NCBI RefSeq assembly: GCF_000305775.1
Contig: NC_018866.1
Span: 1,736,001-1,800,000 of the forward strand
DNA length: 64,000 bases
Source: Dehalobacter sp. DCA
GTDB taxonomy: Bacteria; Bacillota; Desulfitobacteriia; Desulfitobacteriales; Syntrophobotulaceae
Direction of reading: 5' to 3'
In this document: positions 1 to 64,000 of the stretch, piece after piece
How positions within the stretch are numbered: the stretch's first letter is position 1
How the letters are laid out: each line of letters starts with the position of its first letter
The notes under the pieces: generated by a model
Database searches by the model: none
What the model saw: the letters and a program-made list of their open reading frames with translations, nothing else
What the model was told of the DNA's origin: nothing
Made by a program: the position numbers and the translations under genes

Positions 1-102
1 TGAAGATTTATCCGCTAATAGAGTTTGCCATCATTCTTATCGAATGATTAAATCTTTAAATTCCATATCTGAATACAAAAGAAGGTATAGGAGGAAAATA
101 TC

Positions 103-834
103 ATGAGATTGACGCGACGGTATCTTGCGCTTTTGCTCGTTTTGCTGCTTCTTTGCGTTGGGGCTTTATCCGGCTGCGGCGGGAAAGAAGAATCAGCTGC
201 CCAAAATGAAGCAACCTCGGCTCCGACAGAAACACAAACACAAACACAAACTTTACCTGATGATAATGAAATTGTATCCGGTCTGATCGGAAAAGGACAG
301 CTGGTCAAAGAAATGGCCTATGATTATGTGATTGTTGGCGGCGGAGCATCTTCGGAAAGCAAAGTCTGGCTCAAGGATCAGAAAATGAAAATGGAGGGCA
401 CCTTTAACGGCCCAAAGATGACTTTTATTTTTGATAAGTCCAAGAAAGAGTTTATTACTTATACCTCGGGGCAAAACAGCGCCATAAAAATGACGTTAAG
501 TGAATATAACGGTCCGGACACCACCACCCCTGTTGATTATGTCAGTGGTCTCGTTGAATCTAAGTATACAATAGGCGGGACTGAAACGGTCAACGGCATG
601 GAGTGCAAAGTCCTTACTTTCACCAGTGAAGGATCAACTGTCAAGGAATGGATCAGCACCGAGTACGGCATTGTTGTGAAGGCCCAATATGAGGCAGGGG
701 GCGAGATGACCACTATGGAATTCAAAAACCTGCAAATTGGAACAGGTGCCGTACCCGCTGGGACTTTCGACCTGCCGTCAGGAATGGAAGTGGTCGACAT
801 TAACGGCATGATAAATCTCGACAGCAATAAATAA
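103..834 (+). CDS. Putative outer-surface lipoprotein (LolA/DUF4412-like)
   Basis: The 243-aa product starts with a basic N-terminus and a leucine-rich hydrophobic stretch. This ends in a lipobox L22-S23-G24-C25, so the mature protein should be a lipid-anchored exported protein starting at Cys25. A Thr/Gln-rich linker follows (residues about 40-50, TQTQTQT), encoded by a short CA-rich repeat. The remainder alternates beta-strand-like segments with phrases such as VWLKDQKMKME and GMECKVLTF. These resemble the LolA/DUF4412-type beta-sheet lipoproteins that read out surface material. An AGGAGG site lies 8 nt before the ATG. The gene stands alone and is convergent with the feo operon. Lipoprotein status is clear; the substrate is unknown. 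Confidence 0.8.
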   Translation: MRLTRRYLALLLVLLLLCVGALSGCGGKEESAAQNEATSAPTETQTQTQTLPDDNEIVSGLIGKGQLVKEMAYDYVIVGGGASSESKVWLKDQKMKMEGTFNGPKMTFIFDKSKKEFITYTSGQNSAIKMTLSEYNGPDTTTPVDYVSGLVESKYTIGGTETVNGMECKVLTFTSEGSTVKEWISTEYGIVVKAQYEAGGEMTTMEFKNLQIGTGAVPAGTFDLPSGMEVVDINGMINLDSNK

Positions 835-927
835 CAGATAATAGTAGATGAATGGTTTTTTCATATTTCCGACTGTAGGGCGAACCCCTAAACAAGCGCA
901 ACTTAAAATCTGTAAGATACTGTTAAT

Positions 928-955
928 CGTTTTATACTGTTGACAGTATTTTTTA
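928..955 (+). terminator. Possible intrinsic terminator after the lipoprotein gene
   Basis: ATACTG (934-939) pairs with CAGTAT (944-949) around a TTGA loop, and a run of T follows directly. Flanking CGTT and AACG can extend the stem imperfectly. The position is about 100 nt downstream of the lipoprotein stop codon. Confidence 0.5.
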
Positions 956-992
956 ACGGTTTTTATTAACTTAGTGTTGCGTCATATACCCT

Positions 993-1265
993 TTACCGGT
1001 TCGTGGATTCCAAAAGTATCCTCCCCTTTGCCGTGAGCGTCCACAAGATTGCTCCCGCTTCTCCGTTTCCTTTGCTGCAGCAGCCCCCGCACCCCTTACA
1101 TGGTTCATTGACGCAGGCTACATTATCCGCAGTCAGGTATCCAAGTCTTTGCAGGTCATTCAGCATTTGTTTGATCATCTCTGGATCGAGGTCTAATTTT
1201 TTTGCCAGCGAAGAAAAGGAGTTTGCTTGTTTATCGGCAATTTCTGTTAACAAATTGATCAGCAT
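993..1265 (-). CDS. FeoC-like winged-helix protein with Cys cluster
   Basis: This 90-aa protein has an N-terminal winged-helix-like half (residues 1-48, with FSSLAKKLDLDPEMIKQML as the HTH). A cysteine cluster follows at C51, C56, C59, C62 and C63, spaced like the Fe-S or redox-sensing loop of FeoC proteins. It lies 27 nt downstream of feoB on the same strand with a good AGGAGG site, so it is the last gene of the feo operon. Gammaproteobacterial FeoC binds FeoB and protects it or regulates uptake in response to iron or oxygen. That role is inferred from position and the Cys pattern. Confidence 0.8.
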   Translation of the reverse strand: MLINLLTEIADKQANSFSSLAKKLDLDPEMIKQMLNDLQRLGYLTADNVACVNEPCKGCGGCCSKGNGEAGAILWTLTAKGRILLESTNR

Positions 1266-1292
1266 CGCAATACCTCCTGCCTATTCTTCATT

Positions 1293-3314
1293 TCAGATGA
1301 ACAACGAACCGAGCTGAAAGATCAGCACCGCTGCGATCCAGCCAATGATCAGTGAGTAGAGAACAGAAAACAGTGTCCATTTAACAGAATTGGTCTCCTT
1401 TTTAATTATTCCGATTGTCGCTGCACAGGGTGAATAAAGTAGGGTCATTACCATAAAGGCATAGGCGGAGAGCGGCGTAAAATGCTGTGCTAAGACTGTT
1501 CCGAGCATTCCTTCGCCTGTCCCGTAAACCAACCCGAACGTCGCAATGATTGCTTCCTTGGCACCGACTCCGACAAGAAGTGCTACAGAGGCCTGCCAGC
1601 TGCCAAAACCAGCCGGGAATAATACAGGTGCGATGACTGCGCCTAATTTTCCAAGGAGACTCTCGGTACTGCCTGGTTCAACGCCGATTGGGAAAACAGA
1701 AAGTATCCAGATCAGAACGACGATCCCGAGGATCACAGTCCCTGCTTTTCTGACAAACGACTCCGTTTTTTCCCACATGTGCCGTATCAGGCTCTTCAGC
1801 GTCGGCAGACGATAAGGCGGGAGTTCCATAACAAAGTAGGATTTTTCCTGCTTGAACAGTGTTTCACTCAGGATTTTCCCCGCGGCAACAGCAACCATGA
1901 TCCCTAAAAGGTACAGTGAAAAAATGACCAATCCTGCCAACGGTATGATGCCGATCGTTTTGCCCCTGAAGAATGCCCCGGCAAACAGCGCATAGACTGG
2001 AAGCCTAGCACTGCAGGAAATAAACGGACTGATTAAAATGCCGATCATACGGTCTTTCCGGCTGTCCAAGGTTCGGGTGGACATGATTCCGGCCACATTG
2101 CAGCCGCTGCCGACAATCATGGCAACGGCTGTTTTCCCGTGCAGCCCGACAGCATTCATCAGCCGGTCCATGACATAGGCTGCCCTAGCCATATAGCCGC
2201 TGTCTTCAAGAAAAGAAATCAAGAAATACATGGTAAACATCATCGGGACAAATACGAGTACAGAACCCACCCCGCCGATCAGAGCATCGCTGACAAAGGA
2301 CTGGGCCAGGACCGGAGCATTTACCAGCAAGCCGGAAACATACCGCCCCAGGATCCCGAAGGCGCTGTCCACATAGCCCCCAAGAACATTATTGCCGAGA
2401 CCCATTGTGATCTGATACAGCAAAAACATCATTACAAAGAACAAAGGAATCCCGATCCATTTATTTGTCACAACCCTGTCAATCATTTCTGTCAGATCTC
2501 TTTGCGGAGGCGTTTCCCTACGAACACAATCCCTAATGATTTGGCCAATAAAGGTATAACGCTGGTCTGCCAGATAGATTCCGGGCTCAAGACCAAAACG
2601 GCTCGTTATCCTGTCTTTTTCCTTGTCAGCCAGTTTTTCCAGGGTAGGACAACCTGCTATTTGCGTTCGAGCAAACGCCTCATCCTCCAGCAGCCTGACA
2701 GCCGCCAAGTTCGCCGATTCTTTACCAGCAATACCTTCTTGGACCAGGGCCTCAGCCAAAGCTCCAGATTCCCGGTTCATCGTTTGCCAATAGTCTGGCT
2801 GGACGGGCCGGCCTGGTTTTACTTTCATTGCCGCTGAAGTCTCCAGCAGCTCCCGAATCCCTTTGTTCTTCGTTGCCACTGTAGTGACAACCGGTACGCC
2901 AAGAACATCTCCAAGTTTCGCTGTATTGATGAAAATATTCTTTTTCACTGCTTCATCTGTCATATTCAAAGCAATGATTACATTCGTATCCATCTCAATC
3001 AGCTGTAACGTGAAATAAAGATTCCTCTCCAGATTTGCTGAGTCAATCACGTTCACAACAACATCGGGTTTTTCCTGCAAAATATAGTTTACCGCAACCA
3101 TTTCATCTTCCGAACTGGCGGAAAGACTATACGCCCCGGGTAAGTCAATTACGCTGATCTCATTCCCGCTGAACCTGACCGTACCTTCTTTTTTCTCAAC
3201 GGTTACTCCCGGCCAATTGCCAACATGCTGCCTCGATCCTGTCAACGCATTAAAAATGCTTGTTTTCCCGCAGTTTGGGTTTCCAACAAGAGCTATCGTA
3301 AAATTCTTTACCAT
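1293..3314 (-). CDS. feoB: Ferrous iron transport protein B
   Basis: The 673-aa inner-membrane Fe(II) permease carries a cytoplasmic G-protein domain. G1 is GNPNCGKT at residues 11-18, G3 is DLPG near 57-60 and G4 is NMTD at 117-120. A GDI-like helical region follows, then about ten membrane segments with the two gate repeats typical of FeoB (GSGCNVAGIMSTR and GVGAKEAIIATF regions). An in-frame GTG lies 24 nt upstream. The ATG used here has GGGGAAGGA 7 nt before it and begins directly at the G domain, so it is preferred. feoA lies upstream and the feoC-like gene downstream. Confidence 0.97.
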   Translation of the reverse strand: MVKNFTIALVGNPNCGKTSIFNALTGSRQHVGNWPGVTVEKKEGTVRFSGNEISVIDLPGAYSLSASSEDEMVAVNYILQEKPDVVVNVIDSANLERNLYFTLQLIEMDTNVIIALNMTDEAVKKNIFINTAKLGDVLGVPVVTTVATKNKGIRELLETSAAMKVKPGRPVQPDYWQTMNRESGALAEALVQEGIAGKESANLAAVRLLEDEAFARTQIAGCPTLEKLADKEKDRITSRFGLEPGIYLADQRYTFIGQIIRDCVRRETPPQRDLTEMIDRVVTNKWIGIPLFFVMMFLLYQITMGLGNNVLGGYVDSAFGILGRYVSGLLVNAPVLAQSFVSDALIGGVGSVLVFVPMMFTMYFLISFLEDSGYMARAAYVMDRLMNAVGLHGKTAVAMIVGSGCNVAGIMSTRTLDSRKDRMIGILISPFISCSARLPVYALFAGAFFRGKTIGIIPLAGLVIFSLYLLGIMVAVAAGKILSETLFKQEKSYFVMELPPYRLPTLKSLIRHMWEKTESFVRKAGTVILGIVVLIWILSVFPIGVEPGSTESLLGKLGAVIAPVLFPAGFGSWQASVALLVGVGAKEAIIATFGLVYGTGEGMLGTVLAQHFTPLSAYAFMVMTLLYSPCAATIGIIKKETNSVKWTLFSVLYSLIIGWIAAVLIFQLGSLFI

Positions 3315-3448
3315 CTGTTTATCCTTCCCCTGAAACACTTGCGATTAAGCATTTCATACAATATTTGTTTCAATATTTATTGCTGTATATTGCCCTTTAA
3401 ACAAGGTATAATTTGCGGTGTTCATCATTCGTAATTAAAGACTATATA

Positions 3449-3469
3449 TGATAGTGATTATGATTATCA
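3449..3469. promoter_or_regulatory. Fur-type box in the feoA-feoB gap
   Basis: Two overlapping 7-1-7 Fur motifs are offset by 6 bp. Bases 3455-3469 match TGATAATNATTATCA at 14 of 15 positions and 3449-3463 at 13 of 15. This is the classic 21-bp Fur dimer arrangement. It lies between feoA and feoB, suggesting iron-dependent control of an internal promoter for feoB in addition to the operon promoter. Confidence 0.7.
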
Positions 3470-3511
3470 TTTAAAAACCAAAAGTAGGGAGGCAGATTGC
3501 TATTATCTGTT

Positions 3512-3751
3512 TCAAATCTTCTCAACCTGAATTTTCCTGGCGTCGCTTTTACGGATAGCCAGATGATATCCTCTCAGATTAATCTTCATAGGGTCCCCCA
3601 ACGGAGCTTGGCCGTCAACTTTAAATTCTGTCCCTTTGACCAGGCCCATATCTGTCAGTTTTTTTCTTAATACGGCATCCATGTGTATATTGACAATTCT
3701 GGCATTCGAGTTTACGGGTATCTTGTCCATTGTAAGGAAGGTAGCGTCCAT
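3512..3751 (-). CDS. feoA: Ferrous iron transport protein A
   Basis: This 79-aa cytoplasmic protein has the SH3-like FeoA fold signature. It shows a small beta-barrel with KKLTDMGLVKGTEFKV near residues 29-44 and the closing strand LRGYHLAIRKSDARKI. FeoA is thought to modulate FeoB activity at the membrane. The open frame extends 45 codons upstream through AT-rich sequence containing a Fur-like site. The start chosen (MDATFL) has an AAGGAGA ribosome site 5-6 nt upstream and gives the normal family length. It heads the feoA-feoB-feoC operon. Confidence 0.93.
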   Translation of the reverse strand: MDATFLTMDKIPVNSNARIVNIHMDAVLRKKLTDMGLVKGTEFKVDGQAPLGDPMKINLRGYHLAIRKSDARKIQVEKI

Positions 3752-3804
3752 TGCAGTCTCCTTATGAATTTTAAAAAATTTGATATTTTGTTCAAATGTC
3801 ACAA

Positions 3805-3825
3805 TAATTTTGATAATGATTATCG
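3805..3825. promoter_or_regulatory. Fur-type box upstream of feoA
   Basis: Bases 3811-3825 match the 7-1-7 Fur consensus TGATAATNATTATCA at 14 of 15 positions. A weaker overlapping half is offset by 6 bp at 3805-3819. It sits about 55 nt upstream of the feoA start, where it would cover the operon promoter and repress it when iron is plentiful. Confidence 0.75.
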
Positions 3826-3998
3826 AATTCATATTATTAATATAACGTTTATTGCTCAAAATGTCAATTCGTATCTTCCTATTCAAGTATTGCGCTTTTT
3901 ATCCTGAGCTTTTTATTGAAATATGCTGAAATAAAATGATATACTTAAATAACCCTTTTTTCAGGGAGTATTTAACTTTACAGGAGGCTGATCTTCCT

Positions 3999-4385
3999 TT
4001 GAATTATTCCGTCTATCTGGTGATCGGTTTAGGCGGCGCACTTGGAGCTATTGCCCGTTATGTACTTTCCACCTGGATTTATCAAAAATATTTTTATACC
4101 TTTCCCTGGGGGACCTTCGTCGTCAATATGCTGGGGTGTTTTGTTCTGGGTATTGTCTATGTACTAGGAGTTGAAAACCTGGTGACCAGCCCAAATACCC
4201 GTTTATTTATATCTGTGGGTTTTCTGGGCGCGTTTACAACCTTTTCTACGCTGAGCCTTGAAACCCTGAATCTTATTAAGAGCGGAGAGATTATTGTAGC
4301 TGTGCTGAACGGTCTGGGAAGCATGCTCGTCGGACTGATTGCCGTCTGGCTTGGAATGAGCCTGACTCAGCTATTAATAAAATAA
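3999..4385 (+). CDS. crcB: Fluoride channel CrcB/Fluc
   Basis: This is a small four-helix membrane protein of the fluoride-exporter family. The signatures GGALGAIARY, GTFVVNMLGCF and GFLGAFTTFSTLS include the central Asn and the paired Phe-box residues that line the Fluc pore. The frame opens at an ATG at 3936 without a ribosome site. The TTG at 3999 is preceded by AGGAGG (3982-3987) and gives 128 aa, close to the family norm. Such channels usually act as dual-topology dimers. No fluoride riboswitch was recognised upstream. It is followed 14 nt later by a DUF190 gene, a common pairing. Confidence 0.92.
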   Translation: MNYSVYLVIGLGGALGAIARYVLSTWIYQKYFYTFPWGTFVVNMLGCFVLGIVYVLGVENLVTSPNTRLFISVGFLGAFTTFSTLSLETLNLIKSGEIIVAVLNGLGSMLVGLIAVWLGMSLTQLLIK

Positions 4386-4399
4386 AGGAAGGGATCTCG

Positions 4400-4738
4400 A
4401 TGGTAAAAATATCTGGTCAGGCTAGAAGAATCCGTATCTATATTGGAGAAGCCAGTAAATATAAAGGAGTATCCCTTTATCACACAATTGTCTTAAAGGC
4501 CAAAGAGCTGGGCCTGGCTGGTGCAACTGTCTTCAGGGGAATTGAAGGATTCGGCGCCAATACGAGAATAAAAACGTCGAGAATACTGGACCTTTCCAAT
4601 GACCTTCCGATTGTTATTGAAGTGATAGACAGCGCCGAATATCTGCAGGACTTTCTGCTTTTTTTGGACGAGGTCGTCAACGAAGGATTAATAACCATAG
4701 AAGATTTGGAAGTCATGAAATATTTGCCAAAAAAATAA
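4400..4738 (+). CDS. DUF190 PII-like protein
   Basis: The 112-aa cytoplasmic protein matches DUF190, with IRIYIGEASKYKGVSLYH near the start, LAGATVFRGIEGFG in the middle and LPIVIEVIDS in the last third. DUF190 members adopt a ferredoxin-like PII-type fold and are repeatedly encoded next to crcB. That association suggests a ligand-sensing or channel-modulating partner, although no biochemical role is established. The ATG follows an AAGGAAGGG site, and the gene ends in a terminator shared with murI on the opposite strand. Confidence 0.9.
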   Translation: MVKISGQARRIRIYIGEASKYKGVSLYHTIVLKAKELGLAGATVFRGIEGFGANTRIKTSRILDLSNDLPIVIEVIDSAEYLQDFLLFLDEVVNEGLITIEDLEVMKYLPKK

Positions 4739-4765
4739 AGCCGTCTTAGCGGCTTTATTGATTTT
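4734..4765. terminator. Bidirectional terminator between DUF190 and murI
   Basis: A 10-bp perfect stem AATAAAGCCG (4734-4743) pairs with CGGCTTTATT (4750-4759) around a TCTTAG loop. T-rich sequence follows on the plus strand and A-rich sequence precedes it, so it can stop both convergent genes. It overlaps both stop codons. Confidence 0.85.
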
Positions 4766-5522
4766 GATCCAGCAGCAGGAGGTACCGGGCATAACGGGAT
4801 TCCGAAGGCTCTTTTCGGCCTGAAGAATAGAAAGTGACCTGACCATGACCGTCCTCAGCAAAAAGTTTTCTTTCAGTCAGGATTTTTTTCAGATAATTGA
4901 CGGTTCCCATACTTCCATCAATAATGTGCGTATCAGCAGGAAACAGTTCCTGCAGAATCCGCTTAAAATATGGAAAGTGTGTGCATCCTAAAACGACAGT
5001 ACCATACTCGGTCAAATTATGAATGCCAAGTTTGCGATTCAGGTATTTCAGGATCTCATCTTTGTCAAAATAAAAATTTTCAGCATATTCAACAAGCTCC
5101 GGAAATGCTTTGCCATCCACAAGATGGTCCTGATCCAGTCTGGTGACCAGGTTTTGATACTTTTCTTCGCGAAGTGTGAGCGGGGTGGCCATGACCAGTA
5201 TTCTCTTGCAACCATTATTTTCGACAGCTGGTTTTACTGCCGGTTCCATGCCAAGGATTGGAAGATCATATCTTTGGCGAAGCTCCTTGATGGCAATACT
5301 CGTCGCCGTATTACAGGCGACTACCAGAACTTTTATCCCTTCAGCAGCCATGAAATCAACAGCATCCAAAACCAGTTTCAGGACTTCTTCCTTGCTTTTG
5401 GTCCCATAAGGCACATGATCAATATCCGCGTAATAAATAAAATCCTCCCGGGGCAGCTGCTTGATCGCTTCATGCAGTACGGTGATTCCACCGACCCCGG
5501 AGTCAAAGAAGCCTATGCGCAT
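4755..5522 (-). CDS. murI: Glutamate racemase
   Basis: This 255-aa enzyme interconverts L- and D-glutamate for peptidoglycan. The N-terminal FFDSGVGG carries Asp7 and Ser8. The two catalytic cysteines sit in ACNTAT (C70) and GCTHFP (C180), one in each Asp/Glu-racemase domain. A TTG three codons upstream of the chosen ATG is also possible (start at 5531). The ATG is used because MRIGFFDSGVGG is the usual N-terminus. Upstream sequence shows only a weak GTGAG ribosome site. The gene is monocistronic and convergent with DUF190. Confidence 0.95.
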   Translation of the reverse strand: MRIGFFDSGVGGITVLHEAIKQLPREDFIYYADIDHVPYGTKSKEEVLKLVLDAVDFMAAEGIKVLVVACNTATSIAIKELRQRYDLPILGMEPAVKPAVENNGCKRILVMATPLTLREEKYQNLVTRLDQDHLVDGKAFPELVEYAENFYFDKDEILKYLNRKLGIHNLTEYGTVVLGCTHFPYFKRILQELFPADTHIIDGSMGTVNYLKKILTERKLFAEDGHGQVTFYSSGRKEPSESRYARYLLLLDQNQ

Positions 5523-5752
5523 TTTTTTCAACTCACAAACTTTGTTTTTTCTTAATAAATTATAACCTATATCTTGTTAATCTTACAAAGAATATTATCA
5601 CCATTTTCGTCTTGTTTTTAAAAGAATTTGTTTAAAAATATTTGTTCAAAAATATTCGAACTGTCTATAGAAAAAGTTAAAAAATATGTATAATAAAGTA
5701 GTAACTTGAGAGAAAAAGGCTTAAAAATAATATTTGGTATAGGTGCAAGAAA

Positions 5753-6568
5753 ATGAATATAAAACCTATCAATAAAAAATTAAAATTATATGGTTTTAAC
5801 AACCTGACGAAAACGTTGAGCTTTAATTTCTATGATATCTGCTATGCTTTATCGCAGGATCAACATAAGAAATACATTGAGTATATTGATGAAGAATACA
5901 ATGCCGACAGGCTGGTTAAAATTCTGACTTCTGTCGCTGAGATCATTGAAGCCAATATTCTGAATATCGCCAATCAGGATTACGATCCTCAAGGTGCCAG
6001 TGTCACCATGCTGGTCGCTGAAAATCAGATTATGATCCGTGAACCGATGGAAATCCTTGAAAACGAAGCCCCGGGGCCTGATTCGCAGTCATTGGTCGGT
6101 CATCTGGATAAAAGTCATATTACGGTGCATACGTATCCGGAAAACCACCCTGACAAGGGGATTAGTACGTTCCGGGCCGATATCGACGTCTCCACCTGCG
6201 GCCAGATTTCGCCGCTAAAGGCTTTAAACTACTTGATTACAAGTTTTGAACCGGATATTGCGATTATCGATTACCGTGTCCGGGGCTTTACCCGGGACGT
6301 AAACGGTAGAAAATATTTTATTGATCATAAGATTAATTCCATTCAGAATTTTATTTCGGAAGAGACCAGAAACAGATATCAGCTGATTGATGTCAACGTC
6401 TATCAGGATAATATTTTTCACACCAAGATGCTTTTAAGAGAGTTTGATCTTGATCATTATCTATTCGGAGCTGAGAAAGAAGAGATATCCTCCAGTAAAC
6501 GGAGAAGGATCAAACAAAGAATTAAACATGAGATGCAGGAGATTTTCTCCGGGAGAAATGTTTTCTAA
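5753..6568 (+). CDS. speD: S-adenosylmethionine decarboxylase, long (class 1A) form
   Basis: The 271-aa proenzyme is of the E. coli SpeD type. Self-cleavage at the Lys120-Ser121 bond in [12 protein letters not shown] converts the serine to the pyruvoyl cofactor. The product decarboxylates SAM to supply aminopropyl groups for spermidine. Other family segments visible are [24 protein letters not shown] and a basic C-terminus. No speE lies beside it. A carboxyspermidine-type pathway is encoded at 14.7-17.1 kb, so the genome may hold two polyamine routes. A terminator follows immediately. Confidence 0.95.
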
Positions 6569-6571
6569 AAA

Positions 6572-6602
6572 AAAAGATGCCAAATTAAAGGCATCTTTTC
6601 TT
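6572..6602. terminator. Terminator between speD and leuA
   Basis: AAAAGATGCC (6572-6581) pairs with GGCATCTTTT (6590-6599) around an 8-nt A/T loop. The T-run lies on the plus strand and an A-run precedes it, so it serves speD and possibly convergent leuA. Confidence 0.85.
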
Positions 6603-6607
6603 GTCTG

Positions 6608-8101
6608 TCAGCTAAGTTTGGAGACTGCATCGGCATAGGCCAGGGCGCTAGCATCGATGACGTCGGTACTTACTCCCTTGCCGACATAATAATTTCCGTC
6701 GGCAAAAATTTTAACCGTTGCATTCCCAAGCGCCTCCTTGCCGCGGCTCACAGATTTAATACTGTAATCCTCGAGCCGGACTTCTTTACCGATAATTCGA
6801 TCGATTGCTTTAAACACAGCATCGATAGGACCGTTTCCAATTGCGGCATCAGTTATCTCTGTCCCCTGTATTTCCAGGGTAACAGCTGCCGTGGCCGACT
6901 GTGTCCCGGCAGTCGCTACGGATATATTCTTTACTTTGATTCTCTTTTGCTCAGGTATGCCTGTTCCCATTAGAATATGCAGATCTTCGTCGTAGATTTC
7001 CTGCTTCTTATCTGCCAGCAGTAAGAATTCTTCATAAAGCGTATTCATCTGAGTCTCTTCAAGCTTATATCCGAGCTCTTCCAGCCTGTGTTTGAGAGCA
7101 TGCCTTCCTGATCTGGCGCTCAGGACCATCTGATTTCTTGGCACTCCGATCGTCTCCGGATCAATAATCTCATAGGTCTGTTTTTCTTTTAGTATTCCAT
7201 CCTGATGGATTCCTGAAGCGTGCATAAATGCATTCGTGCCAACGATTGCTTTATGGCTCGGCACAGGCACCCCTGTGATCGAGGAAACCAGTCTGCTAGT
7301 GGCGGCAATTTCCCGGGTGTTAACAGCCAAATCGATGCCGTAGCGGTCTTTCTGGGTATACATCGCCATAATGACTTCTTCCAAAGCGGTATTGCCGGCT
7401 CTTTCCCCTATCCCGTTGATAGTGCCTTCCACCTGATCGGCCCCGGCCATAATCCCGGCTAGAGTGTTTGCTGTGGCCATTCCAAGATCATTATGACAAT
7501 GGACACTTATTTTCACCCGATCAATATTAGGGACATTCGTTTTGATATAGGAGACCAGTTCGCCGAATTCCCACGGAGTCGCGTATCCAACAGTATCCGG
7601 AATATTTACGACGGTTGCTCCGGCCGCGATCACGCGCTCAAATATTTTAGCCAGAAAATCATAATCACTCCGAAAAGCGTCTTCAGCATAAAACTCGACA
7701 TCGTTCAGATATTTTTTGGCATGTCTGACAGCTTCTTCAGCCTTTTGAATCACCTGTTCCGGTTTTAGCCTGAGTTTTTTCTCCATATGAATCGGGGAAA
7801 CGGCGATTCCGGTATGAATTCTAGGGTTCTCAGCTTCTTTGAGGGCCTCGGCACAAAGGTCAATATCTTTTTTCACACAACGGGTCAGTCCACACACTGT
7901 GATTCCCTTAACCTCCCTGCCAATGATTTTCACAGATTCGAAGTCCCCGGGAGATGAAGCCGGAAAGCCCGCCTCCAAAATGTCTACGCCGAGTGTCGCC
8001 AGCTGCTTGGCAATCTCTAGTTTTTCCCGGACATTTAACGTGATCCCGAGAGATTGTTCACCATCCCTTAACGTGGTGTCAAACAAATATAATCTGCGCA
8101 T
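6608..8101 (-). CDS. leuA: 2-isopropylmalate synthase
   Basis: This 497-aa cytoplasmic enzyme condenses 2-ketoisovalerate with acetyl-CoA, the first committed step to leucine. The HMGL-like TIM barrel starts with LFDTTLRDGEQ. It carries the metal-binding HCHND near residue 200 and GERAGN shortly after. The C-terminal regulatory LeuA dimer domain (from about residue 380) ends in VSTDVIDASALAYADAVSKL, the usual leucine allosteric region. leuB, leuC and leuD are not adjacent. Expression is controlled by the T-box leader upstream. An AGGAGG site precedes the ATG. Confidence 0.96.
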   Translation of the reverse strand: MRRLYLFDTTLRDGEQSLGITLNVREKLEIAKQLATLGVDILEAGFPASSPGDFESVKIIGREVKGITVCGLTRCVKKDIDLCAEALKEAENPRIHTGIAVSPIHMEKKLRLKPEQVIQKAEEAVRHAKKYLNDVEFYAEDAFRSDYDFLAKIFERVIAAGATVVNIPDTVGYATPWEFGELVSYIKTNVPNIDRVKISVHCHNDLGMATANTLAGIMAGADQVEGTINGIGERAGNTALEEVIMAMYTQKDRYGIDLAVNTREIAATSRLVSSITGVPVPSHKAIVGTNAFMHASGIHQDGILKEKQTYEIIDPETIGVPRNQMVLSARSGRHALKHRLEELGYKLEETQMNTLYEEFLLLADKKQEIYDEDLHILMGTGIPEQKRIKVKNISVATAGTQSATAAVTLEIQGTEITDAAIGNGPIDAVFKAIDRIIGKEVRLEDYSIKSVSRGKEALGNATVKIFADGNYYVGKGVSTDVIDASALAYADAVSKLS

Positions 8102-8174
8102 TCCAATACCTCCTCATTATAGTTTGTCGCTCCCTGCCATTCGTTGAATGCGTCATTCGTCCATCCTTGGACGT

Positions 8175-8464
8175 CAAAAAGCCTTCGTCTCAATTAATGA
8201 GACGAAGGCCAATTCGCGGTACCACTCATGTTAACGGCACATGCCGTTCACTCTACAGGATGCGGGAAAACAGTGAAACCATCTTCCGATATCCCCTTCC
8301 TTTTAACGGCGGAAGACTCCGTCCGGTCCTACTGCCTAAATGGTTTCAGCCGGCAACTCAAGGGGGAGTTCAGTCTTTCGTCTTGACCGCTTTTCACCAG
8401 CCTGCGGCTCTCTGCACAAATACTCCGGACTTATTATTCCCTGTCATCATCTTTTCATATATTC
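8175..8464 (-). ncRNA. T-box riboswitch leader of leuA
   Basis: On the minus strand the conserved T-box core GAGTGGTACCGCG (complement of 8215-8227) precedes a strong terminator stem. GCCTTCGTCTC (8181-8191) pairs with GAGACGAAGGC (8199-8209) and a T-run follows. Upstream, AGAGAGCC and GGTGAAAAGC resemble Stem I landmarks. A CTC triplet at 8366-8368 in GAACTCCC is a candidate leucine specifier. Uncharged tRNA-Leu would stabilise the antiterminator and allow leuA transcription. The T-box identity is firm; the specifier assignment is tentative. Confidence 0.92.
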
Positions 8465-8470
8465 CTATTC

Positions 8471-8500
8471 ACTATATCAGTCCAATTACTTCTTTGTCAA
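8471..8500 (-). promoter_or_regulatory. Sigma-A promoter of the leuA leader
   Basis: On the minus strand, TTGACA (8495-8500) and TATAGT (8471-8476) are separated by 18 nt. This places the transcript start just before the T-box Stem I, around 8464. Confidence 0.75.
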
Positions 8501-8558
8501 TACCTTTGTTAATACCTTTATTCACCGAGACTGTGCATTCTCCACTCACATTCTTTTT

Positions 8559-9200
8559 TTAACCGCCTAAAGTAATATCCTGCGTATTATACCACTTCAG
8601 AGCATCATAGAAATGCTCTTCCTTAAAATCTGGCCAGTAATCATCGAGTACATAGAAATCCGCATAAACACTTTGTGCAGGCAGGAAACCGCTGAGTCGG
8701 CGTCTTCCTCCCCAGCGGATCAGCAAATCAACTCTGGAAATATCATTTGATTTTAACTCTTTAATAACCTTTCTCTTATTCTTTTCGGCAGTACGAAGAT
8801 TTCCCAGATCCCATTCCCAGCCGTAATTGACGAGAAAATTCACTCTAATGCCGCCTTTGCCGACTTTTGTCCGACGCGTATATGGCAGCAGCGCTTTGGG
8901 GAACATCTTAGATTCTGTATCGCCAATCACTAACAAGGACACGTCCTCGCTCGCAATCATACCAATTGCATCAATGCAGGCCTGCACAAAAGCTTTCTTC
9001 TGAGTAGCTGGTCTTTTGGTATTATCCACTGTAAAACCATAATAGGTCAGTTCTTTGACGCCGGCTCCCCTGCATAATTTCAGAAGTTTAAGTCCTGGGT
9101 CCAGACCTTCCCGGTAGCCCATCTCCTTTGGTAATCCATTGTTGTCTGCCCATCGCCGGTTGCCATCTGGGATAACCCCAATATGATTGGGAATTCTCAT
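8559..9200 (-). CDS. Divergent undecaprenyl diphosphate synthase-family protein
   Basis: The 213-aa protein starts with HIGVIPDGNRRWA, the cis-prenyltransferase diphosphate-binding motif with the essential Asp12. The C-terminal signature is altered: RWGGRRRLSGFLPAQSVY replaces the usual RxGGExRLSNFLxxQ, so the Glu is Arg. The protein is also shorter than the roughly 250-aa UppS. It may be a secondary cis-prenyltransferase with other chain length or substrate rather than the housekeeping bactoprenol synthase, which normally sits beside cdsA. An AAGGAG site precedes the ATG. Family assignment is firm and function is uncertain. Confidence 0.8.
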   Translation of the reverse strand: MRIPNHIGVIPDGNRRWADNNGLPKEMGYREGLDPGLKLLKLCRGAGVKELTYYGFTVDNTKRPATQKKAFVQACIDAIGMIASEDVSLLVIGDTESKMFPKALLPYTRRTKVGKGGIRVNFLVNYGWEWDLGNLRTAEKNKRKVIKELKSNDISRVDLLIRWGGRRRLSGFLPAQSVYADFYVLDDYWPDFKEEHFYDALKWYNTQDITLGG

Positions 9201-9314
9201 TCTGGATACTCCTTTACACTATGCCGATAATGTTCGATATTCTCTACAGGTTTACCATTATTGTTTCCAATTATCGTAGATTATTACAAATTATTTTCAG
9301 CTAATAAAAAGAAA

Positions 9315-9344
9315 CCTTTGCTGACGCCACGCCTTGGCGTCAGC
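9315..9344 (-). terminator. Hairpin terminator downstream of the CHAP gene
   Basis: GCTGACGCCA (9320-9329) pairs perfectly with TGGCGTCAGC (9335-9344). Read on the minus strand it is followed within a few bases by TTTCTTTTT, so it can end transcripts of the CHAP-domain gene. Confidence 0.6.
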
Positions 9345-9487
9345 CATAGCTGCATTTAGATATATCAGAAAGTTGTATTTCTACTTTTTGATATACTAAA
9401 ATGACTGAGTCGAAATTCTCCATCTCGGCTCAGCCTTAATATTTTTCTGGTTTCTCAATTTCTAAATCTTTGCTGTTATGGCCAGGT

Positions 9488-10192
9488 TTACCTGCTGCTA
9501 GCTCTGAGCCATCCGGCTGGATCTCTGTCTCCGGATATCGTATAGGTACCATCTTTGTAAACAAGACTGTATTTTTCCCTGGGAACCTCTGAGTTCTGCT
9601 GAATGACTTCAATCCATTCGTCAGCCACTCCGCAGATAATTGCAACGTGACCGTAAGACCCCTCATTGAAGACCAGCAGGTCTCCTTCCCGGGGTTTTTC
9701 ATTCCCTCCGTTAACGTACTGAACAAGGCCTCTCTGTTCATTCAGTTTGCCCTGTGCCAGCATCGGATTAAAGAAATATTTGGCGTTCCCAGCGCCGTCA
9801 GGCATCTCATGATGATAGATTTCATAATAGAATCGTTTTACAAATTCTACGCACTGCCACTTGTAGCCGTAATAATAACCATCTTTACTATAACTTAAGC
9901 CGTGACTGGACATATAATCCGCGCCATTGGAATAGACTGCCACACCTTTGTATTCATCGATTTTCATACCGGCAGCAACGTCAGCCTGCCGGATGAGACG
10001 CGCAGTGTCCGCTGCTTCACTGGAATGATCAGCCGTTTGGGCACCGTAGCTTGAGTCTGTCTGAGAATGATCGAGTGCATTGCCGGAAACTATTTTGGAT
10101 CCCGTTACGACTGCTAAGGCAAATACGATGATTATGATGGCGAGCAACGGTGTCTTGTTTCGTCTGCGATAGTATCGTCTGGATTTCCTCAT
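9488..10192 (-). CDS. Membrane-anchored CHAP-domain amidase/peptidase
   Basis: The 234-aa protein has a very basic N-terminus, one hydrophobic anchor (residues 15-31), a Ser/Thr/Asp-rich linker and a C-terminal CHAP domain. The domain shows the catalytic Cys in YKWQCVEFVKRF (C114) and the partner His in GHVAII (H182). CHAP enzymes cut peptidoglycan crosslinks or glutathionylspermidine-type amides, and the anchor places this one outside the membrane. A GTG 13 codons upstream is in frame. The ATG chosen has AAGGAG 8 nt before it and starts just ahead of the basic anchor. Confidence 0.88.
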   Translation of the reverse strand: MRKSRRYYRRRNKTPLLAIIIIVFALAVVTGSKIVSGNALDHSQTDSSYGAQTADHSSEAADTARLIRQADVAAGMKIDEYKGVAVYSNGADYMSSHGLSYSKDGYYYGYKWQCVEFVKRFYYEIYHHEMPDGAGNAKYFFNPMLAQGKLNEQRGLVQYVNGGNEKPREGDLLVFNEGSYGHVAIICGVADEWIEVIQQNSEVPREKYSLVYKDGTYTISGDRDPAGWLRASSR

Positions 10193-10545
10193 CGGGTCTG
10201 CTCCTTCATGATGTGTTTTATACTCGTCCACATGAAATTATATATTTCTCTGCCTATTTAAGCAAGCCTAGCCCATAAAATGCTGATTGCAGAATGCTGT
10301 TGAAACAGCTCCAATAAAATATGGACAAAATCTGATTACAGAATAAATAAAATAAAATTCAGGAAAAATAAATTAATTTGAAAAAAAGTTTAAACGTATT
10401 ATAATGTTAAAGGTTAAGTCCTCTTCACACGCAGGACGATTGGCAAGTATTACTTCTTTAAGATTTCGATATGCAAATACCAATATTCTTATTTATGTTC
10501 TTACTTGTTAAGGAGAAAGAATTAGATTACGACAGGAGAAATTGA
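10193..10545. other. Intergenic region between the CHAP gene and typA
   Basis: This AT-rich divergent intergenic stretch of 353 bases holds the typA promoter (10378-10405) and a leader of about 135 nt. I see no recognisable riboswitch, repeat or small gene in it. Confidence 0.5.
10378..10405 (+). promoter_or_regulatory. Sigma-A promoter of typA
   Basis: TTGAAA (10378-10383) and a perfect TATAAT (10400-10405) are separated by 16 nt, followed by a leader of roughly 135 nt before the typA ATG. Confidence 0.65.
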
Positions 10546-12375
10546 ATGTACGCTGACCATTTAAGAAATTTGGCAATTATTGCCCACGTCGATCATGGCA
10601 AGACAAGTCTCGTCGATGTCATGCTCAGACAAAGCGGAGCGTTTCGCTCCAATGAACAAGTCGAAGAAAGAGTCATGGACTCCAATGATCTGGAGAAGGA
10701 ACGCGGAATTACCATTCTGGCTAAGAATACTTCCGTAAACTGGCAGGGTGTCAAGATCAATATTGTCGATACCCCTGGGCATGCCGATTTTGGTGGAGAA
10801 GTCGAACGCGTCCTGAAAATGGTCGACGGTGTGCTTCTGGTTGTTGATGCGTTTGAAGGCCCGATGCCTCAGACCAAATTTGTGCTTCGTAAGGCTTTGG
10901 AACTGGATTTGAAACCCATCGTCGTCATTAACAAAGTCGACCGGCCTGAAGCGCGTCCCTACGAAGTTGTCGATGAAGTTCTGGAGCTGTTTATGCAGCT
11001 GGGTGCGAGTGATGAACAACTTGATTTTCCAATCGTTTATACTTCAGCCCGTCAAGGAAATGCCGGTTATGAACCCGGGGAAATGACTGAAGATCTGGTC
11101 CCGTTATTCGAAACGATTCTGAGAGAAATTCCTGCTCCAGAATGCGATCCCGACAGTCCTCTGCAGATGCTGGCAACAACACTCGACTATAACGATTACC
11201 TTGGCAAGATTGCTATCGGACGTGTCTTCCGGGGCAAGCTGACTGCTAATACTCAAGTCGCTGTGATCAAAAGAGACGGATCGATCGAGAAAGTCAAAGT
11301 CGGTAAAGTATTTACCTTCCAGAACTTAGGTCGGGTTGATGTACTTGAAGCAAATGCCGGAGACATCGTAGCTATCAGCGGCATTCCCAATATCAATATC
11401 GGAGAAACCATAGCTGATCCGTTGAATCCTGAACCTCTTCCGATGATTGAAATTGACGAACCTACCCTGACCATGCTTTTCATGGTCAATACCGGTCCTT
11501 TTGCCGGAACAGAAGGAAAACATATCACGTCCCGCAAGCTTAGGGAAAGACTATTTAAAGAGATTGAAACAAATGTTAGTCTCCGCGTGGAAGAAACTGA
11601 AAACATGGACTGTTTTCAAGTATCAGGACGCGGAGAGCTGCACCTGTCCATCCTGATTGAAAATATGCGAAGAGAAGGCTTCGAACTGATGGTCTCGAAA
11701 CCGGAAGTTATTCTGAAGGAGATTGACGGTGTCAAATGCGAGCCATTTGAGCATCTGACTTGTGATATTCCTGATTCGTGCACCGGCACCGTGATTGAAA
11801 TGCTTGGCACCCGTAAAGCTGAGATGCAGAACATGGTCAACATGTCTGGTGGAGTTACACGCCTGGAGTTTTTGATTCCGGCACGCGGATTGATCGGCTT
11901 CAGGGGGGACTATCTTACCGAAACCCGCGGGGAAGGAATCATGGCTCATGTCTTCCATTCCTATCAACCATATAAGGGCGATATTCAAGGCCGCAACCGA
12001 GGAGTCCTGGTCGCTTCAGATCCGGGAGAATCCACCGCTTATGCACTGTTTCAGCTGCAGGACCGCGGCAGAATGTTTATTGATCCCGGAACCAAAGTCT
12101 ATGAAGGTATGATTGTCGGTCAAAGCAACCGCGAACAGGATATTGATATCAACATTGCCCGCAAAAAGCAGTTGACCAACATGCGCTCCAGCGGAGCCGA
12201 TGAAAGCCTGAGACTGGAACCGGCAAAATTGCTCGGTCTGGAAGAAGCCCTGGAATATATCAATGATGATGAATATGTAGAAATTACACCCATCAACGTT
12301 CGCCTACGCAAAAGATTTTTAGACAAAAACACCCGCACCCGTTATGAAAAACAAAAGAATATGAGCGGAATCTAA
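10546..12375 (+). CDS. typA: Ribosome-associated GTPase TypA/BipA
   Basis: This 609-aa translational GTPase has an EF-G-like G domain with G1 AHVDHGKT (13-20), a [14 protein letters not shown] switch and NKVDR. Domain II and EF-G-like domains III and V follow, with [13 protein letters not shown] near the start of the BipA-specific C-terminal part. TypA binds the 70S A-site region under stress or at low temperature and aids 50S assembly. GACAGGAG precedes the ATG. The gene is monocistronic and ends in a strong terminator. Confidence 0.97.
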
Positions 12376-12401
12376 TCCTCAAATCAGAATACCTGACAAT
12401 G

Positions 12402-12462
12402 AAAAAGCCTGATCGAGAATCCTAAATCCCTTTCCAGATGATTCTTGCATCAGGCTTTTTTG
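12402..12462 (+). terminator. Terminator after typA
   Basis: AAAAAGCCTGAT (12402-12413) pairs perfectly with ATCAGGCTTTTT (12449-12460). An additional inner helix pairs GAGAAT with ATTCTT, and a T-run follows. Confidence 0.9.
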
Positions 12463-12567
12463 TTTTTTGATTTTTAACCTGGTCATCATTAACTAGGCAC
12501 ATATTATTTTATTTTACCATAATATGGAATGTAAAAGGACAAATTTTAAAAAATCAGGTGATCTATA

Positions 12568-12882
12568 ATGGTTTTTGAGCTTTTGCTGGCTTTAAGCCTC
12601 CGTTTTTTTCTATTTGACTTTGTCTTATTTAAAAAGATCAGAGATGCCCTTAAGCAGAAAGGCTACTTTTTCTGCAAGCTGTTTGGCTGTCCATTCTGTC
12701 AGGGTTTCTGGTGCGGTTTAGCCGTTTTCTTATATTACCATTCGCTCCAGCCTGACTTGCAGCAGTTCATTGCATTCTTGGGATTCGGTTTTATCTCTGC
12801 TTATCTTGGTCTTGTCTCTGCCGTAATCATTGACCCACTTATTCAAAGATATGAGCGGAATACCGGTATACCACTTCAATAA
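12568..12882 (+). CDS. Small membrane protein, DUF1360-like
   Basis: The 104-aa product has an N-terminal hydrophobic helix, then the motif GCPFCQGFWCG near residues 40-49, and a second and third hydrophobic helix. The clustered Cys/Trp motif between membrane segments resembles DUF1360 proteins of Firmicutes, whose function is unknown. GGTGAT lies 8 nt upstream of the ATG. The gene is flanked by typA and a convergent DUF1540 gene. It shows no homology to transporters that I recognise. Confidence 0.7.
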   Translation: MVFELLLALSLRFFLFDFVLFKKIRDALKQKGYFFCKLFGCPFCQGFWCGLAVFLYYHSLQPDLQQFIAFLGFGFISAYLGLVSAVIIDPLIQRYERNTGIPLQ

Positions 12883-12935
12883 AGCCTGTAATCAATATTA
12901 GAGGGACCATTATTATTGAAACGAAAGTAACAAGA

Positions 12936-12978
12936 ATGGAAAAGAGGGGACAAAGTAGCGTATCCCCCCTCCATTTTT
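12936..12978. terminator. Probable terminator between DUF1360-like and DUF1540 genes
   Basis: A G-rich segment (AGAGGGG) and a C-rich segment (CCCCCCTCC) pair imperfectly across about 14 nt, followed by TTTTTCC on the plus strand. It lies between two convergent genes. Confidence 0.45.
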
Positions 12979-12982
12979 CCTG

Positions 12983-13150
12983 TTATTCTTTGATGAAGGT
13001 CGCACAGTCAGTCTGCTCGGAATCAGCTGCATTCCGGGGCTGCACTTCAATTTTTTCAGCTGTACAGTGATCCCCATCCATATAATAATAACAGGTATTG
13101 ACCACACATCTGATTCCAGTGTTAGGTCCTTGCATCTTCTTGGCTTTCAT
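12983..13150 (-). CDS. DUF1540 small Cys-rich protein
   Basis: This is a 55-codon gene, read on the minus strand from ATG at 13150 with CGGAGG about 10 nt upstream. The product shows the DUF1540 pattern: IRCVVNTC, then a tyrosine-rich stretch, then DHCTAEKIEV and finally a TDCATF tail. This gives four cysteines likely to bind a metal. Members of this family are common in spore formers and clostridia but lack a defined function. It is convergent with the DUF1360-like gene. Confidence 0.85.
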   Translation of the reverse strand: MKAKKMQGPNTGIRCVVNTCYYYMDGDHCTAEKIEVQPRNAADSEQTDCATFIKE

Positions 13151-13250
13151 CGCAAAAATACCTCCGTTTTAATATTTTCGTTTTATTATGGACCGCTAAA
13201 AAGAAAATATTCTGTGGCCGGAAAGGTAAATTCTGTGCTTAATTTTTATG

Positions 13251-13279
13251 TAAAAAAATAACCTGACATTCCATCAGGT
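13251..13279 (-). terminator. Terminator of the GIY-YIG gene
   Basis: ACCTGA (13261-13266) pairs with TCAGGT (13274-13279). On the minus strand the hairpin overlaps the stop codon and is followed by TATTTTTTT. Confidence 0.75.
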
Positions 13280-13567
13280 AATTTGATCCGACTTGCTTTG
13301 GGCAATCAGCTGATATTTTTGTTCCCTAGTCAATTGTTTGATGCTGTATTCCCTTTGAAATGCTTCCGGTTTGGATGCCACCTGTTCCAGATATTTGAGG
13401 ACAACAGGAAACCGTGACCGGGTATATTTTGCACCCTTACCCCTGTTATGAGCTGTCAGCCTCTTCTGTATGTCCACAGTCCAACCCGTATACAGTGTCC
13501 CATCTTTGCATTCTACAATATAAACATAAAACAATCCGGAAGCCCCCAAAAAGAAAAAGATACGCAT
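13274..13567 (-). CDS. GIY-YIG nuclease family protein (UPF0213-like)
   Basis: The domain begins FYVYIVECKDGTLYTGWT and continues with RLTAHNRGKGAKYTRSR, the GIY-YIG core of the YhbQ/UPF0213 group of single-domain nuclease-like proteins. Residues for the metal-dependent active site (Tyr pair, Arg, Glu in REYSIKQL) are present. The frame could start at TTG 13600 or ATG 13567. The ATG gives 97 aa with a short hydrophobic extension and is used here, although neither start has a good ribosome site. A role in DNA repair is assumed for the family but unproven. Confidence 0.82.
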   Translation of the reverse strand: MRIFFFLGASGLFYVYIVECKDGTLYTGWTVDIQKRLTAHNRGKGAKYTRSRFPVVLKYLEQVASKPEAFQREYSIKQLTREQKYQLIAQSKSDQIT

Positions 13568-13649
13568 GCTATCTAAAGCTTCAAAATTTAAGCTTAACAA
13601 AACAGTTAAGTTAATTTAATCTGGCTCAGTTGGCTTAGCAACTTAGAAC

Positions 13650-14582
13650 TCAGTCCGACTCAGCCAATTGTCCAAGGTCGAAAGACGTCTGCTGGTATAC
13701 ATAGTAGTTCAGCCAATTTAAAAACAGTAAATTGGCATGTCCTCTCCAGGTGACCTGAGGCATTCTCTTCAGATCATCATTAGGAAAGTAATTATTGGGG
13801 ACCGCGATATCCAGGGCTTTATTCACATCCCGATCATACTCGGTTTTCAGCGTAAGCGCATCATACTCGGGATGGCCGGTAACAAAAAGATGTCGGCCAT
13901 GCTTCCCGGCGACCATATAGACACCAGCGTCATCCGACGTTGCCAGGACTTCCAGTTCCGGATGCTTTTCAATGTCTTCAATCCGGACTTCCGTATGGCG
14001 GGAATGCGGTGCATTGAATACTTCGTCAAATCCCCGCAGAAAATTATTGTTGTTGTTATGACTGATAATCTTATGGTTGAATATCCCAAACATTTTACTG
14101 TCAAGCGGATATTTCGGAATCCCATAATGATAGTATAATCCCGCCTGGGCTCCCCAGCAGACATGTATGGTTGAATAAACGTTGGTAAGGCTCCACTTCA
14201 TGATCTGTTTGAGTTCATCCCAGTAGTCTACATCTTCAAATTCCAGATTTTCGACCGGTGCACCGGTGATAATCAGACCATCAAATTTTTGATCTTTCAC
14301 TTCATCAAAAGAGCTGTAGAACCTGCTTAAATGCTCTTCCGAAGTATTTGCAGGCTTATGCGTCCAAGTGTAGAGCAGTGTTATCTCTATTTGCAGAGGT
14401 GAGTTGCTCATCAAGCGCAAATACTGCGTTTCGGTAACGATTTTGGTAGGCATTAAATTAAGCAGTGCTATTCTTAAAGGACGAATATCCTGGTGCTGTG
14501 CCCGGTCTTCACCCATAATAAATATATTTTCATTCTCCAGGATTTCTTTTGCCGGTAAATCGTCCGGAATTTTGATCGGCAT
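13650..14582 (-). CDS. metA: Homoserine O-acyltransferase MetA, probably acetyl-specific
   Basis: This 310-aa enzyme activates homoserine for homocysteine synthesis. It is the glutamine-amidotransferase-like MetA type with catalytic Cys142 (HVCWGAQAG) and His237/Glu239 in VTGHPEYD. Residue 111 is Glu (APVENLEFE). In MetA proteins Glu111 marks acetyl-CoA use and Gly marks succinyl-CoA use, so O-acetylhomoserine is the expected product. This fits the two O-acetylhomoserine sulfhydrylases in the window. A run of five Asn (176-180) is a local oddity. GAGGAGG precedes the ATG. Confidence 0.94.
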
Positions 14583-14716
14583 TAGCTTTCCTCCTCAAGT
14601 TCAGTGTCAACAGTATTTGCTCAATTGCATGCTCCAATAGAACAGTATAACCTATTTTCACTGAGAATACCATATTTTCAAAAGGCCTGTCTCATAATGA
14701 AAAACTGGCATTCCAT

Positions 14717-15922
14717 TTAAGACAGACGGTTTTTAAAATCCTCATAGCCGAAGCTACGGACAGTCTGAATGGTACCGTCAGCCTTGTTCAGGACAATATC
14801 CGGCAGCCGTATCCCATTGAATGTATTGTTTTTGACCATGGAGTAAATTGCCATATCACAGAAGACAAGGCGGTCTCCGGGATTTAAGGCCCGATCAAAT
14901 GAATAATCCCCGATGATATCGCCGGCCAGGCAGGTTGGCCCCCCAAGACGGTACGTAGTTTTCTTTTCTCCGGGCTGCCCTGAGCCAACTATCCGGGGAC
15001 GGTACGGAACTTCCAGTACATCCGGCATATGACAAGCAGCTGAGGCATCCAGGATAGCAATGTTCATACCGTTAAGCAGCGTATCCAGCACGGATGAGAC
15101 CAGAAAACCGGCATTCAGCGCGATCGCTTCGCCAGGTTCCAGGTACACGGTAATGCCATAGGTTTCCCGCAGACGCTTGATGGTCCGAATCAGAAGCTCC
15201 CGATCGTAATCTTCACGTGTAATGTGGTGCCCCCCACCAAGATTCAGCCATTTCATCCCAGGCAAGAACTGACTAAACGACTTCTCAAAGGCTTCAACCG
15301 TTGTCACCAGCGCATCGGCATTTTGTTCGCACAACGTATGCAGATGCAGTCCGGAAAGGCCTTTGAGCCGATCCTGCTTAAAGTTTGCCCTGGTCACACC
15401 GAGTCTGGAATAGGGTCCGCACGGATCATACATGCCATGACCTTCCTGGGTGGAACATTCCGGGTTGATCCGCAGGCCGCATTCTGCCCCTGCGGCAAGC
15501 GCCAGCTTACCAAACTTATCCCACTGAGAAAAGCTATTGAATATGATATGATCAGATACAGTCAAGATCTCATCGAATTCATCCTCCCGGTAAGCCGGGC
15601 TGAAAATATGCACTTCTTTGCCAAATTTTTCGCGGCCAAGCTTCGCCTCGTACAAACCGCTGGCTGTTGTTCCGCACAAATATTGGGCAATCAAAGGGTA
15701 TACCCCGAACATTGAAAATGCCTTCTGGGCGAGCAGAATTTTTGCTCCGCTCTGTTCCTGAACGTCTTGTAAAATTTCTAAATTTGATATTAACAGATTT
15801 TCATCAACCACATAGCTCGGAGTTGGAACACGGTCAAACCAGTTCTCCGCATTTTCTGTTTCTACAGCCTTCTGTTCAGTATTCTGTTCTCTTGCGTACA
15901 GATCCATTATTGCGTTTCCCAT
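14717..15922 (-). CDS. nspC: Carboxynorspermidine/carboxyspermidine decarboxylase
   Basis: The 401-aa PLP enzyme has the alanine-racemase/ODC fold. The PLP lysine lies in LLAQKAFSMFG (K67), the substrate and phosphate region in LGGGHHITRED, and the C-terminal active-site strand is CDMAIYSMVKNNTFNG. It decarboxylates carboxy(nor)spermidine to the triamine. The ATG overlaps the TGA of the upstream dehydrogenase by one base, indicating translational coupling. An ATG 15 bases further downstream is less likely. The pair forms the alternative, SAM-decarboxylase-independent spermidine route. Confidence 0.93.
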   Translation of the reverse strand: MGNAIMDLYAREQNTEQKAVETENAENWFDRVPTPSYVVDENLLISNLEILQDVQEQSGAKILLAQKAFSMFGVYPLIAQYLCGTTASGLYEAKLGREKFGKEVHIFSPAYREDEFDEILTVSDHIIFNSFSQWDKFGKLALAAGAECGLRINPECSTQEGHGMYDPCGPYSRLGVTRANFKQDRLKGLSGLHLHTLCEQNADALVTTVEAFEKSFSQFLPGMKWLNLGGGHHITREDYDRELLIRTIKRLRETYGITVYLEPGEAIALNAGFLVSSVLDTLLNGMNIAILDASAACHMPDVLEVPYRPRIVGSGQPGEKKTTYRLGGPTCLAGDIIGDYSFDRALNPGDRLVFCDMAIYSMVKNNTFNGIRLPDIVLNKADGTIQTVRSFGYEDFKNRLS

Positions 15923-17121
15923 CAGGGTACCAGCGCCGGATTGAAGTCTTCTTCCCAGGGCAGACCCCATTTATTGAGTGCTTCCATAAAAGGATCGGGA
16001 TCAAACTCTTCCATATTATAAACACCAGGTTTCGCCCAGGTACCATTCATAACCAACATCGCCCCGATCATCGCCGGCACGCCGGTGGTATAGCTGATGG
16101 CTTGGCTTCCTACTTCTCGATAGCACTCCTCATGATCGCAGATGTTATACAGATAGTAGGTTTTTTCCTTGCCGTCTTTAATTCCCTTGAAAATGCAGCC
16201 AATATTGGTTTTGCCCTTGGTACGCGGACCAAGGGAAGCCGGATCCGGCAGGACAGCTTTTAAGAACTGCAAAGGGATGATTTCCATTCCATTATAATTA
16301 ATAGGCTCAATGCTCGTCATACCAACGTTCTCGAGACATTTCAGATGTGTCAGGTAGCTTTGTCCGAAAGTCATAAAGAAACGGATGCGTTTGATGCCTT
16401 TAATATTCAGCGCCAGACTTTCCAATTCCTCGTGGTGCAGCAGGTACATATCCTTGACGCCGACACCCTTGAAATTGTACGCTCTTTTGATCTCCATCGG
16501 CTCAGTTTCTGCCCAGTGGCCGTTTTCCCAGTAGCTGCCTTTAGCCGTGACTTCCCGGATATTAATCTCAGGGTTGAAGTTTGTTGCAAATGGATAGCCA
16601 TGGTCGCCGCCATTACAGTCGAGAATGTCAATCTCATGAATCTCATCGAAGTGGTGCTTCAGGGCGTAGGCACTGAATACCCCGGTAACCCCCGGATCAA
16701 AACCTGAACCGAGCAAGGCGGTTATCCCTGCTTCTTTAAATTTCTCCCGATAGGCCCACTGCCATTTATATTCAAAGTGGGCAGTCTCCTCAGGCTCATA
16801 ATTGGCGGTATCTACATAACTGGTCTTTGTGGCCAGACAGGCATCCATAATATGCAGGTCCTGATACGGTAATGCCAGATTCAGCACAACATCAGGCTTT
16901 TCTTTGTTGATCAGCGCGATCAGTTCTTCCACGTTGTCAGCATCCACCTGGGCTGTTGTGATTTTTGTTTTACCTCTGCCCAGTTTTTCCGCTAAAGCAT
17001 CGCATTTTGATTTCGTACGGCTGGCAATACACAGTTCACCAAAAGCCTCTGAATTCTGGCAGATTTTGTGGATTGCCACACCGGCGACGCCGCCGCAGCC
17101 GATAACGAGTACTTTTCCCAT
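15922..17121 (-). CDS. Carboxynorspermidine/carboxyspermidine synthase (saccharopine dehydrogenase family)
   Basis: The 399-aa NAD(P)H-dependent enzyme starts with the Rossmann motif VLVIGCGGVAG. It continues with GSGFDPGVTGVFSAY and the C-terminal YTTGVPAMIGAMLV typical of the saccharopine-dehydrogenase-like family. Next to nspC it is expected to condense aspartate semialdehyde with a diamine. The open frame extends 41 codons further, but the ATG at 17121 has GGAGG 7 nt upstream and starts at the Rossmann fold. A terminator-containing leader lies directly upstream, implying attenuation control. Confidence 0.93.
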   Translation of the reverse strand: MGKVLVIGCGGVAGVAIHKICQNSEAFGELCIASRTKSKCDALAEKLGRGKTKITTAQVDADNVEELIALINKEKPDVVLNLALPYQDLHIMDACLATKTSYVDTANYEPEETAHFEYKWQWAYREKFKEAGITALLGSGFDPGVTGVFSAYALKHHFDEIHEIDILDCNGGDHGYPFATNFNPEINIREVTAKGSYWENGHWAETEPMEIKRAYNFKGVGVKDMYLLHHEELESLALNIKGIKRIRFFMTFGQSYLTHLKCLENVGMTSIEPINYNGMEIIPLQFLKAVLPDPASLGPRTKGKTNIGCIFKGIKDGKEKTYYLYNICDHEECYREVGSQAISYTTGVPAMIGAMLVMNGTWAKPGVYNMEEFDPDPFMEALNKWGLPWEEDFNPALVP

Positions 17122-17180
17122 AGTAATTCCTCCAATCGCTAAAATGATTTTTGCCCAACTCAAAAAACTTGTACCAAAAT

Positions 17181-17235
17181 AAAAAACACTTAGAAGCGGT
17201 ACTGCAAAACAGGGCAGTACACCACACCTAAGCGC
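17181..17235 (-). terminator. Leader terminator before the carboxy(nor)spermidine operon
   Basis: On the minus strand GTACTGC and GCAGTAC form a stem, extended outward by CTTAG and CTAAG. TTTTTTATTTT follows. It lies between the structured leader and the start of the first gene. Confidence 0.8.
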
Positions 17236-17600
17236 GACGATCATGAAAAACTTGTTTATTTGGCTCTATTTACGTCAAGGGCGAAGACCCTTTCCATTTA
17301 GAGTTATTTATTCAGCTTTCGAGGTTTCAGAGTCTATATAGCAAGGAATTACTTTTACTACTCTTATTGATCGTTTCACAAGTGTGATGTGCAGCGGATT
17401 TGCACACGGCTATGAATTAGCCAACTCATAACGCTTCGAGCCGCCCCGGCTCAATCAATAAGGCAACAAAGTTGCCAACTTCGGCTTTTGACCCGGCTGT
17501 CCGTATGGCCTTGGTCCTCTATAGCTTCTGCAGAGAACGGTCAAAAAATTCTTTGCTGAAAAGGCTCTACTGCCTCTTTTCGCAACTGAAATTATATCTA
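17182..17600 (-). ncRNA. Unidentified structured leader RNA with terminator, upstream of polyamine operon
   Basis: On the minus strand this roughly 400-nt gene-free stretch is rich in perfect helices. TTTTGACC pairs with GGTCAAAA around GTTCTCT/AGAGGAC. Further hairpins are GGCAAC-ttt-GTTGCC, GAGCCG-ggg-CGGCTC and TGTGCA/TGCACA. A TTATTGAT/ATCAATAA helix closes a multi-branched loop. It ends with a terminator-like hairpin (17181-17235, GTACTGC/GCAGTAC inside CTTAG/CTAAG) followed by TTTTTTATTTT, about 60 nt before the synthase ATG. It matches no riboswitch class I could recall; T-box, lysine, SAM and c-di-AMP were considered. It could also be a free-standing sRNA. Confidence 0.55.
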
Positions 17601-17728
17601 ATATTTCAAGATATTTCAATAGTTTTTATAAATTAGTAACAAGCTTCAAATTTTATATATTTTTGTTACCCCATTCGATTTTATAGCTACTTATGAATCT
17701 CGTGTACTTCTTCCATCAGGGCAAAACT

Positions 17729-18805
17729 TTAGCATTTAATAGTTTCTCGGATTGTACCTCCTCCTAAGACGCTTTCTCCGTCGTAAAATACGACCGCCTG
17801 TCCGGGAGTCACCGCACGCTGTTTTTCTCCAAAGATCACTACGGCTGTCCCATTTTCCAGAGAATTGACCACCGCGGATACTTTTGGCGCATTGTATCTG
17901 ATCTTCACCAGGATGTTTTGAATCTGTTCTGGAAACACACCGGAAATATAATGCACATTCTCAACATGCAGGCCTGAGCTGAAAAGCTCGTCCTTTGATC
18001 CGACCCTGATCGTATTGGTTTCAGCATCAATCGAAGTAACATAAACAGGAAAACCGAGCGCCAGTCCGAGTCCCTTATGCTGCCCGACTGTATAGCGGTA
18101 TATTCCCTTATGTCTGCCGAGAATCATCCCCCGAGAATCAACGATAACCCCCTGGACATTCTTCAATTGACGGTATCCTTCAATAAAATCACCTGCTGTT
18201 CCCTCGACAAAACAAATATCCTGGCTCTCTGCTTTTTTGGCGACAGCCAGTCCTTCCCCTTCAGCAATCTGCCTGACATCCGCTTTGCGATATTCACCCA
18301 GGGGAAAAAAAGTATGGGCAAGCTGATCCTGAGTCAGATGATAGAGTGCGTAACTCTGGTCTTTCGTCTCATCAATCCCTGCTTTCAGCACCCACTGCTG
18401 TGTTTTGTCATCATACTCCTTCCTGACATAGTGCCCAGTTGCAATATAATCCGCCCCCAAACCACGGGCTTTCTGCAGCAAAGAATCAAATTTCAGATGC
18501 TTGTTGCATTCGATACATGGATTAGGCGTTCTTCCTCGAAGATATTCACTGCAGAAGTTGTCAATAACCTTGTCTTCAAACTCCTTCCTGAAATTCATCA
18601 CGTAATATGGAATTTTAAGCTTCCAGGCCACTCTGCGGGCATCATTGACTGCCTCGAGGCTGCAGCACGCTTTGGCTTTGTCCTCCGACTGCGGCCAGAT
18701 CTGCATGGTGACACCGATAACCCGGTATCCTTCTCTTTTTAACAACAGAGCGGCAACTGAACTGTCGACGCCGCCGCTCATAGCAACCACTACGGTTTTT
18801 TTCAT
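17729..18805 (-). CDS. mnmA: tRNA 2-thiouridylase MnmA
   Basis: This 358-aa cytoplasmic enzyme adds sulfur at C2 of U34 in tRNA Lys, Glu and Gln, using ATP. The PP-loop SGGVDSS is at residues 10-16. The two catalytic cysteines are C97 in NPCIECN and C198 in SQDICFV, and a C-terminal beta-barrel begins near residue 280. The start at ATG 18805 has GGGAG with 7-nt spacing; an ATG two codons earlier is too close to the ribosome site. The gene is monocistronic in a sulfur-metabolism neighbourhood, and the dedicated sulfur donor is not adjacent. Confidence 0.96.
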   Translation of the reverse strand: MKKTVVVAMSGGVDSSVAALLLKREGYRVIGVTMQIWPQSEDKAKACCSLEAVNDARRVAWKLKIPYYVMNFRKEFEDKVIDNFCSEYLRGRTPNPCIECNKHLKFDSLLQKARGLGADYIATGHYVRKEYDDKTQQWVLKAGIDETKDQSYALYHLTQDQLAHTFFPLGEYRKADVRQIAEGEGLAVAKKAESQDICFVEGTAGDFIEGYRQLKNVQGVIVDSRGMILGRHKGIYRYTVGQHKGLGLALGFPVYVTSIDAETNTIRVGSKDELFSSGLHVENVHYISGVFPEQIQNILVKIRYNAPKVSAVVNSLENGTAVVIFGEKQRAVTPGQAVVFYDGESVLGGGTIRETIKC

Positions 18806-18928
18806 ATCCATTCTCCCGTTGCTTGATCATTGGTTCAGTTGAAATGAATTGCAAACAAATATTTTGTTATCCTGCCATCTTAAAGTCCGATATATTCCAA
18901 ATAGACTCATCTAATCCCAATGGAAGAA

Positions 18929-18960
18929 GGCAAATGCTTGGCTTTTACCAAACATTTGCC
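18929..18960 (-). terminator. Possible terminator after OAH sulfhydrylase 1
   Basis: GGCAAATGCTTGG (18929-18941) pairs with CCAAACATTTGCC (18948-18960) with a single mismatch. On the minus strand only a short pyrimidine run (TTCTTCC) follows, so the function is less certain. Confidence 0.45.
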
Positions 18961-18992
18961 CGACACAATTCTTATTGCCCGTAAGTTATTCG

Positions 18993-20273
18993 TTATAGTT
19001 TGGCAAAAGCCTGTTCCAGATCAGCAATGATATCATCGGCATCTTCAATTCCAATCGACAGCCGGATCATATCGGGTGTTACCCCGGCGGCCCGCTGTTC
19101 TTCCTCGGAGAGCTGGGCATGCGTGGTACTAGCAGGATGTATAACAAGGGATTTGGCATCTGCAACATTGGCAAGCAGCGAGAACAGCTCAAGATTGTTG
19201 ATCAATTTTACTCCCGCTTCCGCGCCGCCTTTAATGCCAAATGTAAATATAGAGCCAGGGCCTTGCGGAAAATATTTTAACGATAAATCAAAATATTTAT
19301 TGTCTTTCAATCCCGGGTAATTCACCCACGAAACCTTGAGGTGGTTTTTCAAATAATCAACAACTTTCCAGGTGTTGGCCACGTGCTGTTTAACACGCAA
19401 AGACAAAGTTTCAAGACCCTGGATAAACAGGAAAGAATTAAACGGGCTCAGTGCTGCGCCGGTATCTCGCAAGAGCTGCACTCTGGCTTTTAGAATAAAA
19501 GCCGGTGCACCCAATGTTGCATAAACCAATCCGTTGTAACTCGGATCCGGTTCTGTAAATCCAGGGAACTTGCCGCTGGCTGCCCAGTCAAATTTTCCGC
19601 CGTCAATGATCAGCCCGCCGATGGATGTGCCATGCCCCCCAATAAACTTGGTTGCTGAATGGACCACAATATCTGCACCGTATTCGATAGGTCTCAGAAG
19701 ATATGGCGTTGCAAATGTATTGTCGATAATAAGCGGTATTCCGTTATCATGGGCTACTTTGGCAACTGCTTCAATATCGATGATATTGATCCCTGGATTG
19801 CCTATCGATTCAATATAAATGGCTTTGGTCTTCTCCGTGATGGCTTTCTTAAAATTCGCGGGATCATCCGGATTGACAAAATGGGTCTTGATCCCCAGCT
19901 TCGGAAGCGTAATCGCAAAAAGATTATGTGTCCCTCCATACAGTGTGCTGGCAGAGATAATCTCATCTCCGGCCCCGGCGATATTCAGAATGGCGTAAGT
20001 AATGGCTGCAGAACCCGATCCTACAGCAAGCGCCCCGACGCCGCCTTCGAGCGCAGCAATTCTCTGTTCCAGAACATCCGATGTTGGATTCATGATCCGA
20101 GTGTAGATATTGCCAGGTTCTGCCAAGGAAAACAAATCGGCGCCATGCTTAGCATCCCTGAACACATAGGATGTAGTCTGATAAATCGGGACGGCTCTGG
20201 ATCCGGTAGTTGGATCCGGAACCTGGCCTGCATGAACCTGCAGGGTATCAAATTTCCAATTTTCTTTGCTCAT
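18993..20273 (-). CDS. metY: O-acetylhomoserine sulfhydrylase (copy 1)
   Basis: The 426-aa PLP enzyme of the Cys/Met metabolism family forms homocysteine from O-acetylhomoserine and sulfide. The PLP lysine is K209 in [12 protein letters not shown]. Other family segments are [18 protein letters not shown] and [14 protein letters not shown]. The start is fixed by GAGGAG 9 nt before ATG 20273 and by the identical N-terminus of the paralogue at 33.1-34.4 kb. It is the third gene of the cysK-pdxS-OAHS set. Together with an acetyl-type MetA it completes direct sulfhydrylation. Confidence 0.94.
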
Positions 20274-20357
20274 ATTAAACATCTCCTCATTATATATTCG
20301 TATTTTATTTTTTTGAATATTCAACTGATCTTTAAGTTTTATGTTTTGGGATCTCTG

Positions 20358-21248
20358 TTACCAGCCGCGTTCCTGCATTCGTTCGCTGACGCTGATCGTG
20401 GAGATCTCCAATCCCGGCATTGCTTCCCCTAGATTTCGGGATATTTCAGCTAAGGCCTCGGGTTCGTTATGGTGCGTCGTGGCCAGGACAATAGCCTTGG
20501 CGCGATTCCTCGGATTTGAAGACTTGAAGATTCCCGATCCTACAAAGATCCCATCTACACCCAATTGCATCATTAAGGCGGCGTCCGCCGGAGTTGCGAT
20601 TCCGCCAGCCGCAAAATTCACGACCGGCAGCTTCCCGTTTTCGGCGACAGACAATACCAGATTATAAGGTGCTCCCATTTCTTTGGCGGCAGTCATCAGC
20701 TCTTCTTTCGGCATTGTCTTCAATCTTCTGATTTCACTCTGTACCGTCCGCATATGCCTTACTGCTTCCACGATATTCCCCGTTCCGGGTTCCCCTTTGG
20801 TCCTGATCATCGCTGCGCCTTCTCCGATCCGACGCAAGGCCTCTCCCAGATTGCGGGCTCCGCAAACGAAGGGTACCGCAAAGGCATGTTTATCAATGTG
20901 ATACAGGTCATCAGCCGGGGTAAGGACTTCACTTTCATCAATATAGTCAGCGCCCAGACTTTCTAAAACCTGTGCTTCGACAAAATGTCCAATCCTTGCC
21001 TTGGCCATGACCGGAATCGTAACCGCATCCATGATCTTTAAAATAATCGTTGGGTCAGCCATTCTGGCTACCCCGCCGGCAGCCCGTATATCTGCCGGAA
21101 CACGTTCCAAGGCCATAACTGCGCAAGCCCCAGCTTCTTCTGCAATTTTTGCCTGATCCGGAGTCGTCACATCCATGATAACTCCGCCTTTCAACATTTC
21201 TGCCAATCCTGTTTTCAGTTTCCATGTCCCTTTTTCTGTTTCGCTCAT
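20358..21248 (-). CDS. pdxS: Pyridoxal 5'-phosphate synthase subunit PdxS
   Basis: This 296-aa TIM-barrel subunit of DXP-independent PLP synthase shows the first catalytic lysine K83 in MAKARIGHF and Asp26 in GVIMDV. The phosphate-binding [15 protein letters not shown] lies near residue 210. PdxS forms dodecamers and needs PdxT glutaminase for ammonia. pdxT is not adjacent here, which is unusual because the two are normally paired. It lies between cysK and an OAH sulfhydrylase, both PLP enzymes, so cofactor supply may be co-regulated with cysteine/homocysteine synthesis. GGAGG precedes the ATG. Confidence 0.96.
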
Positions 21249-21338
21249 TATGGCCTCCGAAGTTATGCTTAGTTTTCATTGGTGTACGTTCTGCAAGATC
21301 ATTAATAATATTATCTTCATCTACGCTTGCTTATAATC

Positions 21339-22268
21339 TTAACCCTCCTGGAATAGCGACGTACTCAGATAACGTTCTCCGGTATCGGGAAGAACAACTA
21401 CAATCCGTTTCCCTTCGTTTTCCGGACGTTTAGCCACTTCCAGGGCTGCATAGGCTGCGGCGCCGGAGGAGATCCCAACCAAGAGTCCTTCCTCCCTGGC
21501 CAGCCTGCGTCCCGTTTCAAAAGCCTGTTCATTCGTAACTTTAATAATCTCATCGACGACCCCCAGATTAAGGACCTGAGGGACAAATCCTGCTCCGATT
21601 CCCTGTATCTTGTGCGGCCCAGGCTTGCCTCCTGATAAAACAGGTGAGTCATTTGGTTCTACCGCAATCACCTTTATATTAGATTTCCGTGATTTGAGAA
21701 TTTCACCAACCCCAGTAACCGTCCCACCAGTACCAACGCCGCCTACGATAATCTCAACCTCACCGTCTGTGTCATTCCAAATTTCTTCGGCCGTTGTTTT
21801 ACGGTGAATTTCAGGATTGGCCGGATTTTCAAACTGCTGAGGAATAAAAGAGTTCGGTGTCTCCTTTGCCAGCTCCATCGCCTTTTGGATGGCTCCTTTC
21901 ATCCCCTCAGCCCCAGGGGTTAATACAAGTTCGGCACCATAGGCTTTAAGCAAGCTGCGCCTTTCAACACTCATCGTGTCCGGCATGGTCAGAATCAACC
22001 GGTACCCTCTGGCAGCAGTCACAAAAGCGAGGCCAATTCCGGTATTTCCGCTCGTTGGTTCAATGATCACCGAATTTGTATTGATCAATCCTTTTTCCTC
22101 AGCCGTTTTGATCATATGCAGCGCAATTCTGTCTTTGACACTTCCGCCCGGATTAAAGGATTCCAGCTTGGCTACAATCTCTGCATTTAGTCCGATCGTA
22201 AGTTTCTTTAGTTTAACCAATGGAGTTCCGCCAATTAAATCGGTAAGCCCTTCATAGATTTTACTCAT
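21339..22268 (-). CDS. cysK: Cysteine synthase A (copy 1)
   Basis: The 309-aa PLP enzyme makes cysteine from O-acetylserine and sulfide. The PLP lysine is K45 in GGSVKDR. The substrate loop is PTSGNTG (71-77), the phosphate-binding glycine loop is GVGTGGT, and GISSGAA lies near the end. It is the first gene of a cysK-pdxS-OAHS run with a strong AGGAGG site. Upstream are a good sigma-A promoter and a 25-bp motif also found before larE, which is a probable Rrf2-regulator site. Confidence 0.96.
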
Positions 22269-22288
22269 ATCAATACCTCCTCCTAAAT

Positions 22289-22315
22289 ACTATAATGTCT
22301 ATGGTTTTAGTAGTG
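22289..22315. promoter_or_regulatory. Sulfur-regulon operator candidate upstream of cysK
   Basis: The stretch matches the sequence upstream of larE (24901-24926) at about 22 of 25 positions (core TCTATGGTTTTA). Read on the minus strand it carries an imperfect ACCATA-n5-TATaGT dyad. It lies at or just after the expected cysK transcription start, where repressor binding would block transcription. An Rrf2-type regulator is encoded next door. Confidence 0.6.
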
Positions 22316-22324
22316 TTTAAAGAC

Positions 22325-22353
22325 ATCATAGTTATATTTCAGGAATTTGTCAA
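22325..22353 (-). promoter_or_regulatory. Sigma-A promoter of cysK-pdxS-OAHS
   Basis: On the minus strand TTGACA (22348-22353) and TATGAT (22325-22330) are separated by 17 nt, upstream of the operator candidate. Confidence 0.75.
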
Positions 22354-22400
22354 TACTATTTCAAATTTAAATCGATTTAGATTGTCAAAGCGGGAGCGCC

Positions 22401-22440
22401 AAAAAAAATAGCCCCATGGCTGCGTAAACAACCATGGGGC
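22401..22440 (-). terminator. Terminator of the Rrf2 regulator gene
   Basis: GCCCCATGG (22411-22419) pairs perfectly with CCATGGGGC (22432-22440). On the minus strand the stem is followed by TATTTTTTTT, about 70 nt after the regulator stop codon. Confidence 0.9.
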
Positions 22441-22507
22441 AGGAAAGTCTATTTTTCGGGATTTGTTGATCATCCCGGCAATTGCGGTAAGCTGAACTCT
22501 AATTCTA

Positions 22508-22954
22508 TCAAATGCAATAATGATCAAAGGAATTGTTCATTTTCTCATATTCAGCCATCAGGTCTGCCAATGTATACGAATCCAGCACCTTAACCATAGC
22601 ATTTTTCAAATCGTCCCAAACGAGTTTAGTCACACACAATTCTGCTCTGGAACAAGAACCAGGATTACTGTCATTGACACAATCGACGGGAGAAATCGGT
22701 CCTTCCAAAGCCCTAATCGTGTCACCGACCGTAATACTTTCGGGCTCTCTGCTTAAAATATATCCTCCTTGGAATCCACGGATACTCTTAATCAGTCCAT
22801 TCTGTTTCAATGTAATGAGCAGTTGTTCCAAATAGCGTTCAGATAAATCCTGACGTTCAGAAATACTATGAATGGTTACCGGACCAGCGTGCTCATTCAG
22901 GGCTACATCCAGAATCGCTCGAAGACCATATCTTCCTTTTGTTGATATTTTCAA
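22508..22954 (-). CDS. Rrf2-family transcriptional regulator (CymR/IscR-like)
   Basis: The 148-aa winged-helix protein begins MKISTKGRYGLRAILDVAL, the hallmark of Rrf2 regulators, and contains the recognition wing region GFQGGYIL. Three cysteines (C92, C101, C107) sit where IscR and RsrR hold a [2Fe-2S] cluster, though the first spacing is longer than in IscR. Cysteine-regulator CymR is the other close subgroup. Position between cysK and a serine acetyltransferase gene suggests it senses sulfur or Fe-S status and controls this cluster. It has its own terminator. Confidence 0.9.
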   Translation of the reverse strand: MKISTKGRYGLRAILDVALNEHAGPVTIHSISERQDLSERYLEQLLITLKQNGLIKSIRGFQGGYILSREPESITVGDTIRALEGPISPVDCVNDSNPGSCSRAELCVTKLVWDDLKNAMVKVLDSYTLADLMAEYEKMNNSFDHYCI

Positions 22955-23022
22955 GTTAACCCTTCTTTCCTTTCTTCAAATTTTCAAATTGCACTCAACC
23001 AGCGCCTCTTTAGCTATTTTCA

Positions 23023-23976
23023 TCAAGTATCCAGGTCCAGCTCGTTTGTCAGTTCCATCTTATCTTTTTGCGTTTCCTGCCCCTTAAAGATTAGATCCGG
23101 ATTTTTGATGATTACCCTGGTTCCAGGCGGGACAGATTGGGTGATAAACACGTTACTGCCAATAACTGAACCTTTTCCGATGATCGTTTCCCCGCCAAAT
23201 ATTGAGGCTCCGGAATAGACAGTCACATTATCTTCAATTGTCGGATGGCGCTTTTGGCTGCGAAGGCTTTGCCCGCCTCTGGTGGATAGGGCTCCCAGCG
23301 TTACACCCTGATAGATCTTAACATTATCGCCAACAATAGTAGTTTCGCCAATAACGACGCCCGTACCATGGTCAATGAAGAAATATTTGCCGATCTTGGC
23401 ACCTGCGTGAATATCAATTCCAGTCTCGTTATGAGCAAATTCAGTCATTATCCTGGGGATCAACGGAACAGAGAGCAGGTAAAGCTCGTGCGCAAGCCGG
23501 TAAATACTGACTGCCAAAAGACCTGGATATGCAAAGATTACAAGCGCTTTATCATCAGCAGCCGGGTCTCCGTCAAAAGCAGCCTGTACATCCAGGGCCA
23601 GATATTCCCTTATTTCCGGGATTTTGCTCAAGAAATGCGAGCATATTTCTCCTGTCTTTTCACTGATTTCTATATCATCGCAAGATGCCGCATTGTCATG
23701 TTGATGCCTGAGCGCATGGGTTATCTGTTGATTCAGTTTTTCGTTGATCTCGATCAGCAGGTTTCCGACATGATATTCCAAAGTGCTTTCAGTCAGGTTT
23801 TGCTTGCCAAAATACCCCGGGAATAAAAGCTGCCGCAAGAGATGAATAATCTCGATGATAACATCCCTGTTCGGAAGCTGACAGGACAACTGGTTGTAGG
23901 GATTGGGTTGTTCCTGATAGCTGGAGACAATACGCGAAACAAGTTGATTCATTCGTGTGTTACGATTTTCCCTCAT
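23023..23976 (-). CDS. cysE: Serine O-acetyltransferase (EpsC/CysE type)
   Basis: The 317-aa enzyme acetylates serine to O-acetylserine, the substrate of CysK. The N-terminal helical half (residues 1-170) is longer than in short CysE forms. The C-terminal left-handed beta-helix starts at IDIHAGAKIG and contains FIDHGTGVVIGETT, YQGVTLGA and the RHPTIEDNV loop with the catalytic His. This matches the longer EpsC-like serine acetyltransferases of Firmicutes and Deltaproteobacteria. A GGGGGAAT site precedes the ATG. larE lies immediately upstream in the same direction with a 42-nt gap. Confidence 0.92.
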   Translation of the reverse strand: MRENRNTRMNQLVSRIVSSYQEQPNPYNQLSCQLPNRDVIIEIIHLLRQLLFPGYFGKQNLTESTLEYHVGNLLIEINEKLNQQITHALRHQHDNAASCDDIEISEKTGEICSHFLSKIPEIREYLALDVQAAFDGDPAADDKALVIFAYPGLLAVSIYRLAHELYLLSVPLIPRIMTEFAHNETGIDIHAGAKIGKYFFIDHGTGVVIGETTIVGDNVKIYQGVTLGALSTRGGQSLRSQKRHPTIEDNVTVYSGASIFGGETIIGKGSVIGSNVFITQSVPPGTRVIIKNPDLIFKGQETQKDKMELTNELDLDT

Positions 23977-24018
23977 AATGATTCCCCCGAATATTTAAAT
24001 TTACATAAGCAGATGGTC

Positions 24019-24834
24019 TCAGCCGTTTGTGTTAATCTTTTCATTCATGCTGCCGCTACGGTAACCCTTCAGGTCAAGTGTTGTATAAGTAAATCCAATA
24101 TCAGCAAATGTCTTATAGATCTTCTGTGCTAAATCCGATTGGACTATCTTTGTATTCTCCTGCGGAGATACCTCGATCCGGGCAATATCACCATGGTGGC
24201 GCACTCTGACTTGACGGAATCCCAAATCGTGCAAATACTGTTCTGCCAAATCAATCATCTTTAGTTTCTTTTCGTTGATCTCTTCACCATAGGGGATTCT
24301 GGAAGACAAACAGGCAAATGAGGGTTTATCCCAGGTTGTCAAGCCATATTCTTTGGAGAGAAGGCGTATTTCTTCTTTCGTCAGCCCCGCCTGGAGCAGC
24401 GGGCTCTGTATACCCAGCTCTTCTAAAGCCTGCCTTCCCGGACGATAATCGCTTAAATCATCCGCATTGGATCCTTCCACGATATATTTTGCGTCGTATT
24501 CAGCCGCGATCCCCAATATTTTACTGAACAATTGTTTTTTACAGAGATAACAGCGATTAAAAGGATTTTTACCGAATTCAGGATCATCCAGCTCTTCGGA
24601 TTCAATAAGCAAATGACTAATCCCTTCCTGCCGGCAAAATTGCACAGCTTCCCGAATCTCTCTCTCCGGGAAAGCAACAGATTTAGCCGTTACGGCGATC
24701 ACATTTTTACCAAGAACGTCTTCGGAAACTTTCACTAAGAAAGTACTGTCCACCCCTCCGGAAAATGCAATCATTACCCTATCCATATTCTTGAGTTCTT
24801 GTTTCAGCAGAACAAGTTTATCTTTGTAATCCAT
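24019..24834 (-). CDS. larE: ATP-dependent sacrificial sulfur transferase LarE
   Basis: The 271-aa PP-loop protein (SGGVDST at 25-31) adenylates a carboxylate on pyridinium dicarboxylate mononucleotide and donates a cysteine sulfur. The donor cysteine corresponds to C175 in FACLSSRIPYG, and a second pair is RCYLCK. It works in nickel-pincer (NPN) cofactor synthesis for LarA-type racemases. larA, larB and larC are absent from the window, so it may serve another sulfur transfer or a distant larA. Placement in the cysteine cluster and a shared operator with cysK suggest sulfur regulation. Confidence 0.9.
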   Translation of the reverse strand: MDYKDKLVLLKQELKNMDRVMIAFSGGVDSTFLVKVSEDVLGKNVIAVTAKSVAFPEREIREAVQFCRQEGISHLLIESEELDDPEFGKNPFNRCYLCKKQLFSKILGIAAEYDAKYIVEGSNADDLSDYRPGRQALEELGIQSPLLQAGLTKEEIRLLSKEYGLTTWDKPSFACLSSRIPYGEEINEKKLKMIDLAEQYLHDLGFRQVRVRHHGDIARIEVSPQENTKIVQSDLAQKIYKTFADIGFTYTTLDLKGYRSGSMNEKINTNG

Positions 24835-24898
24835 TGATCAGCCTCTTTTTGTATATCTGAATGTTTATTAAGCTGTATGATATTCTTTTCAGCTTAAT

Positions 24899-24926
24899 AT
24901 ACCATAATTTCTATGGTTTTAATAGG
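24899..24926. promoter_or_regulatory. Sulfur-regulon operator candidate upstream of larE
   Basis: ACCATA-n5-TATGGT forms a dyad within a 25-bp block almost identical to the one upstream of cysK (22289-22315). The conservation in two otherwise unrelated upstream regions supports a common regulator, most simply the Rrf2 protein encoded between them. Confidence 0.6.
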
Positions 24927-24970
24927 ATCAGATGGTTAGATTGAAAAAACACTGCCAAACGCAGCAAGCT

Positions 24971-24998
24971 GAAAAAAGAGCCCGATTAACGAGCTCTT
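24971..24998 (-). terminator. Terminator after the MarR-microprotein unit
   Basis: AAGAGC (from 24977) pairs with GCTCTT (to 24998), with two further pairs toward a GTTAATC loop. On the minus strand TTTTTTC follows. It separates the MarR/20-codon unit from larE. Confidence 0.8.
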
Positions 24999-25025
24999 CC
25001 AGGGAGTTTACCGTCTTCCCCAAGA

Positions 25026-25088
25026 CTAAATTATGCAGCCTTCTTTGCAATGAGCGGTTTCACGCAACATCCAATGTTTTGTAAACAT
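25026..25088 (-). CDS. 20-aa microprotein or leader ORF after MarR gene
   Basis: An ATG at 25088 preceded by a perfect AGGAGG (25098-25103, 9-nt spacing) opens a 20-codon frame ending in TAG, followed 28 nt later by a terminator. The predicted peptide has two His, one Trp and a C-terminal HCKEGC pair of cysteines, so metal or thiol chemistry is possible. It starts 31 nt after the MarR stop and would be co-transcribed. No family is recognised. The strong ribosome site and the downstream terminator are the main evidence that it is translated. Confidence 0.5.
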   Translation of the reverse strand: MFTKHWMLRETAHCKEGCII

Positions 25089-25118
25089 TTGTGTACACCT
25101 CCTCTCACCGGAAATTTC

Positions 25119-25580
25119 CTAAGGCATCATATTCATCTCAAAGCAATCTTGATTAAGAACTCTTTTCACCGCTTTGAGAAATATCCATGCGTTCTCGTAA
25201 ACTTCTTCTTGTTTTTCTTCCGGGATTTCCGCCGATAGTTTTCTTAAAAAAAGATCTACGCGTTTCCATAAATCGTCCTTCGTTTTCTGACCTTTGCCTG
25301 TCAGGACCAGATTTATGGCCCTGCAGTCAATTTCAGACCTTTGCTTGACAATCAACTCCTGCTGGACAAGGGGTTCAATCAGTCTCGTCGAGGTACTTTT
25401 TTCGACGCCAAGTAATGGGTGTAAATCCGAAAGCTGCATTGTACCATAGCTTCCTACGAGGTCCAGAATATAAAACTGGGTAAACGTGACACCCCCGCCA
25501 AGGATCGCATCCTGCTGGCAGCATCTGGACGCTTTAGTCATTTCAGCAAGCAGACAAAGCAATTGACGGTTGTTTTTCAT
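25119..25580 (-). CDS. MarR-family transcriptional regulator
   Basis: This 153-aa winged-helix dimer has helices around FTQFYILDLVGSYGTMQLSDLHPLLGVEKSTSTRLIEPL and the wing EIDCRAINLVLT. A CC pair near residue 20 and further cysteines (C86-type in the wing, one near the C-terminus) could make it thiol- or metal-responsive. ATG 25580 has AAGGAG 8 nt upstream; the in-frame GTG two codons earlier is too close. A perfect palindrome overlaps its own promoter, indicating autorepression. It is followed by the 20-codon ORF. Confidence 0.9.
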   Translation of the reverse strand: MKNNRQLLCLLAEMTKASRCCQQDAILGGGVTFTQFYILDLVGSYGTMQLSDLHPLLGVEKSTSTRLIEPLVQQELIVKQRSEIDCRAINLVLTGKGQKTKDDLWKRVDLFLRKLSAEIPEEKQEEVYENAWIFLKAVKRVLNQDCFEMNMMP

Positions 25581-25593
25581 CGGCACCTCTCCT

Positions 25594-25630
25594 TAGTTGT
25601 ATAATACAACTACTTATTGTTGTTCGTCAA
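25594..25630 (-). promoter_or_regulatory. MarR promoter with overlapping operator palindrome
   Basis: On the minus strand TTGACG (25625-25630) and TATTAT (25601-25606) are separated by 18 nt. A perfect 19-bp palindrome, TAGTTGTAT-A-ATACAACTA (25594-25612), covers the -10 element. This is the expected arrangement for MarR autorepression. Confidence 0.8.
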
Positions 25631-25699
25631 GTCATTTTTTACTCCATATTCACCGTGAAACCAACAATTTTCAATCATCATTCCCAAAATAGGGTTATT

Positions 25700-26467
25700 T
25701 TAATCCCGATTAAAATTTTTCTTGATAATATCCTTAACGACTTCCCCTGCCATCAGCAGACCAGCCATCGATGGAACGTAAGATATACTACCGGGGATCT
25801 GACGTTTCAAGGAACAGTGGGCATCACCACTGGGGCAAATACAATTGGACTCGCAGCTCGTTTCCTGTTCCAAAGGCTTCAAAGTAGGTTCCGGAGAAAA
25901 GACGACTTTGAACCCCTGCGTAATACCTTCCCGTTTCAGGAGTTTGCGTACTGCTTTGGCTAAAGGGCAGCCGCTTGTTTTGGATATATCGGCGACGCGA
26001 AAACTGAGTGCATCCAGACGGTTGCCGGCTCCCATACACGAGATGAGCGGAATCCCTCTCCGGTGACATTCTTTGGCCAGACTTACTTTGCTTTTTACCG
26101 TATCGATTGCATCAACCACATAATCCGGTTTCTCGGCAAAGAAAACTTCAGCTCCTTCCTCTTGATAAAAGAACTGGAAGGTTTCTATTTTTGCGTTGGG
26201 GTTGATATCCAGTATCCTTTGTTTCATTACCTCAACCTTGGCTTTACCAATCGTCGAGTGCAAGGCATGAAGCTGCCGGTTAATGTTTGTCAGGCAAATC
26301 TCATCAAAATCGACAAGTTTAAAGAAACCTATACCAGCTCTGGCCAGGGCTTCGGCCGTATAGGAGCCGACCCCGCCCAAACCGAAAATATACACTTTGC
26401 TGCTCTGAAGTTTTGACAGGCCCTCCTGACCAATCAACAATGCCGTACGGGAAAACTGATTTTGCAT
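25700..26467 (-). CDS. tcdA: tRNA threonylcarbamoyladenosine dehydratase TcdA (ThiF/E1-like)
   Basis: The 255-aa E1-like enzyme has the ATP-binding IFGLGGVGSYTAEAL (GLGGVG at 29-34) and NINRQLHAL motifs. It cyclises t6A37 in tRNA to ct6A. The CsdL/TcdA group is recognised by DAIDTVKSKVSLAKECHRRGIPLISCMGAGNR. A Cys-rich segment near residues 204-217 (CESNCICPSGDAHC) is notable and may bind a metal. It begins 2 nt after the copZ stop, so it is co-transcribed with the copper genes, probably without a functional link. Confidence 0.9.
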   Translation of the reverse strand: MQNQFSRTALLIGQEGLSKLQSSKVYIFGLGGVGSYTAEALARAGIGFFKLVDFDEICLTNINRQLHALHSTIGKAKVEVMKQRILDINPNAKIETFQFFYQEEGAEVFFAEKPDYVVDAIDTVKSKVSLAKECHRRGIPLISCMGAGNRLDALSFRVADISKTSGCPLAKAVRKLLKREGITQGFKVVFSPEPTLKPLEQETSCESNCICPSGDAHCSLKRQIPGSISYVPSMAGLLMAGEVVKDIIKKNFNRD

Positions 26468-26469
26468 AA

Positions 26470-26685
26470 TTATAAGACCTCGATTCCTACGACTCCGTAA
26501 CCGGCATCCTCAATCGCTAATTGAATCGCTTCATCTTTGATGTCACTTAATGATTCCAGTATGGCCGTCTTGGACTCCAAATTCACATCGACCTCTGTTA
26601 CACCTTCAAATTCACTTAAGGCCTCTTTTACATGACTGACACAGTGGCTGCAGCTCATGCCTTCGATTGCAATTTTCTTTTTCAT
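26470..26685 (-). CDS. copZ: Copper chaperone CopZ
   Basis: The 71-aa ferredoxin-like HMA domain carries the Cu(I)-binding motif GMSCSHC near its start. CopZ hands Cu(I) to the P-type ATPase CopA and to copper regulators in the cytoplasm. It lies 28 nt after copA and just before tcdA, in the order csoR-copA-copZ-tcdA on the minus strand. A typical family C-terminus (AIEDAGYGV) is present. Confidence 0.94.
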   Translation of the reverse strand: MKKKIAIEGMSCSHCVSHVKEALSEFEGVTEVDVNLESKTAILESLSDIKDEAIQLAIEDAGYGVVGIEVL

Positions 26686-26713
26686 GTTTTACACTCCTCA
26701 TAGATTAATTGAG

Positions 26714-29170
26714 TTATCTTACCGGCCTGAACCGTTTTAGTCTCAGTGCATTCAGCAATACCGACACCGAGCTAAAGCTCATGACAGCGGCGGCAATGGC
26801 CGGATTCAGCAGGGGGCCTCCAAAGATATACAGGATTCCCATCGCAATAGGGATACCAAGGATATTGTAACCAAATGCCCAAAATAAATTTTGCTTAATA
26901 TTTCTGATTGTATTTTTGCTTAACTGGATCGCAGCCGGAACATCGAGCAGGTCGCTTCGCATCAGAATAATATCCGCGGATTCCATCGCAACGTCCGTGC
27001 CTGAACCGATAGCTATCCCGATATCTGCCTGGGCGAGGGCCGGAGCGTCGTTGATGCCGTCGCCGACCATGGCGACCTTCCTGCCTTCCTGTTGGAGCTT
27101 CTTCACTTCGTTTGCCTTATCCTGAGGCAGGACTTCAGCCAGCGTTCTGTCGATTCCGACCAATTTGGCGATAGCCTCGGCCGTTCTTTGGTTGTCACCG
27201 GTAATCATGACAACTTCAATATTCATTTTGTGGAGGATTTCAATCGCCCTACTGCTGTTTTCTTTGACCGTATCGGCTACAGCAATAATTCCAGCTAAGG
27301 TGTTATCGATCGCAATATACATCGGAGTCTTGCCTTCTCTGGCCAATTGATCCGAGGTTCCCTCAAAGTGAAGAAGAGATATTCCCCTTTCGCCCATCAT
27401 TTTTTTGTTGCCAAGCAACATAGCTCTGCCTTCGATCTGTACTTCGATCCCCTGACCGGGAATTGCCTTAAACACATCTGGTTTCTTAAAGCTAAGCTTC
27501 TTATCCTCAGCTTCCTTAACAATTGCTTCTCCAAGCGGGTGCTCCGATCCTTTTTCGGCTGAGGCGGCAAGCTGCAGAAGATCGTTTTGACTGATCCCAT
27601 CAGCAGTAATAACGTCTGTGACTTTGGGTTTCCCTTCCGTGATCGTACCGGTTTTATCAAAAACGATGGTATTAATTTTATGTGTCGTTTCTAAGGCTAC
27701 TCCGCTCTTGATCAAGACCCCATATTCGGCGCCTTTGCCTGTTCCGACCATGATCGCGGTTGGTGTGGCCAGCCCCAGAGCACATGGGCAGGCGATAACG
27801 AGTACCGATATAAAGATAGTCAGCGCAAAGACCAAGGACTGCCCACCAATAAAATACCATCCTAAAGCCGAGAGCAGAGCAATCCCCATCACCGCCGGTA
27901 CAAAGTAACCGGAAATCACGTCGGCCAGCTTTGCGATCGGCGCTTTGGAGCCCTGTGCTTCCTCAACCAATTTGATGATCTGCGCGAGGACCGTGTCCTT
28001 TCCGACTTTGGTCGCTACATATTTAATGATCCCGTTTTTATTAATGCTGGCCCCGATGATCGCATCCCTGGGATTCTTTTCTACCGGAATGCTTTCTCCG
28101 GTCAGCATGGATTCATCCACGGAAGTAGTCCCTTCAACGACATTACCGTCAACAGGCATTTTCTCTCCCGGTTTCACAAAGATAATATCACCGGTCTCAA
28201 CCTCTTCGATCGGGATCTCAATTTCTTTCCCATCCCGGATAATGATGGCCGTCTTCGGTGTAAGCCCCATCAACTTTTTAATCGCTTCCGAGGTCTTGCC
28301 CTTCGTTACAGATTCCAGATATTTGCCCAGTGTAATCAGTGTCAAAATCACACCTGCCGCTTCAAAGTACAGATGATTCGCATATTCAGTATTTCCCCTG
28401 AAAATCTGAAAAACTGCAAAGACTCCATAAATGAACCCTGCCGAAGTACCCATTGCAATGAGCGAATCCATATTCGGGCTTCCCTTGAGTAGCGTTTTAA
28501 ACCCAATGGCAAAGAACTTATAACCTGCGATCATCACAGGCAGAACAAGAATCAGCTGGATAAGGGCGAAGTTTAAAGGATTCATCATCGGATCAATCAT
28601 TTCCGGCAAATGAAAGCCAACAGCACTGCCAAACATATGTCCCATCGTAATACTTAAAAGCGGAACCGTAAAGATAGCGGACAGCATAAACCTCCGCCAG
28701 AGAGCTTTTCTTTCCCTTTCTTTTTTTTCTTTGTCTTCATCAATCTTTGCTTCTTCCAGAGCGCTGTATCCGGCTTTTTCAACAGTCTTTTTGATATCTG
28801 AAACACGCAGCAGGGAAGGTTCATAGCGGATGTTTAATTTCTCTGTGGCAAAGTTAACATTGGCCTCTTCAACGCCCTGCAGTTTCCGTACGGCTCTTTC
28901 GACAGCCTTTGCGCAAGATGTGCAGGTCATCCCCTCTATTTTCAGTGTCTTGCTGGCTGTATCGGTCAGCGCTTTATAGCCTGCTTTTTCCACAGCTGCC
29001 TGGATATCCGCAACTGAAATTTTTGTTTCATCAAAAACGATATTCAGCTTTTCCGTCGCCAGGTTCACATTGCTTTCAGATATGCCATCAAGCTTTTTCG
29101 TTACTCTTTCTACCGCTCTGGCACAGGCTGCACAGGTCATTCCTTCTATTTTCAGCGACTTTTGCATCAT
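26714..29170 (-). CDS. copA: Copper-exporting P1B-type ATPase CopA
   Basis: This 818-aa membrane pump has two N-terminal HMA domains (GMTCAAC with C13/C16; GMTCTSC with C84/C87). Eight membrane helices are expected. The actuator TGES, the membrane CPC metal site in VIACPCALGLATP, the phosphorylation DKTGT, the HP motif in SEHPLGEAI and GDGINDAPALA are all present. It exports Cu(I) from the cytoplasm at ATP cost. The ATG has AGAGG 6 nt before it; a second ATG follows immediately. It is downstream of csoR and upstream of copZ. Confidence 0.97.
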   Translation of the reverse strand: MMQKSLKIEGMTCAACARAVERVTKKLDGISESNVNLATEKLNIVFDETKISVADIQAAVEKAGYKALTDTASKTLKIEGMTCTSCAKAVERAVRKLQGVEEANVNFATEKLNIRYEPSLLRVSDIKKTVEKAGYSALEEAKIDEDKEKKERERKALWRRFMLSAIFTVPLLSITMGHMFGSAVGFHLPEMIDPMMNPLNFALIQLILVLPVMIAGYKFFAIGFKTLLKGSPNMDSLIAMGTSAGFIYGVFAVFQIFRGNTEYANHLYFEAAGVILTLITLGKYLESVTKGKTSEAIKKLMGLTPKTAIIIRDGKEIEIPIEEVETGDIIFVKPGEKMPVDGNVVEGTTSVDESMLTGESIPVEKNPRDAIIGASINKNGIIKYVATKVGKDTVLAQIIKLVEEAQGSKAPIAKLADVISGYFVPAVMGIALLSALGWYFIGGQSLVFALTIFISVLVIACPCALGLATPTAIMVGTGKGAEYGVLIKSGVALETTHKINTIVFDKTGTITEGKPKVTDVITADGISQNDLLQLAASAEKGSEHPLGEAIVKEAEDKKLSFKKPDVFKAIPGQGIEVQIEGRAMLLGNKKMMGERGISLLHFEGTSDQLAREGKTPMYIAIDNTLAGIIAVADTVKENSSRAIEILHKMNIEVVMITGDNQRTAEAIAKLVGIDRTLAEVLPQDKANEVKKLQQEGRKVAMVGDGINDAPALAQADIGIAIGSGTDVAMESADIILMRSDLLDVPAAIQLSKNTIRNIKQNLFWAFGYNILGIPIAMGILYIFGGPLLNPAIAAAVMSFSSVSVLLNALRLKRFRPVR

Positions 29171-29264
29171 CGTGTACCTCTTTTCAGTGATCTAGCCCTC
29201 ATATAATTATCTATTTTTTTGTCAAATTTATTACCTATTGTATTTATTTTGTATTTATTGGCCT

Positions 29265-29531
29265 TTATTTATTGGTCACCTTTGCCAGGATTGCCATGAT
29301 CTCATCAATTTTTTCCCTGCCGTTACCCTGTTCGAAAGCTTCGGTTACACAGTGCTCCATATGCTGTTTCAGGATCAGCAAATTTGCTTTTTTCAAGAGG
29401 GATTGTGTCGCAAGGATTTGATTTGATACATCGACGCAATACCTTCCCTCTTCAATCATCTTAATTGTCGCTTCAATTTGGCCCTGAGCTGTTTTTAAAG
29501 CCTGAAGGGCTTGTTTTTTTTGAGTGTTCAA
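29265..29531 (-). CDS. csoR: Copper-sensing repressor CsoR
   Basis: The 88-aa four-helix DUF156 regulator carries the Cu(I) ligands C32, H57 and C61 (RYCVDV and KQHMEHC), the full CsoR fingerprint. Cu(I) binding releases DNA and derepresses copA-copZ. The start codon is TTG with GGAGGT 6 nt upstream. A 15-bp GC-rich perfect inverted repeat abuts and partly covers that ribosome site, which may be a CsoR operator, an RNA hairpin, or both. Confidence 0.94.
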   Translation of the reverse strand: MNTQKKQALQALKTAQGQIEATIKMIEEGRYCVDVSNQILATQSLLKKANLLILKQHMEHCVTEAFEQGNGREKIDEIMAILAKVTNK

Positions 29532-29541
29532 TTAATTACCT

Positions 29542-29574
29542 CCTTAGCCCCTCCCCAGCGGGGAGGGGCTAAGG
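29542..29574. repeat. 15-bp perfect inverted repeat at the csoR start
   Basis: CCTTAGCCCCTCCCC (29542-29556) is the exact reverse complement of 29560-29574, separated by AGC. Its edge overlaps two bases of the csoR ribosome site. CsoR operators are G/C-tract dyads, so operator function is plausible. As RNA it would be a very stable hairpin next to the start codon. Confidence 0.75.
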
Positions 29575-29749
29575 TAATCATAATATGCCGATCATAATAA
29601 GTCAACCGTGTGTGTTGATAACACAGCAGCTGTTGATTGTGCAGTTCCATTGTAAATAATCAAAATGAAAAAGACAAAAGCAGTCGGTCTGCTCTCCATC
29701 TCGTCTTCATCATCCTGTTAACCCTGATCAATTTTTATCTTAATACCAA

Positions 29750-29806
29750 AAAACCACTTTCTCCTGCGAACATAGATCATCTAACATCGCAGGAGAAAGT
29801 GGTTTT
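29750..29806 (-). terminator. Terminator of the double-cubane gene pair
   Basis: A perfect 20-bp stem (29750-29769 with 29787-29806, core CACTTTCTCCTGCGA) has a 17-nt loop, with T-rich sequence on the minus strand. It lies about 35 nt after the stop of the 2-hydroxyacyl-dehydratase-like gene. Confidence 0.9.
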
Positions 29807-29840
29807 CATTAATTAGCGGCACTCGAAGAGAATTGCTATT

Positions 29841-30983
29841 CTACAACATTTCCAAAAAGGCATCAACTCTGAGCTTGATCTGCTGGCGGTCAGCATCGCT
29901 GTAGTCTGTTTCAATCTGTAGAAGCGGGATGTTGTGGTTCTTTTTCAAATGTTCCTTGATCGAATAAGATTCAATATTGTACGTATGACAGGCTTGCAGC
30001 GTGATATCCACTACCCCGTCCACTTTGTATTCCTGAACCAGTCTGCTCAGCAGTTCAAAGCGGCCGGTATTTGGGGAACTGCAGGAGCACGGGATCTTGC
30101 TGTATTTTTCAGCCAGGGCTTCGAACGGATCCATTTCCTCGGATACAAGATCAACCAGACCTTTAATGCCGCTGCAGGATTCTTGCAGCACAATCGCTCC
30201 GCCTGCTTCTTCAATAACCTGCATGACTTTTTCCTGTCCGGTGCCCGTAGGACATCCTGTGATGAGTATCCGTTTGCTGGAAGACTGGGAGGCACCTTCA
30301 CCTTTTGCTGTCATTTCTTTTAGTTCAGCAATCAGTTCCTTGACCTTGGCAGTGTATTCATCGCGTTTGAACTGGAAGCTTCTTCCCCACAGCACTTTTA
30401 GCAGATCTGTACCTGAAATTGGAGTCGGATGCAGTTTATTGAGACTAACCAGTTCCATTAAAAGCTTTCTTTCCTCGTTGTAGGTCCTGATGACCTCAGC
30501 AAGTTTTTCTTTGCTGATCTTGACATCTAAATTCTTTTCAAAATAATCCTTGGCTCGGTAAATCTGTTTGACCCAATGGGCCTGTCTGTCTTCCAGATTG
30601 GAGCTATTCGGAATATCCAGTACGATCATCGGTTTATGCTCCGCCAACAGCTCGTACATCTTTTTCTTGCCGTCACAGGTCGTTTCGGCCAGAACGATAT
30701 CTGCAAAATGAAAAAAGGGACATTTGCCGCTTACAGCGAAGCCGTAACTGGATTTGACCAGCGGACATAGATTACGCGGCAGCACTTTTTCCGCCTCGGC
30801 TATCGGTTCCTGTTTGGTCGCACAAAGCCCAACTGGCACTGCCCCTGCAGCCTCGATGAGTTCTATCGGGGAAAATACACAATAATACCCTACTACATTT
30901 CTGCCTTGTTCCTTGGCCTCCTTGGCCATGACCATCCCGCTAGGGATCAGCTGGTCGAAGTAAGCCATTGTTTGAGCTCTCAT
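29841..30983 (-). CDS. Double-cubane cluster protein-like (HgdB/BcrB family)
   Basis: The 380-aa protein belongs to the 2-hydroxyacyl-CoA dehydratase/benzoyl-CoA reductase D-component family. Cysteines that could ligate clusters include C35, C54, C73, C88 and C103 in the N-terminal half, then TGCPTGTG, QESCSG, IPCSCSS and LQACHTY. A single catalytic-type subunit encoded with one ATPase activator is the layout of double-cubane [8Fe-9S] proteins, which reduce small molecules. True dehydratases have two subunits plus CoA genes, absent here. GAGGAGG precedes the chosen ATG, which follows the activator's stop. Confidence 0.82.
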   Translation of the reverse strand: MRAQTMAYFDQLIPSGMVMAKEAKEQGRNVVGYYCVFSPIELIEAAGAVPVGLCATKQEPIAEAEKVLPRNLCPLVKSSYGFAVSGKCPFFHFADIVLAETTCDGKKKMYELLAEHKPMIVLDIPNSSNLEDRQAHWVKQIYRAKDYFEKNLDVKISKEKLAEVIRTYNEERKLLMELVSLNKLHPTPISGTDLLKVLWGRSFQFKRDEYTAKVKELIAELKEMTAKGEGASQSSSKRILITGCPTGTGQEKVMQVIEEAGGAIVLQESCSGIKGLVDLVSEEMDPFEALAEKYSKIPCSCSSPNTGRFELLSRLVQEYKVDGVVDITLQACHTYNIESYSIKEHLKKNHNIPLLQIETDYSDADRQQIKLRVDAFLEML

Positions 30984-31002
30984 TTTTCTTGTTCCTCCTC
31001 TT

Positions 31003-31767
31003 TTATAATTCATACCCCAGGACCGCAGCTCCCAGAGCCCCTACAGCCTGAGGACTCGGCGGCACAACCAGCCTGCATCCTATTTCCTGACTAAGCAGGT
31101 CTTTAAGCACCTGGTTCTGAGCTACCCCGCCGCAAAAAGCAACGGTATCCTGAAAATGGATCTTCCCAGCCATCACGCTGATGCGTTTCGCGATGGACTT
31201 TAACAAACCGGCGACAATACTTTCGACAGTAATGCCCTGCGCCAGCAAGCCGATGATTTCTGATTCAGCAAATACTGCACACATACTGTTGATGTCAGCT
31301 GGGTCGGCATCTTCGGCGAGAGCGGATAACTGCGAAACCTCCAGGCCCAGTGTCTGGGCGGTTACTTGCAGGAACCTTCCGGTTCCGGCCGCGCATTTGT
31401 CGTTCAGCACAAAGTCTTCAACTTTGCCCTTTTCGCCAAAACCGATCACCTTGCTGTCCTGACCGCCAATATCAATCAACCCGCAGGCTTCCGGCAGCAG
31501 ATAATTTACACCGCGAGCATGGCAGGTAATTTCACTGAACGTTTTATCAAACATTCCCTGTTGAATACGGCCATAGCCTGTACCGACAAGCAAGCTAATA
31601 TCATCACGGGTCAGTTCCTGCAGCTTCAACAGACGCTCCAGAACCTCCTGCCCTGCCTGAGAAGGGCTCCAGCCGGTCGGAATAATTTTTGAATCAACCT
31701 GTTCTCCATTAAAAAGAACTGCTTTGGTTGATACGGATCCGATGTCGATACCCACTGTCCATTTCAT
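31003..31767 (-). CDS. ATP-dependent reductive activase (BadF/HgdC family)
   Basis: The 254-aa ASKHA-fold ATPase begins GIDIGSVSTKAVLF and has the second phosphate loop IDIGGQDSK. The [4Fe-4S] ligand cysteines at C125 (NDKCAAGTGRF) and C163 (INSMCAVFAESE) bridge the dimer. Such archerases drive low-potential electron transfer into a partner by ATP hydrolysis. The partner is the next gene, 19 nt downstream. The substrate cannot be told from sequence. Confidence 0.9.
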   Translation of the reverse strand: MKWTVGIDIGSVSTKAVLFNGEQVDSKIIPTGWSPSQAGQEVLERLLKLQELTRDDISLLVGTGYGRIQQGMFDKTFSEITCHARGVNYLLPEACGLIDIGGQDSKVIGFGEKGKVEDFVLNDKCAAGTGRFLQVTAQTLGLEVSQLSALAEDADPADINSMCAVFAESEIIGLLAQGITVESIVAGLLKSIAKRISVMAGKIHFQDTVAFCGGVAQNQVLKDLLSQEIGCRLVVPPSPQAVGALGAAVLGYEL

Positions 31768-31930
31768 CTCGGGCCTCCAGCATACCTTTTCAATAATTGA
31801 TTAAGCATTAATTCCCTCTGCTTTAAGCTTTCAAATTACTTTATTATAGCAAGCGTCAGATCTTTCTTGAAATACTTTTTATCTTTAAATAGGATTGCTA
31901 TCTATCGATAATAACGATAATATGAAATCA

Positions 31931-31970
31931 TTAACGTTAACGGACTAACGGATAAAGCAAAGACTAACGG
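31931..31970. promoter_or_regulatory. Repeats upstream of the LysR gene
   Basis: A TTAACGTTAA palindrome (31931-31940) is followed by two copies of GACTAACGG starting at 31943 and 31962, 19 bp apart. They lie in the divergent region between the activase and LysR genes and are a candidate binding region for the LysR protein. Confidence 0.45.
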
Positions 31971-31998
31971 CCTATCCTATCTGCAGGGAGTGAATATC

Positions 31999-32919
31999 AT
32001 GCTGTTGCATCAATTAGAGATTTTTACACAAGTAGCGGAAAAAAACAGCTTTTCTAAGGCTGCCCAAAGTCTTTTTTTAAGCCAGTCAACGGTCAGTACG
32101 CATATAAGCAATCTGGAGCACTACTTTGGTCAAAAACTGTTTGACCGGCTTGGAAAGGAAATTGTCTTAACGCCTTTTGGGGAAAAATTATATCCATGGG
32201 CTAGAGAAATACTCAATGTAAAAGACAGGGCACTATGGGAAATGAAAGGTTGGACTACGAAAATTGACGGTCATCTTCATATTGCGGCCAGCAGTGTTCC
32301 AGCTAAATATGCAATACCACCTTTATTGGCCAAATTTTTAGGTGAGTACAAAGGAATTCAATTTGTCCTTGACCAGAGCGGTTCGGAAATTGTTGCAGAA
32401 AAGCTGTTGAACGGGGATGTTGAAATCGGGGTGCTGGGTAAACAATACCATGAGGATCAGTTAACTTTTATTCCTTTTCTGCAAGAAAAGCTGGTCTTAA
32501 TCACACCCAGCAACATTTGTCTAAACAATCATATTTCCATCACTGAACTGGTGGATTACCCTTTTATTTTTCGGAAGTCAGATTCGGGCACCCAGGCAAA
32601 TGTTGTTCAAATGCTGCATACATCAGGCATTACGCTTTCCGACTTGCAGGTTGCCGGCTACTGCGACAACCTCGAAGCTCTTAAAGAAAGTGTCAGGGAA
32701 GGGATTGGCATCTCGATCATTTCTGGCATAGCCGCTCTGGATTATGTCAAAAGCAGACAGATCAATGCCTATGAACTTGCCGAACTGACCAAAAAAAGAA
32801 TGTTCTATTTTGCCCACCATAAAAAAAGAACCCTGTCTCCCTGGGCAGAAACTTTTATTCACTTCTGCCTGGAATCAGCCGGTCTTGTTTCGAATCAATA
32901 TGCATCTTTGCCTGACTAA
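31999..32919 (+). CDS. LysR-family transcriptional regulator
   Basis: This 306-aa protein has an N-terminal LysR HTH (LEIFTQVAEKNSFSKAAQSL, then SQSTVSTHISNLE). A periplasmic-binding-like co-inducer domain from about residue 90 shows GHLHIAASS and GDVEIGVLG. The ATG at 31999 has GGGAG 8 nt upstream; the GTG three codons earlier overlaps that site. It is divergent from the activase/double-cubane pair, the usual geometry for control of the neighbouring operon. CysB/CbbR-like sulfur or selenium regulators are related, but the effector is unknown. Confidence 0.92.
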   Translation: MLLHQLEIFTQVAEKNSFSKAAQSLFLSQSTVSTHISNLEHYFGQKLFDRLGKEIVLTPFGEKLYPWAREILNVKDRALWEMKGWTTKIDGHLHIAASSVPAKYAIPPLLAKFLGEYKGIQFVLDQSGSEIVAEKLLNGDVEIGVLGKQYHEDQLTFIPFLQEKLVLITPSNICLNNHISITELVDYPFIFRKSDSGTQANVVQMLHTSGITLSDLQVAGYCDNLEALKESVREGIGISIISGIAALDYVKSRQINAYELAELTKKRMFYFAHHKKRTLSPWAETFIHFCLESAGLVSNQYASLPD

Positions 32920-32986
32920 CTTGGCATTTTAGACTGCATAAAAATTTATGACCCTGGAAACCATCTATCACTTCTAAAAAATATAA

Positions 32987-33090
32987 ACGGGATGTAATCT
33001 AACCGCACTCAAACGTAACATGGATGTGAAGCACGGCTATTAGCGCCAGGAGGGCGCTAATAGCCGAAGAGCGGTTAGATTACGCCCCGT
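32987..33090. repeat. 104-nt nested palindrome between LysR and OAHS copy 2
   Basis: Three nested helices are visible: ACGGG/CCCGT at the edges, a perfect 13-bp stem (32994-33006 with 33071-33083) and a perfect 14-bp inner stem (33034-33047 with 33053-33066). T-rich sequence follows on the minus strand. It may be a complex terminator for copy-2 OAHS, a palindromic repeat element or a small RNA. Confidence 0.7.
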
Positions 33091-33117
33091 ATACATGCAT
33101 AATGCCTTATGGCTCAC

Positions 33118-34440
<1,323 letters not shown>

Positions 34441-34464
34441 TCATATGTTTCTAGGTAATTATAT

Positions 34465-35394
34465 TTATTTATCCTGAAACATTTCAGTACTTATATACCT
34501 TTCACCGGTATCCGGAAGAATGACCACAATCATTTTCCCTTCATTTTCTGGACGTTTGGCAACTTCCAGGGCGGCAAAAGCGGCTGCACCAGCGGAAATC
34601 CCGACCAGCATTCCCTCTTTTTTCACCAGTTCTCTTCCCGTCTGATACGCTTCCTGATCCGTCACCTGGAATATTTCATCAATGAGGTCAATGTTTAAAA
34701 CTCCGGGAACAAACCCTGCTCCAATTCCTTGAAGGTTGTGGGGACCCGGCCTGCCCCCTGAGAGGACCGGAGAGCCTTGAGGTTCCACTGCGATCACCTT
34801 TAGTTCAGGTTTACGCACCTTCAGAACTTCTCCTATACCTGTAAGCGTGCCTCCTGTTCCAACTCCGGCAACCAGAATGTCTATTTTGCCATCTGTATCG
34901 GCCCAGATTTCCTCAGCCGTCGTCTCCCGATGAATTTGAGGGTTGGCCTGATTTTCAAACTGCTGGGGTATAAAGGATCCTGGGATTTCCCGGGCCAACT
35001 CCGCTGCTTTTTTAATTGAACCTGTCATCCCTTCCGAACCTGGCGTCAGGATGACTTCAGCACCGTAAGCCTGAAGCAGCTTCCGCCTCTCTACACTCAT
35101 TGTTTCCGGCATGGTCAGGATCAGCCGGTACCCTTTGGCCGCTGCAACAAAAGCCAAGCCAATGCCGGTATTACCACTGGTCGGTTCAATAATCACCGAA
35201 TCCTTTGTTATGAGGCCTTTTTTCTCGGCATCCAGAATCATATTCAAAGCAATCCTGTCCTTGATGCTACCACCAGGATTGAATGATTCAATCTTCGCAA
35301 TTACCTCCGCATTGATTCCGGCAGAGATATGGTGAAGTCTTACCAGTGGCGTGCCGCCGATAAGTTCCGTCAAGCCGTTATAAATCTTTCCCAT
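34465..35394 (-). CDS. cysK: Cysteine synthase A (copy 2)
   Basis: This is a 309-aa PLP-dependent O-acetylserine sulfhydrylase with K45 in [21 protein letters not shown] and GISAGAA. It is a close paralogue of the copy at 21.3 kb. The frame allows a GTG four codons upstream. ATG 35394 has GGGTGG at 8 nt and yields the same N-terminus and length as copy 1. It precedes OAHS copy 2 by 63 nt. The upstream region lacks the cysK/larE operator but carries a direct repeat, so the copies are probably regulated differently. Confidence 0.95.
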
Positions 35395-35598
35395 TTTATG
35401 TACCACCCGACAATATTTCTTTTTGATCTTAGGAACATCTTAACATAATTTTCGAAACATCTTAAATCCTTTTTTTGTCCTTTTTACCTTTTGGATAAAG
35501 AAACAAGACGACCGGTATCATAGACAAGATAATTTTTAGGCATAATGAACATATATTGAAACTGGATACATTTACCAATATAAAAAGAGGTGAACAGC

Positions 35599-35685
35599 AT
35601 GTTCTTTTTCGGTTTTCCTTTGGGACTTCCCCTTTTCATTGGCGCATACAGGCCGAGATACCGTTACAGAACCTGGTGGTGGTAA
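35599..35685 (+). CDS. 28-aa hydrophobic/aromatic small protein
   Basis: An ATG 7-8 nt after AAGAGGTG opens a 28-codon frame ending in TAA. The peptide has a Phe/Gly/Leu-rich first half that could enter a membrane and a basic aromatic second half (YRPRYRYR) ending in WWW. It lies divergent to cysK copy 2 and overlaps no other gene. No family is recognised. The good ribosome site and distinctive composition argue that it is real. Confidence 0.5.
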   Translation: MFFFGFPLGLPLFIGAYRPRYRYRTWWW

Positions 35686-35704
35686 AAGTCACTGCCCAAA
35701 ACTA

Positions 35705-36595
35705 TCAAGAAAGATGGCTGATTAGGTTTTCCAAATCAGGCGGAACAGGGGCCTGTATTTCAATTAACTTTCCGTCCACGGGATGGCAAAACGAGACGGA
35801 TCTGGCATGCAAGGCCTGTCTGGGTATCAGGGAGGAGCGCTTCCCGTACATTCTGTCTCCGAGCACAGGATGGCCAAGTGAGGAGAGATGAACGCGAATC
35901 TGGTGCGTTCTTCCGGTTTCAAGGGTAAGCTCCAACAGAGAATAATTTTCAAAAGTCTTGATCGTATTGTAATGGGTAAGCGCACGCTCCCCCTGATCAT
36001 GAACAGCCCGCCGGTTCGGCAGTGTTGGATGCGGTCCGATCGGTGCGTCAACAGAACCGGATGGCGGCTCAATTCTTCCCCGGACCACTGCGTAATATTT
36101 TCTTTTCAGCCTCCCATCCTGTAACTGTTTTTCCAGTTCAGACTGGGTTCGTGCATCTTTGGCAAATACCACACAGCCTGTAGTATCCCGATCCAGACGG
36201 TGTAAAGGACGAATGGTAATTGTCTCTCCATTTTCCCGAAAGTACTCCGCCAGATAGTTAGCCAGCGTTCCGCCGGTTGTTTGCCCTGCTGGATGCACCA
36301 ACATGCCGGCTGGTTTATATAAAATAATAAGTGCCGGATCTTCAAACAAAATGTCAATCGGTCCCGGCTCAGGCTTAACCCCAAAGAACTGATCTTCCAA
36401 AACGAGAACATCCAAGATGTCCCCGCTTTTTATCTTTTTCTGAAGATAAGCATTTCTTTTATTGAGACGTACTCCGCCTGCTCTGGTCAGCTTTTGAATT
36501 TTTCTGCCGGAACATTGTACAATACTTTTCAAATACTGCTCGACAGTCAAGCCCTGATGTTCTTCGGCAATCCGAAATGTTTGAAATTTCTTCAT
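35705..36595 (-). CDS. RluA-family pseudouridine synthase
   Basis: The 296-aa enzyme has an N-terminal S4-like RNA-binding part (residues 10-70) and the RluA catalytic motif HRLDRDTTG with catalytic Asp135. LYKPAGMLVHP and GRTHQIRVHL complete the pattern. It converts uridine to pseudouridine in rRNA or tRNA; the target cannot be told among RluC/RluD/YtzG-like members. GAGGGA precedes the ATG. It is convergent with the 28-aa ORF and divergent from the Csd-like gene. Confidence 0.92.
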   Translation of the reverse strand: MKKFQTFRIAEEHQGLTVEQYLKSIVQCSGRKIQKLTRAGGVRLNKRNAYLQKKIKSGDILDVLVLEDQFFGVKPEPGPIDILFEDPALIILYKPAGMLVHPAGQTTGGTLANYLAEYFRENGETITIRPLHRLDRDTTGCVVFAKDARTQSELEKQLQDGRLKRKYYAVVRGRIEPPSGSVDAPIGPHPTLPNRRAVHDQGERALTHYNTIKTFENYSLLELTLETGRTHQIRVHLSSLGHPVLGDRMYGKRSSLIPRQALHARSVSFCHPVDGKLIEIQAPVPPDLENLISHLS

Positions 36596-36922
36596 AAGGT
36601 CCCTCTCTCATGTCTTTTGACCATGCTTTCTTTGACCGCGAGCTTAATGATGTCTAACAGGGAACCATAGTACCATGATACTGGTATCAGTTTATCTTTT
36701 GATTAATAATAATTCAATTAGATTCAGAACATCGATTAAATTCCGGAGCATCAATTGAATTATAAACGACAATTGAATTCGGGTATCGATTGATGTCTTG
36801 AATACTTGACAGTAGGACCGATCGAAATTAGAGATAGCAGATTCTGTCGGGAGAAGATGCAAATCCAATGTCCCTATGCTAAAATAAGTCATATTAAATC
36901 CACGTGATAAGGGGAGACGGAA
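36596..36922. other. Divergent intergenic region with imperfect repeats
   Basis: This 327-base gap separates the pseudouridine synthase from the Csd-like operon. It holds a TACCA-n6-TGGTA dyad near 36671 and four imperfect copies of an ATCRATTGAATT-like unit about 19 nt apart (36728-36795). A TTGACA lies near 36806. These features probably form the operon's control region. Confidence 0.4.
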
Positions 36923-38065
36923 TTGCTTTATTTTGATAATGCCGCAACTTCCTGGCCGAAACCCGAGGTGGTCTACGAAACCCATGACCGGGTCCTGCGT
37001 CAGGGAGGGAGTGCCGGACGCGGTGTCAATCAATCTTCTCTGCGCGCCGGGCGGGAGCTTCTTCATACCAGAAAGGCTTTAAGCCGCTTGTTTGGCATCG
37101 CAAATACTGAGAGAATTGTTTTTACGCAGAATATCACCGAATCGCTCAATGTGGGACTCCATGGACTTCTTCAGACTGGGGATCATGTTCTGATCAGCTC
37201 CCTTGAACATAATGCCGTTGTCCGTCCGCTGGAATATCTCAAAAAGAGCGGAATTTCCTATACAATTGTTCCGTGCAGCCGGGAGGGTTTTTTGGATCCC
37301 GCTATCGTGGAATCTAATTTTCAGCCCAATACCCGCCTGCTTTGTTTTGCGCATGCTTCGAATGTGCTGGGTACGATTCTGCCGATCAAACAGCTCGGGC
37401 AAATCGCTAAAGCGCACCATTGCCTGTTTATGGTGGATGCGGCCCAAACTGCCGGCGTGATACCAATTGACGTGGAAGACCAGCACATCGATTTTTTAGC
37501 CTTTACCGGCCATAAGAGCCTGTCGGGACCTCAAGGGGTTGGCGGATACTATGCCAGGCCAGATCTTGTTTTAAATCCCCTGATTTATGGAGGGACAGGC
37601 CTTCATTCCCTGACCCTTGAACAACCGGATATCTGGCCGGAAGGGATGGAAAGCGGCACACGGAATATCCCGGGAATCGCGGCCCTCGGGGCTGCGGTAG
37701 AACTCATATTGCATGAGGGCCTCCCTAAGATCCGCAGCCATGAACTTCAACTGATGTCTATCCTGCTTGAAGGATTGGAACATATCCCGGAAATCCAAAT
37801 TCTCGGGCCCCGTGACATCAATGCGAGAGTCGGCCTGGTGTCCTGTGTTTTCCGGAATCATACCCCTGACAGCGTGGCTCTGGAGCTGGACCGCCGCTTT
37901 GATATTGTTACCCGCTCGGGACTGCATTGCGCCCCCTTAGCCCATCAAACAGCCGGAACCATTGATCGCGGAGCATTGCGCATCAGTATCAATTATTCTC
38001 AAACAGAGTCGGATATAGCGGCGTTATTGGCTGCCTTAAATACCATATTGGGAGGTTCAATGTGA
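36923..38065 (+). CDS. Cysteine desulfurase family protein (Csd/selenium-associated type)
   Basis: This 380-aa class V aminotransferase begins LYFDNAATSWPKPE. The PLP lysine is K198 in FTGHKSLSGPQG and the candidate persulfide Cys lies in RSGLHCAPLAH. It would release sulfur or selenium from cysteine/selenocysteine. The start is TTG with GGGGAG 7-8 nt upstream, consistent with the family N-terminus. A DUF3343 gene overlaps its end by 4 nt and a YedF-like domain gene follows. This set occurs around selenium-trafficking loci, so it may feed labile Se or S rather than IscU. Confidence 0.9.
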   Translation: MLYFDNAATSWPKPEVVYETHDRVLRQGGSAGRGVNQSSLRAGRELLHTRKALSRLFGIANTERIVFTQNITESLNVGLHGLLQTGDHVLISSLEHNAVVRPLEYLKKSGISYTIVPCSREGFLDPAIVESNFQPNTRLLCFAHASNVLGTILPIKQLGQIAKAHHCLFMVDAAQTAGVIPIDVEDQHIDFLAFTGHKSLSGPQGVGGYYARPDLVLNPLIYGGTGLHSLTLEQPDIWPEGMESGTRNIPGIAALGAAVELILHEGLPKIRSHELQLMSILLEGLEHIPEIQILGPRDINARVGLVSCVFRNHTPDSVALELDRRFDIVTRSGLHCAPLAHQTAGTIDRGALRISINYSQTESDIAALLAALNTILGGSM

Positions 38066-38292
38066 CAAGTTCGGAAAATGTCGCCCTTGTTTTCAGTTCC
38101 GTTCATCAGACGCTTGAAGCAGAAGATCTTTTGAATTCAGGCAGCTGGCCTTTTGTCCTGATACCGGTCCCTCCCTCAATTAACCAGGGCTGCGGGCTCG
38201 CGATCCAGATCGCCTGCTCCGACCAGCAGGGCGTTGAAGCGTATTTGGAGCAGTATGACATTCTCCCACTCAAAGCTGTCCGTATGGATTGA
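38062..38292 (+). CDS. DUF3343 putative Se/S carrier-like protein
   Basis: The 76-aa protein fits DUF3343, with VALVFSSVHQTLEAEDLL at the start and VPPSINQGCGLAIQI in the middle. The conserved Cys in the latter is the suspected carrier residue. GTG overlaps the desulfurase stop codon by 4 nt with GGAGG upstream, indicating tight coupling. Small proteins of this family are described as putative selenium/sulfur carriers next to desulfurase-like and YedF-like genes. The biochemical role is inferred from context. Confidence 0.85.
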   Translation: MTSSENVALVFSSVHQTLEAEDLLNSGSWPFVLIPVPPSINQGCGLAIQIACSDQQGVEAYLEQYDILPLKAVRMD

Positions 38293-38397
38293 TGATTATT
38301 TTTTGCTTCAGGGGATCATGTTAAATTTTGGATTTAAGATGTATGGTTCTTGTCTTTGGGTATAAATAAATATTGGAGATTGAAAGGAGCATTTTTT

Positions 38398-38736
38398 ATG
38401 GGTTACATATTGTTGGTTACAAGTAAAGGTTTCGGTAAAGGTGAAGAAATCCTAGGAGAAAAATTAATGTATTCCTATCTCTACAGTCTGAGCGAGGGAG
38501 ACCATTTGCCCTCTCATATTTTATTCCTGCACGAGGGCGTCAAGCTGGTCACGGCAGATGCCCCAGTTCTGAACATTTTAAAGACTTTAGTCGATAAAGG
38601 GGTTACCATTTATGCCTGTGGCATCTGCCTGGACTTCTACAATCTGAAGGATCAGGTCAAGGTAGGTGAAATCGGCAACATGTATCTGAATATGGATATT
38701 ATGGCCGAGGCTGAGAAAGTAATTACCCTTGGGTAA
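38398..38736 (+). CDS. DsrE-like protein, YedF C-terminal-domain type
   Basis: The 112-aa protein resembles the C-terminal DsrE-like half of the selenium-metabolism protein YedF. It shows GFGKGEEILGEKLMYSYLYSL and the Cys motif IYACGICLDFY (C74, C77). Full YedF is about 200 aa with an N-terminal TusA-like domain, which is missing here. A frame opening 16 codons earlier lacks a ribosome site, while AAGGAG precedes ATG 38398. The cysteines could accept persulfide or perselenide from the upstream desulfurase. Confidence 0.85.
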   Translation: MGYILLVTSKGFGKGEEILGEKLMYSYLYSLSEGDHLPSHILFLHEGVKLVTADAPVLNILKTLVDKGVTIYACGICLDFYNLKDQVKVGEIGNMYLNMDIMAEAEKVITLG

Positions 38737-38784
38737 CGTCCGTTCAGTTATGCCGCAGGAATATACTTTATAAGCAAAAATGAC

Positions 38785-38961
38785 TTACGATATTACTTGC
38801 TTCACCCAGTTGGCAGCACGTTCCAACTCACCATGTTTCAGTGGTCCTTCAGAGTTTTTAACAAAATATCCTTCAGGAGGAGGAATTCAGATTTCCTCCT
38901 TTTTCTTTAGCCGCTCAGCAATTGATTTCGCAGCATAGCCAACGATCTTGACCTTGTTCAA
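38785..38961 (-). pseudogene. Flavodoxin-family gene remnant (C-terminal part, interrupted)
   Basis: On the minus strand this frame encodes KVKIVGYAAKSIAERLKKK. An in-frame TGA follows, then a segment containing PPEGYFVKNSEGPLKHGELE and a short helix before TAA. This matches the end of flavodoxin-fold proteins, where a Lys-rich helix is followed by PPxxFFVKxxEGPLxxGELERA. The 5' part is missing and another TGA lies just upstream, so the gene is dead. Selenocysteine readthrough is unlikely because no conserved Cys is expected there. Confidence 0.65.
38873..38906 (+). terminator. Possible terminator of the Csd-DUF3343-YedF operon
   Basis: AGGAGGA and TTCCTCCT pair with a short loop and are followed by TTTTTC on the plus strand, 140 nt after the YedF-like stop. 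It lies inside the flavodoxin remnant, so its sequence may be incidental. Confidence 0.4.
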
Positions 38962-38995
38962 TCAAATATCTGTATCTTGTTACTCTTAAACGATT

Positions 38996-39349
38996 TTAAT
39001 GATGATGACTGTGCGGTTGCGGATCTACTCCGCTAACCATTACTGTACGGTAGTCACAGCCGATATAGGTCTGCTTTCCGCCCGGCAGGTCTAATGTGCA
39101 GTCGGAAGAATCCTCCGTCCAGTCTTCGACAAGCGGTTCCAGCAGTTCGACGATCGTCTCCAGACCGTTTTCCTCTTCGTCAATAACCTCAATGGTCGCA
39201 AAACCATACGCCGAGGAATTATTACCATGAATCTCAAACGGGACCAGTTCGCAGTCCTCCGGCAAAAGCGCGAGCACCTTCTGGACATGTTTCTTTTTTA
39301 GGCCGCTTTCTGCAGGCACCATCCATGCCGCTGCATGATAGGTTGACAA
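38996..39349 (-). CDS. Uncharacterised 117-aa protein with His-rich tail
   Basis: The acidic middle (VIDEEENGLETIVELLE and VEDWTEDSSDC) and a C-terminus ending in a SHHH tail suggest metal binding. Conserved-looking phrases are EIHGNNSSAYGFATIEV and YIGCDYRTVMVSGV. I do not recognise a family. The start codon is TTG with AAGGAGG 8 nt upstream. It is convergent with the flavodoxin remnant and divergent from the sigma-54 activator gene, which begins 188 nt away. Confidence 0.72.
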   Translation of the reverse strand: MSTYHAAAWMVPAESGLKKKHVQKVLALLPEDCELVPFEIHGNNSSAYGFATIEVIDEEENGLETIVELLEPLVEDWTEDSSDCTLDLPGGKQTYIGCDYRTVMVSGVDPQPHSHHH

Positions 39350-39461
39350 TGGGATAACCTCCTTACCCAGTAACAGCTTTTTCCAGATAATTATATTACT
39401 TAAGTGTCTTACAAGGCAAATTTTATTGATAGATGATTATAACACCTGGGTAAAATTTGAA

Positions 39462-39490
39462 TTGACATAATTTTCAGATAATGATAATAT
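39462..39490 (+). promoter_or_regulatory. Sigma-A promoter of the sigma-54 activator, with Fur-like overlap
   Basis: TTGACA (39462-39467) and TAATAT (39485-39490) have exactly 17 nt between them. The sequence AGATAATGATAATAT over the -10 matches the 7-1-7 Fur consensus at 11 of 15 positions, so iron control is possible but weakly supported. Confidence 0.7.
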
Positions 39491-39536
39491 TGACCCTAAG
39501 CATCTAATCGACAAAACAAAAGGAGCCGGGATTTTC

Positions 39537-40526
39537 ATGTTATCTCAAGAAAGAATTGAAAAGCAATCTCAACTTAATCATGACACCATTCATACTTTTG
39601 AGGCCATTGTCGGGAAAAGCCGGCCTATCGTACAGGCCATTGATTTTGCCAGGAATATCAGCAAGTCTACATATAATGTTCTGCTGAATGGTGAAAGCGG
39701 GACAGGAAAAGAGATATTTGCTCAGGCAATTCATCATGATTATTGTCCTGAAGGGCCTTTTGTCGCCCTTAATTGTGCTTCTATACCCAGAAATTTAATT
39801 GAAAGTGAATTATTTGGCTATGAAGGGGGAGCTTTTACCGGAGCCAACAAAAACGGTCAGCCCGGTAAAATAGAGGCTGCCAATGGCGGAACTTTGTTTT
39901 TGGATGAAATCGGGGATATGCCTTTGGAAGTCCAGCCTGTATTATTACGTGTCCTCGAGGACAAAAGAGTCGTCAGGATTAACAGCAGCAAGTACACCAC
40001 GGTAAACTTCAGACTTATCGCCGCAACTAACCAGAACCTGTTTCAAATGGTACAGGAAAAAACATTTCGAAGCGATCTATATTTCCGTTTATCCGTTTTA
40101 GCGATTGATATCCCCCCGCTGCGGGACAGAGGAAAGGATATTCTCCTGCTCGCGCATTATTTTTTGGATCAGATCAGTAAAGAAATACAATGTGAACCAC
40201 CCAAATTAAGTTTTGAGGTCTATAAAGCGCTTGTGGAATATACCTGGCCCGGAAACATCAGGCAGTTAAAAAATGCGATGGTGTATGCGGTCTTTAAAGC
40301 CAAAAACGGCATACTGAATATTGGAGACCTTCCGAATGAAATCAAACACAGGCAAACCACCGTGAGTGTAACACAAAACAATGATCCGTTGCCTTTAAGG
40401 GATATACAAAAAGAAGCTATTATGCATGCTTTGTGTAAAAACAAAAACAAAGATGAAGCGGCCAGAGAGCTAGGCTTATCAAAATCAACATTGTACAGAA
40501 AAATCAAGGAGTATGGTCTTAAGTAA
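39537..40526 (+). CDS. Sigma-54-dependent transcriptional activator without sensor domain
   Basis: The 329-aa protein is almost only an AAA+ domain plus DNA-binding helix. Walker A is GESGTGKE (52-59) and the sigma-54 contact loop is GAFTGA (98-103). Walker B is GGTLFLDEIGDMP, and the C-terminus is a Fis HTH (DEAARELGLSKSTLYRKIKEYG). Only about 22 residues precede the AAA+ domain, so PAS, GAF or receiver inputs are missing; it may act constitutively or through a partner, like PspF. AAGGAG lies upstream of the ATG. Target promoters were not identified in the window. Confidence 0.93.
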   Translation: MLSQERIEKQSQLNHDTIHTFEAIVGKSRPIVQAIDFARNISKSTYNVLLNGESGTGKEIFAQAIHHDYCPEGPFVALNCASIPRNLIESELFGYEGGAFTGANKNGQPGKIEAANGGTLFLDEIGDMPLEVQPVLLRVLEDKRVVRINSSKYTTVNFRLIAATNQNLFQMVQEKTFRSDLYFRLSVLAIDIPPLRDRGKDILLLAHYFLDQISKEIQCEPPKLSFEVYKALVEYTWPGNIRQLKNAMVYAVFKAKNGILNIGDLPNEIKHRQTTVSVTQNNDPLPLRDIQKEAIMHALCKNKNKDEAARELGLSKSTLYRKIKEYGLK

Positions 40527-40594
40527 AATATACCAGGGCACGCAAACGCCCTAGTTATAGGGCTTCCGTTGGAAAACGGCAATAGGTTGAGAGC

Positions 40595-40630
40595 AAAAAA
40601 GCAGCCCGCATTCAGGGGGCTGCTTTTTTT
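40595..40630. terminator. Bidirectional terminator between the sigma-54 activator and glmS
   Basis: AAAAAAGCAGCCC (40595-40607) pairs perfectly with GGGCTGCTTTTTT (40617-40629). A- and T-runs on either side allow it to work on both strands between the convergent genes. Confidence 0.9.
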
Positions 40631-40695
40631 GCTAAATAACTTTATTTGGCTGGCTTTTTCAGTATCTTCCGTAGGATTGCCAAATACCCTTCATA

Positions 40696-42525
40696 TTACT
40701 CAACCGTCACTGATTTAGCCAGGTTCCTGGGCTTATCGACATCGTTCCCTCTGGCGACAGAAACATAGTAGGACAGAAGCTGCAGTGGAATCACCGTTAA
40801 GATCGGAGCAAGCTCATTGACGGTCTCCGGGATATAGAATATTTCATTAACCGACTTGTATAAATCGGTATTTCCTTCAAACGTAAACCCAATGACCTTG
40901 GCGTCCCTGGCCTTAACCTCGATCACATTCGAGACCGTTTTCTCGTACAGGTCTCTCTGGGTTGCGAGCGCGATGATCGGTGTATCCTCTGTAATCAGCG
41001 CGAGCGTGCCATGCTTTAACTCACCTGAAGCATAGGCTTCAGCGTGAATATACGAGATTTCTTTAAGTTTCAGAGAACCTTCCTGCGCAACTGCCCAGTC
41101 CAGGCCGCGCCCGATAAAGAATGCGCTGCTCACTTCTTCAAAGTACCTGGCTAGGGTCTTAATGCGTTCAGCTCCTTCTTTGAGGATAATCTCCGCTTTA
41201 TCAGGAATTTTGCCAAGTTCGGAAATAATTTCGGTGATCCATTCCTTCGGCATGGTTCCTTTGGCCTGCGTAAGATAAAGTGCAAGCAGGATCATTCCTT
41301 CAATCTGAGTCGTATAAGCTTTCGTCGAGGCCACGGCAATTTCCGGTCCCGCCCAGGTGTGGATCACATCGTGTGCTTCCCTAGCCACGGAGCTGCCGAC
41401 AACATTGGTGATTGCGATAACTCTGGCTCCCTTCTTTTTGGATTCGCGCAAAGCTGCCAGGGTGTCGGCCGTTTCTCCCGACTGGCTGATTACAACGACC
41501 AGGGTTTTATCATCAATCAAAGGCGCTCTGTACCGGAACTCTGAAGCGATATCGACTTCGACCGGTATTTTGGCCCAGTGTTCAATTAGCCCTTTGCCGA
41601 TCAGTCCGGCATGATACGCAGTTCCGCAGGCAACAATTGCTACTTTATTGAATAAAGCAACCTCTTTCGGGGTAAGATCCACTTCCTGCAGCACAACATG
41701 GTCGTGGTTCAGTCTTCCGGCCAGCGTGTCCCGCAGGGCCTTCGGCTGTTCAAAAATCTCTTTTAGCATAAAGTGCTCGTAACCGCCTTTTTCGGCTGCC
41801 ACAGCATCCCAAGTGACTTCAAAGACACTCTTTTCAATACATTCGCCTGTCGTAAAATCACAGAACTTCAAACCTTCGGCCGAGACGGTCACCATTTCCC
41901 CGTCTTCCATGATGTACGTCTTTCTCGTATATTTAAGTACAGCCGGGATATCGCTCGCGACAAAATATTCTCCGTCTCCAATACCGACGATCAACGGACT
42001 GTCTTTGCGGGCTGCAACCATAATATCGGGATTCTTATAGCTCAAAACGACGACTGCATAGGACCCTTCTACCTTGGCCAGCATTTTTTTGACTGCGTCC
42101 TGGAGATCCCCTTTATAAAAATGTTCGACCAGATGAGCCAGCACTTCCGTATCCGTTTCGGAACGGAAAAGATGTCCCTCCGCAGTCAGCCATTCTCTAA
42201 GCTCAAGATAATTCTCAATAATTCCGTTATGTACAACGGCAAAGTCTCCATGGCAGTCCATATGAGGGTGAGCATTCACATCAGACGGTCTGCCGTGCGT
42301 CGCCCACCGGGTATGGCCGATTCCGATTTTCGCATTGTAAGTGCGGTTGCTTAGCTTTTCCTCTAAATTGACAAGTTTCCCAACACTCTTGGTGATCCGG
42401 ATCCCGCCTTCTTCCATGACTGCTATGCCCGAGGAATCATATCCCCTATATTCAAGCTTTCTTAGACCTTCAACCAAAATCGGAACAGCCGATTTCTCTC
42501 CAAAATATCCTACAATACCACACAT
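40696..42525 (-). CDS. glmS: Glutamine-fructose-6-phosphate aminotransferase (isomerizing)
   Basis: This 609-aa enzyme makes glucosamine-6-phosphate for cell-wall synthesis. The N-terminal glutaminase starts with the nucleophile in MCGIVGYFG (Cys2 before processing). Two SIS domains follow (VSQSGETADTLAALRESK and the EGSLKLKEISYIHAEAYASGELKHG region), and the C-terminus ends KPRNLAKSVTVE. It is the last gene of a cda-glm operon. The upstream leader contains a glmS ribozyme and then an intrinsic terminator, so its expression is under RNA-level feedback. Confidence 0.97.
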   Translation of the reverse strand: MCGIVGYFGEKSAVPILVEGLRKLEYRGYDSSGIAVMEEGGIRITKSVGKLVNLEEKLSNRTYNAKIGIGHTRWATHGRPSDVNAHPHMDCHGDFAVVHNGIIENYLELREWLTAEGHLFRSETDTEVLAHLVEHFYKGDLQDAVKKMLAKVEGSYAVVVLSYKNPDIMVAARKDSPLIVGIGDGEYFVASDIPAVLKYTRKTYIMEDGEMVTVSAEGLKFCDFTTGECIEKSVFEVTWDAVAAEKGGYEHFMLKEIFEQPKALRDTLAGRLNHDHVVLQEVDLTPKEVALFNKVAIVACGTAYHAGLIGKGLIEHWAKIPVEVDIASEFRYRAPLIDDKTLVVVISQSGETADTLAALRESKKKGARVIAITNVVGSSVAREAHDVIHTWAGPEIAVASTKAYTTQIEGMILLALYLTQAKGTMPKEWITEIISELGKIPDKAEIILKEGAERIKTLARYFEEVSSAFFIGRGLDWAVAQEGSLKLKEISYIHAEAYASGELKHGTLALITEDTPIIALATQRDLYEKTVSNVIEVKARDAKVIGFTFEGNTDLYKSVNEIFYIPETVNELAPILTVIPLQLLSYYVSVARGNDVDKPRNLAKSVTVE

Positions 42526-42616
42526 GTTTTTTGTTCTCCTCGTTTCAAATTTAATAATTTTTTAGTTGTTGTCTCATTCATGACGTGTTCTATAACATTA
42601 TATTTCCGTCAGCCAT

Positions 42617-42641
42617 AAAAAATAGCCGTCAAGGACGGCTA
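42617..42641 (-). terminator. Intrinsic terminator between glmS ribozyme and glmS
   Basis: On the minus strand TAGCCGTC pairs with GACGGCTA (42623-42630 with 42634-42641) around a 3-nt loop and is followed by TTTTTTAT. It sits downstream of the ribozyme and about 90 nt before the glmS ATG, an unusual place for a terminator. Confidence 0.85.
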
Positions 42642-42714
42642 CAAATCTCTAACATACAAACATAAAGTGAGAGAAGATATAACAAGGCAAGACAAATCAA
42701 AACAAGTCAAGACC

Positions 42715-42944
42715 TGTTAATCCTGTTCGTGACTCCTTTCCCAACTGCTTCACAATCGGGCGTAGGAAAGTACGGACAACTAAAGGGATTCCGCAAAGAA
42801 AACCTTCTTCCTGTTTGATCCGCTCTTGTCCCGGAAATTGCTTTCCGGATTTGCAACGAATCTAACGATGACAAGCCACCGAGAGGCACCCGCCGAAAAC
42901 TTCGATTAACCTCTTCCTCGTCAACCCAAATGGGCTCTGGCGCT
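42715..42944 (-). ncRNA. glmS ribozyme
   Basis: On the minus strand the conserved core is clear. The cleavage site lies in AGCGCCAGAG (between 42944 and 42943). GTTGACGAGG and AGAGGTTAATCGA follow, then TTTTCGGCGGGTGCCTC and CGGTGGC. These match the glmS ribozyme pseudoknot, which self-cleaves when glucosamine-6-phosphate binds and marks the mRNA for decay. Helices of the P3-P4 type continue to roughly 42715; the 3' boundary is approximate. Confidence 0.93.
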
Positions 42945-43246
42945 ACATTTTTTGTGCGGAAAAATCCGCAGTGTAAACTGTATACTGTAAACCGTCAAAA
43001 TCATCCACTATTCATTTTTTTAATCCCTGACCTATTTCCCAACCATCTCCTCATAAGCAGTCAATTATCTATCAATGTAACAGACCAGCAATGCTTCCGA
43101 CTTTCCTATTATAATCCATATGAGAAAATAGGTACAGACTTATTTTCTCAAGATCATCTGAAGATTATCTGAAAGAAAACTTGGTTGGTGCCGGTCTATT
43201 ACATTTTTATTCTATTACATTTTCCGTCAAAGGGTTCTAACCCTTT

Positions 43247-44593
43247 TCAGCCAAGGTCATTCTGATCGACAGTCCTGACCATCTTGACGACTTCTTCAGC
43301 CAGCCTGGTTAGCTCATGCTGGTCCGGTCCTTCCAGCATGACCCGGATCAGAGACTCCGTACCGGACGGACGAACAAGGATCCTACCGTCCTCGCCCAGG
43401 CTTTCCTGAACCGCTCTGACCTTCAGGTTCACTTGCTCATTCTGCATAATCTTGTCTTTATTACCGACGCTGGTATTCACCAGGACCTGCGGGAATCGTT
43501 TCATTTGTTTGGCCAGCTCGGACAGCTTGGCTTTTTTCTCTTTTATTACGGACAACAGCTGCAGACCAGAGAGCAGCCCGTCACCCGTCGTATTGTGTTC
43601 CAGAAAAATAAGGTGGCCGGACTGTTCCCCACCGAGGATTGCGCCAGATTCCAGCAGTTTCTCCATGACGTAGCGGTCCCCGACCTTGGTCTCAAGGATC
43701 CGGATGCCAGCTTTGCGGAGAGCTTTATGCAGTCCCATGTTACTCATCACGGTTACAACCAGCGAATCATGGGCCAGCTTCCCTTTGTCTTTCAGGGCTC
43801 GCGCACAGATCACCATGATCGCATCACCATCAAGAATGTTGCCGTTCTCATCAACAGCAATGATCCGATCCGCGTCTCCGTCACAGGCCAGCCCGAGATC
43901 CGCACCATGCTGCAGGACTTCTTTAGCGAGCGCTTCCGGATGCGTCGAACCGCAGTGAACATTAATATTGATCCCGTCAGGCTGGTTATAGAGTGGTATG
44001 ACCTCAGCACCGAGATCGGCCAGTACTTTTGGGCCCACTTCATAAGCCGCGCCATTGGCGCAATCCAGGATAATTTTAAGCCCTTTCAGGGATACGGAGG
44101 TTTTTTTCAGGAATGCGGCATATTTCTCCGACGCATTCTCGACTTCCACAATGCTGCCAATGTCGCCGCCTGAAGGTAATTCCAGCTCATCAATCCTCTT
44201 CAGTGTATCTTCAATCTCATCTTCCAGCTCGTCCGAAAGTTTGAATCCGCTTCCGGCAAAAAATTTAATACCGTTGTCCTCATAAGGGTTATGCGACGCC
44301 GAAATGACAACACCGGCACTTGCTTCCAACGTCCGCGTCAAAAATGCGATGCCCGGCGTTGGAAGGATTCCAGCCTTCAGTACATCGACTCCCATCGAAC
44401 AAATACCTGCTGCCAGCGCTGCCTCCAACATATCTCCTGATATCCGGGTATCCTTGCCAATGACAATTTTGGCTTTTTCCTGCCTTTTTCCCAAAACGTA
44501 GGCTCCTGCTTTTCCAAGTTTGAAAGCAAGCTCCGGCGTAAGCTCCGTATTTGCTTTTCCTCTGACTCCATCCGTTCCAAAAAGTCTGGCCAA
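43247..44593 (-). CDS. glmM: Phosphoglucosamine mutase
   Basis: The 448-aa alpha-D-phosphohexomutase converts GlcN-6-P to GlcN-1-P. The active serine is S100 in [12 protein letters not shown], the metal loop is DGDADR, the sugar loop GEQSGH and the C-terminal phosphate-binding loop [13 protein letters not shown]. Start choice: TTG 44593 ([11 protein letters not shown]) has GGGGAG 7 nt upstream, whereas the TTG two codons earlier is too close. It follows cdaA, cdaR and an FAD-dependent oxidoreductase and precedes the glmS ribozyme. Confidence 0.96.
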
Positions 44594-44677
44594 ATTCAAG
44601 CTCCCCTTTCATTTTCAGTCAACTTAAGGTTATATATACTGTTAATTGGTTTATTTTTTTGGACTATCCAACTTTTC

Positions 44678-46294
44678 TTACTCTTTGGGCGCATATTGCG
44701 CCATCAATTTTTCGGCAGCCCTGAGCCCATCGACCGCCGAACTGGTGATCCCGCCGGCGTACCCAGCTCCTTCTCCTGCCGGAAACAGACCTTTCAGGTT
44801 TACGGACTGGCCTGATTCATTGCGCAGGATCCTGACAGGTGCACTCGTTCTGGATTCGATTCCAGAAAGTGTGGCTTCGGCACCGGCAAAACCTTTCATT
44901 TTCTGATCAAAGGCCAGCAGGGCTCTCTCGAGTACGCTGCCGATTTCATCCGGCAAAATCGTATGCAGATCCACCGATGTATATCCCGGCCGGTACGTCG
45001 GTACAAGAGGAAATTCCTTAGTCAGCCGATTCCGCAAAAAATCCTGTACCGACTGAGCGGGTACCCAGTAATTCCTTCCTCCAGCCAGAAAAGCCTTCTG
45101 CTCCCATTCTCTCTGAAAATCAATCCCTGCTAATGGGTCGCTAGAAGCAAAGTCCTTCGGACTGACTGTCACAACAACCGCACTGTTCGCAATGGCAGTG
45201 TCCCTGGAAAAGTTACTCATCCCATTGGTGACGATCCCTCCGTCTTCGGAAGAAGAGGCAATCACCTGTCCGCCGGGGCACATGCAAAACGTATAAGCGC
45301 CTCGGCCGCTGCTTATATCTTTATAGGTCAGCTGATAGTCTGCCGGACCTAGCCGAGCGTGGAAAGGGCCCCCATATTGAGTCAGGTTGACATATTCCTG
45401 CCGGTGCTCGATTCGCAGGCCGACCGCCAAAGGCTTCGCTTCTAGCTGCACGCCAAGAACCTTCAGGAACTGATAAACGTCCCGCGCACTGTGTCCGACT
45501 GCTAGAATCACCGTTTCAGCCGGGATCGTCTCCGCACCATCGATCTCCACAGCCTCCAGTTGATTGTTGACGGTTTTCAAACCGGTCACTTTGGTCCGGA
45601 AGAGCACCTCACCGCCCAAAGCTTCAATTTCAGCCCGCATTGCCGCGACGACCTTCTTCAGTATATCGGTTCCGATATGTGGTTTGGCCGCATACAGAAT
45701 TTCGGGGCTGGCTCCGAATTCCACAAAACTTTCCAATACTTCCCGTACTCTTCGGTCATCAATCCGGGTGGTCAGCTTGCCGTCGGAAAATGTCCCGGCA
45801 CCGCCTTCCCCAAATTGGACATTACTCTCCGGATCGAGGGTTCCTGTATTCCAAAAGCGTTCAACTGTTCCGCTTCTGTCTTCAACTTTGTCTCCACGTT
45901 CCAGCACCAGCGGCCTGTAGCCTTTCCGGGCCAGGGCCAACGCAGCAAAATATCCGGCAGGTCCTGTCCCCACCACAATCGGCCGGAAAGCAAGTTTGGA
46001 CGCCGGGTAGCCATTTAGCGGGGGCTCCGGGACAAACACTTTTTCTTTCAGCCGCGGATAATGGACCATTGCTTTTCTTAATTCCGGACCGGAAATCTGC
46101 GCAGAAAACTCAACGGTATAAACAAAAAAAAGCTCCGGCTTTTGGCGTGCGTCAACAGAACGCCGTAGTATCCGCAGGTTATTGATCTTTTCGCGTGACA
46201 CTCTTAATCTGCGGGCCAGGATATTCGGCAGTTCCCCCTCATCCTGGTCCACAGACAGCTTTAGATCCGACCAAATCAGATTCAATCTATCCAA
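44678..46294 (-). CDS. FAD-dependent oxidoreductase, uncharacterised
   Basis: This 538-aa protein has an N-terminal alpha/beta domain of about 100 residues, then a Rossmann dinucleotide site VVGTGPAGYFAAL (GTGPAG at 109-114). GEGGAGTFSDGKL, a second NAD/FAD strand VILAVGHSARD and the C-terminal FPAGEGAGYAGGITSSAVDGL follow. It fits the HI0933/FAD-dependent dehydrogenase-like proteins common in Firmicutes. The substrate is unknown. The likely TTG start lies 2 nt after the cdaR stop, placing it inside the c-di-AMP/glm operon. Confidence 0.9.
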   Translation of the reverse strand: MDRLNLIWSDLKLSVDQDEGELPNILARRLRVSREKINNLRILRRSVDARQKPELFFVYTVEFSAQISGPELRKAMVHYPRLKEKVFVPEPPLNGYPASKLAFRPIVVGTGPAGYFAALALARKGYRPLVLERGDKVEDRSGTVERFWNTGTLDPESNVQFGEGGAGTFSDGKLTTRIDDRRVREVLESFVEFGASPEILYAAKPHIGTDILKKVVAAMRAEIEALGGEVLFRTKVTGLKTVNNQLEAVEIDGAETIPAETVILAVGHSARDVYQFLKVLGVQLEAKPLAVGLRIEHRQEYVNLTQYGGPFHARLGPADYQLTYKDISSGRGAYTFCMCPGGQVIASSSEDGGIVTNGMSNFSRDTAIANSAVVVTVSPKDFASSDPLAGIDFQREWEQKAFLAGGRNYWVPAQSVQDFLRNRLTKEFPLVPTYRPGYTSVDLHTILPDEIGSVLERALLAFDQKMKGFAGAEATLSGIESRTSAPVRILRNESGQSVNLKGLFPAGEGAGYAGGITSSAVDGLRAAEKLMAQYAPKE

Positions 46295-46296
46295 CT

Positions 46297-47544
46297 CTAT
46301 TCTTTATTATCTCCGGAAGTTGCTGTGCTTGCCTTCAGAACAAGCTGCACTTTGGGTATGCTAACCATTGTCACCCCGGATGGGACTTCCCACAGTACCG
46401 ATACGTCGGAGTATGTCCCTTCTTTCAGGCCTTTAGCATCTATCCAACAGGAAATATCCTCTTGTTTCAGCGCTTTAAGAATATCCGGATATCCGCTGAC
46501 CGTGACATCGATCGGCTGAATGTTATCAGCAGTCAGTCCGTCGGGAATATTTTTAATCCCGACCGGTATCGCTTTCAGGATCTCATTCTCCGCTTTGGCA
46601 CCGACATAAACCATGACGCTGATTTTGGTTCCCTTACTGAAAGACACTCCGTTGGGCAAAACAATTGAATTCAGGGAAACATTAATGGTTTTGGTGCTGG
46701 TAATTCCGCTGATATCAACAGTCCCAAGATTTAAATATTCGACCGCTTTAAGTGCTTCCTCTTTACCAACGAGCTGAACCTGTGACGGAAGCGGAGTCAC
46801 GAGCCGTACTTCCATTCCATCCGCAGGTGTCCCTTTAGTTACCACCCGGAGCGGCACAGTTTTACTCGCCGTCCCTTTTGCATATACCGGCATGATTACC
46901 TCAACAGTATCGGGAAAAGCCTGCAGTGTAGGGTACGGATTCGCGTCAAAAATCCCCGCATTTTGGTTATCAGTAAAGTAGACCGGCCTAACCACACTTT
47001 TGCTCTCTGTGAGATCTGTAAATTCTACATCGACGGTGACGCTTGTAAGGTTGGCCAGGACCGATGCAGGTCCCCGTACATTCACCACGGAAGGAGTGAA
47101 TAACAGTTCGCCTGCCTCATAGCCGGAAGCCGGTTTACCCTTAACGTTGGCCTGAACCTTGACAATCTTGTCCTCAAGCCGATCCAGCTTTAATGTCACT
47201 GTTTTCGGACTGATTTCTTCAACTTTTATACCTTCCGGTGCATTAATTTGAACATCATAGGTGGATTCCCCGACTACAGCATCTTTGAGGTCGACATAAG
47301 CAACCAGGTCTTTGACACTGCTTTCTTGGGAGGAACTGTCAATCCGGATCGTAATCGTCGGAACCGGCGATATGATCCCAATATTGGAGGGCTGGTTGTA
47401 AAACACCAGCTGCCGGGTATCAATATTCTTTGAAAAAATCGAGGAATTATTCTGGCTGGTCAGCCATACCCAGAAAACAATCGCCAGGATCAGAGAGATC
47501 ACTTTATATCCAAGGTTTCGCCGTAAAATATCACGTATTGGCAT
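46297..47544 (-). CDS. cdaR: CdaA regulator CdaR (YbbR-domain protein)
   Basis: The 415-aa protein has one N-terminal membrane segment (GYKVISLILAIVFWVWLT) followed by about four repeats of the extracellular YbbR beta-domain, each near 80 residues. It binds and modulates the diadenylate cyclase CdaA. ATG 47544 has GAGGTG upstream and overlaps the 3' end of cdaA by 14 nt; the longer open frame is not supported. The order cdaA-cdaR-glmM is conserved across Firmicutes, here with one extra gene inserted. Confidence 0.94.
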   Translation of the reverse strand: MPIRDILRRNLGYKVISLILAIVFWVWLTSQNNSSIFSKNIDTRQLVFYNQPSNIGIISPVPTITIRIDSSSQESSVKDLVAYVDLKDAVVGESTYDVQINAPEGIKVEEISPKTVTLKLDRLEDKIVKVQANVKGKPASGYEAGELLFTPSVVNVRGPASVLANLTSVTVDVEFTDLTESKSVVRPVYFTDNQNAGIFDANPYPTLQAFPDTVEVIMPVYAKGTASKTVPLRVVTKGTPADGMEVRLVTPLPSQVQLVGKEEALKAVEYLNLGTVDISGITSTKTINVSLNSIVLPNGVSFSKGTKISVMVYVGAKAENEILKAIPVGIKNIPDGLTADNIQPIDVTVSGYPDILKALKQEDISCWIDAKGLKEGTYSDVSVLWEVPSGVTMVSIPKVQLVLKASTATSGDNKE

Positions 47545-48358
47545 TGTTGTCACCTCTTCGGAACAGATTGTGCCCGGAAGCTTTTTCGACCAGGATCTCA
47601 TTCTTTAAAAGATCGCGGAGGCTCTTTTCATCAAGGAAGCGGGTGAGCCTGCTGTTTTTGGCCGTAGAAACGACACCAGTTTCTTCAGATACGATGATAA
47701 CCAGCGCATCTGATACTTCTGAAAGCCCTAAAGCAGCTCTGTGTCTGGTCCCCAAATCCTTCTGCAGTCCATTATCCTGGGTCAAAGGTAAAAAACAGCC
47801 TGCAGCCGCAACCCTGTCCCCACGGATAATCACCGCGCCGTCATGGAGCGGCGACTTTGGAATAAATAGGTTGACCAGGAACTCTGAAGAGACAACCCCA
47901 TCAATTTTAACACCGGTCTCAACATATTCCTGAATCCCGGTTGTTTTTTCAAGGACGATCAAAGCACCAATGCGGCTTTGCGATAAAACCTGACTGCACC
48001 TGACAATTTCCTCGATCAGCTTCTTATACTCCTCAGGTCCGGTTGTCGCCGGGTGCATGGTAATAAACTTACCTCTACCAATCTGTTCCAGGGTCCTTCT
48101 TAACTCAGGCTGAAAAACGACAGGCAGCGCAACAACCAGCATGGTCCAGACTTTTTCCACCATCCAGTTCAGCGTCGTCAGACCAAGCTGCCTCGCAATC
48201 AGAGAAATGACCATAAACACAAAAAGACCCTTGATTAATTGGACGGCCCTTGTTCCTTTAATCAGCATAAGCAATTGATAGATAATGATCGCGACAACGA
48301 CAATATCTACGAAATCTTTCCATTGAACCATTTGTGCAAACGTCTGCAGATATGCCAC
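47531..48358 (-). CDS. cdaA: Membrane diadenylate cyclase CdaA
   Basis: The 275-aa enzyme makes c-di-AMP from two ATP. Three N-terminal membrane helices (residues about 13-85) precede the DAC domain. The domain carries the catalytic DGA in SPLHDGAVII and RHR in GTRHRAALG. c-di-AMP controls potassium and osmolyte homeostasis, and the operon couples it to cell-wall precursor synthesis through GlmM. The start is GTG with GGAG 7 nt upstream. It is divergent from the MazG-like gene. Confidence 0.96.
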   Translation of the reverse strand: MAYLQTFAQMVQWKDFVDIVVVAIIIYQLLMLIKGTRAVQLIKGLFVFMVISLIARQLGLTTLNWMVEKVWTMLVVALPVVFQPELRRTLEQIGRGKFITMHPATTGPEEYKKLIEEIVRCSQVLSQSRIGALIVLEKTTGIQEYVETGVKIDGVVSSEFLVNLFIPKSPLHDGAVIIRGDRVAAAGCFLPLTQDNGLQKDLGTRHRAALGLSEVSDALVIIVSEETGVVSTAKNSRLTRFLDEKSLRDLLKNEILVEKASGHNLFRRGDNNANT

Positions 48359-48483
48359 TGTCTCACTCCTTAAAAATAGATCAATGGATCATGATTCTAC
48401 ATTAATCCCTAAATTCCTTGCCCGACAGGAAAAATTCCCTTAAAATTGAACTTACAATAAACTGCAAGGGAGTACTGTTCGCG

Positions 48484-48807
48484 ATGGATATCAAAGATTG
48501 GCAAAAAGAAGTCGATAATTGGGTTTCCCAATTTGAAGAGGGTTACTGGCAGCCCTCTTCGATGATGCTCCGGCTGATTGAAGAAGTTGGCGAGCTGGCC
48601 AGAGAGGTTAATCATCGTTACGGAGAAAAACCCAAGAAACCGTCCGAGCAGGAGGGTGATCTTGCGCTGGAAATGGCCGACATTCTGTTTATCATCATAT
48701 GTATGGCCAATTCGCTTCAGATAGACCTTGAAAAATCCTTTGAAGGAATGATGGAAAAATACCGTCTCCGGGATAGCAAGCGCTGGACCAGAAAACAGCC
48801 GGAATGA
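48484..48807 (+). CDS. MazG-like nucleotide pyrophosphohydrolase
   Basis: This 107-aa single-domain all-alpha NTP-PPase shows the metal-binding pattern LRLIEEVGELAREV and the second motif EMADILFIIICMAN. It resembles the YpjD-type short MazG proteins that hydrolyse (d)NTPs for house-cleaning. The open frame extends 22 codons upstream. ATG 48484 (MDIKDWQKEV) is the usual start, with AAGGGAG 11 nt away. The gene stands alone, divergent from cdaA. Confidence 0.9.
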   Translation: MDIKDWQKEVDNWVSQFEEGYWQPSSMMLRLIEEVGELAREVNHRYGEKPKKPSEQEGDLALEMADILFIIICMANSLQIDLEKSFEGMMEKYRLRDSKRWTRKQPE

Positions 48808-49119
48808 CTAGCCGGGCGCATTTACAACAAGTACCATTTTATACCTTTTTCTGTAATTAGTAAAATATTTTTTATTCACCATACCCAGTACTTGGCAAAA
48901 TCTATTGACCATCAATATTTCATTATGCTAAAGTAGGCTGAGATACATATTTAATTAGACTTGGCGCAAACTTATCTAATACCCCTGGACGCAGGGGTAT
49001 TTTTCTATCTAAGTTAGAGATTTTATCAATTGTCAAAAAATTTCATTTAAAGACAGCTAATAAAATTTGCTAAATTGGTTAAAGCTAAAGACAGAATTTT
49101 AATTTAGGAGGGAATGACG
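48808..49119. other. Intergenic region with a terminator
   Basis: This AT-rich stretch of about 310 bases holds one clear hairpin terminator (48979-49005). The sequence just upstream contains GCAAAC and GGACGCA fragments reminiscent of c-di-GMP riboswitches, but they do not form the required helix. I see no gene in it. Confidence 0.45.
48979..49005 (+). terminator. Intrinsic terminator upstream of the small-protein pair
   Basis: ATACCCCTG (48979-48987) pairs perfectly with CAGGGGTAT (48992-49000) around GACG, followed by TTTTC. It lies 170 nt after the MazG-like gene and 115 nt before the next gene, so it could also be a leader attenuator. Confidence 0.75.
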
Positions 49120-49314
49120 ATGCGGGAAGGCTTGATACCCAGCGCATTAGGAACTGCAGTCACAGCAGCCGGTGTTGCCTTAAGGGTCAAAGATATGAAA
49201 AAAAATGGTATGAGCAAAAGGGAAGTATATCCCCTAATCAGTGCCGGAATCATCGGGTTTGGTCTAGCCCATATGATATTGGGCGGGATTGACTTATATG
49301 AACACCGCTTTTAA
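49120..49314 (+). CDS. Small hydrophobic protein (64 aa)
   Basis: The peptide has two amphipathic or hydrophobic helices (LIPSALGTAVTAAGVALRV and LISAGIIGFGLAHMILGGI) separated by a basic turn with KDMKKNGMSKREV. It is probably a small membrane or membrane-associated protein. AGGAGG lies 8 nt before this ATG; an ATG two codons earlier is too close. It is followed 19 nt later by another tiny gene and a terminator, so the two form an operon. No characterised family is recognised. Confidence 0.7.
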   Translation: MREGLIPSALGTAVTAAGVALRVKDMKKNGMSKREVYPLISAGIIGFGLAHMILGGIDLYEHRF

Positions 49315-49333
49315 TTTAAGGAGGTCTTAAGCC

Positions 49334-49477
49334 GTGGACAGTGTCATGCATATGGATTTTGCCCAACTTGATCAGACCCAGCTAAATCAGGTCAAACAAA
49401 CTGAATCAACCCTGAATTCTCAATACAAAGCAAACAATGAAGAGCTGGTCTTATTGGCTTTTAAAAAAAGCAAGTAA
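49334..49477 (+). CDS. 47-aa Gln/Asn-rich small protein
   Basis: A GTG with AAGGAGG about 9 nt upstream opens a 47-codon frame. The predicted peptide is rich in Gln, Asn and Asp in a heptad-like helix (DFAQLDQTQLNQVKQTE) and ends with a basic KKSK. It follows the 64-aa protein by 19 nt and precedes a strong terminator, so co-expression is likely. No homologue is recognised. Confidence 0.6.
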   Translation: MDSVMHMDFAQLDQTQLNQVKQTESTLNSQYKANNEELVLLAFKKSK

Positions 49478-49502
49478 GAACTAGCTGCTCGGCAAAAGAT
49501 TC

Positions 49503-49559
49503 GCCCAAAGAAAAAACCAGATAATACATGCTGTCTGGTATTTCTTTGGGCTTATTTTC
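49503..49559 (+). terminator. Terminator after the small-protein operon
   Basis: GCCCAAAGAAA (49503-49513) pairs with TTTCTTTGGGC (49541-49551). An inner CCAGA/TCTGG helix extends it, and TTATTTTCT follows. Confidence 0.88.
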
Positions 49560-49598
49560 TCTTCATTTAATTATTATTTTTGAATTTTTTATTATTCA

Positions 49599-50117
49599 TT
49601 ATGATTCAGCTGTCAGATAGGCTATCGCAGCTTCGCAGATTTCCTTGCAATAAATGAGTCCTTTTCCGCGGTTTAACTCCGAAATGATTTCCTGCTTCGG
49701 CTGGGCTGCCCTGTATGCTCTATCACTTGCCATCGCATCGATTGTATCCGCGACTCTGATAATTTTGGCTTCAAATCGTATTTCCTGCCCCTTTAAACCG
49801 CGGGGATACCCCGAGCCATCCATATTTTCATGGTGCTCAAGAATGATTTCAGCGATTGGCCATGGGAAATTGACCCTAGATATTGCAGCACAACCAATTT
49901 CGGGATGCATCCGGATGACCGCAAATTCTGAATCAGTTAATTTTCCGGGTTTCAGGAGAATGTCTGAGGGGATGCTTATTTTCCCAATATCGTGAAGTCG
50001 TGAAGCAATACTAATTGGCTTTAATTGTTCCTCTTTGACAATACCTAAATTCCTCGCTATTTGGAGGGCCAGACGCTGTGTCCTTATCTGATGGTTCAAA
50101 TCGCAGGGATCATTCAT
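49599..50117 (-). CDS. HD-GYP domain protein, stand-alone
   Basis: This 172-aa protein is a minimal HD-GYP domain. It carries the metal-binding HD in SRLHDIGKISIPSDIL (H42/D43) and the GYP signature in HHENMDGSGYPRGLKG. Downstream residues are AKIIRVADTIDAMASDRAYR. Such enzymes hydrolyse c-di-GMP or related dinucleotides. There is no receiver or sensor domain. The open frame extends 52 codons upstream to a TTG, but ATG 50117 has a run of G (GGGGGG) 6 nt before it. It is divergent from the hydrolase gene. Confidence 0.88.
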   Translation of the reverse strand: MNDPCDLNHQIRTQRLALQIARNLGIVKEEQLKPISIASRLHDIGKISIPSDILLKPGKLTDSEFAVIRMHPEIGCAAISRVNFPWPIAEIILEHHENMDGSGYPRGLKGQEIRFEAKIIRVADTIDAMASDRAYRAAQPKQEIISELNRGKGLIYCKEICEAAIAYLTAES

Positions 50118-50272
50118 TCCAATCCCCCCCTTCATCAGTATATGGACAAGCATCAAATAAGGGAACAAATTGCCGCCAGCGAATGTGGAATTATAATCGA
50201 TAAACTTGCGTTTTTCGATTATAATGGAATCAGGATAGGATAGCACAGAGAAAGAGAGGTCGTTGTCGTTCA

Positions 50273-51199
50273 ATGAAACGCTTCAGAAAAAGGCTTTTAA
50301 AAGCACTATCCTATCCGGATGTAAATATTAAGAAGACCTATAAGATCTACCGGAAAGTCCAGAAGGTTGTACATCCATATTTTAAGCCGCTGTACAATTT
50401 ATTGGACCATAAGATCATTGTTGCTTCAAGAGAAATCCCGGTGCGGATTTTTCGTCCTGAAAACCAAGAAATCCCCAGAGTTCTAATCTTCTTTCACGGC
50501 GGAGGATGGGTTACTGGAGACATTGATTCCTACACCAATGTCTGTGCCAAAATGGCGGATCAGACCAATCATACGGTTATTTCCGTAGATTATCTTTTAG
50601 CGCCGGAAAACCCCTTCCCAGCCGGCATTGAGGAATGTTATCATGTTGCCAGGGAGTTATCCTTACGCCATGATCTACTGCAATGCAGTCCCAAGGATAT
50701 TACCTTGATTGGGGACAGTGCGGGCGGCAATCTGGCAGCAGCCGTGTCTTTAATGGCCAGAGACAGGGGTGAATTTCTGCCCCCCCGTCAAATACTCATC
50801 TATCCCGCAACCTATATTGATCATAGCCCAAGCTCTCCATTTCCGTCTATACGGGAAAATGGTACAGATTATATATTAACTGCCAAACGCATTCAGGATT
50901 ATATGGATCTATATGTTCAAAGAGAAGAAGACCGCAACAACCCTTACGCAGCACCACTCTTAGCTAAAGATTTATCGAATCAGCCCCAGACACTGATTAT
51001 CACGGCTGAATTTGACCCACTCCGTGATGAGGGGGAGGCTTATGGAATGCGTCTGAGGGAATCCGGCAACGATGTCAGGATATACCGAATGAAAGACGCT
51101 GTTCATGGTTTCTTCTCGCTGGCATGGAACACGGAGCAACTCATCACATGCTATAAAGTGATTAATTCTTTTTTAGATGGCAGTACATTGTCAACCTAA
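50273..51199 (+). CDS. HSL-family alpha/beta hydrolase
   Basis: The 308-aa esterase-like protein has the oxyanion-hole motif FFHGGGWV (H75) and nucleophile Ser149 in GDSAGGNL. An acid lies in AEFDPLRDEG and the catalytic His in DAVHGFF. The first 50 residues are basic and helical (cap). It should cleave short- to medium-chain esters. It is the first of three plus-strand genes with an acyltransferase-like and a membrane protein, which suggests lipid or ester metabolism. Confidence 0.88.
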   Translation: MKRFRKRLLKALSYPDVNIKKTYKIYRKVQKVVHPYFKPLYNLLDHKIIVASREIPVRIFRPENQEIPRVLIFFHGGGWVTGDIDSYTNVCAKMADQTNHTVISVDYLLAPENPFPAGIEECYHVARELSLRHDLLQCSPKDITLIGDSAGGNLAAAVSLMARDRGEFLPPRQILIYPATYIDHSPSSPFPSIRENGTDYILTAKRIQDYMDLYVQREEDRNNPYAAPLLAKDLSNQPQTLIITAEFDPLRDEGEAYGMRLRESGNDVRIYRMKDAVHGFFSLAWNTEQLITCYKVINSFLDGSTLST

Positions 51200-51279
51200 A
51201 AAATATAATATGATGACGAGCAGATTCTCAATATTCTAATTTTAGGGTTAACATAGTACCATATCAGAAAGGTGATCGA

Positions 51280-52563
51280 ATGAGACAGCGAAAGAGCGTT
51301 GAGTGGACTAGACTGGATAATGCCTCTAAGATCTTTCCGGCAACATGCAGCAATAAAGACACGAAAGTATTCCGGCTGGCCTGTGAACTCTATAACGCTG
51401 TAGATCCTGAAATGTTGCAGGAAGCCCTGAATATCACGATGGATTATTTTCCGTTTTACAAATCCGTCTTACGGAAAGGCGTATTCTGGTATTATTTTCA
51501 GACCAGCGACCTACATCCTGTAGTTGAAAGGGAGTCTGATCCGGTCTGTGCGCCGATCTATCTTGATGACAGAAAGAATTTGCTTTTCCGGATATCCTAT
51601 TACCACAACAGAATCAATCTGGAAATTTTTCATGCTTTATCTGACGGTACTGGGGCGCTCTGGTTCATGAAAACCCTGGTCTATCATTATATCCGTCTGC
51701 GGTATAAGGAAGCCTTTGCGGACCAAATCCCTGAATTCAAGCCAAACGCCTCGATCAGCGAAAAAATGGATGACAGTTTCGGCAGATATTTTGAAGGCCG
51801 GGATCTGGATATTCTGAAGCTGATGGATAACCCGAACAAGGCGAAAACAGCCCGGACTTATCGCATCCGTGGAACCAGGCTGGATGAAAACAAAGTGAAA
51901 GTAATCGAAGGTTCGATGTCTACCAAGGCAGCTTTGGGATTAGCACATGAATATAATGCTACTTTGACTGTTTTTATTGCCGCCTTGTTTATTTATGCCC
52001 TACATAAAGAAAGGCCTGTACGCACGAAGAATGATCCCGTGGTTTTGTCCGTCCCGATTAATTTGCGGAATTTTTTTCAATCTGAGACAACCAGAAATTT
52101 TTTCAGCACGATGAATATTGGTTATCCCTTTGGCCAAGAAAGCCCCAATTTTCAAGACGTGATTCGAGGTGTAAGTGAGGACTTCCGAAAAGAGCTTACT
52201 GCAGAAAGTTTAAATCAACGCTTAAATCAATTAATGTCAATTGAAAAGAATCTTCTGACCCGGATTATTCCTTTGCCTTTCAAGGATTATTCGCTGCGCC
52301 TGGCCAGCAAAATTGCTGACAGGGGGATCACTGCGGCAATAACGAATATCGGTCAAATCTTGCTTCCAGAAGAATTCAAACGCTATATTCGGCAGTTTAG
52401 CCTTTGCAGCAGCGCCAGAATGCCTCATATCAGCATATGCTCCTACAACGACAGGCTGGCTGTAAGTTTTAGTTCACCCTTCCGAGAAACTGAAATTCAA
52501 CGTACTTTTTTTGAGTTCCTTTCAGAAAACGGCATCGACATTGAAATTACATGCAATCTTTAA
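51280..52563 (+). CDS. Condensation-like acyltransferase (alcohol acetyltransferase-like)
   Basis: The 427-aa protein carries the catalytic HALSDGTGALW (HxxxDG, H118-D122-G123) of CoA-dependent acyltransferases and NRPS condensation domains. A second half contains SVPINLRNFFQSETTRNFFST and a closing INLR-type interface. Members act on alcohols, polyketides or lipids with acyl-CoA. GAAAGGTG precedes the ATG. The next gene overlaps its end if its longer frame is used, but the preferred start leaves a 26-nt gap. The substrate is unknown. Confidence 0.82.
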   Translation: MRQRKSVEWTRLDNASKIFPATCSNKDTKVFRLACELYNAVDPEMLQEALNITMDYFPFYKSVLRKGVFWYYFQTSDLHPVVERESDPVCAPIYLDDRKNLLFRISYYHNRINLEIFHALSDGTGALWFMKTLVYHYIRLRYKEAFADQIPEFKPNASISEKMDDSFGRYFEGRDLDILKLMDNPNKAKTARTYRIRGTRLDENKVKVIEGSMSTKAALGLAHEYNATLTVFIAALFIYALHKERPVRTKNDPVVLSVPINLRNFFQSETTRNFFSTMNIGYPFGQESPNFQDVIRGVSEDFRKELTAESLNQRLNQLMSIEKNLLTRIIPLPFKDYSLRLASKIADRGITAAITNIGQILLPEEFKRYIRQFSLCSSARMPHISICSYNDRLAVSFSSPFRETEIQRTFFEFLSENGIDIEITCNL

Positions 52564-52589
52564 TCGAGTTAACAGAGAGGATCATCTTT

Positions 52590-53258
52590 ATGCAATATTG
52601 CAGCCATTGCCAGGTCCGCATACGCGGCAATAAAAGGAATTGTCCCCTATGTGGAAATATTCTGCCGGAAGACGATGGTGCCTACGATCAGCAGGAAATC
52701 TATCCGGTGGTTCCTCCTTTCTATGAACGGCATCTGGCCTTGCGGATTATGATTTTTGCCTCTGTCGTTGCTCTGGTCGTCAGTTTTGTGGTCTATGCGT
52801 TATTTCCCTCGAGTATAAACTGGCCTGTTTTTGCTTTATTCGGCCTCATCAGCATGTGGCTGAGTTTAATTATCGTCATCAGGAAAAGGCATCATATTAC
52901 CAAGAATATCATGTGGCAGGTAACCATTTTATCTTTTCTTAGTGTTGTCTGGGACTGGGGAACCGGCTGGCGGGGCTGGTCCCTAGACTTTGTTGTTCCT
53001 ATTTTGTTTGTTTCCGCCATGTTCGTGCTGTATGTAACGGCGAAAATTATGAAGCTCAGGGCCAGAGATTACATTACTTATTTTCTGTTAGATGGTCTTC
53101 TCGGCATCATTCCGGTAATATTTCTCTTGTTTGACTGGATCCATGTGCTATACCCTTCCGTAATCTCTGTTGCCGTCAGCATCATATTCCTGTCTGCGAT
53201 CCTGATCTTTCAAGGGGAAAATATCAAGGCAGAACTAGCCAAACGCATGCATATTTAA
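52590..53258 (+). CDS. Zinc-ribbon multispanning membrane protein (DUF6320-like)
   Basis: The 222-aa product begins with a zinc ribbon (YCSHCQV followed by NCPLCGN) and then has about six membrane helices from residue 52 onward. This architecture resembles the DUF6320 proteins encoded beside alpha/beta hydrolase and acyltransferase genes. ATG 52590 has GAGAGG 9 nt upstream; an earlier in-frame ATG lies within the previous gene. It is convergent with hydF. Function is unknown; the operon suggests a membrane partner for ester transfer. Confidence 0.78.
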   Translation: MQYCSHCQVRIRGNKRNCPLCGNILPEDDGAYDQQEIYPVVPPFYERHLALRIMIFASVVALVVSFVVYALFPSSINWPVFALFGLISMWLSLIIVIRKRHHITKNIMWQVTILSFLSVVWDWGTGWRGWSLDFVVPILFVSAMFVLYVTAKIMKLRARDYITYFLLDGLLGIIPVIFLLFDWIHVLYPSVISVAVSIIFLSAILIFQGENIKAELAKRMHI

Positions 53259-53328
53259 CAAGGTTGTCGCCGGTAACCCCGTGGTTGGATACACGTTATC
53301 CACATTCCGATCCATGTTAAATGTTTGC

Positions 53329-54576
53329 TTATTTAATCGGCTCAACTTCTTCCAAAGCCAGATTTGCGGGGGGGAAGGGCCTTAATGCCCTTGGGAGAAT
53401 GCCCATTACGTATGCGATCAATATTCCGTAATTGGTGACCGATGTGCTACGTTCCCGCGCTTTTTGCACGCGGTACTGCATTTCCCTGCGGTTCAACATA
53501 CAACCGCCGCAGTGGATGATCACGGCATATCCGGAGATATCCTTTGGAAAACAGGCGCCGCTTGCCCATTCAAATTCAATTCCTCCGCCCGCGATCTGGC
53601 GTATCCAGCGCGGGATTTTTACTTTACCGATGTCGTCCGACTGACGGTGATGGGTACAGCCCTCGACAATGAGAACCTTGTCCCCAGGGGCCAGCTTTTC
53701 AATGCGCCTGACACCCCGCACCATTTCCGCGAGGTCCGCTTTTTGCCGTGCGAACAGAATTGAAAACGATGTCATGGGAATCCCGGGAGGGGTGTCCGCG
53801 GACACTTTAAGAAAGGCCTGTGAATCCGTAATCACGATGGCGGGGGGCGTCTTTAAACGTTCGAGCGTCAGCTTGAGCTCGTGCTCTTTTGTTACGATCA
53901 CCATCGCATCGCTTTCGATGATATCGCGGATCGTCTGCTGCTGAGGAAGTATCAGCCTACCTTTGGGAGCCGACTTGTCGATGGGTGTCACTAGTACGGC
54001 AATGTCGCCCGCGTGGATCAAATCACTGACCAACGCCGGTTCCGCATCCTCAAATCCAGAATTTGCAACGATTTGCTTTTTTATTTCATCAATCCCAAAT
54101 CCGTTTATTGTGCTTGCGCATATCAGCGGGATCCCGGCAAGCTCTTTCAGCTTCTCAAGCTCGCCTGCATCCAGCACTCCTTTGTCACATTTATTCAGTA
54201 CGCAAACGGACGGAACCTTCCTTCGCTTGAGTTGTTCAATGAATTCCGCCTCAAACTCCGAGATGCCTAACTGCACATCAACGGCAACAATTGCGAGGTT
54301 GCATTTTCGCAAAACTTCATAGGTTTTCTCAACACGTAGCGCTCCAAGTCCGTCCACGTCATCGAGCCCCGCGGTATCAATCAATACGACCGGCCCGATC
54401 GGCAAAAGCTCCATGGCCTTATAAACGGGATCCGTCGTCGTCCCCGGCACATCGGAAGTAATCGCAATGTCCTGCCCGGTGATAGCGTTGATAAGAGAGG
54501 ATTTCCCGGCATTCCGCTTTCCGAAAAGCCCTATAGCAAACCGGCTTGCCATAGGTGTTGCGTTCATATTTTCCAT
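53329..54576 (-). CDS. hydF: [FeFe]-hydrogenase maturation GTPase HydF
   Basis: The 415-aa scaffold protein holds and transfers the 2Fe precursor to HydA. The G domain has GKRNAGKS (19-26), DTAGLDDVDG and NKCD. The C-terminal cluster domain carries the CxH...HCxxC pattern in EGCTHHRQ and IIHCGGCMLNRREM for the [4Fe-4S] site. Its ATG (AAGGAG 8 nt upstream) lies inside the 3' end of aspA, an overlap of 13 nt. It is the last gene of the maturation operon. Confidence 0.96.
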   Translation of the reverse strand: MENMNATPMASRFAIGLFGKRNAGKSSLINAITGQDIAITSDVPGTTTDPVYKAMELLPIGPVVLIDTAGLDDVDGLGALRVEKTYEVLRKCNLAIVAVDVQLGISEFEAEFIEQLKRRKVPSVCVLNKCDKGVLDAGELEKLKELAGIPLICASTINGFGIDEIKKQIVANSGFEDAEPALVSDLIHAGDIAVLVTPIDKSAPKGRLILPQQQTIRDIIESDAMVIVTKEHELKLTLERLKTPPAIVITDSQAFLKVSADTPPGIPMTSFSILFARQKADLAEMVRGVRRIEKLAPGDKVLIVEGCTHHRQSDDIGKVKIPRWIRQIAGGGIEFEWASGACFPKDISGYAVIIHCGGCMLNRREMQYRVQKARERSTSVTNYGILIAYVMGILPRALRPFPPANLALEEVEPIK

Positions 54577-55979
54577 TGCCCTTTCTCCTTTTCCATTGCG
54601 GCTCCGGGTGACGTAAGCCGTTCCGGCTTTAAAATTTCATTCAGCGTCTGTTTGTCCATCAGGCGTTGTTCCAGCACGATTTCCCCTACCGGCTTGCCTG
54701 TTTTTCGACACAGCGCGGCGACTTCGGACGCTTTGTCATAACCGATGTATCCGGTCAGAGCCGTTGCCAGGGTAAAGCTAGCATTCAATTCTCGCAGGCA
54801 GCTTTCTCTGTCAGCCTGAATTCCTCTGATGCAACGGTCGATGAAGAGGGGAAGCACAGACCCAAGCAGATCAAGCATGTCAAATAGGTTTTTTGCAATC
54901 AGGGGCAAAAAGGCGTTCAATTCAAGCTGCCCCGCCTGTGCCGCCAGAGTTACCGCCATATCGTCCGCCATGATTTGAAAAGCTGCCTGATTTACGGCTT
55001 CACACATCACGGGATTGACTTTACCCGGCATGATCGAGGAGCCGGCCTGTATGGCGGGTAAAACAATTTCGCCGATTCCCGCGCACGGACCCGAGGACAA
55101 AAGCCGTAAGTCATTTGCAATTTTTGTAAGGCTGACCGCCGCCGCTTTCAAAAGGCCGGAAACCTCGACAAATACGTCACAGTTTTGCGTAGGGTCCATC
55201 ATGTATTCAGCCCGTGACAAGCCGATTCCCGTGAGCTCCCGCAGACGTTCGATCATTGCGAAAATGTAAGCTTTGGGGGCGTTTATTCCGGTTCCCACGG
55301 CAGTTCCTCCGATATTGACCTGCCGGAGCCGTTCCTCCGCCTTATAAAGCCGCCAGCGATCGCGTGAAACGGCCTGTGCCCACGCTCCGAATTCCTGACC
55401 GAGCGTGACGGGGACTGCGTCCTGAAGCTGCGTTCGGCCTACCTTTAAGATATCGGAGAATTCCTCCTCTTTTTCCTGAAGCGCGGTTTGTAATGCAGCG
55501 AACTGATCCATAACAGGCTTAAGCAGACGAATGGCGGCAATGCGCACCGCGGTTGGAAACACGTCGTTTGTCGATTGATGAAAGTTCACATGATCCAATG
55601 GATGAACAAGGGCATAGTCGCCCTTGTGTTCGCCAAGCAGTTTGATGGCGCGGTTTGCGATCACTTCGTTTGCATTCATATTTGCGGAGGTGCCCGCTCC
55701 ACCCTGCATGCAGTCAACAACAAAATGATCCATGAGTGCACCCAAAAGGATTTCGTCACATGCCGCTATGATCGCGCCCGCAATATTTCCGTCCAAAGCG
55801 CCGATGTTGCGGTTTGTAATTGCCGCGGCCTTTTTGACGCATACCAGTGCGTCAACCAGCGCGGCGTGAATCGGCACGCCCGTAATTTTGAAGTTCTGCA
55901 TCGCGCGCGCCGTGTGAATTCCATAATACGCGCCATCACTGATTTGCATCTCACCCAGCATATCTTGTTCTATTCGCAT
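54564..55979 (-). CDS. aspA: Aspartate ammonia-lyase within the hyd operon
   Basis: The 471-aa fumarase/aspartase-superfamily enzyme shows GGAGTSANMNANEV, HVNFHQSTNDVFPTA and the signature GSSIMPGKVNPV near residue 315. It deaminates aspartate to fumarate plus ammonia. Its embedding between hydE and hydF, with 14-nt spacing and a 13-nt overlap, is seen in other clostridial maturation clusters. It fits a role in providing ammonium for the azadithiolate bridge of the H-cluster. That link is inferred from context. Confidence 0.93.
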   Translation of the reverse strand: MRIEQDMLGEMQISDGAYYGIHTARAMQNFKITGVPIHAALVDALVCVKKAAAITNRNIGALDGNIAGAIIAACDEILLGALMDHFVVDCMQGGAGTSANMNANEVIANRAIKLLGEHKGDYALVHPLDHVNFHQSTNDVFPTAVRIAAIRLLKPVMDQFAALQTALQEKEEEFSDILKVGRTQLQDAVPVTLGQEFGAWAQAVSRDRWRLYKAEERLRQVNIGGTAVGTGINAPKAYIFAMIERLRELTGIGLSRAEYMMDPTQNCDVFVEVSGLLKAAAVSLTKIANDLRLLSSGPCAGIGEIVLPAIQAGSSIMPGKVNPVMCEAVNQAAFQIMADDMAVTLAAQAGQLELNAFLPLIAKNLFDMLDLLGSVLPLFIDRCIRGIQADRESCLRELNASFTLATALTGYIGYDKASEVAALCRKTGKPVGEIVLEQRLMDKQTLNEILKPERLTSPGAAMEKEKGQWKI

Positions 55980-55993
55980 AATAAATCCTTTCC

Positions 55994-57058
55994 CTAAAAG
56001 TCTATATAGTCCCCGCGTGAAAAATCAGGTATATAACCGACCGACGTAATACGCCGTGCAAGGCAGGAAAGGCATTCGGCCGCCTCTTCGCCGGTACAGA
56101 TTTTATTATCATATAAAGCATAATCCCTGCGGTACTTAACCGGGGAAAGATTGGGCATGACGACATTGGCACCGGCCTTCAGTCCTTTTTCACGCCCCAG
56201 GGGATCGACGGTGCCGAGCGCTGTAGTAGCAGGCAGAAGGGTTTTCGGCAGCATGATCCGGATAAGGGACAGCAAGGCCAATGTCCGACTGGAGGACGGC
56301 GTGCAATAACCCCGGAACCTTGTATTCTTTTGCGGAATAAACGGACCGATGCCGATCATTTGGGGTTTCAGTTCCCTCAGAAACAGAAAATCCTCCGCCA
56401 GTGTATCGAAGGTCTGGAAAGGGGAATCCACCATAAAGCCGGCTCCGACCTGATAGCCGATTTCCTTTAGATAATATAGGCACTGTTTGCGGTTTTTTAA
56501 GCTGAGTTCCGGCGGATGTAGTTTGACGTAATGGGCCTCATCGGCCGTTTCATGACGCAGAAGGTACCGGTCGGCCCCAGCATCGAATAGGTATTTATAG
56601 GAAGCGAAACTTCGCTCTCCCATTGAGAGGGTCACCGCACAATCTGGAAAAAACTCCTTGATCCCTGATATGATGTTGCACAGCCGCGCGTCTGTAAAAT
56701 ACTTATCTTCGCCGCTTTGCAGCACAAAGGTGCGAAAACCCAGATCATAGCCCGTCCGGCAGCAATCAAAAATTTCCTCCGGCGTCAAACGGTACCTTTT
56801 GACACTTCGGTTGCTTCTGCAAAGTCCGCAGTAGAAACAATCGTTCCTGCAAAAGCTGGAAAACTCGATCAGCCCCCGAAAGTAAACCTTTCTGCCATAA
56901 TACTTTTCCCGCAGCTCATTTGCATAAGAGGACATCACCGACCATTCTTCTGCGGTTGCTTCCTCAAAAGAATACCGGATAATCTCGGAAAGTTCCTTTT
57001 TTCCGGCTGAATTCATCCATTTTGAGAACCCTTCCGGGTCTTTTAGACTTAAATCCAT
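55994..57058 (-). CDS. hydE: [FeFe]-hydrogenase maturation radical SAM protein HydE
   Basis: The 354-aa radical SAM enzyme carries the [4Fe-4S] motif CRNDCFYC (C70, C74, C77) in a full TIM barrel. Further HydE-type segments are LQSGEDKYFTD, RHETADEAHY and GIGPFIPQKNTRF. It processes the HydG-derived Fe(CO)2(CN)Cys synthon toward the 2Fe subcluster. GTAGGAG precedes the ATG. It lies 9 nt after hydG and 14 nt before aspA. Confidence 0.95.
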   Translation of the reverse strand: MDLSLKDPEGFSKWMNSAGKKELSEIIRYSFEEATAEEWSVMSSYANELREKYYGRKVYFRGLIEFSSFCRNDCFYCGLCRSNRSVKRYRLTPEEIFDCCRTGYDLGFRTFVLQSGEDKYFTDARLCNIISGIKEFFPDCAVTLSMGERSFASYKYLFDAGADRYLLRHETADEAHYVKLHPPELSLKNRKQCLYYLKEIGYQVGAGFMVDSPFQTFDTLAEDFLFLRELKPQMIGIGPFIPQKNTRFRGYCTPSSSRTLALLSLIRIMLPKTLLPATTALGTVDPLGREKGLKAGANVVMPNLSPVKYRRDYALYDNKICTGEEAAECLSCLARRITSVGYIPDFSRGDYIDF

Positions 57059-57067
57059 AGACTTCTC

Positions 57068-58519
57068 CTACAGGCGTAAATCACGTTCGCCGTTTTCCAG
57101 CCGCTTTAAATTCTCAAGTATCGTGTCGTAGGCTGGATGGCCTTTAAACCGCTCGACATGCTGTTTGAGAACTTTTTCGCCTTTGGCCCTTGTTTCATCC
57201 GACGCATAGTCGAGCAGGTATTCCTTCAGCGTGAAAATGGCGTTCGGTATGCAGTAGTTATGTACGAACCTAGATTTTGCGACCTTCATAAAATGTTCCC
57301 CCGTGCGGCCTGCACGGTAACACGCGGTGCAAAAAGAGGGAATAAAATGCATATCACATATTTCACCGACAACATCATCCAGCGCCCGCGAGTCGCCGAT
57401 GGAAAACTGTTCCTTGTCGGGAAGCTGGTTTGCGTTTTTGGACTGTGCATAAGCGCCGACGCCAATGCGCGTTCCAGCATCGATCTGTGAAACCCCAAAC
57501 GAGATTACCTCCCTACGTACTTTTTCCGGTTCACGTGCAGTACAAATCATGCCGGTATATGGGACGGACAGGCGCAAGACGGCAACAAGCTTTTTGAAGT
57601 CGCTGTCGCTGACCGCATACTCGGGGTGATCGGAGAATGGCGTACCGGTCGCCGGAGTGATCCTGGGGAATGAAATCGTGTGTGGTCCCACACCGTTGAA
57701 AGTTTCCTCCAGATGAATGGTATGGTATAAAAGGGCCATGACCTCAAAACGCCAGTCGTACAGGCCAAACAAAACGCCGAGTCCAATATCGTCGATGCCG
57801 GCCTTTTGTGCCCTGTCCATACAGTAAAGTCTCCAGCGGTAATGCCCCTTGATGGTCCCGGCCGGATGTATTTTATGATAAGTTTCATGGTGGTAGGTTT
57901 CCTGAAAGACCTGGAACGTGCCGATACCGACTTCCTGAAGTTTTTTCAGCTCTTCGACGGTGAGCGGCGCGCAGTTAATGTTTGCGCGGCGGATTTCACC
58001 GTGCTGTGTTTTTACGCTGTAGACTTTTTTGATCGTATCGCACATGAAATCCACTTCGGTTGCGGGAGATTCGCCATAAACGAGTACAGTACGTTTCTGG
58101 CCTTCTTCTATCATGATTCGCACTTCCTGCTCGATTTCATCCATACTGAGCGTTTTGCGGTGCATCGCGGTGTTGCTTGCGCGGAAACCGCAGTATTTGC
58201 AGTTGTTCGCGCATTCATCGCTGATATAAAGCGGCGCGAAAAACACGATACGGTCTCCGTAAACCTCTTCTTTCAGCTGATGGGCTAGTTCATACATCTC
58301 CTGTATCGTATCCTCATCCTTGTTTTGGATAAGAATCGCTGTTTCCTCCGGCTCGAGCCGTACACACTGCTCCGCTTTTTTTAGCACGCGCCGCACGTCT
58401 TCTCTAGATGGGTTGTGCCATTTATTCAGCTGTTCCCATATCTTATCGTCGTCAATAAAATCATGGTCAAGCTTGTCGTACTCATCGAATTCCTTTTGAT
58501 ATTTATTGAGAAAATTCAT
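57068..58519 (-). CDS. hydG: [FeFe]-hydrogenase maturation tyrosine lyase HydG
   Basis: The 483-aa radical SAM enzyme cleaves tyrosine to CO and CN- for the H-cluster. The N-terminal cluster motif is CANNCKYC (C103, C107, C110). The C-terminal auxiliary cluster uses CTACYRAGRTGEH followed 22 residues later by another Cys. Frame extension to a TTG six codons upstream is possible; ATG 58519 is used because AAGGGA lies 8 nt before it. It follows the TM1266-like gene by 19 nt. Confidence 0.96.
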   Translation of the reverse strand: MNFLNKYQKEFDEYDKLDHDFIDDDKIWEQLNKWHNPSREDVRRVLKKAEQCVRLEPEETAILIQNKDEDTIQEMYELAHQLKEEVYGDRIVFFAPLYISDECANNCKYCGFRASNTAMHRKTLSMDEIEQEVRIMIEEGQKRTVLVYGESPATEVDFMCDTIKKVYSVKTQHGEIRRANINCAPLTVEELKKLQEVGIGTFQVFQETYHHETYHKIHPAGTIKGHYRWRLYCMDRAQKAGIDDIGLGVLFGLYDWRFEVMALLYHTIHLEETFNGVGPHTISFPRITPATGTPFSDHPEYAVSDSDFKKLVAVLRLSVPYTGMICTAREPEKVRREVISFGVSQIDAGTRIGVGAYAQSKNANQLPDKEQFSIGDSRALDDVVGEICDMHFIPSFCTACYRAGRTGEHFMKVAKSRFVHNYCIPNAIFTLKEYLLDYASDETRAKGEKVLKQHVERFKGHPAYDTILENLKRLENGERDLRL

Positions 58520-58538
58520 ATTTTGCGTCCCTTTCAAA

Positions 58539-58790
58539 TTACTTATTGCTTTTTGTAATCATGGATTTAACGGACGCGCCGGAGACCCGGCCCAGTTTGC
58601 CAGTCAGCGCACTGATTTCATCATTACTGCCGTCGACAATCAGCGAGATAACCGATACGCCCCGTTCTCCGTAGGGAATTCCCATCCGTCCGACGACCAG
58701 TCCGGCATATTCATGCAGAACCGCATTGATATGCTCCACACAAGAGAGATCTTCAACCACAATACCGATAATACCAATTCTTTTGTTCAT
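58539..58790 (-). CDS. TM1266-type iron-only hydrogenase system regulator
   Basis: The 83-aa NikR-like C-terminal (ACT-like) fold protein fits the TM1266 family, with IGIIGIVVEDLS, LHEYAGLVVGRMGIPYGERG and VISLIVDG. These proteins precede hydrogenase maturation genes and are proposed regulators, lacking their own DNA-binding domain. ATG 58790 has AAGGAGG 8 nt upstream. A terminator-like hairpin lies immediately upstream of that ribosome site, so it heads the operon behind an attenuator. Confidence 0.9.
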   Translation of the reverse strand: MNKRIGIIGIVVEDLSCVEHINAVLHEYAGLVVGRMGIPYGERGVSVISLIVDGSNDEISALTGKLGRVSGASVKSMITKSNK

Positions 58791-58808
58791 AGGTTTGTCC
58801 TCCTTCAA

Positions 58809-58847
58809 AAATCAAAAACTCCCTTTCCGCAAGCCACGGAAAGGGAG
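58809..58847 (-). terminator. Attenuator-like hairpin in the hyd operon leader
   Basis: CTCCCTTTCCG (58819-58829) pairs perfectly with CGGAAAGGGAG (58837-58847). On the minus strand it is followed by TTTTTGATTTTTG and then at once by the AAGGAGG of the first gene. No gene on this strand lies upstream that it could terminate, so it probably acts within the leader. Confidence 0.75.
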
Positions 58848-58981
58848 CAAAACGGCAAAAAAAGAAAACACACATGCCGGATGAGCGCCTTTCCACTCGG
58901 ATATACCTTGCGGTCGGGTAAAAAACGAGCCTTGTATCTCCAGACAAACGAGTTGAGAGCAGATACATTGCAATTTAATTA
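58848..58981 (-). promoter_or_regulatory. Untranslated leader of the hyd maturation operon
   Basis: About 130 nt lie between the predicted transcript start and the attenuator hairpin. A small GAGTG/CGCTC helix and a C-rich ACCCGACCGC segment are visible. I could not match it to a known riboswitch (TPP, ZTP, THF, preQ1 and SAM were considered). A hydrogenase- or metal-related RNA signal is possible. Confidence 0.4.
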
Positions 58982-58987
58982 AACTAA

Positions 58988-59016
58988 AATCTATCATGTA
59001 TTCTTTATGTTGTCAA
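58988..59016 (-). promoter_or_regulatory. Promoter of the hyd maturation operon
   Basis: On the minus strand TTGACA (59011-59016) and TAGATT (58988-58993) are separated by 17 nt. Confidence 0.6.
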
Positions 59017-59181
59017 GACAGTTCTAGGTATGGTTCTATGCATTATCATGGATTATTCCATCTTTTTTGCATTGGCTATAGCAAACCAAAATGTCACCAT
59101 TGATATTATGCCTATCCAGATGAAGGATTACCACTTTCACAGGAAACTCCGTCTATAAATATATTAGTAAAGGGCTGCAAA

Positions 59182-59388
59182 ATGATAATCAGAAAAAATG
59201 GATTTACAAAAGACGATCTATGTCTTATGTTGAGCGAAACTACTACAAAAATTGTACAGAATATTGAAGATCGATGCGGGAAACTAAAGTCCTTCGATCT
59301 GAACTTCAATTTTGAGAAGTCACAATACCGGCTCACTGATCGGGACATAGGAGCATTCCGAAGTAGGAGCCAAAAGGATGACATTTAG
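59182..59388 (+). CDS. Hypothetical 68-aa protein
   Basis: An ATG with a weak AAAGGG site opens a 68-codon frame whose product is helical and charged (NGFTKDDLCLMLSETTTKIVQ and NFEKSQYRLTDRD). I recognise no family. The region between the hyd promoter and the tRNA fragment otherwise has no gene, and an opposite-strand frame of similar length looks less protein-like. It may be a remnant of a mobile-element gene. Confidence 0.35.
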   Translation: MIIRKNGFTKDDLCLMLSETTTKIVQNIEDRCGKLKSFDLNFNFEKSQYRLTDRDIGAFRSRSQKDDI

Positions 59389-59686
59389 AATAAATTCGGA
59401 TATTAAAAAAGCAACCAGATTCGTTCCACCTACTGCTTATTTTAGCAATTAGCAAAATAGTGGCTACTTAAAACTATCAAAACCTGCATGATCCTTGGTA
59501 ATCAATGGCATTTTGCGTTACAATAGTAATGCATAAACTTTTATTAAAAAATCTTGCGTTTGGTGCAGGTTTTCATGCACAAGTAAAAAAGGTTAACTTC
59601 AAAGGTCGATTTGTAAAACTGAGTAAAAAACTATTAATAAATTGTAAATTTTTCTGACACACAATACGCATACAAACACGAAAATA
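59389..59686. other. Gene-free AT-rich stretch left of the tRNA fragment
   Basis: About 300 AT-rich bases lie between the 68-aa frame and the tRNA terminator. I see no convincing ORF, repeat or RNA in it. Confidence 0.4.
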
Positions 59687-59711
59687 ACCTCCAAGGAAAA
59701 ACCCTAGAGGT
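59687..59711 (-). terminator. Terminator downstream of the tRNA-Thr 3' fragment
   Basis: On the minus strand ACCTC pairs with GAGGT, with a further GG/CC pair after a small interior loop, and TTATTTTC follows. It would have ended the original tRNA-Thr transcript. Confidence 0.55.
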
Positions 59712-59722
59712 CTTGTTTCTAG

Positions 59723-59767
59723 TGGAGCCGATGGTCGGAATCGAACCGACGACCTGCTCATTACGAG
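59723..59767 (-). tRNA. tRNA-Thr(CGU) 3' fragment (attachment site)
   Basis: The 45 nt encode the anticodon loop CTCGTAA, the 3' anticodon-stem strand TGAGC, the variable AGGTC, a perfect T-arm GTCGG-TTCGATT-CCGAC, the acceptor strand CATCGGC, discriminator T and CCA. The 5' half does not follow. The upstream bases (AAGGTT) cannot pair with TGAGC and no GCCGATG acceptor is present. This is the pattern left by integration into a tRNA 3' end, with the intact tRNA expected at the other end of the element beyond the window. Confidence 0.85.
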
Positions 59768-59950
59768 AACCTTGTTGGGTATCCGTAAGTAAACTATCTG
59801 ATTCTAAAGTGCTGATAAATAGCTGGTTTTACAGTTTTATAGAACTGTTACAAACTGGCTTTTACTACCTTTTTTGCACTGGGTTGCAACGGCGGTTGCA
59901 ACGATTTTTAATGAAAATATTTATTGTCGATCAAGACTTTTACATTTGTT
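59768..59950. other. Element-end region with GTTGCAAC direct repeats
   Basis: Next to the att fragment lie an ACAGTT/AACTGT hairpin (59831-59848) and two direct copies of GGTTGCAACG (59882-59891 and 59894-59903), 12 bp apart. Each contains the palindrome GTTGCAAC. Such repeats near an attachment site could be recombinase or directionality-factor sites. Confidence 0.4.
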
Positions 59951-61600
59951 CTACCAAGGCGAGTAATATTTTTTCTTAAGTGCTTTTCGCTCCTCATTTT
60001 CCTCATGGGCTCTCTCTCCAAACAATTCGTCTTCCCTGGCTACAGTTGGATCAAACCAATCGGCTTTTTTCCTTACCCAATCAACATACTCGACAGTATT
60101 TTTATCATTCATATCTAATTTAGGCTCCAAGGCAGTAATATAAGCCCTTATCTTACATGCCAGATCATAATCCTGAGCCTCATTTGTTAATGCAATAGTT
60201 TTATCAACTTCTTCATTATATCGCTCCCTATGCTCTTCGCGTAGCCTTTTTTCCTCAGCCTCTTTCCTTTTAGCTTCCTCCCGTGCTTCACGATCAATTC
60301 GTACCACTTCAGACTCTTCATATAGTTCAATTAGCATTTCTCCAAGTCTAGATTCAATATTGACTTTGTCCGAGTCTCTAAAATATCTATTCTTTCGAAT
60401 ACAAATTCTCAGTCGTCCATTGAAGGCATAATCATACTTGCGGATATTTGGCTTTGAAGCCCAACGATCATGACGTTTTGCATCCTCATATATAATCTTT
60501 TCCTGCGCTTCTTGTCTCGTTAGTATATGGTTGACTTCATCTTGGTTCTCAAAGATTTCAAGCTCAACATGTTCATTTCGAATTTGGAGCGAAAGACCAT
60601 CATTGACAGATCCGCCAAGTTTTTCAACCGCACGGAAAAGAGTATCAAGGATACGGTACACCCGCGGGAGTGTCTCATCTGAAATAACCCCAGCAAGAAA
60701 CGGCGGGCGATTGTAATAGTTTTTCAAGCTTTTTTTCGCACCCTCAGTTCTTGTATCTTTTTTATTCCATTCTCTAACTGCGGACTTATATGCATTAATT
60801 TTTTTGTGCAGTGGCGTATCTTCAGGCCCTATTTGAATATGTTGCGCAGCCGTAAAAATTTTGTGTCTCTCGTCTTCGGTCAAGAATGAAAGGACTTGTG
60901 GAAGTTCATTACTTACCTTTTTACCTTCATAAGTTCTTGCCCCTATTTTCTCTGATATTCCGTTTGACGGTGGTAGCGGGGTTTTTTTAAGCTTTTGTCC
61001 CGCACGTACCCTTGCCCAGTAACCAGGAGGAGGAACAGGTATATTGAGTGATTTACAAACTTTATGTATTGCTACATCAGATACTCCGTATCGTTTGGCT
61101 ACTTGAACGACGGATTCAGTCCATACCTCTTCATATAATTTTTCTCGACTATAAATATTATACTCATCAGAAAGCGTACGGTAAGTAGACTCTTCCTGTT
61201 GAGGCATATCTTTTATTAGATCTGATGTCTGTATTTCAGATTCTTTAATTTGTTCCGCATCTCCCTGCAAAATGTCTGAAGTTTCAGTTTGCATAGTATC
61301 TACTATTGGTTTACGATCATCAGAAGTAGTTGCATGACTGGATCGTTTAGAAGTAATGTCAGTGGATAGTGCAACTTCAGTAATCTGCGACTCTGGTAGA
61401 GGTATTTGTGTAACTTGCTTACCAAAATTTAGTTTTGTCCAATATCCGGATGGAGGAAGGGGAATATCTGCCTCTTTGCAACGCCTCAGTAGCTCAGCAT
61501 ATGGCACGTTATATTTCTTTGAAACGCCGGTCCCTGATATTTTCCATACCTCATTATATAATTGCTCCCTTGGCAACACGACAAATTGATCCTTTGACAC
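59951..61600 (-). CDS. Uncharacterised protein with duplicated HTH-like domain
   Basis: The 549-aa product contains two copies (residues 13-70 and 154-211) of a domain with the shared pattern LYxEVW...VxKxYxV...IPxPPxGYWxxxxxGxxxxxxPLPx. The core reads like a helix-turn-helix (VAKRYGVSDVAIHKVCKSL). An acidic linker joins the copies. The C-terminal half contains a globular region and a Glu/Arg-rich coiled coil (near 445-480). GTG 61600 with AGAGGG 6 nt upstream is used rather than the longer TTG frame. It is found on the integrated element; a DNA-binding or defence role is only a guess. Confidence 0.75.
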   Translation of the reverse strand: MSKDQFVVLPREQLYNEVWKISGTGVSKKYNVPYAELLRRCKEADIPLPPSGYWTKLNFGKQVTQIPLPESQITEVALSTDITSKRSSHATTSDDRKPIVDTMQTETSDILQGDAEQIKESEIQTSDLIKDMPQQEESTYRTLSDEYNIYSREKLYEEVWTESVVQVAKRYGVSDVAIHKVCKSLNIPVPPPGYWARVRAGQKLKKTPLPPSNGISEKIGARTYEGKKVSNELPQVLSFLTEDERHKIFTAAQHIQIGPEDTPLHKKINAYKSAVREWNKKDTRTEGAKKSLKNYYNRPPFLAGVISDETLPRVYRILDTLFRAVEKLGGSVNDGLSLQIRNEHVELEIFENQDEVNHILTRQEAQEKIIYEDAKRHDRWASKPNIRKYDYAFNGRLRICIRKNRYFRDSDKVNIESRLGEMLIELYEESEVVRIDREAREEAKRKEAEEKRLREEHRERYNEEVDKTIALTNEAQDYDLACKIRAYITALEPKLDMNDKNTVEYVDWVRKKADWFDPTVAREDELFGERAHEENEERKALKKKYYSPW

Positions 61601-61712
61601 CGTAATCCCTCTTTTCTCTGGGTACTTCAACGGTAAGAGAACTATGTCAGACTTTAATTTTCTTGCGAAGAATCCGAATCCCAAGAAAGCGAAAACGCAT
61701 ATTCAAATAATT

Positions 61713-62048
61713 TTATGTCTCTTGCTCCGCGTCTTCGCTTAAGATAAAAAGCAGGTCTTTTTTCATTTCTTCAAACTGAGAAATAATAGTGTTTAGATTA
61801 TTTTCTATATTTCGAATTTGTAGATTGGTAATCTTGCCATACTTATATGCTATCAGTCGTTCTGCAATTATCTGATAACTCCAACTATCAGAGTATTTAT
61901 CTTTGTCATGAATAACAAATCCAATTGGTAACAAATCATTTCTCATTCCAATACTTACTGCCATTGGTGATATTCCTAAATAGTCAGCTGCAATTTTGCA
62001 GGTGATTCTTTTAAAATTCCTTATTTCTTCATCAGTATATTTAGCCAC
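61713..62048 (-). CDS. Small HTH (excisionase-like) protein
   Basis: This 111-aa protein has an N-terminal MerR/excisionase-like HTH (ITCKIAADYLGISPMAVSIG, then RNDLLPIGFVIH) and a helical C-terminus. Similar proteins are encoded on Firmicute integrative elements. GTG 62048 has GGAGGTG 6-8 nt upstream; the longer frame to TTG 62063 would place the start on the ribosome site. It is divergent from the Xre-type gene, a typical regulatory switch arrangement. Function as an excision or replication factor is inferred. Confidence 0.65.
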   Translation of the reverse strand: MAKYTDEEIRNFKRITCKIAADYLGISPMAVSIGMRNDLLPIGFVIHDKDKYSDSWSYQIIAERLIAYKYGKITNLQIRNIENNLNTIISQFEEMKKDLLFILSEDAEQET

Positions 62049-62182
62049 CTTTTCCACCTCCAAACCGTTTATATTTTTATAATTTGTATTCTAGGCTAAA
62101 TTCCTGGTCGATGTAAGGTAAACAATGTCGAAGGAAAAAAAAATATGACATATGCATCTATACAAAACTGATCCTTTTCCTC

Positions 62183-62392
62183 ATGAACAGAATTAAACAA
62201 CGGCTCCACGAATTAAATATGACCCAGGAAGAACTTGCTTTAATTATTGGGATACCTCAGTCGGAAGTAAGTCGGATCGCCGCCGAAAAAAGGCCTGATC
62301 TTACATTGAGAACCGCGTCTAAAATATCTATTGCTCTCGGTGGGACTGTCGAATACATATTCCCGGACTACTTTAAAGATTGCCTAAAATAA
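62183..62392 (+). CDS. Xre-family HTH regulator
   Basis: The 69-aa protein is a single Cro/C1-type HTH (MTQEELALIIGIPQSEVSRI). It ends in the YIFPDYFKD tail common in element-encoded Xre proteins. The ATG lacks a good ribosome site (CCTTTTCCTC precedes it), so it may be leaderless or weakly expressed. It diverges from the excisionase-like gene by 134 nt and may control the element's genes. Confidence 0.75.
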   Translation: MNRIKQRLHELNMTQEELALIIGIPQSEVSRIAAEKRPDLTLRTASKISIALGGTVEYIFPDYFKDCLK

Positions 62393-62469
62393 GCCAAAAA
62401 TACCTCCTTCATATTTGCCCTGTAAGGCGTTAAAAAGTAAGGGTAGGGATATATGCACCCTAGAAAATA

Positions 62470-62494
62470 AGAAAAGCCCGGAGTGATCCGGGCT
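62470..62494 (-). terminator. Terminator, minus strand, downstream of the ATPase/STAS gene
   Basis: AGCCCGGA (62475-62482) pairs perfectly with TCCGGGCT (62487-62494) around GTGA. On the minus strand TTTTCTTATTTT follows. Confidence 0.65.
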
Positions 62495-62568
62495 GAAGTT
62501 ATTATCTATTCATATATTTACTATTTATACCTTTTTATGGTAATATATTACAAACGACATATATTGAA

Positions 62569-62609
62569 GACGGAACTCTAAAATAAATAGAAGGGGTTCC
62601 GTCCTTTTT
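62569..62609 (+). terminator. Terminator, plus strand, downstream of the Xre gene
   Basis: GACGGAAC (62569-62576) pairs with GTTCCGTC (62596-62603), followed by CTTTTT. It is 180 nt after the Xre stop codon. Confidence 0.65.
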
Positions 62610-62872
62610 GTATTAATAAGCAGAACTCCGGCCCCAACAACCCAGACCGGATTTCTGCTTCCAGCGGCGCTCTGACCGATATACGGAATATTAAGGTCAT
62701 CGACACACTATAATATATGCTTTGTCCTCAGTAAGGTTACAGGGCTTTGTACAGCCAAAAACGGATAATCCTGATCCGCTCCAGGAAGGTAGCGAGAACC
62801 CGCCATTAGCTGATCGCGCATGGCTGGCCTTTATATAAATCCGATCTTTGAAAAAGAGAAAACTTATGGATA

Positions 62873-64000
62873 TTAAGAAAAGTCTTTTACCATAGTAATT
62901 TGGCCAGGGTCAAAACTCTGTGCAATCCTTTGATTAATAGCAACATCAATAATATTTTTGCATAGTGGATTTACTTGAATAAGTTTGACGAATCTAGAAA
63001 AGTCCAGTATTCCAAATTTTACAGCCAATTTCCCAAAAAGCTCGTCCGCAAATGACGATGAGAGAACTCCAACTTCTGACATGTTAATACTGACAGCAAA
63101 TCCAGGATTTTGTTTCATTAGATTTATGACGAGATTCCTAATCCGTTCTCCAGTTGGACGATTTCCAAAATTGGAAGCATAATCATGGAGATTAAAAACT
63201 AAATCGCCCTTTTCATCTTCATACATAGTTTCAAAAATATTTATTGGGTTATGCCCCCATAATGCTTTCGGTAAATCAATTGGTTTTTCAGTATTAAACT
63301 GTAAATCTACCATGGTACCGTAAGTCGGCGGAAAATGCCTTTGTGATTTTATTCTTCCACCGTTTACATACACAGTGCCTTTACCTGAATATATACTTAA
63401 AGAACTTTCACTAGCTTGTGCAATTGCTACAGTACCTGCAAGTCCATTTCCCTGACCATTCGCTGGATTACTAGTTATCCCCTTTTTAATAGAGTGTTCT
63501 ATTAAAAACCTATCTGACTCAATTTCTGGAAAAACTTTTTTCATATTATGCGGGATTCCGACTCCTGAATCACACACAATTATTGACATCATATGTCTAT
63601 CTTTATTTATTAGCACTTGAAGCCATCCAACCTTTACCCCTGCATGAACCAAAATATTTCCAGCTATTTCATTTAAGGCCCATTCAAAAGCTTGAGGTAC
63701 TCCGTCTGCAAAAACTAATTGTTGTAAACAAACTCCTATTGCGCCATTTATTACCTCATTTAGTTCCTCATCATTTCTGAAAGAATGTAACGCAAAATTT
63801 TGATACCTATTACCATGTGGAAAATCATATTTTTCCGGATCTAAGTAGTGTAGCCAGCCCAGTCTTTCGGCATATCCAGTTGTTTCTCTATCTTTAGGTG
63901 GAATTACTTGAATTACAGTACCTCTTGTATTCTTTAGTCTATCCATCTCCGCTATCAAAGGAACTACTCCATTTGGATAAATCAATCTCACTTTACTAAG
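62873..64000 (-). CDS. GHKL-ATPase with STAS-like domain, partial at window edge
   Basis: The visible part (375 codons) has a histidine-kinase-type ATP site: N box NEIAGNILVHAG, G1 box CDSGVGIP and G2-like GQGNGLAGT. It has no phosphoacceptor-His domain. The C-terminal third (FGNRPTGERIRNLVINLMK, then SINMSEVGVLSSSFADELF) matches a STAS-like DUF4325 domain. The first 40 visible residues look like another STAS-type strand-helix unit. No stop occurs before the window end, so the true start is outside; GTG 63991 is only an internal option. The architecture recalls anti-sigma/anti-anti-sigma switches. Confidence 0.8.
   Translation of the reverse strand, partial: LSKVRLIYPNGVVPLIAEMDRLKNTRGTVIQVIPPKDRETTGYAERLGWLHYLDPEKYDFPHGNRYQNFALHSFRNDEELNEVINGAIGVCLQQLVFADGVPQAFEWALNEIAGNILVHAGVKVGWLQVLINKDRHMMSIIVCDSGVGIPHNMKKVFPEIESDRFLIEHSIKKGITSNPANGQGNGLAGTVAIAQASESSLSIYSGKGTVYVNGGRIKSQRHFPPTYGTMVDLQFNTEKPIDLPKALWGHNPINIFETMYEDEKGDLVFNLHDYASNFGNRPTGERIRNLVINLMKQNPGFAVSINMSEVGVLSSSFADELFGKLAVKFGILDFSRFVKLIQVNPLCKNIIDVAINQRIAQSFDPGQITMVKDFS

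Follow-up and report, generated by a model that had tools for sequence, protein, structure and literature searches.

A candidate riboswitch class with RF02440 as one of its domains precedes polyamine operons across Bacillota

The polyamine operon of Dehalobacter sp. DCA that lies within the 64,000-nucleotide stretch of DNA analysed here (the window; contig NC_018866.1) is preceded by a leader that is, in our judgement, probably a large OFF-type riboswitch, that is, a transcription attenuator of polyamine supply genes that would most likely sense spermidine or a close polyamine. The RNA at its centre, of about 240 nt, was reconstructed from more than 140 Bacillota loci and one Synergistaceae MAG, and it is probably a little-recognised polyamine sensor whose only database entry is a 54-base small RNA. 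Computation gives good support to its fold and pseudoknot, and to the terminator and antiterminator complementarity; that a small molecule binds, which ligand it is and that the switch is of the OFF type we infer from sequence.

At the Dehalobacter locus the RNA strand is the minus strand, as fixed by the genes, the promoter, the terminator and the homologues. A sigma-A-type promoter (TTGAAA-N17-TATAAT, 17619-17591, minus strand) matches the consensus at 11 of 12 positions, and transcription would start near 17584. The leader of about 400 nt between promoter and terminator holds no convincing gene, and the minus strand from 17600 to 17182 folds at -134.3 kcal/mol, compared with -108.2 +/- 5.3 kcal/mol for dinucleotide shuffles (z = -4.9); stability is likewise seen on the plus strand (z = -4.3), as expected of a complement. 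The roughly 400-nt structured, gene-free leader described in an earlier note on this DNA is therefore real. The terminator that the note had placed just upstream of the synthase start was likewise recovered, as a hairpin at 17236-17187 followed by a U6 tail at 17186-17181 (17181..17236 in all, minus strand; -24.0 kcal/mol, with 8 of 9 tail bases T), and 60 bases separate its end from the ATG of the carboxynorspermidine synthase gene. A separate promoter driving the operon from behind the terminator would have spoken against attenuation; one was looked for between the terminator and the synthase gene, and no promoter-like site was found.

The first gene of the operon encodes a carboxynorspermidine synthase (dehydrogenase; 15922..17121, minus strand) that matches NF043000 at 2.2e-124 and 415.8 bits, which is below that model's cut-off of 800. 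Its longest open frame begins at 17244, upstream of the terminator, but protein similarity and a ribosome binding site (GGAGG) ahead of the ATG led us to place the start at 17121. It is followed by nspC, encoding carboxynorspermidine decarboxylase (14717..15970, minus strand; TIGR01047, 6.8e-147, above the cut-off), the open reading frame of which overlaps the upstream synthase gene, so that its true start is probably internal. The upstream neighbour of the leader on the same strand is mnmA, and a gene for MetA (homoserine O-acetyltransferase, 13650-14582, minus strand) lies directly 3' of the polyamine genes, also on the same strand.

Relatives of the RNA were collected mostly through one exact 26-base pattern, taken from the part that corresponds to Rfam family RF02440, which matched at least 120 stretches in GTDB genomes; the matches listed include Bacillus, Neobacillus, Paenibacillus, Cohnella, many Clostridia and one Synergistaceae MAG. 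The resulting collection is rich in Paenibacillus and Bacillus, and since the pattern selected most of the sequences, conservation within these 26 bases is partly built in and not independent; neither the covariation nor the gene-link tests rest on it. A covariance model of 199 positions (R1), built from 29 of the collected sequences, matches the conserved core in the window (17329..17543, minus strand) with 168 bits (E 4.7e-43). Searched with R1, 24 of 398 genomes drawn from across the phylum contain the RNA, representing 18 of 266 genera, as do 20 of 78 genomes from a single family centred on genome G367.

This core comprises a P1-P3 domain, a P4 helix (17460-17454 with 17371-17365; 17365..17460, minus strand) that encloses P5, P6, P7 and P8 in a multiloop, and a P9 hairpin. 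The P1/P2 domain contains a long conserved internal loop. All six pairs of the P3 hairpin (GGCAAC-UUU-GUUGCC, 17462..17476, minus strand) change on both sides among the homologues, and P4 and P9 are each supported by covariation as well. P9 (AGAGU/ACUCU, 17329..17364, minus strand) closes a conserved loop, UAGUAAAAGU...UUGCUAUAUAG. When the covariation check proposed in the earlier note was run on an alignment of 62 distinct homologues, pairing was retained in 96.4% of cells and 38 of 52 pairs showed changes on both sides, compared with 13.7 in shuffles, none of 500 shuffles reaching this number; sliding the partner by one column reduced pairing to about 40%. Having been fitted to the model, this alignment favours the structure, but it is corroborated by a MAFFT alignment of 29 sequences, in which 16 pairs have changes on both sides (0 of 500 shuffles). 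The multi-branched structure read from the window alone is thus borne out across the homologues.

The core is further tied together by a pseudoknot that joins the strand immediately 5' of P1 (GCAAAGAAUU, 17547..17556, minus strand) to bases of the P9 loop (17350-17341, minus strand). Duplexes between the two strands average -10.4 kcal/mol when both come from the same locus, -7.0 kcal/mol when swapped between loci and -4.6 kcal/mol when shuffled (z = -7.4). The duplex reaches -6 kcal/mol or better in 122 of 123 loci, and when the 5' strand is scanned along the RNA the P9 loop gives a single peak. Upstream of the pseudoknot strand, the 5' leader hairpin (GAAAAGAGGC/GAGCCUUUUC, 17558..17581, minus strand) is conserved in the genus. 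By eye, Bacillus and Paenibacillus loci had also suggested an outer helix that would join the 5' hairpin to sequence following the aptamer; it was rejected, as it is broken in L125, a locus from the same clade as the window. Long stretches of the RNA are conserved and unpaired, in places invariant, a feature typical of ligand pockets.

The expression platform is coupled to this fold by a single strand. The switching strand AUCACACUUGUGAAACGAUCA (17368..17388, minus strand) is, according to duplex tests, either part of P6 and P4 in the aptamer fold or the 5' strand of an antiterminator, the 3' strand of which (UGAUCGUCGCGCUUAGGUGUGGUGU, 17219..17243, minus strand; duplex -30.5 kcal/mol) overlaps the 5' arm of the terminator. 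A terminator is found between RNA and gene in 128 of 131 loci, and its 5' arm complements an aptamer strand consisting of the 3' side of P8 plus P6 (GCACAUCAACUUGUGAAAC and variants). Duplexes of the aptamer strand with its cognate terminator arm average -14.4 kcal/mol, against -12.7 kcal/mol with non-cognate and -7.1 kcal/mol with shuffled arms (permutation z = -5.5). To control for shared ancestry, the test was repeated with 20-nt windows along the whole RNA: only the switching strand peaks (-14.0 kcal/mol, against about -12.5 kcal/mol for non-cognate pairs; z = -5.1), and all others have |z| < 2. Folding of the window's own transcript agrees, in that the minimum free energy structure contains the antiterminator when the RNA is cut before the 3' arm of the terminator, whereas the aptamer and the terminator form together in the full-length transcript. 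In these models the antiterminator and terminator states are mutually exclusive and both use the conserved aptamer strand directly; computationally, the leader thus has the exclusive expression platform, coupled to an aptamer, by which riboswitches are recognised. Attenuation in cis is well supported by the modelled folds, and the transcription-attenuating layout claimed earlier has gained strong support, with promoter, structured domain, exclusive antiterminator and terminator, and polyamine operon recurring across many genera and ahead of several polyamine operons that are unrelated to one another.

We propose that RNA polymerase starts near 17584 and makes the aptamer of about 240 nt, in which the P1-P3 domain, P4 around the multi-branched P5-P8, and the P9 loop, pseudoknotted to the 5' end, would come together. 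When the sensed compound is scarce, strand GCACAUCACACUUGUGAAACGAUCA could leave P8, P6 and P4 and pair with the 5' arm of the terminator; with this arm sequestered, transcription would run on into the genes for carboxynorspermidine synthase and decarboxylase. An abundance of the compound would instead stabilise the aptamer fold and keep the strand hidden, allowing the terminator to form and switching the operon off. The anatomy of the switch alone leaves its trigger unspecified, and it is conceivable that the fold is picked by a polyamine-responsive RNA-binding protein or a ribosomal event. We consider such a trans-acting factor unlikely, since a conserved, pseudoknotted RNA of more than 200 nt with long invariant unpaired stretches exceeds the needs of known protein attenuators, and since no partner gene consistently adjoins the RNA except the polyamine genes themselves.

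These genes offer a clue to what the RNA might sense. Downstream DNA could be read at 139 loci, and at all 139 the first downstream gene, as typed by tblastn, is a polyamine gene on the same strand: carboxynorspermidine synthase in 92, speD in 29, potA in 10 and an arginine/lysine decarboxylase in 8, with several operons continuing into speE, speB, the synthase or potBCD. The association is not built in, since loci were collected by RNA and not by gene. The typing queries were polyamine proteins only, so that a short unrelated intervening gene would be invisible, but the distances leave little room for one; loci from close relatives are not independent, yet four operon types in distant lineages have the RNA in common. 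It is thus a structured 5' leader conserved ahead of genes with related functions, and its link to polyamine genes is exclusive, which is well supported. We favour spermidine or a near relative as the ligand because the regulated genes span two spermidine routes as well as import, the common products of which are putrescine and spermidine. The genes for carboxynorspermidine formation, speD and the decarboxylases also have several intermediates in common, and the RNA could instead respond to a pathway metabolite other than a polyamine, such as decarboxylated SAM, methylthioadenosine, agmatine or a biosynthetic precursor. This possibility appears slightly less likely still than a trans-acting factor, given that the potABCD import operons (10 loci) and the two spermidine routes share only the end products putrescine and spermidine. 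A general caution against any specific sensor of polyamines is that these compounds stabilise many RNAs unspecifically.

Beyond the window's own leader, we lean, if only slightly, towards a dedicated and widespread polyamine riboswitch class that would be unrelated to SAM-I, would control both polyamine synthesis and import, and would consist of two separable modules, P1-P3 and the P9-pseudoknot, each losable in some lineages. The short forms before speD in L160 (1501-1707) and L163 (1501-1678) are without the P1-P3 domain that contains the RF02440 part, and retain the pseudoknot, P9 and the switching strand, with a terminator detected in L160. Two other loci, L090 (1372-1546, minus strand) and L108 (6625-6816, minus strand), keep P1-P8 and lack P9. 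The complementary losses suggest an RNA of two modules, and they also count against our reading in that they blur which part would bind a ligand. P9 is lacking or replaced, with P1-P8 kept, in L018 (5430-5605, minus strand) and L096 (3582-3757, minus strand) as well, where a terminator is not evident and control may be exerted at the level of translation. It also counts against our reading that the synthase gene occurs without the RNA in some relatives from the same family and order. Thirteen relatives of the host (G009, G013, G017, G019, G020, G023, G025, G033, G034, G036, G037, G039 and G040) carry a carboxynorspermidine synthase 70-74% identical to that of the window and gave no match to the RNA, and a full-sensitivity model scan of one relative's RNA-less synthase locus (L172) found nothing.

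The earlier note had held that the leader matched no known class, and this claim survives in part. In an Rfam scan, the P1/P2 domain with its conserved AAGGCCAUACGGACAGCCGGGUCA loop (17481..17543, minus strand) matches the covariance model of RF02440 (SpF59_sRNA, or ldcC RNA) at 65.3 bits against a curated cut-off of 37.2. A confident match to a known non-coding RNA family, which the note had named as evidence against its reading, has thus formally been found; the family, however, is only 54 nt long, is filed as a Streptococcus sRNA and comes with no described ligand or switching mechanism. RF02440 corresponds to a single domain (63 matching bases here) of the RNA of about 240 nt, and conservation extends some 170 nt past it. 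The RF02440 model also has a match in Lactococcus lactis. In seven distant members (L157 and L159-L164), with R1 scores of 29-122 bits, Rfam recognises no part of the longer RNA. A sub-threshold Rfam scan of the leader gave, apart from RF02440, chance matches only. T-box (RF00230) and glmS (RF00234) matches are absent from the leader and occur elsewhere in the window, at 8195-8456 (minus strand, 116.9 bits) and 42807-42955 (minus strand, 104.7 bits), respectively.

Annotation of RF02440 as an sRNA raises the possibility that the short transcript is itself the product, acting in trans, and that its position before polyamine genes is incidental. In S. pneumoniae, the sRNA-sized transcript of this family (F59/SN20/srn235), located between SP0915 and SP0916, was reported among pneumococcal sRNAs, and insertions in it had a strong effect on fitness in the lung (PMC3395615). 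An insertion at this locus may, however, also affect the downstream gene, and SP0916 encodes arginine decarboxylase (PMC7531197). Moreover, the RNA lies directly upstream of, and co-oriented with, a polyamine gene in all 139 loci, as part of a longer conserved RNA and not as a stand-alone small RNA gene, and its terminator arm co-evolves with the aptamer strand, which would be needless for an independent sRNA. We therefore regard a trans-acting role as very improbable. The pneumococcal transcript probably serves as an attenuated leader for the gene encoding arginine decarboxylase, and the Tn-seq lung phenotype may accordingly reflect this downstream gene. One study reported higher arginine decarboxylase expression in pneumococcal strains impaired in polyamine transport or synthesis (PMC7990898); this is consistent with polyamines repressing the gene, the behaviour expected of an OFF switch, though it is not evidence for the RNA.

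We found no description of this RNA as a riboswitch in the open-access literature, and an earlier account could exist in subscription journals or preprints. We present it as a candidate new riboswitch class containing RF02440 as one domain, one with a testable switch and present across Bacillota. If this is correct, what is listed as a pneumococcal 'sRNA' is in fact an attenuated leader in the polyamine pathway, and many polyamine operons of Bacillus, Paenibacillus, clostridia and streptococci gain a common mechanism of control.

Three known systems invite comparison. The raiA motif (ModT, RF03072), likewise a large, highly conserved and pseudoknotted Bacillota RNA, was first suspected from a look at the sequence; cmscan gave no RF03072 match in the window or in 21 genomes, with control genomes silent as well, and the present RNA differs in its gene neighbours and its cis layout. 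RF02440 of Streptococcus resembles the leader in its P1/P2 domain and AAGGCCAUACGGACAGCCGGGUCA loop (65 bits), and its S. pneumoniae copy also lies directly before a polyamine-pathway decarboxylase gene, SP0916; here, in contrast, this domain is part of a leader that adds P3-P9, the pseudoknot and an expression platform. The third system is the spermidine riboswitch of Salvail et al. (2023), a variant of SAM-I with 13 known representatives upstream of ldcC, speB, speD and speE (PMC10853860). It follows a polyamine logic with transcriptional OFF control by exchange of terminator and antiterminator, as is proposed for the RNA here. The Rfam scan of 16900-17950 gave no match to the SAM-I clan even at E up to 10, and whereas the spermidine riboswitch adopts the SAM-I fold, the RNA described here has a different architecture and is far more widespread.
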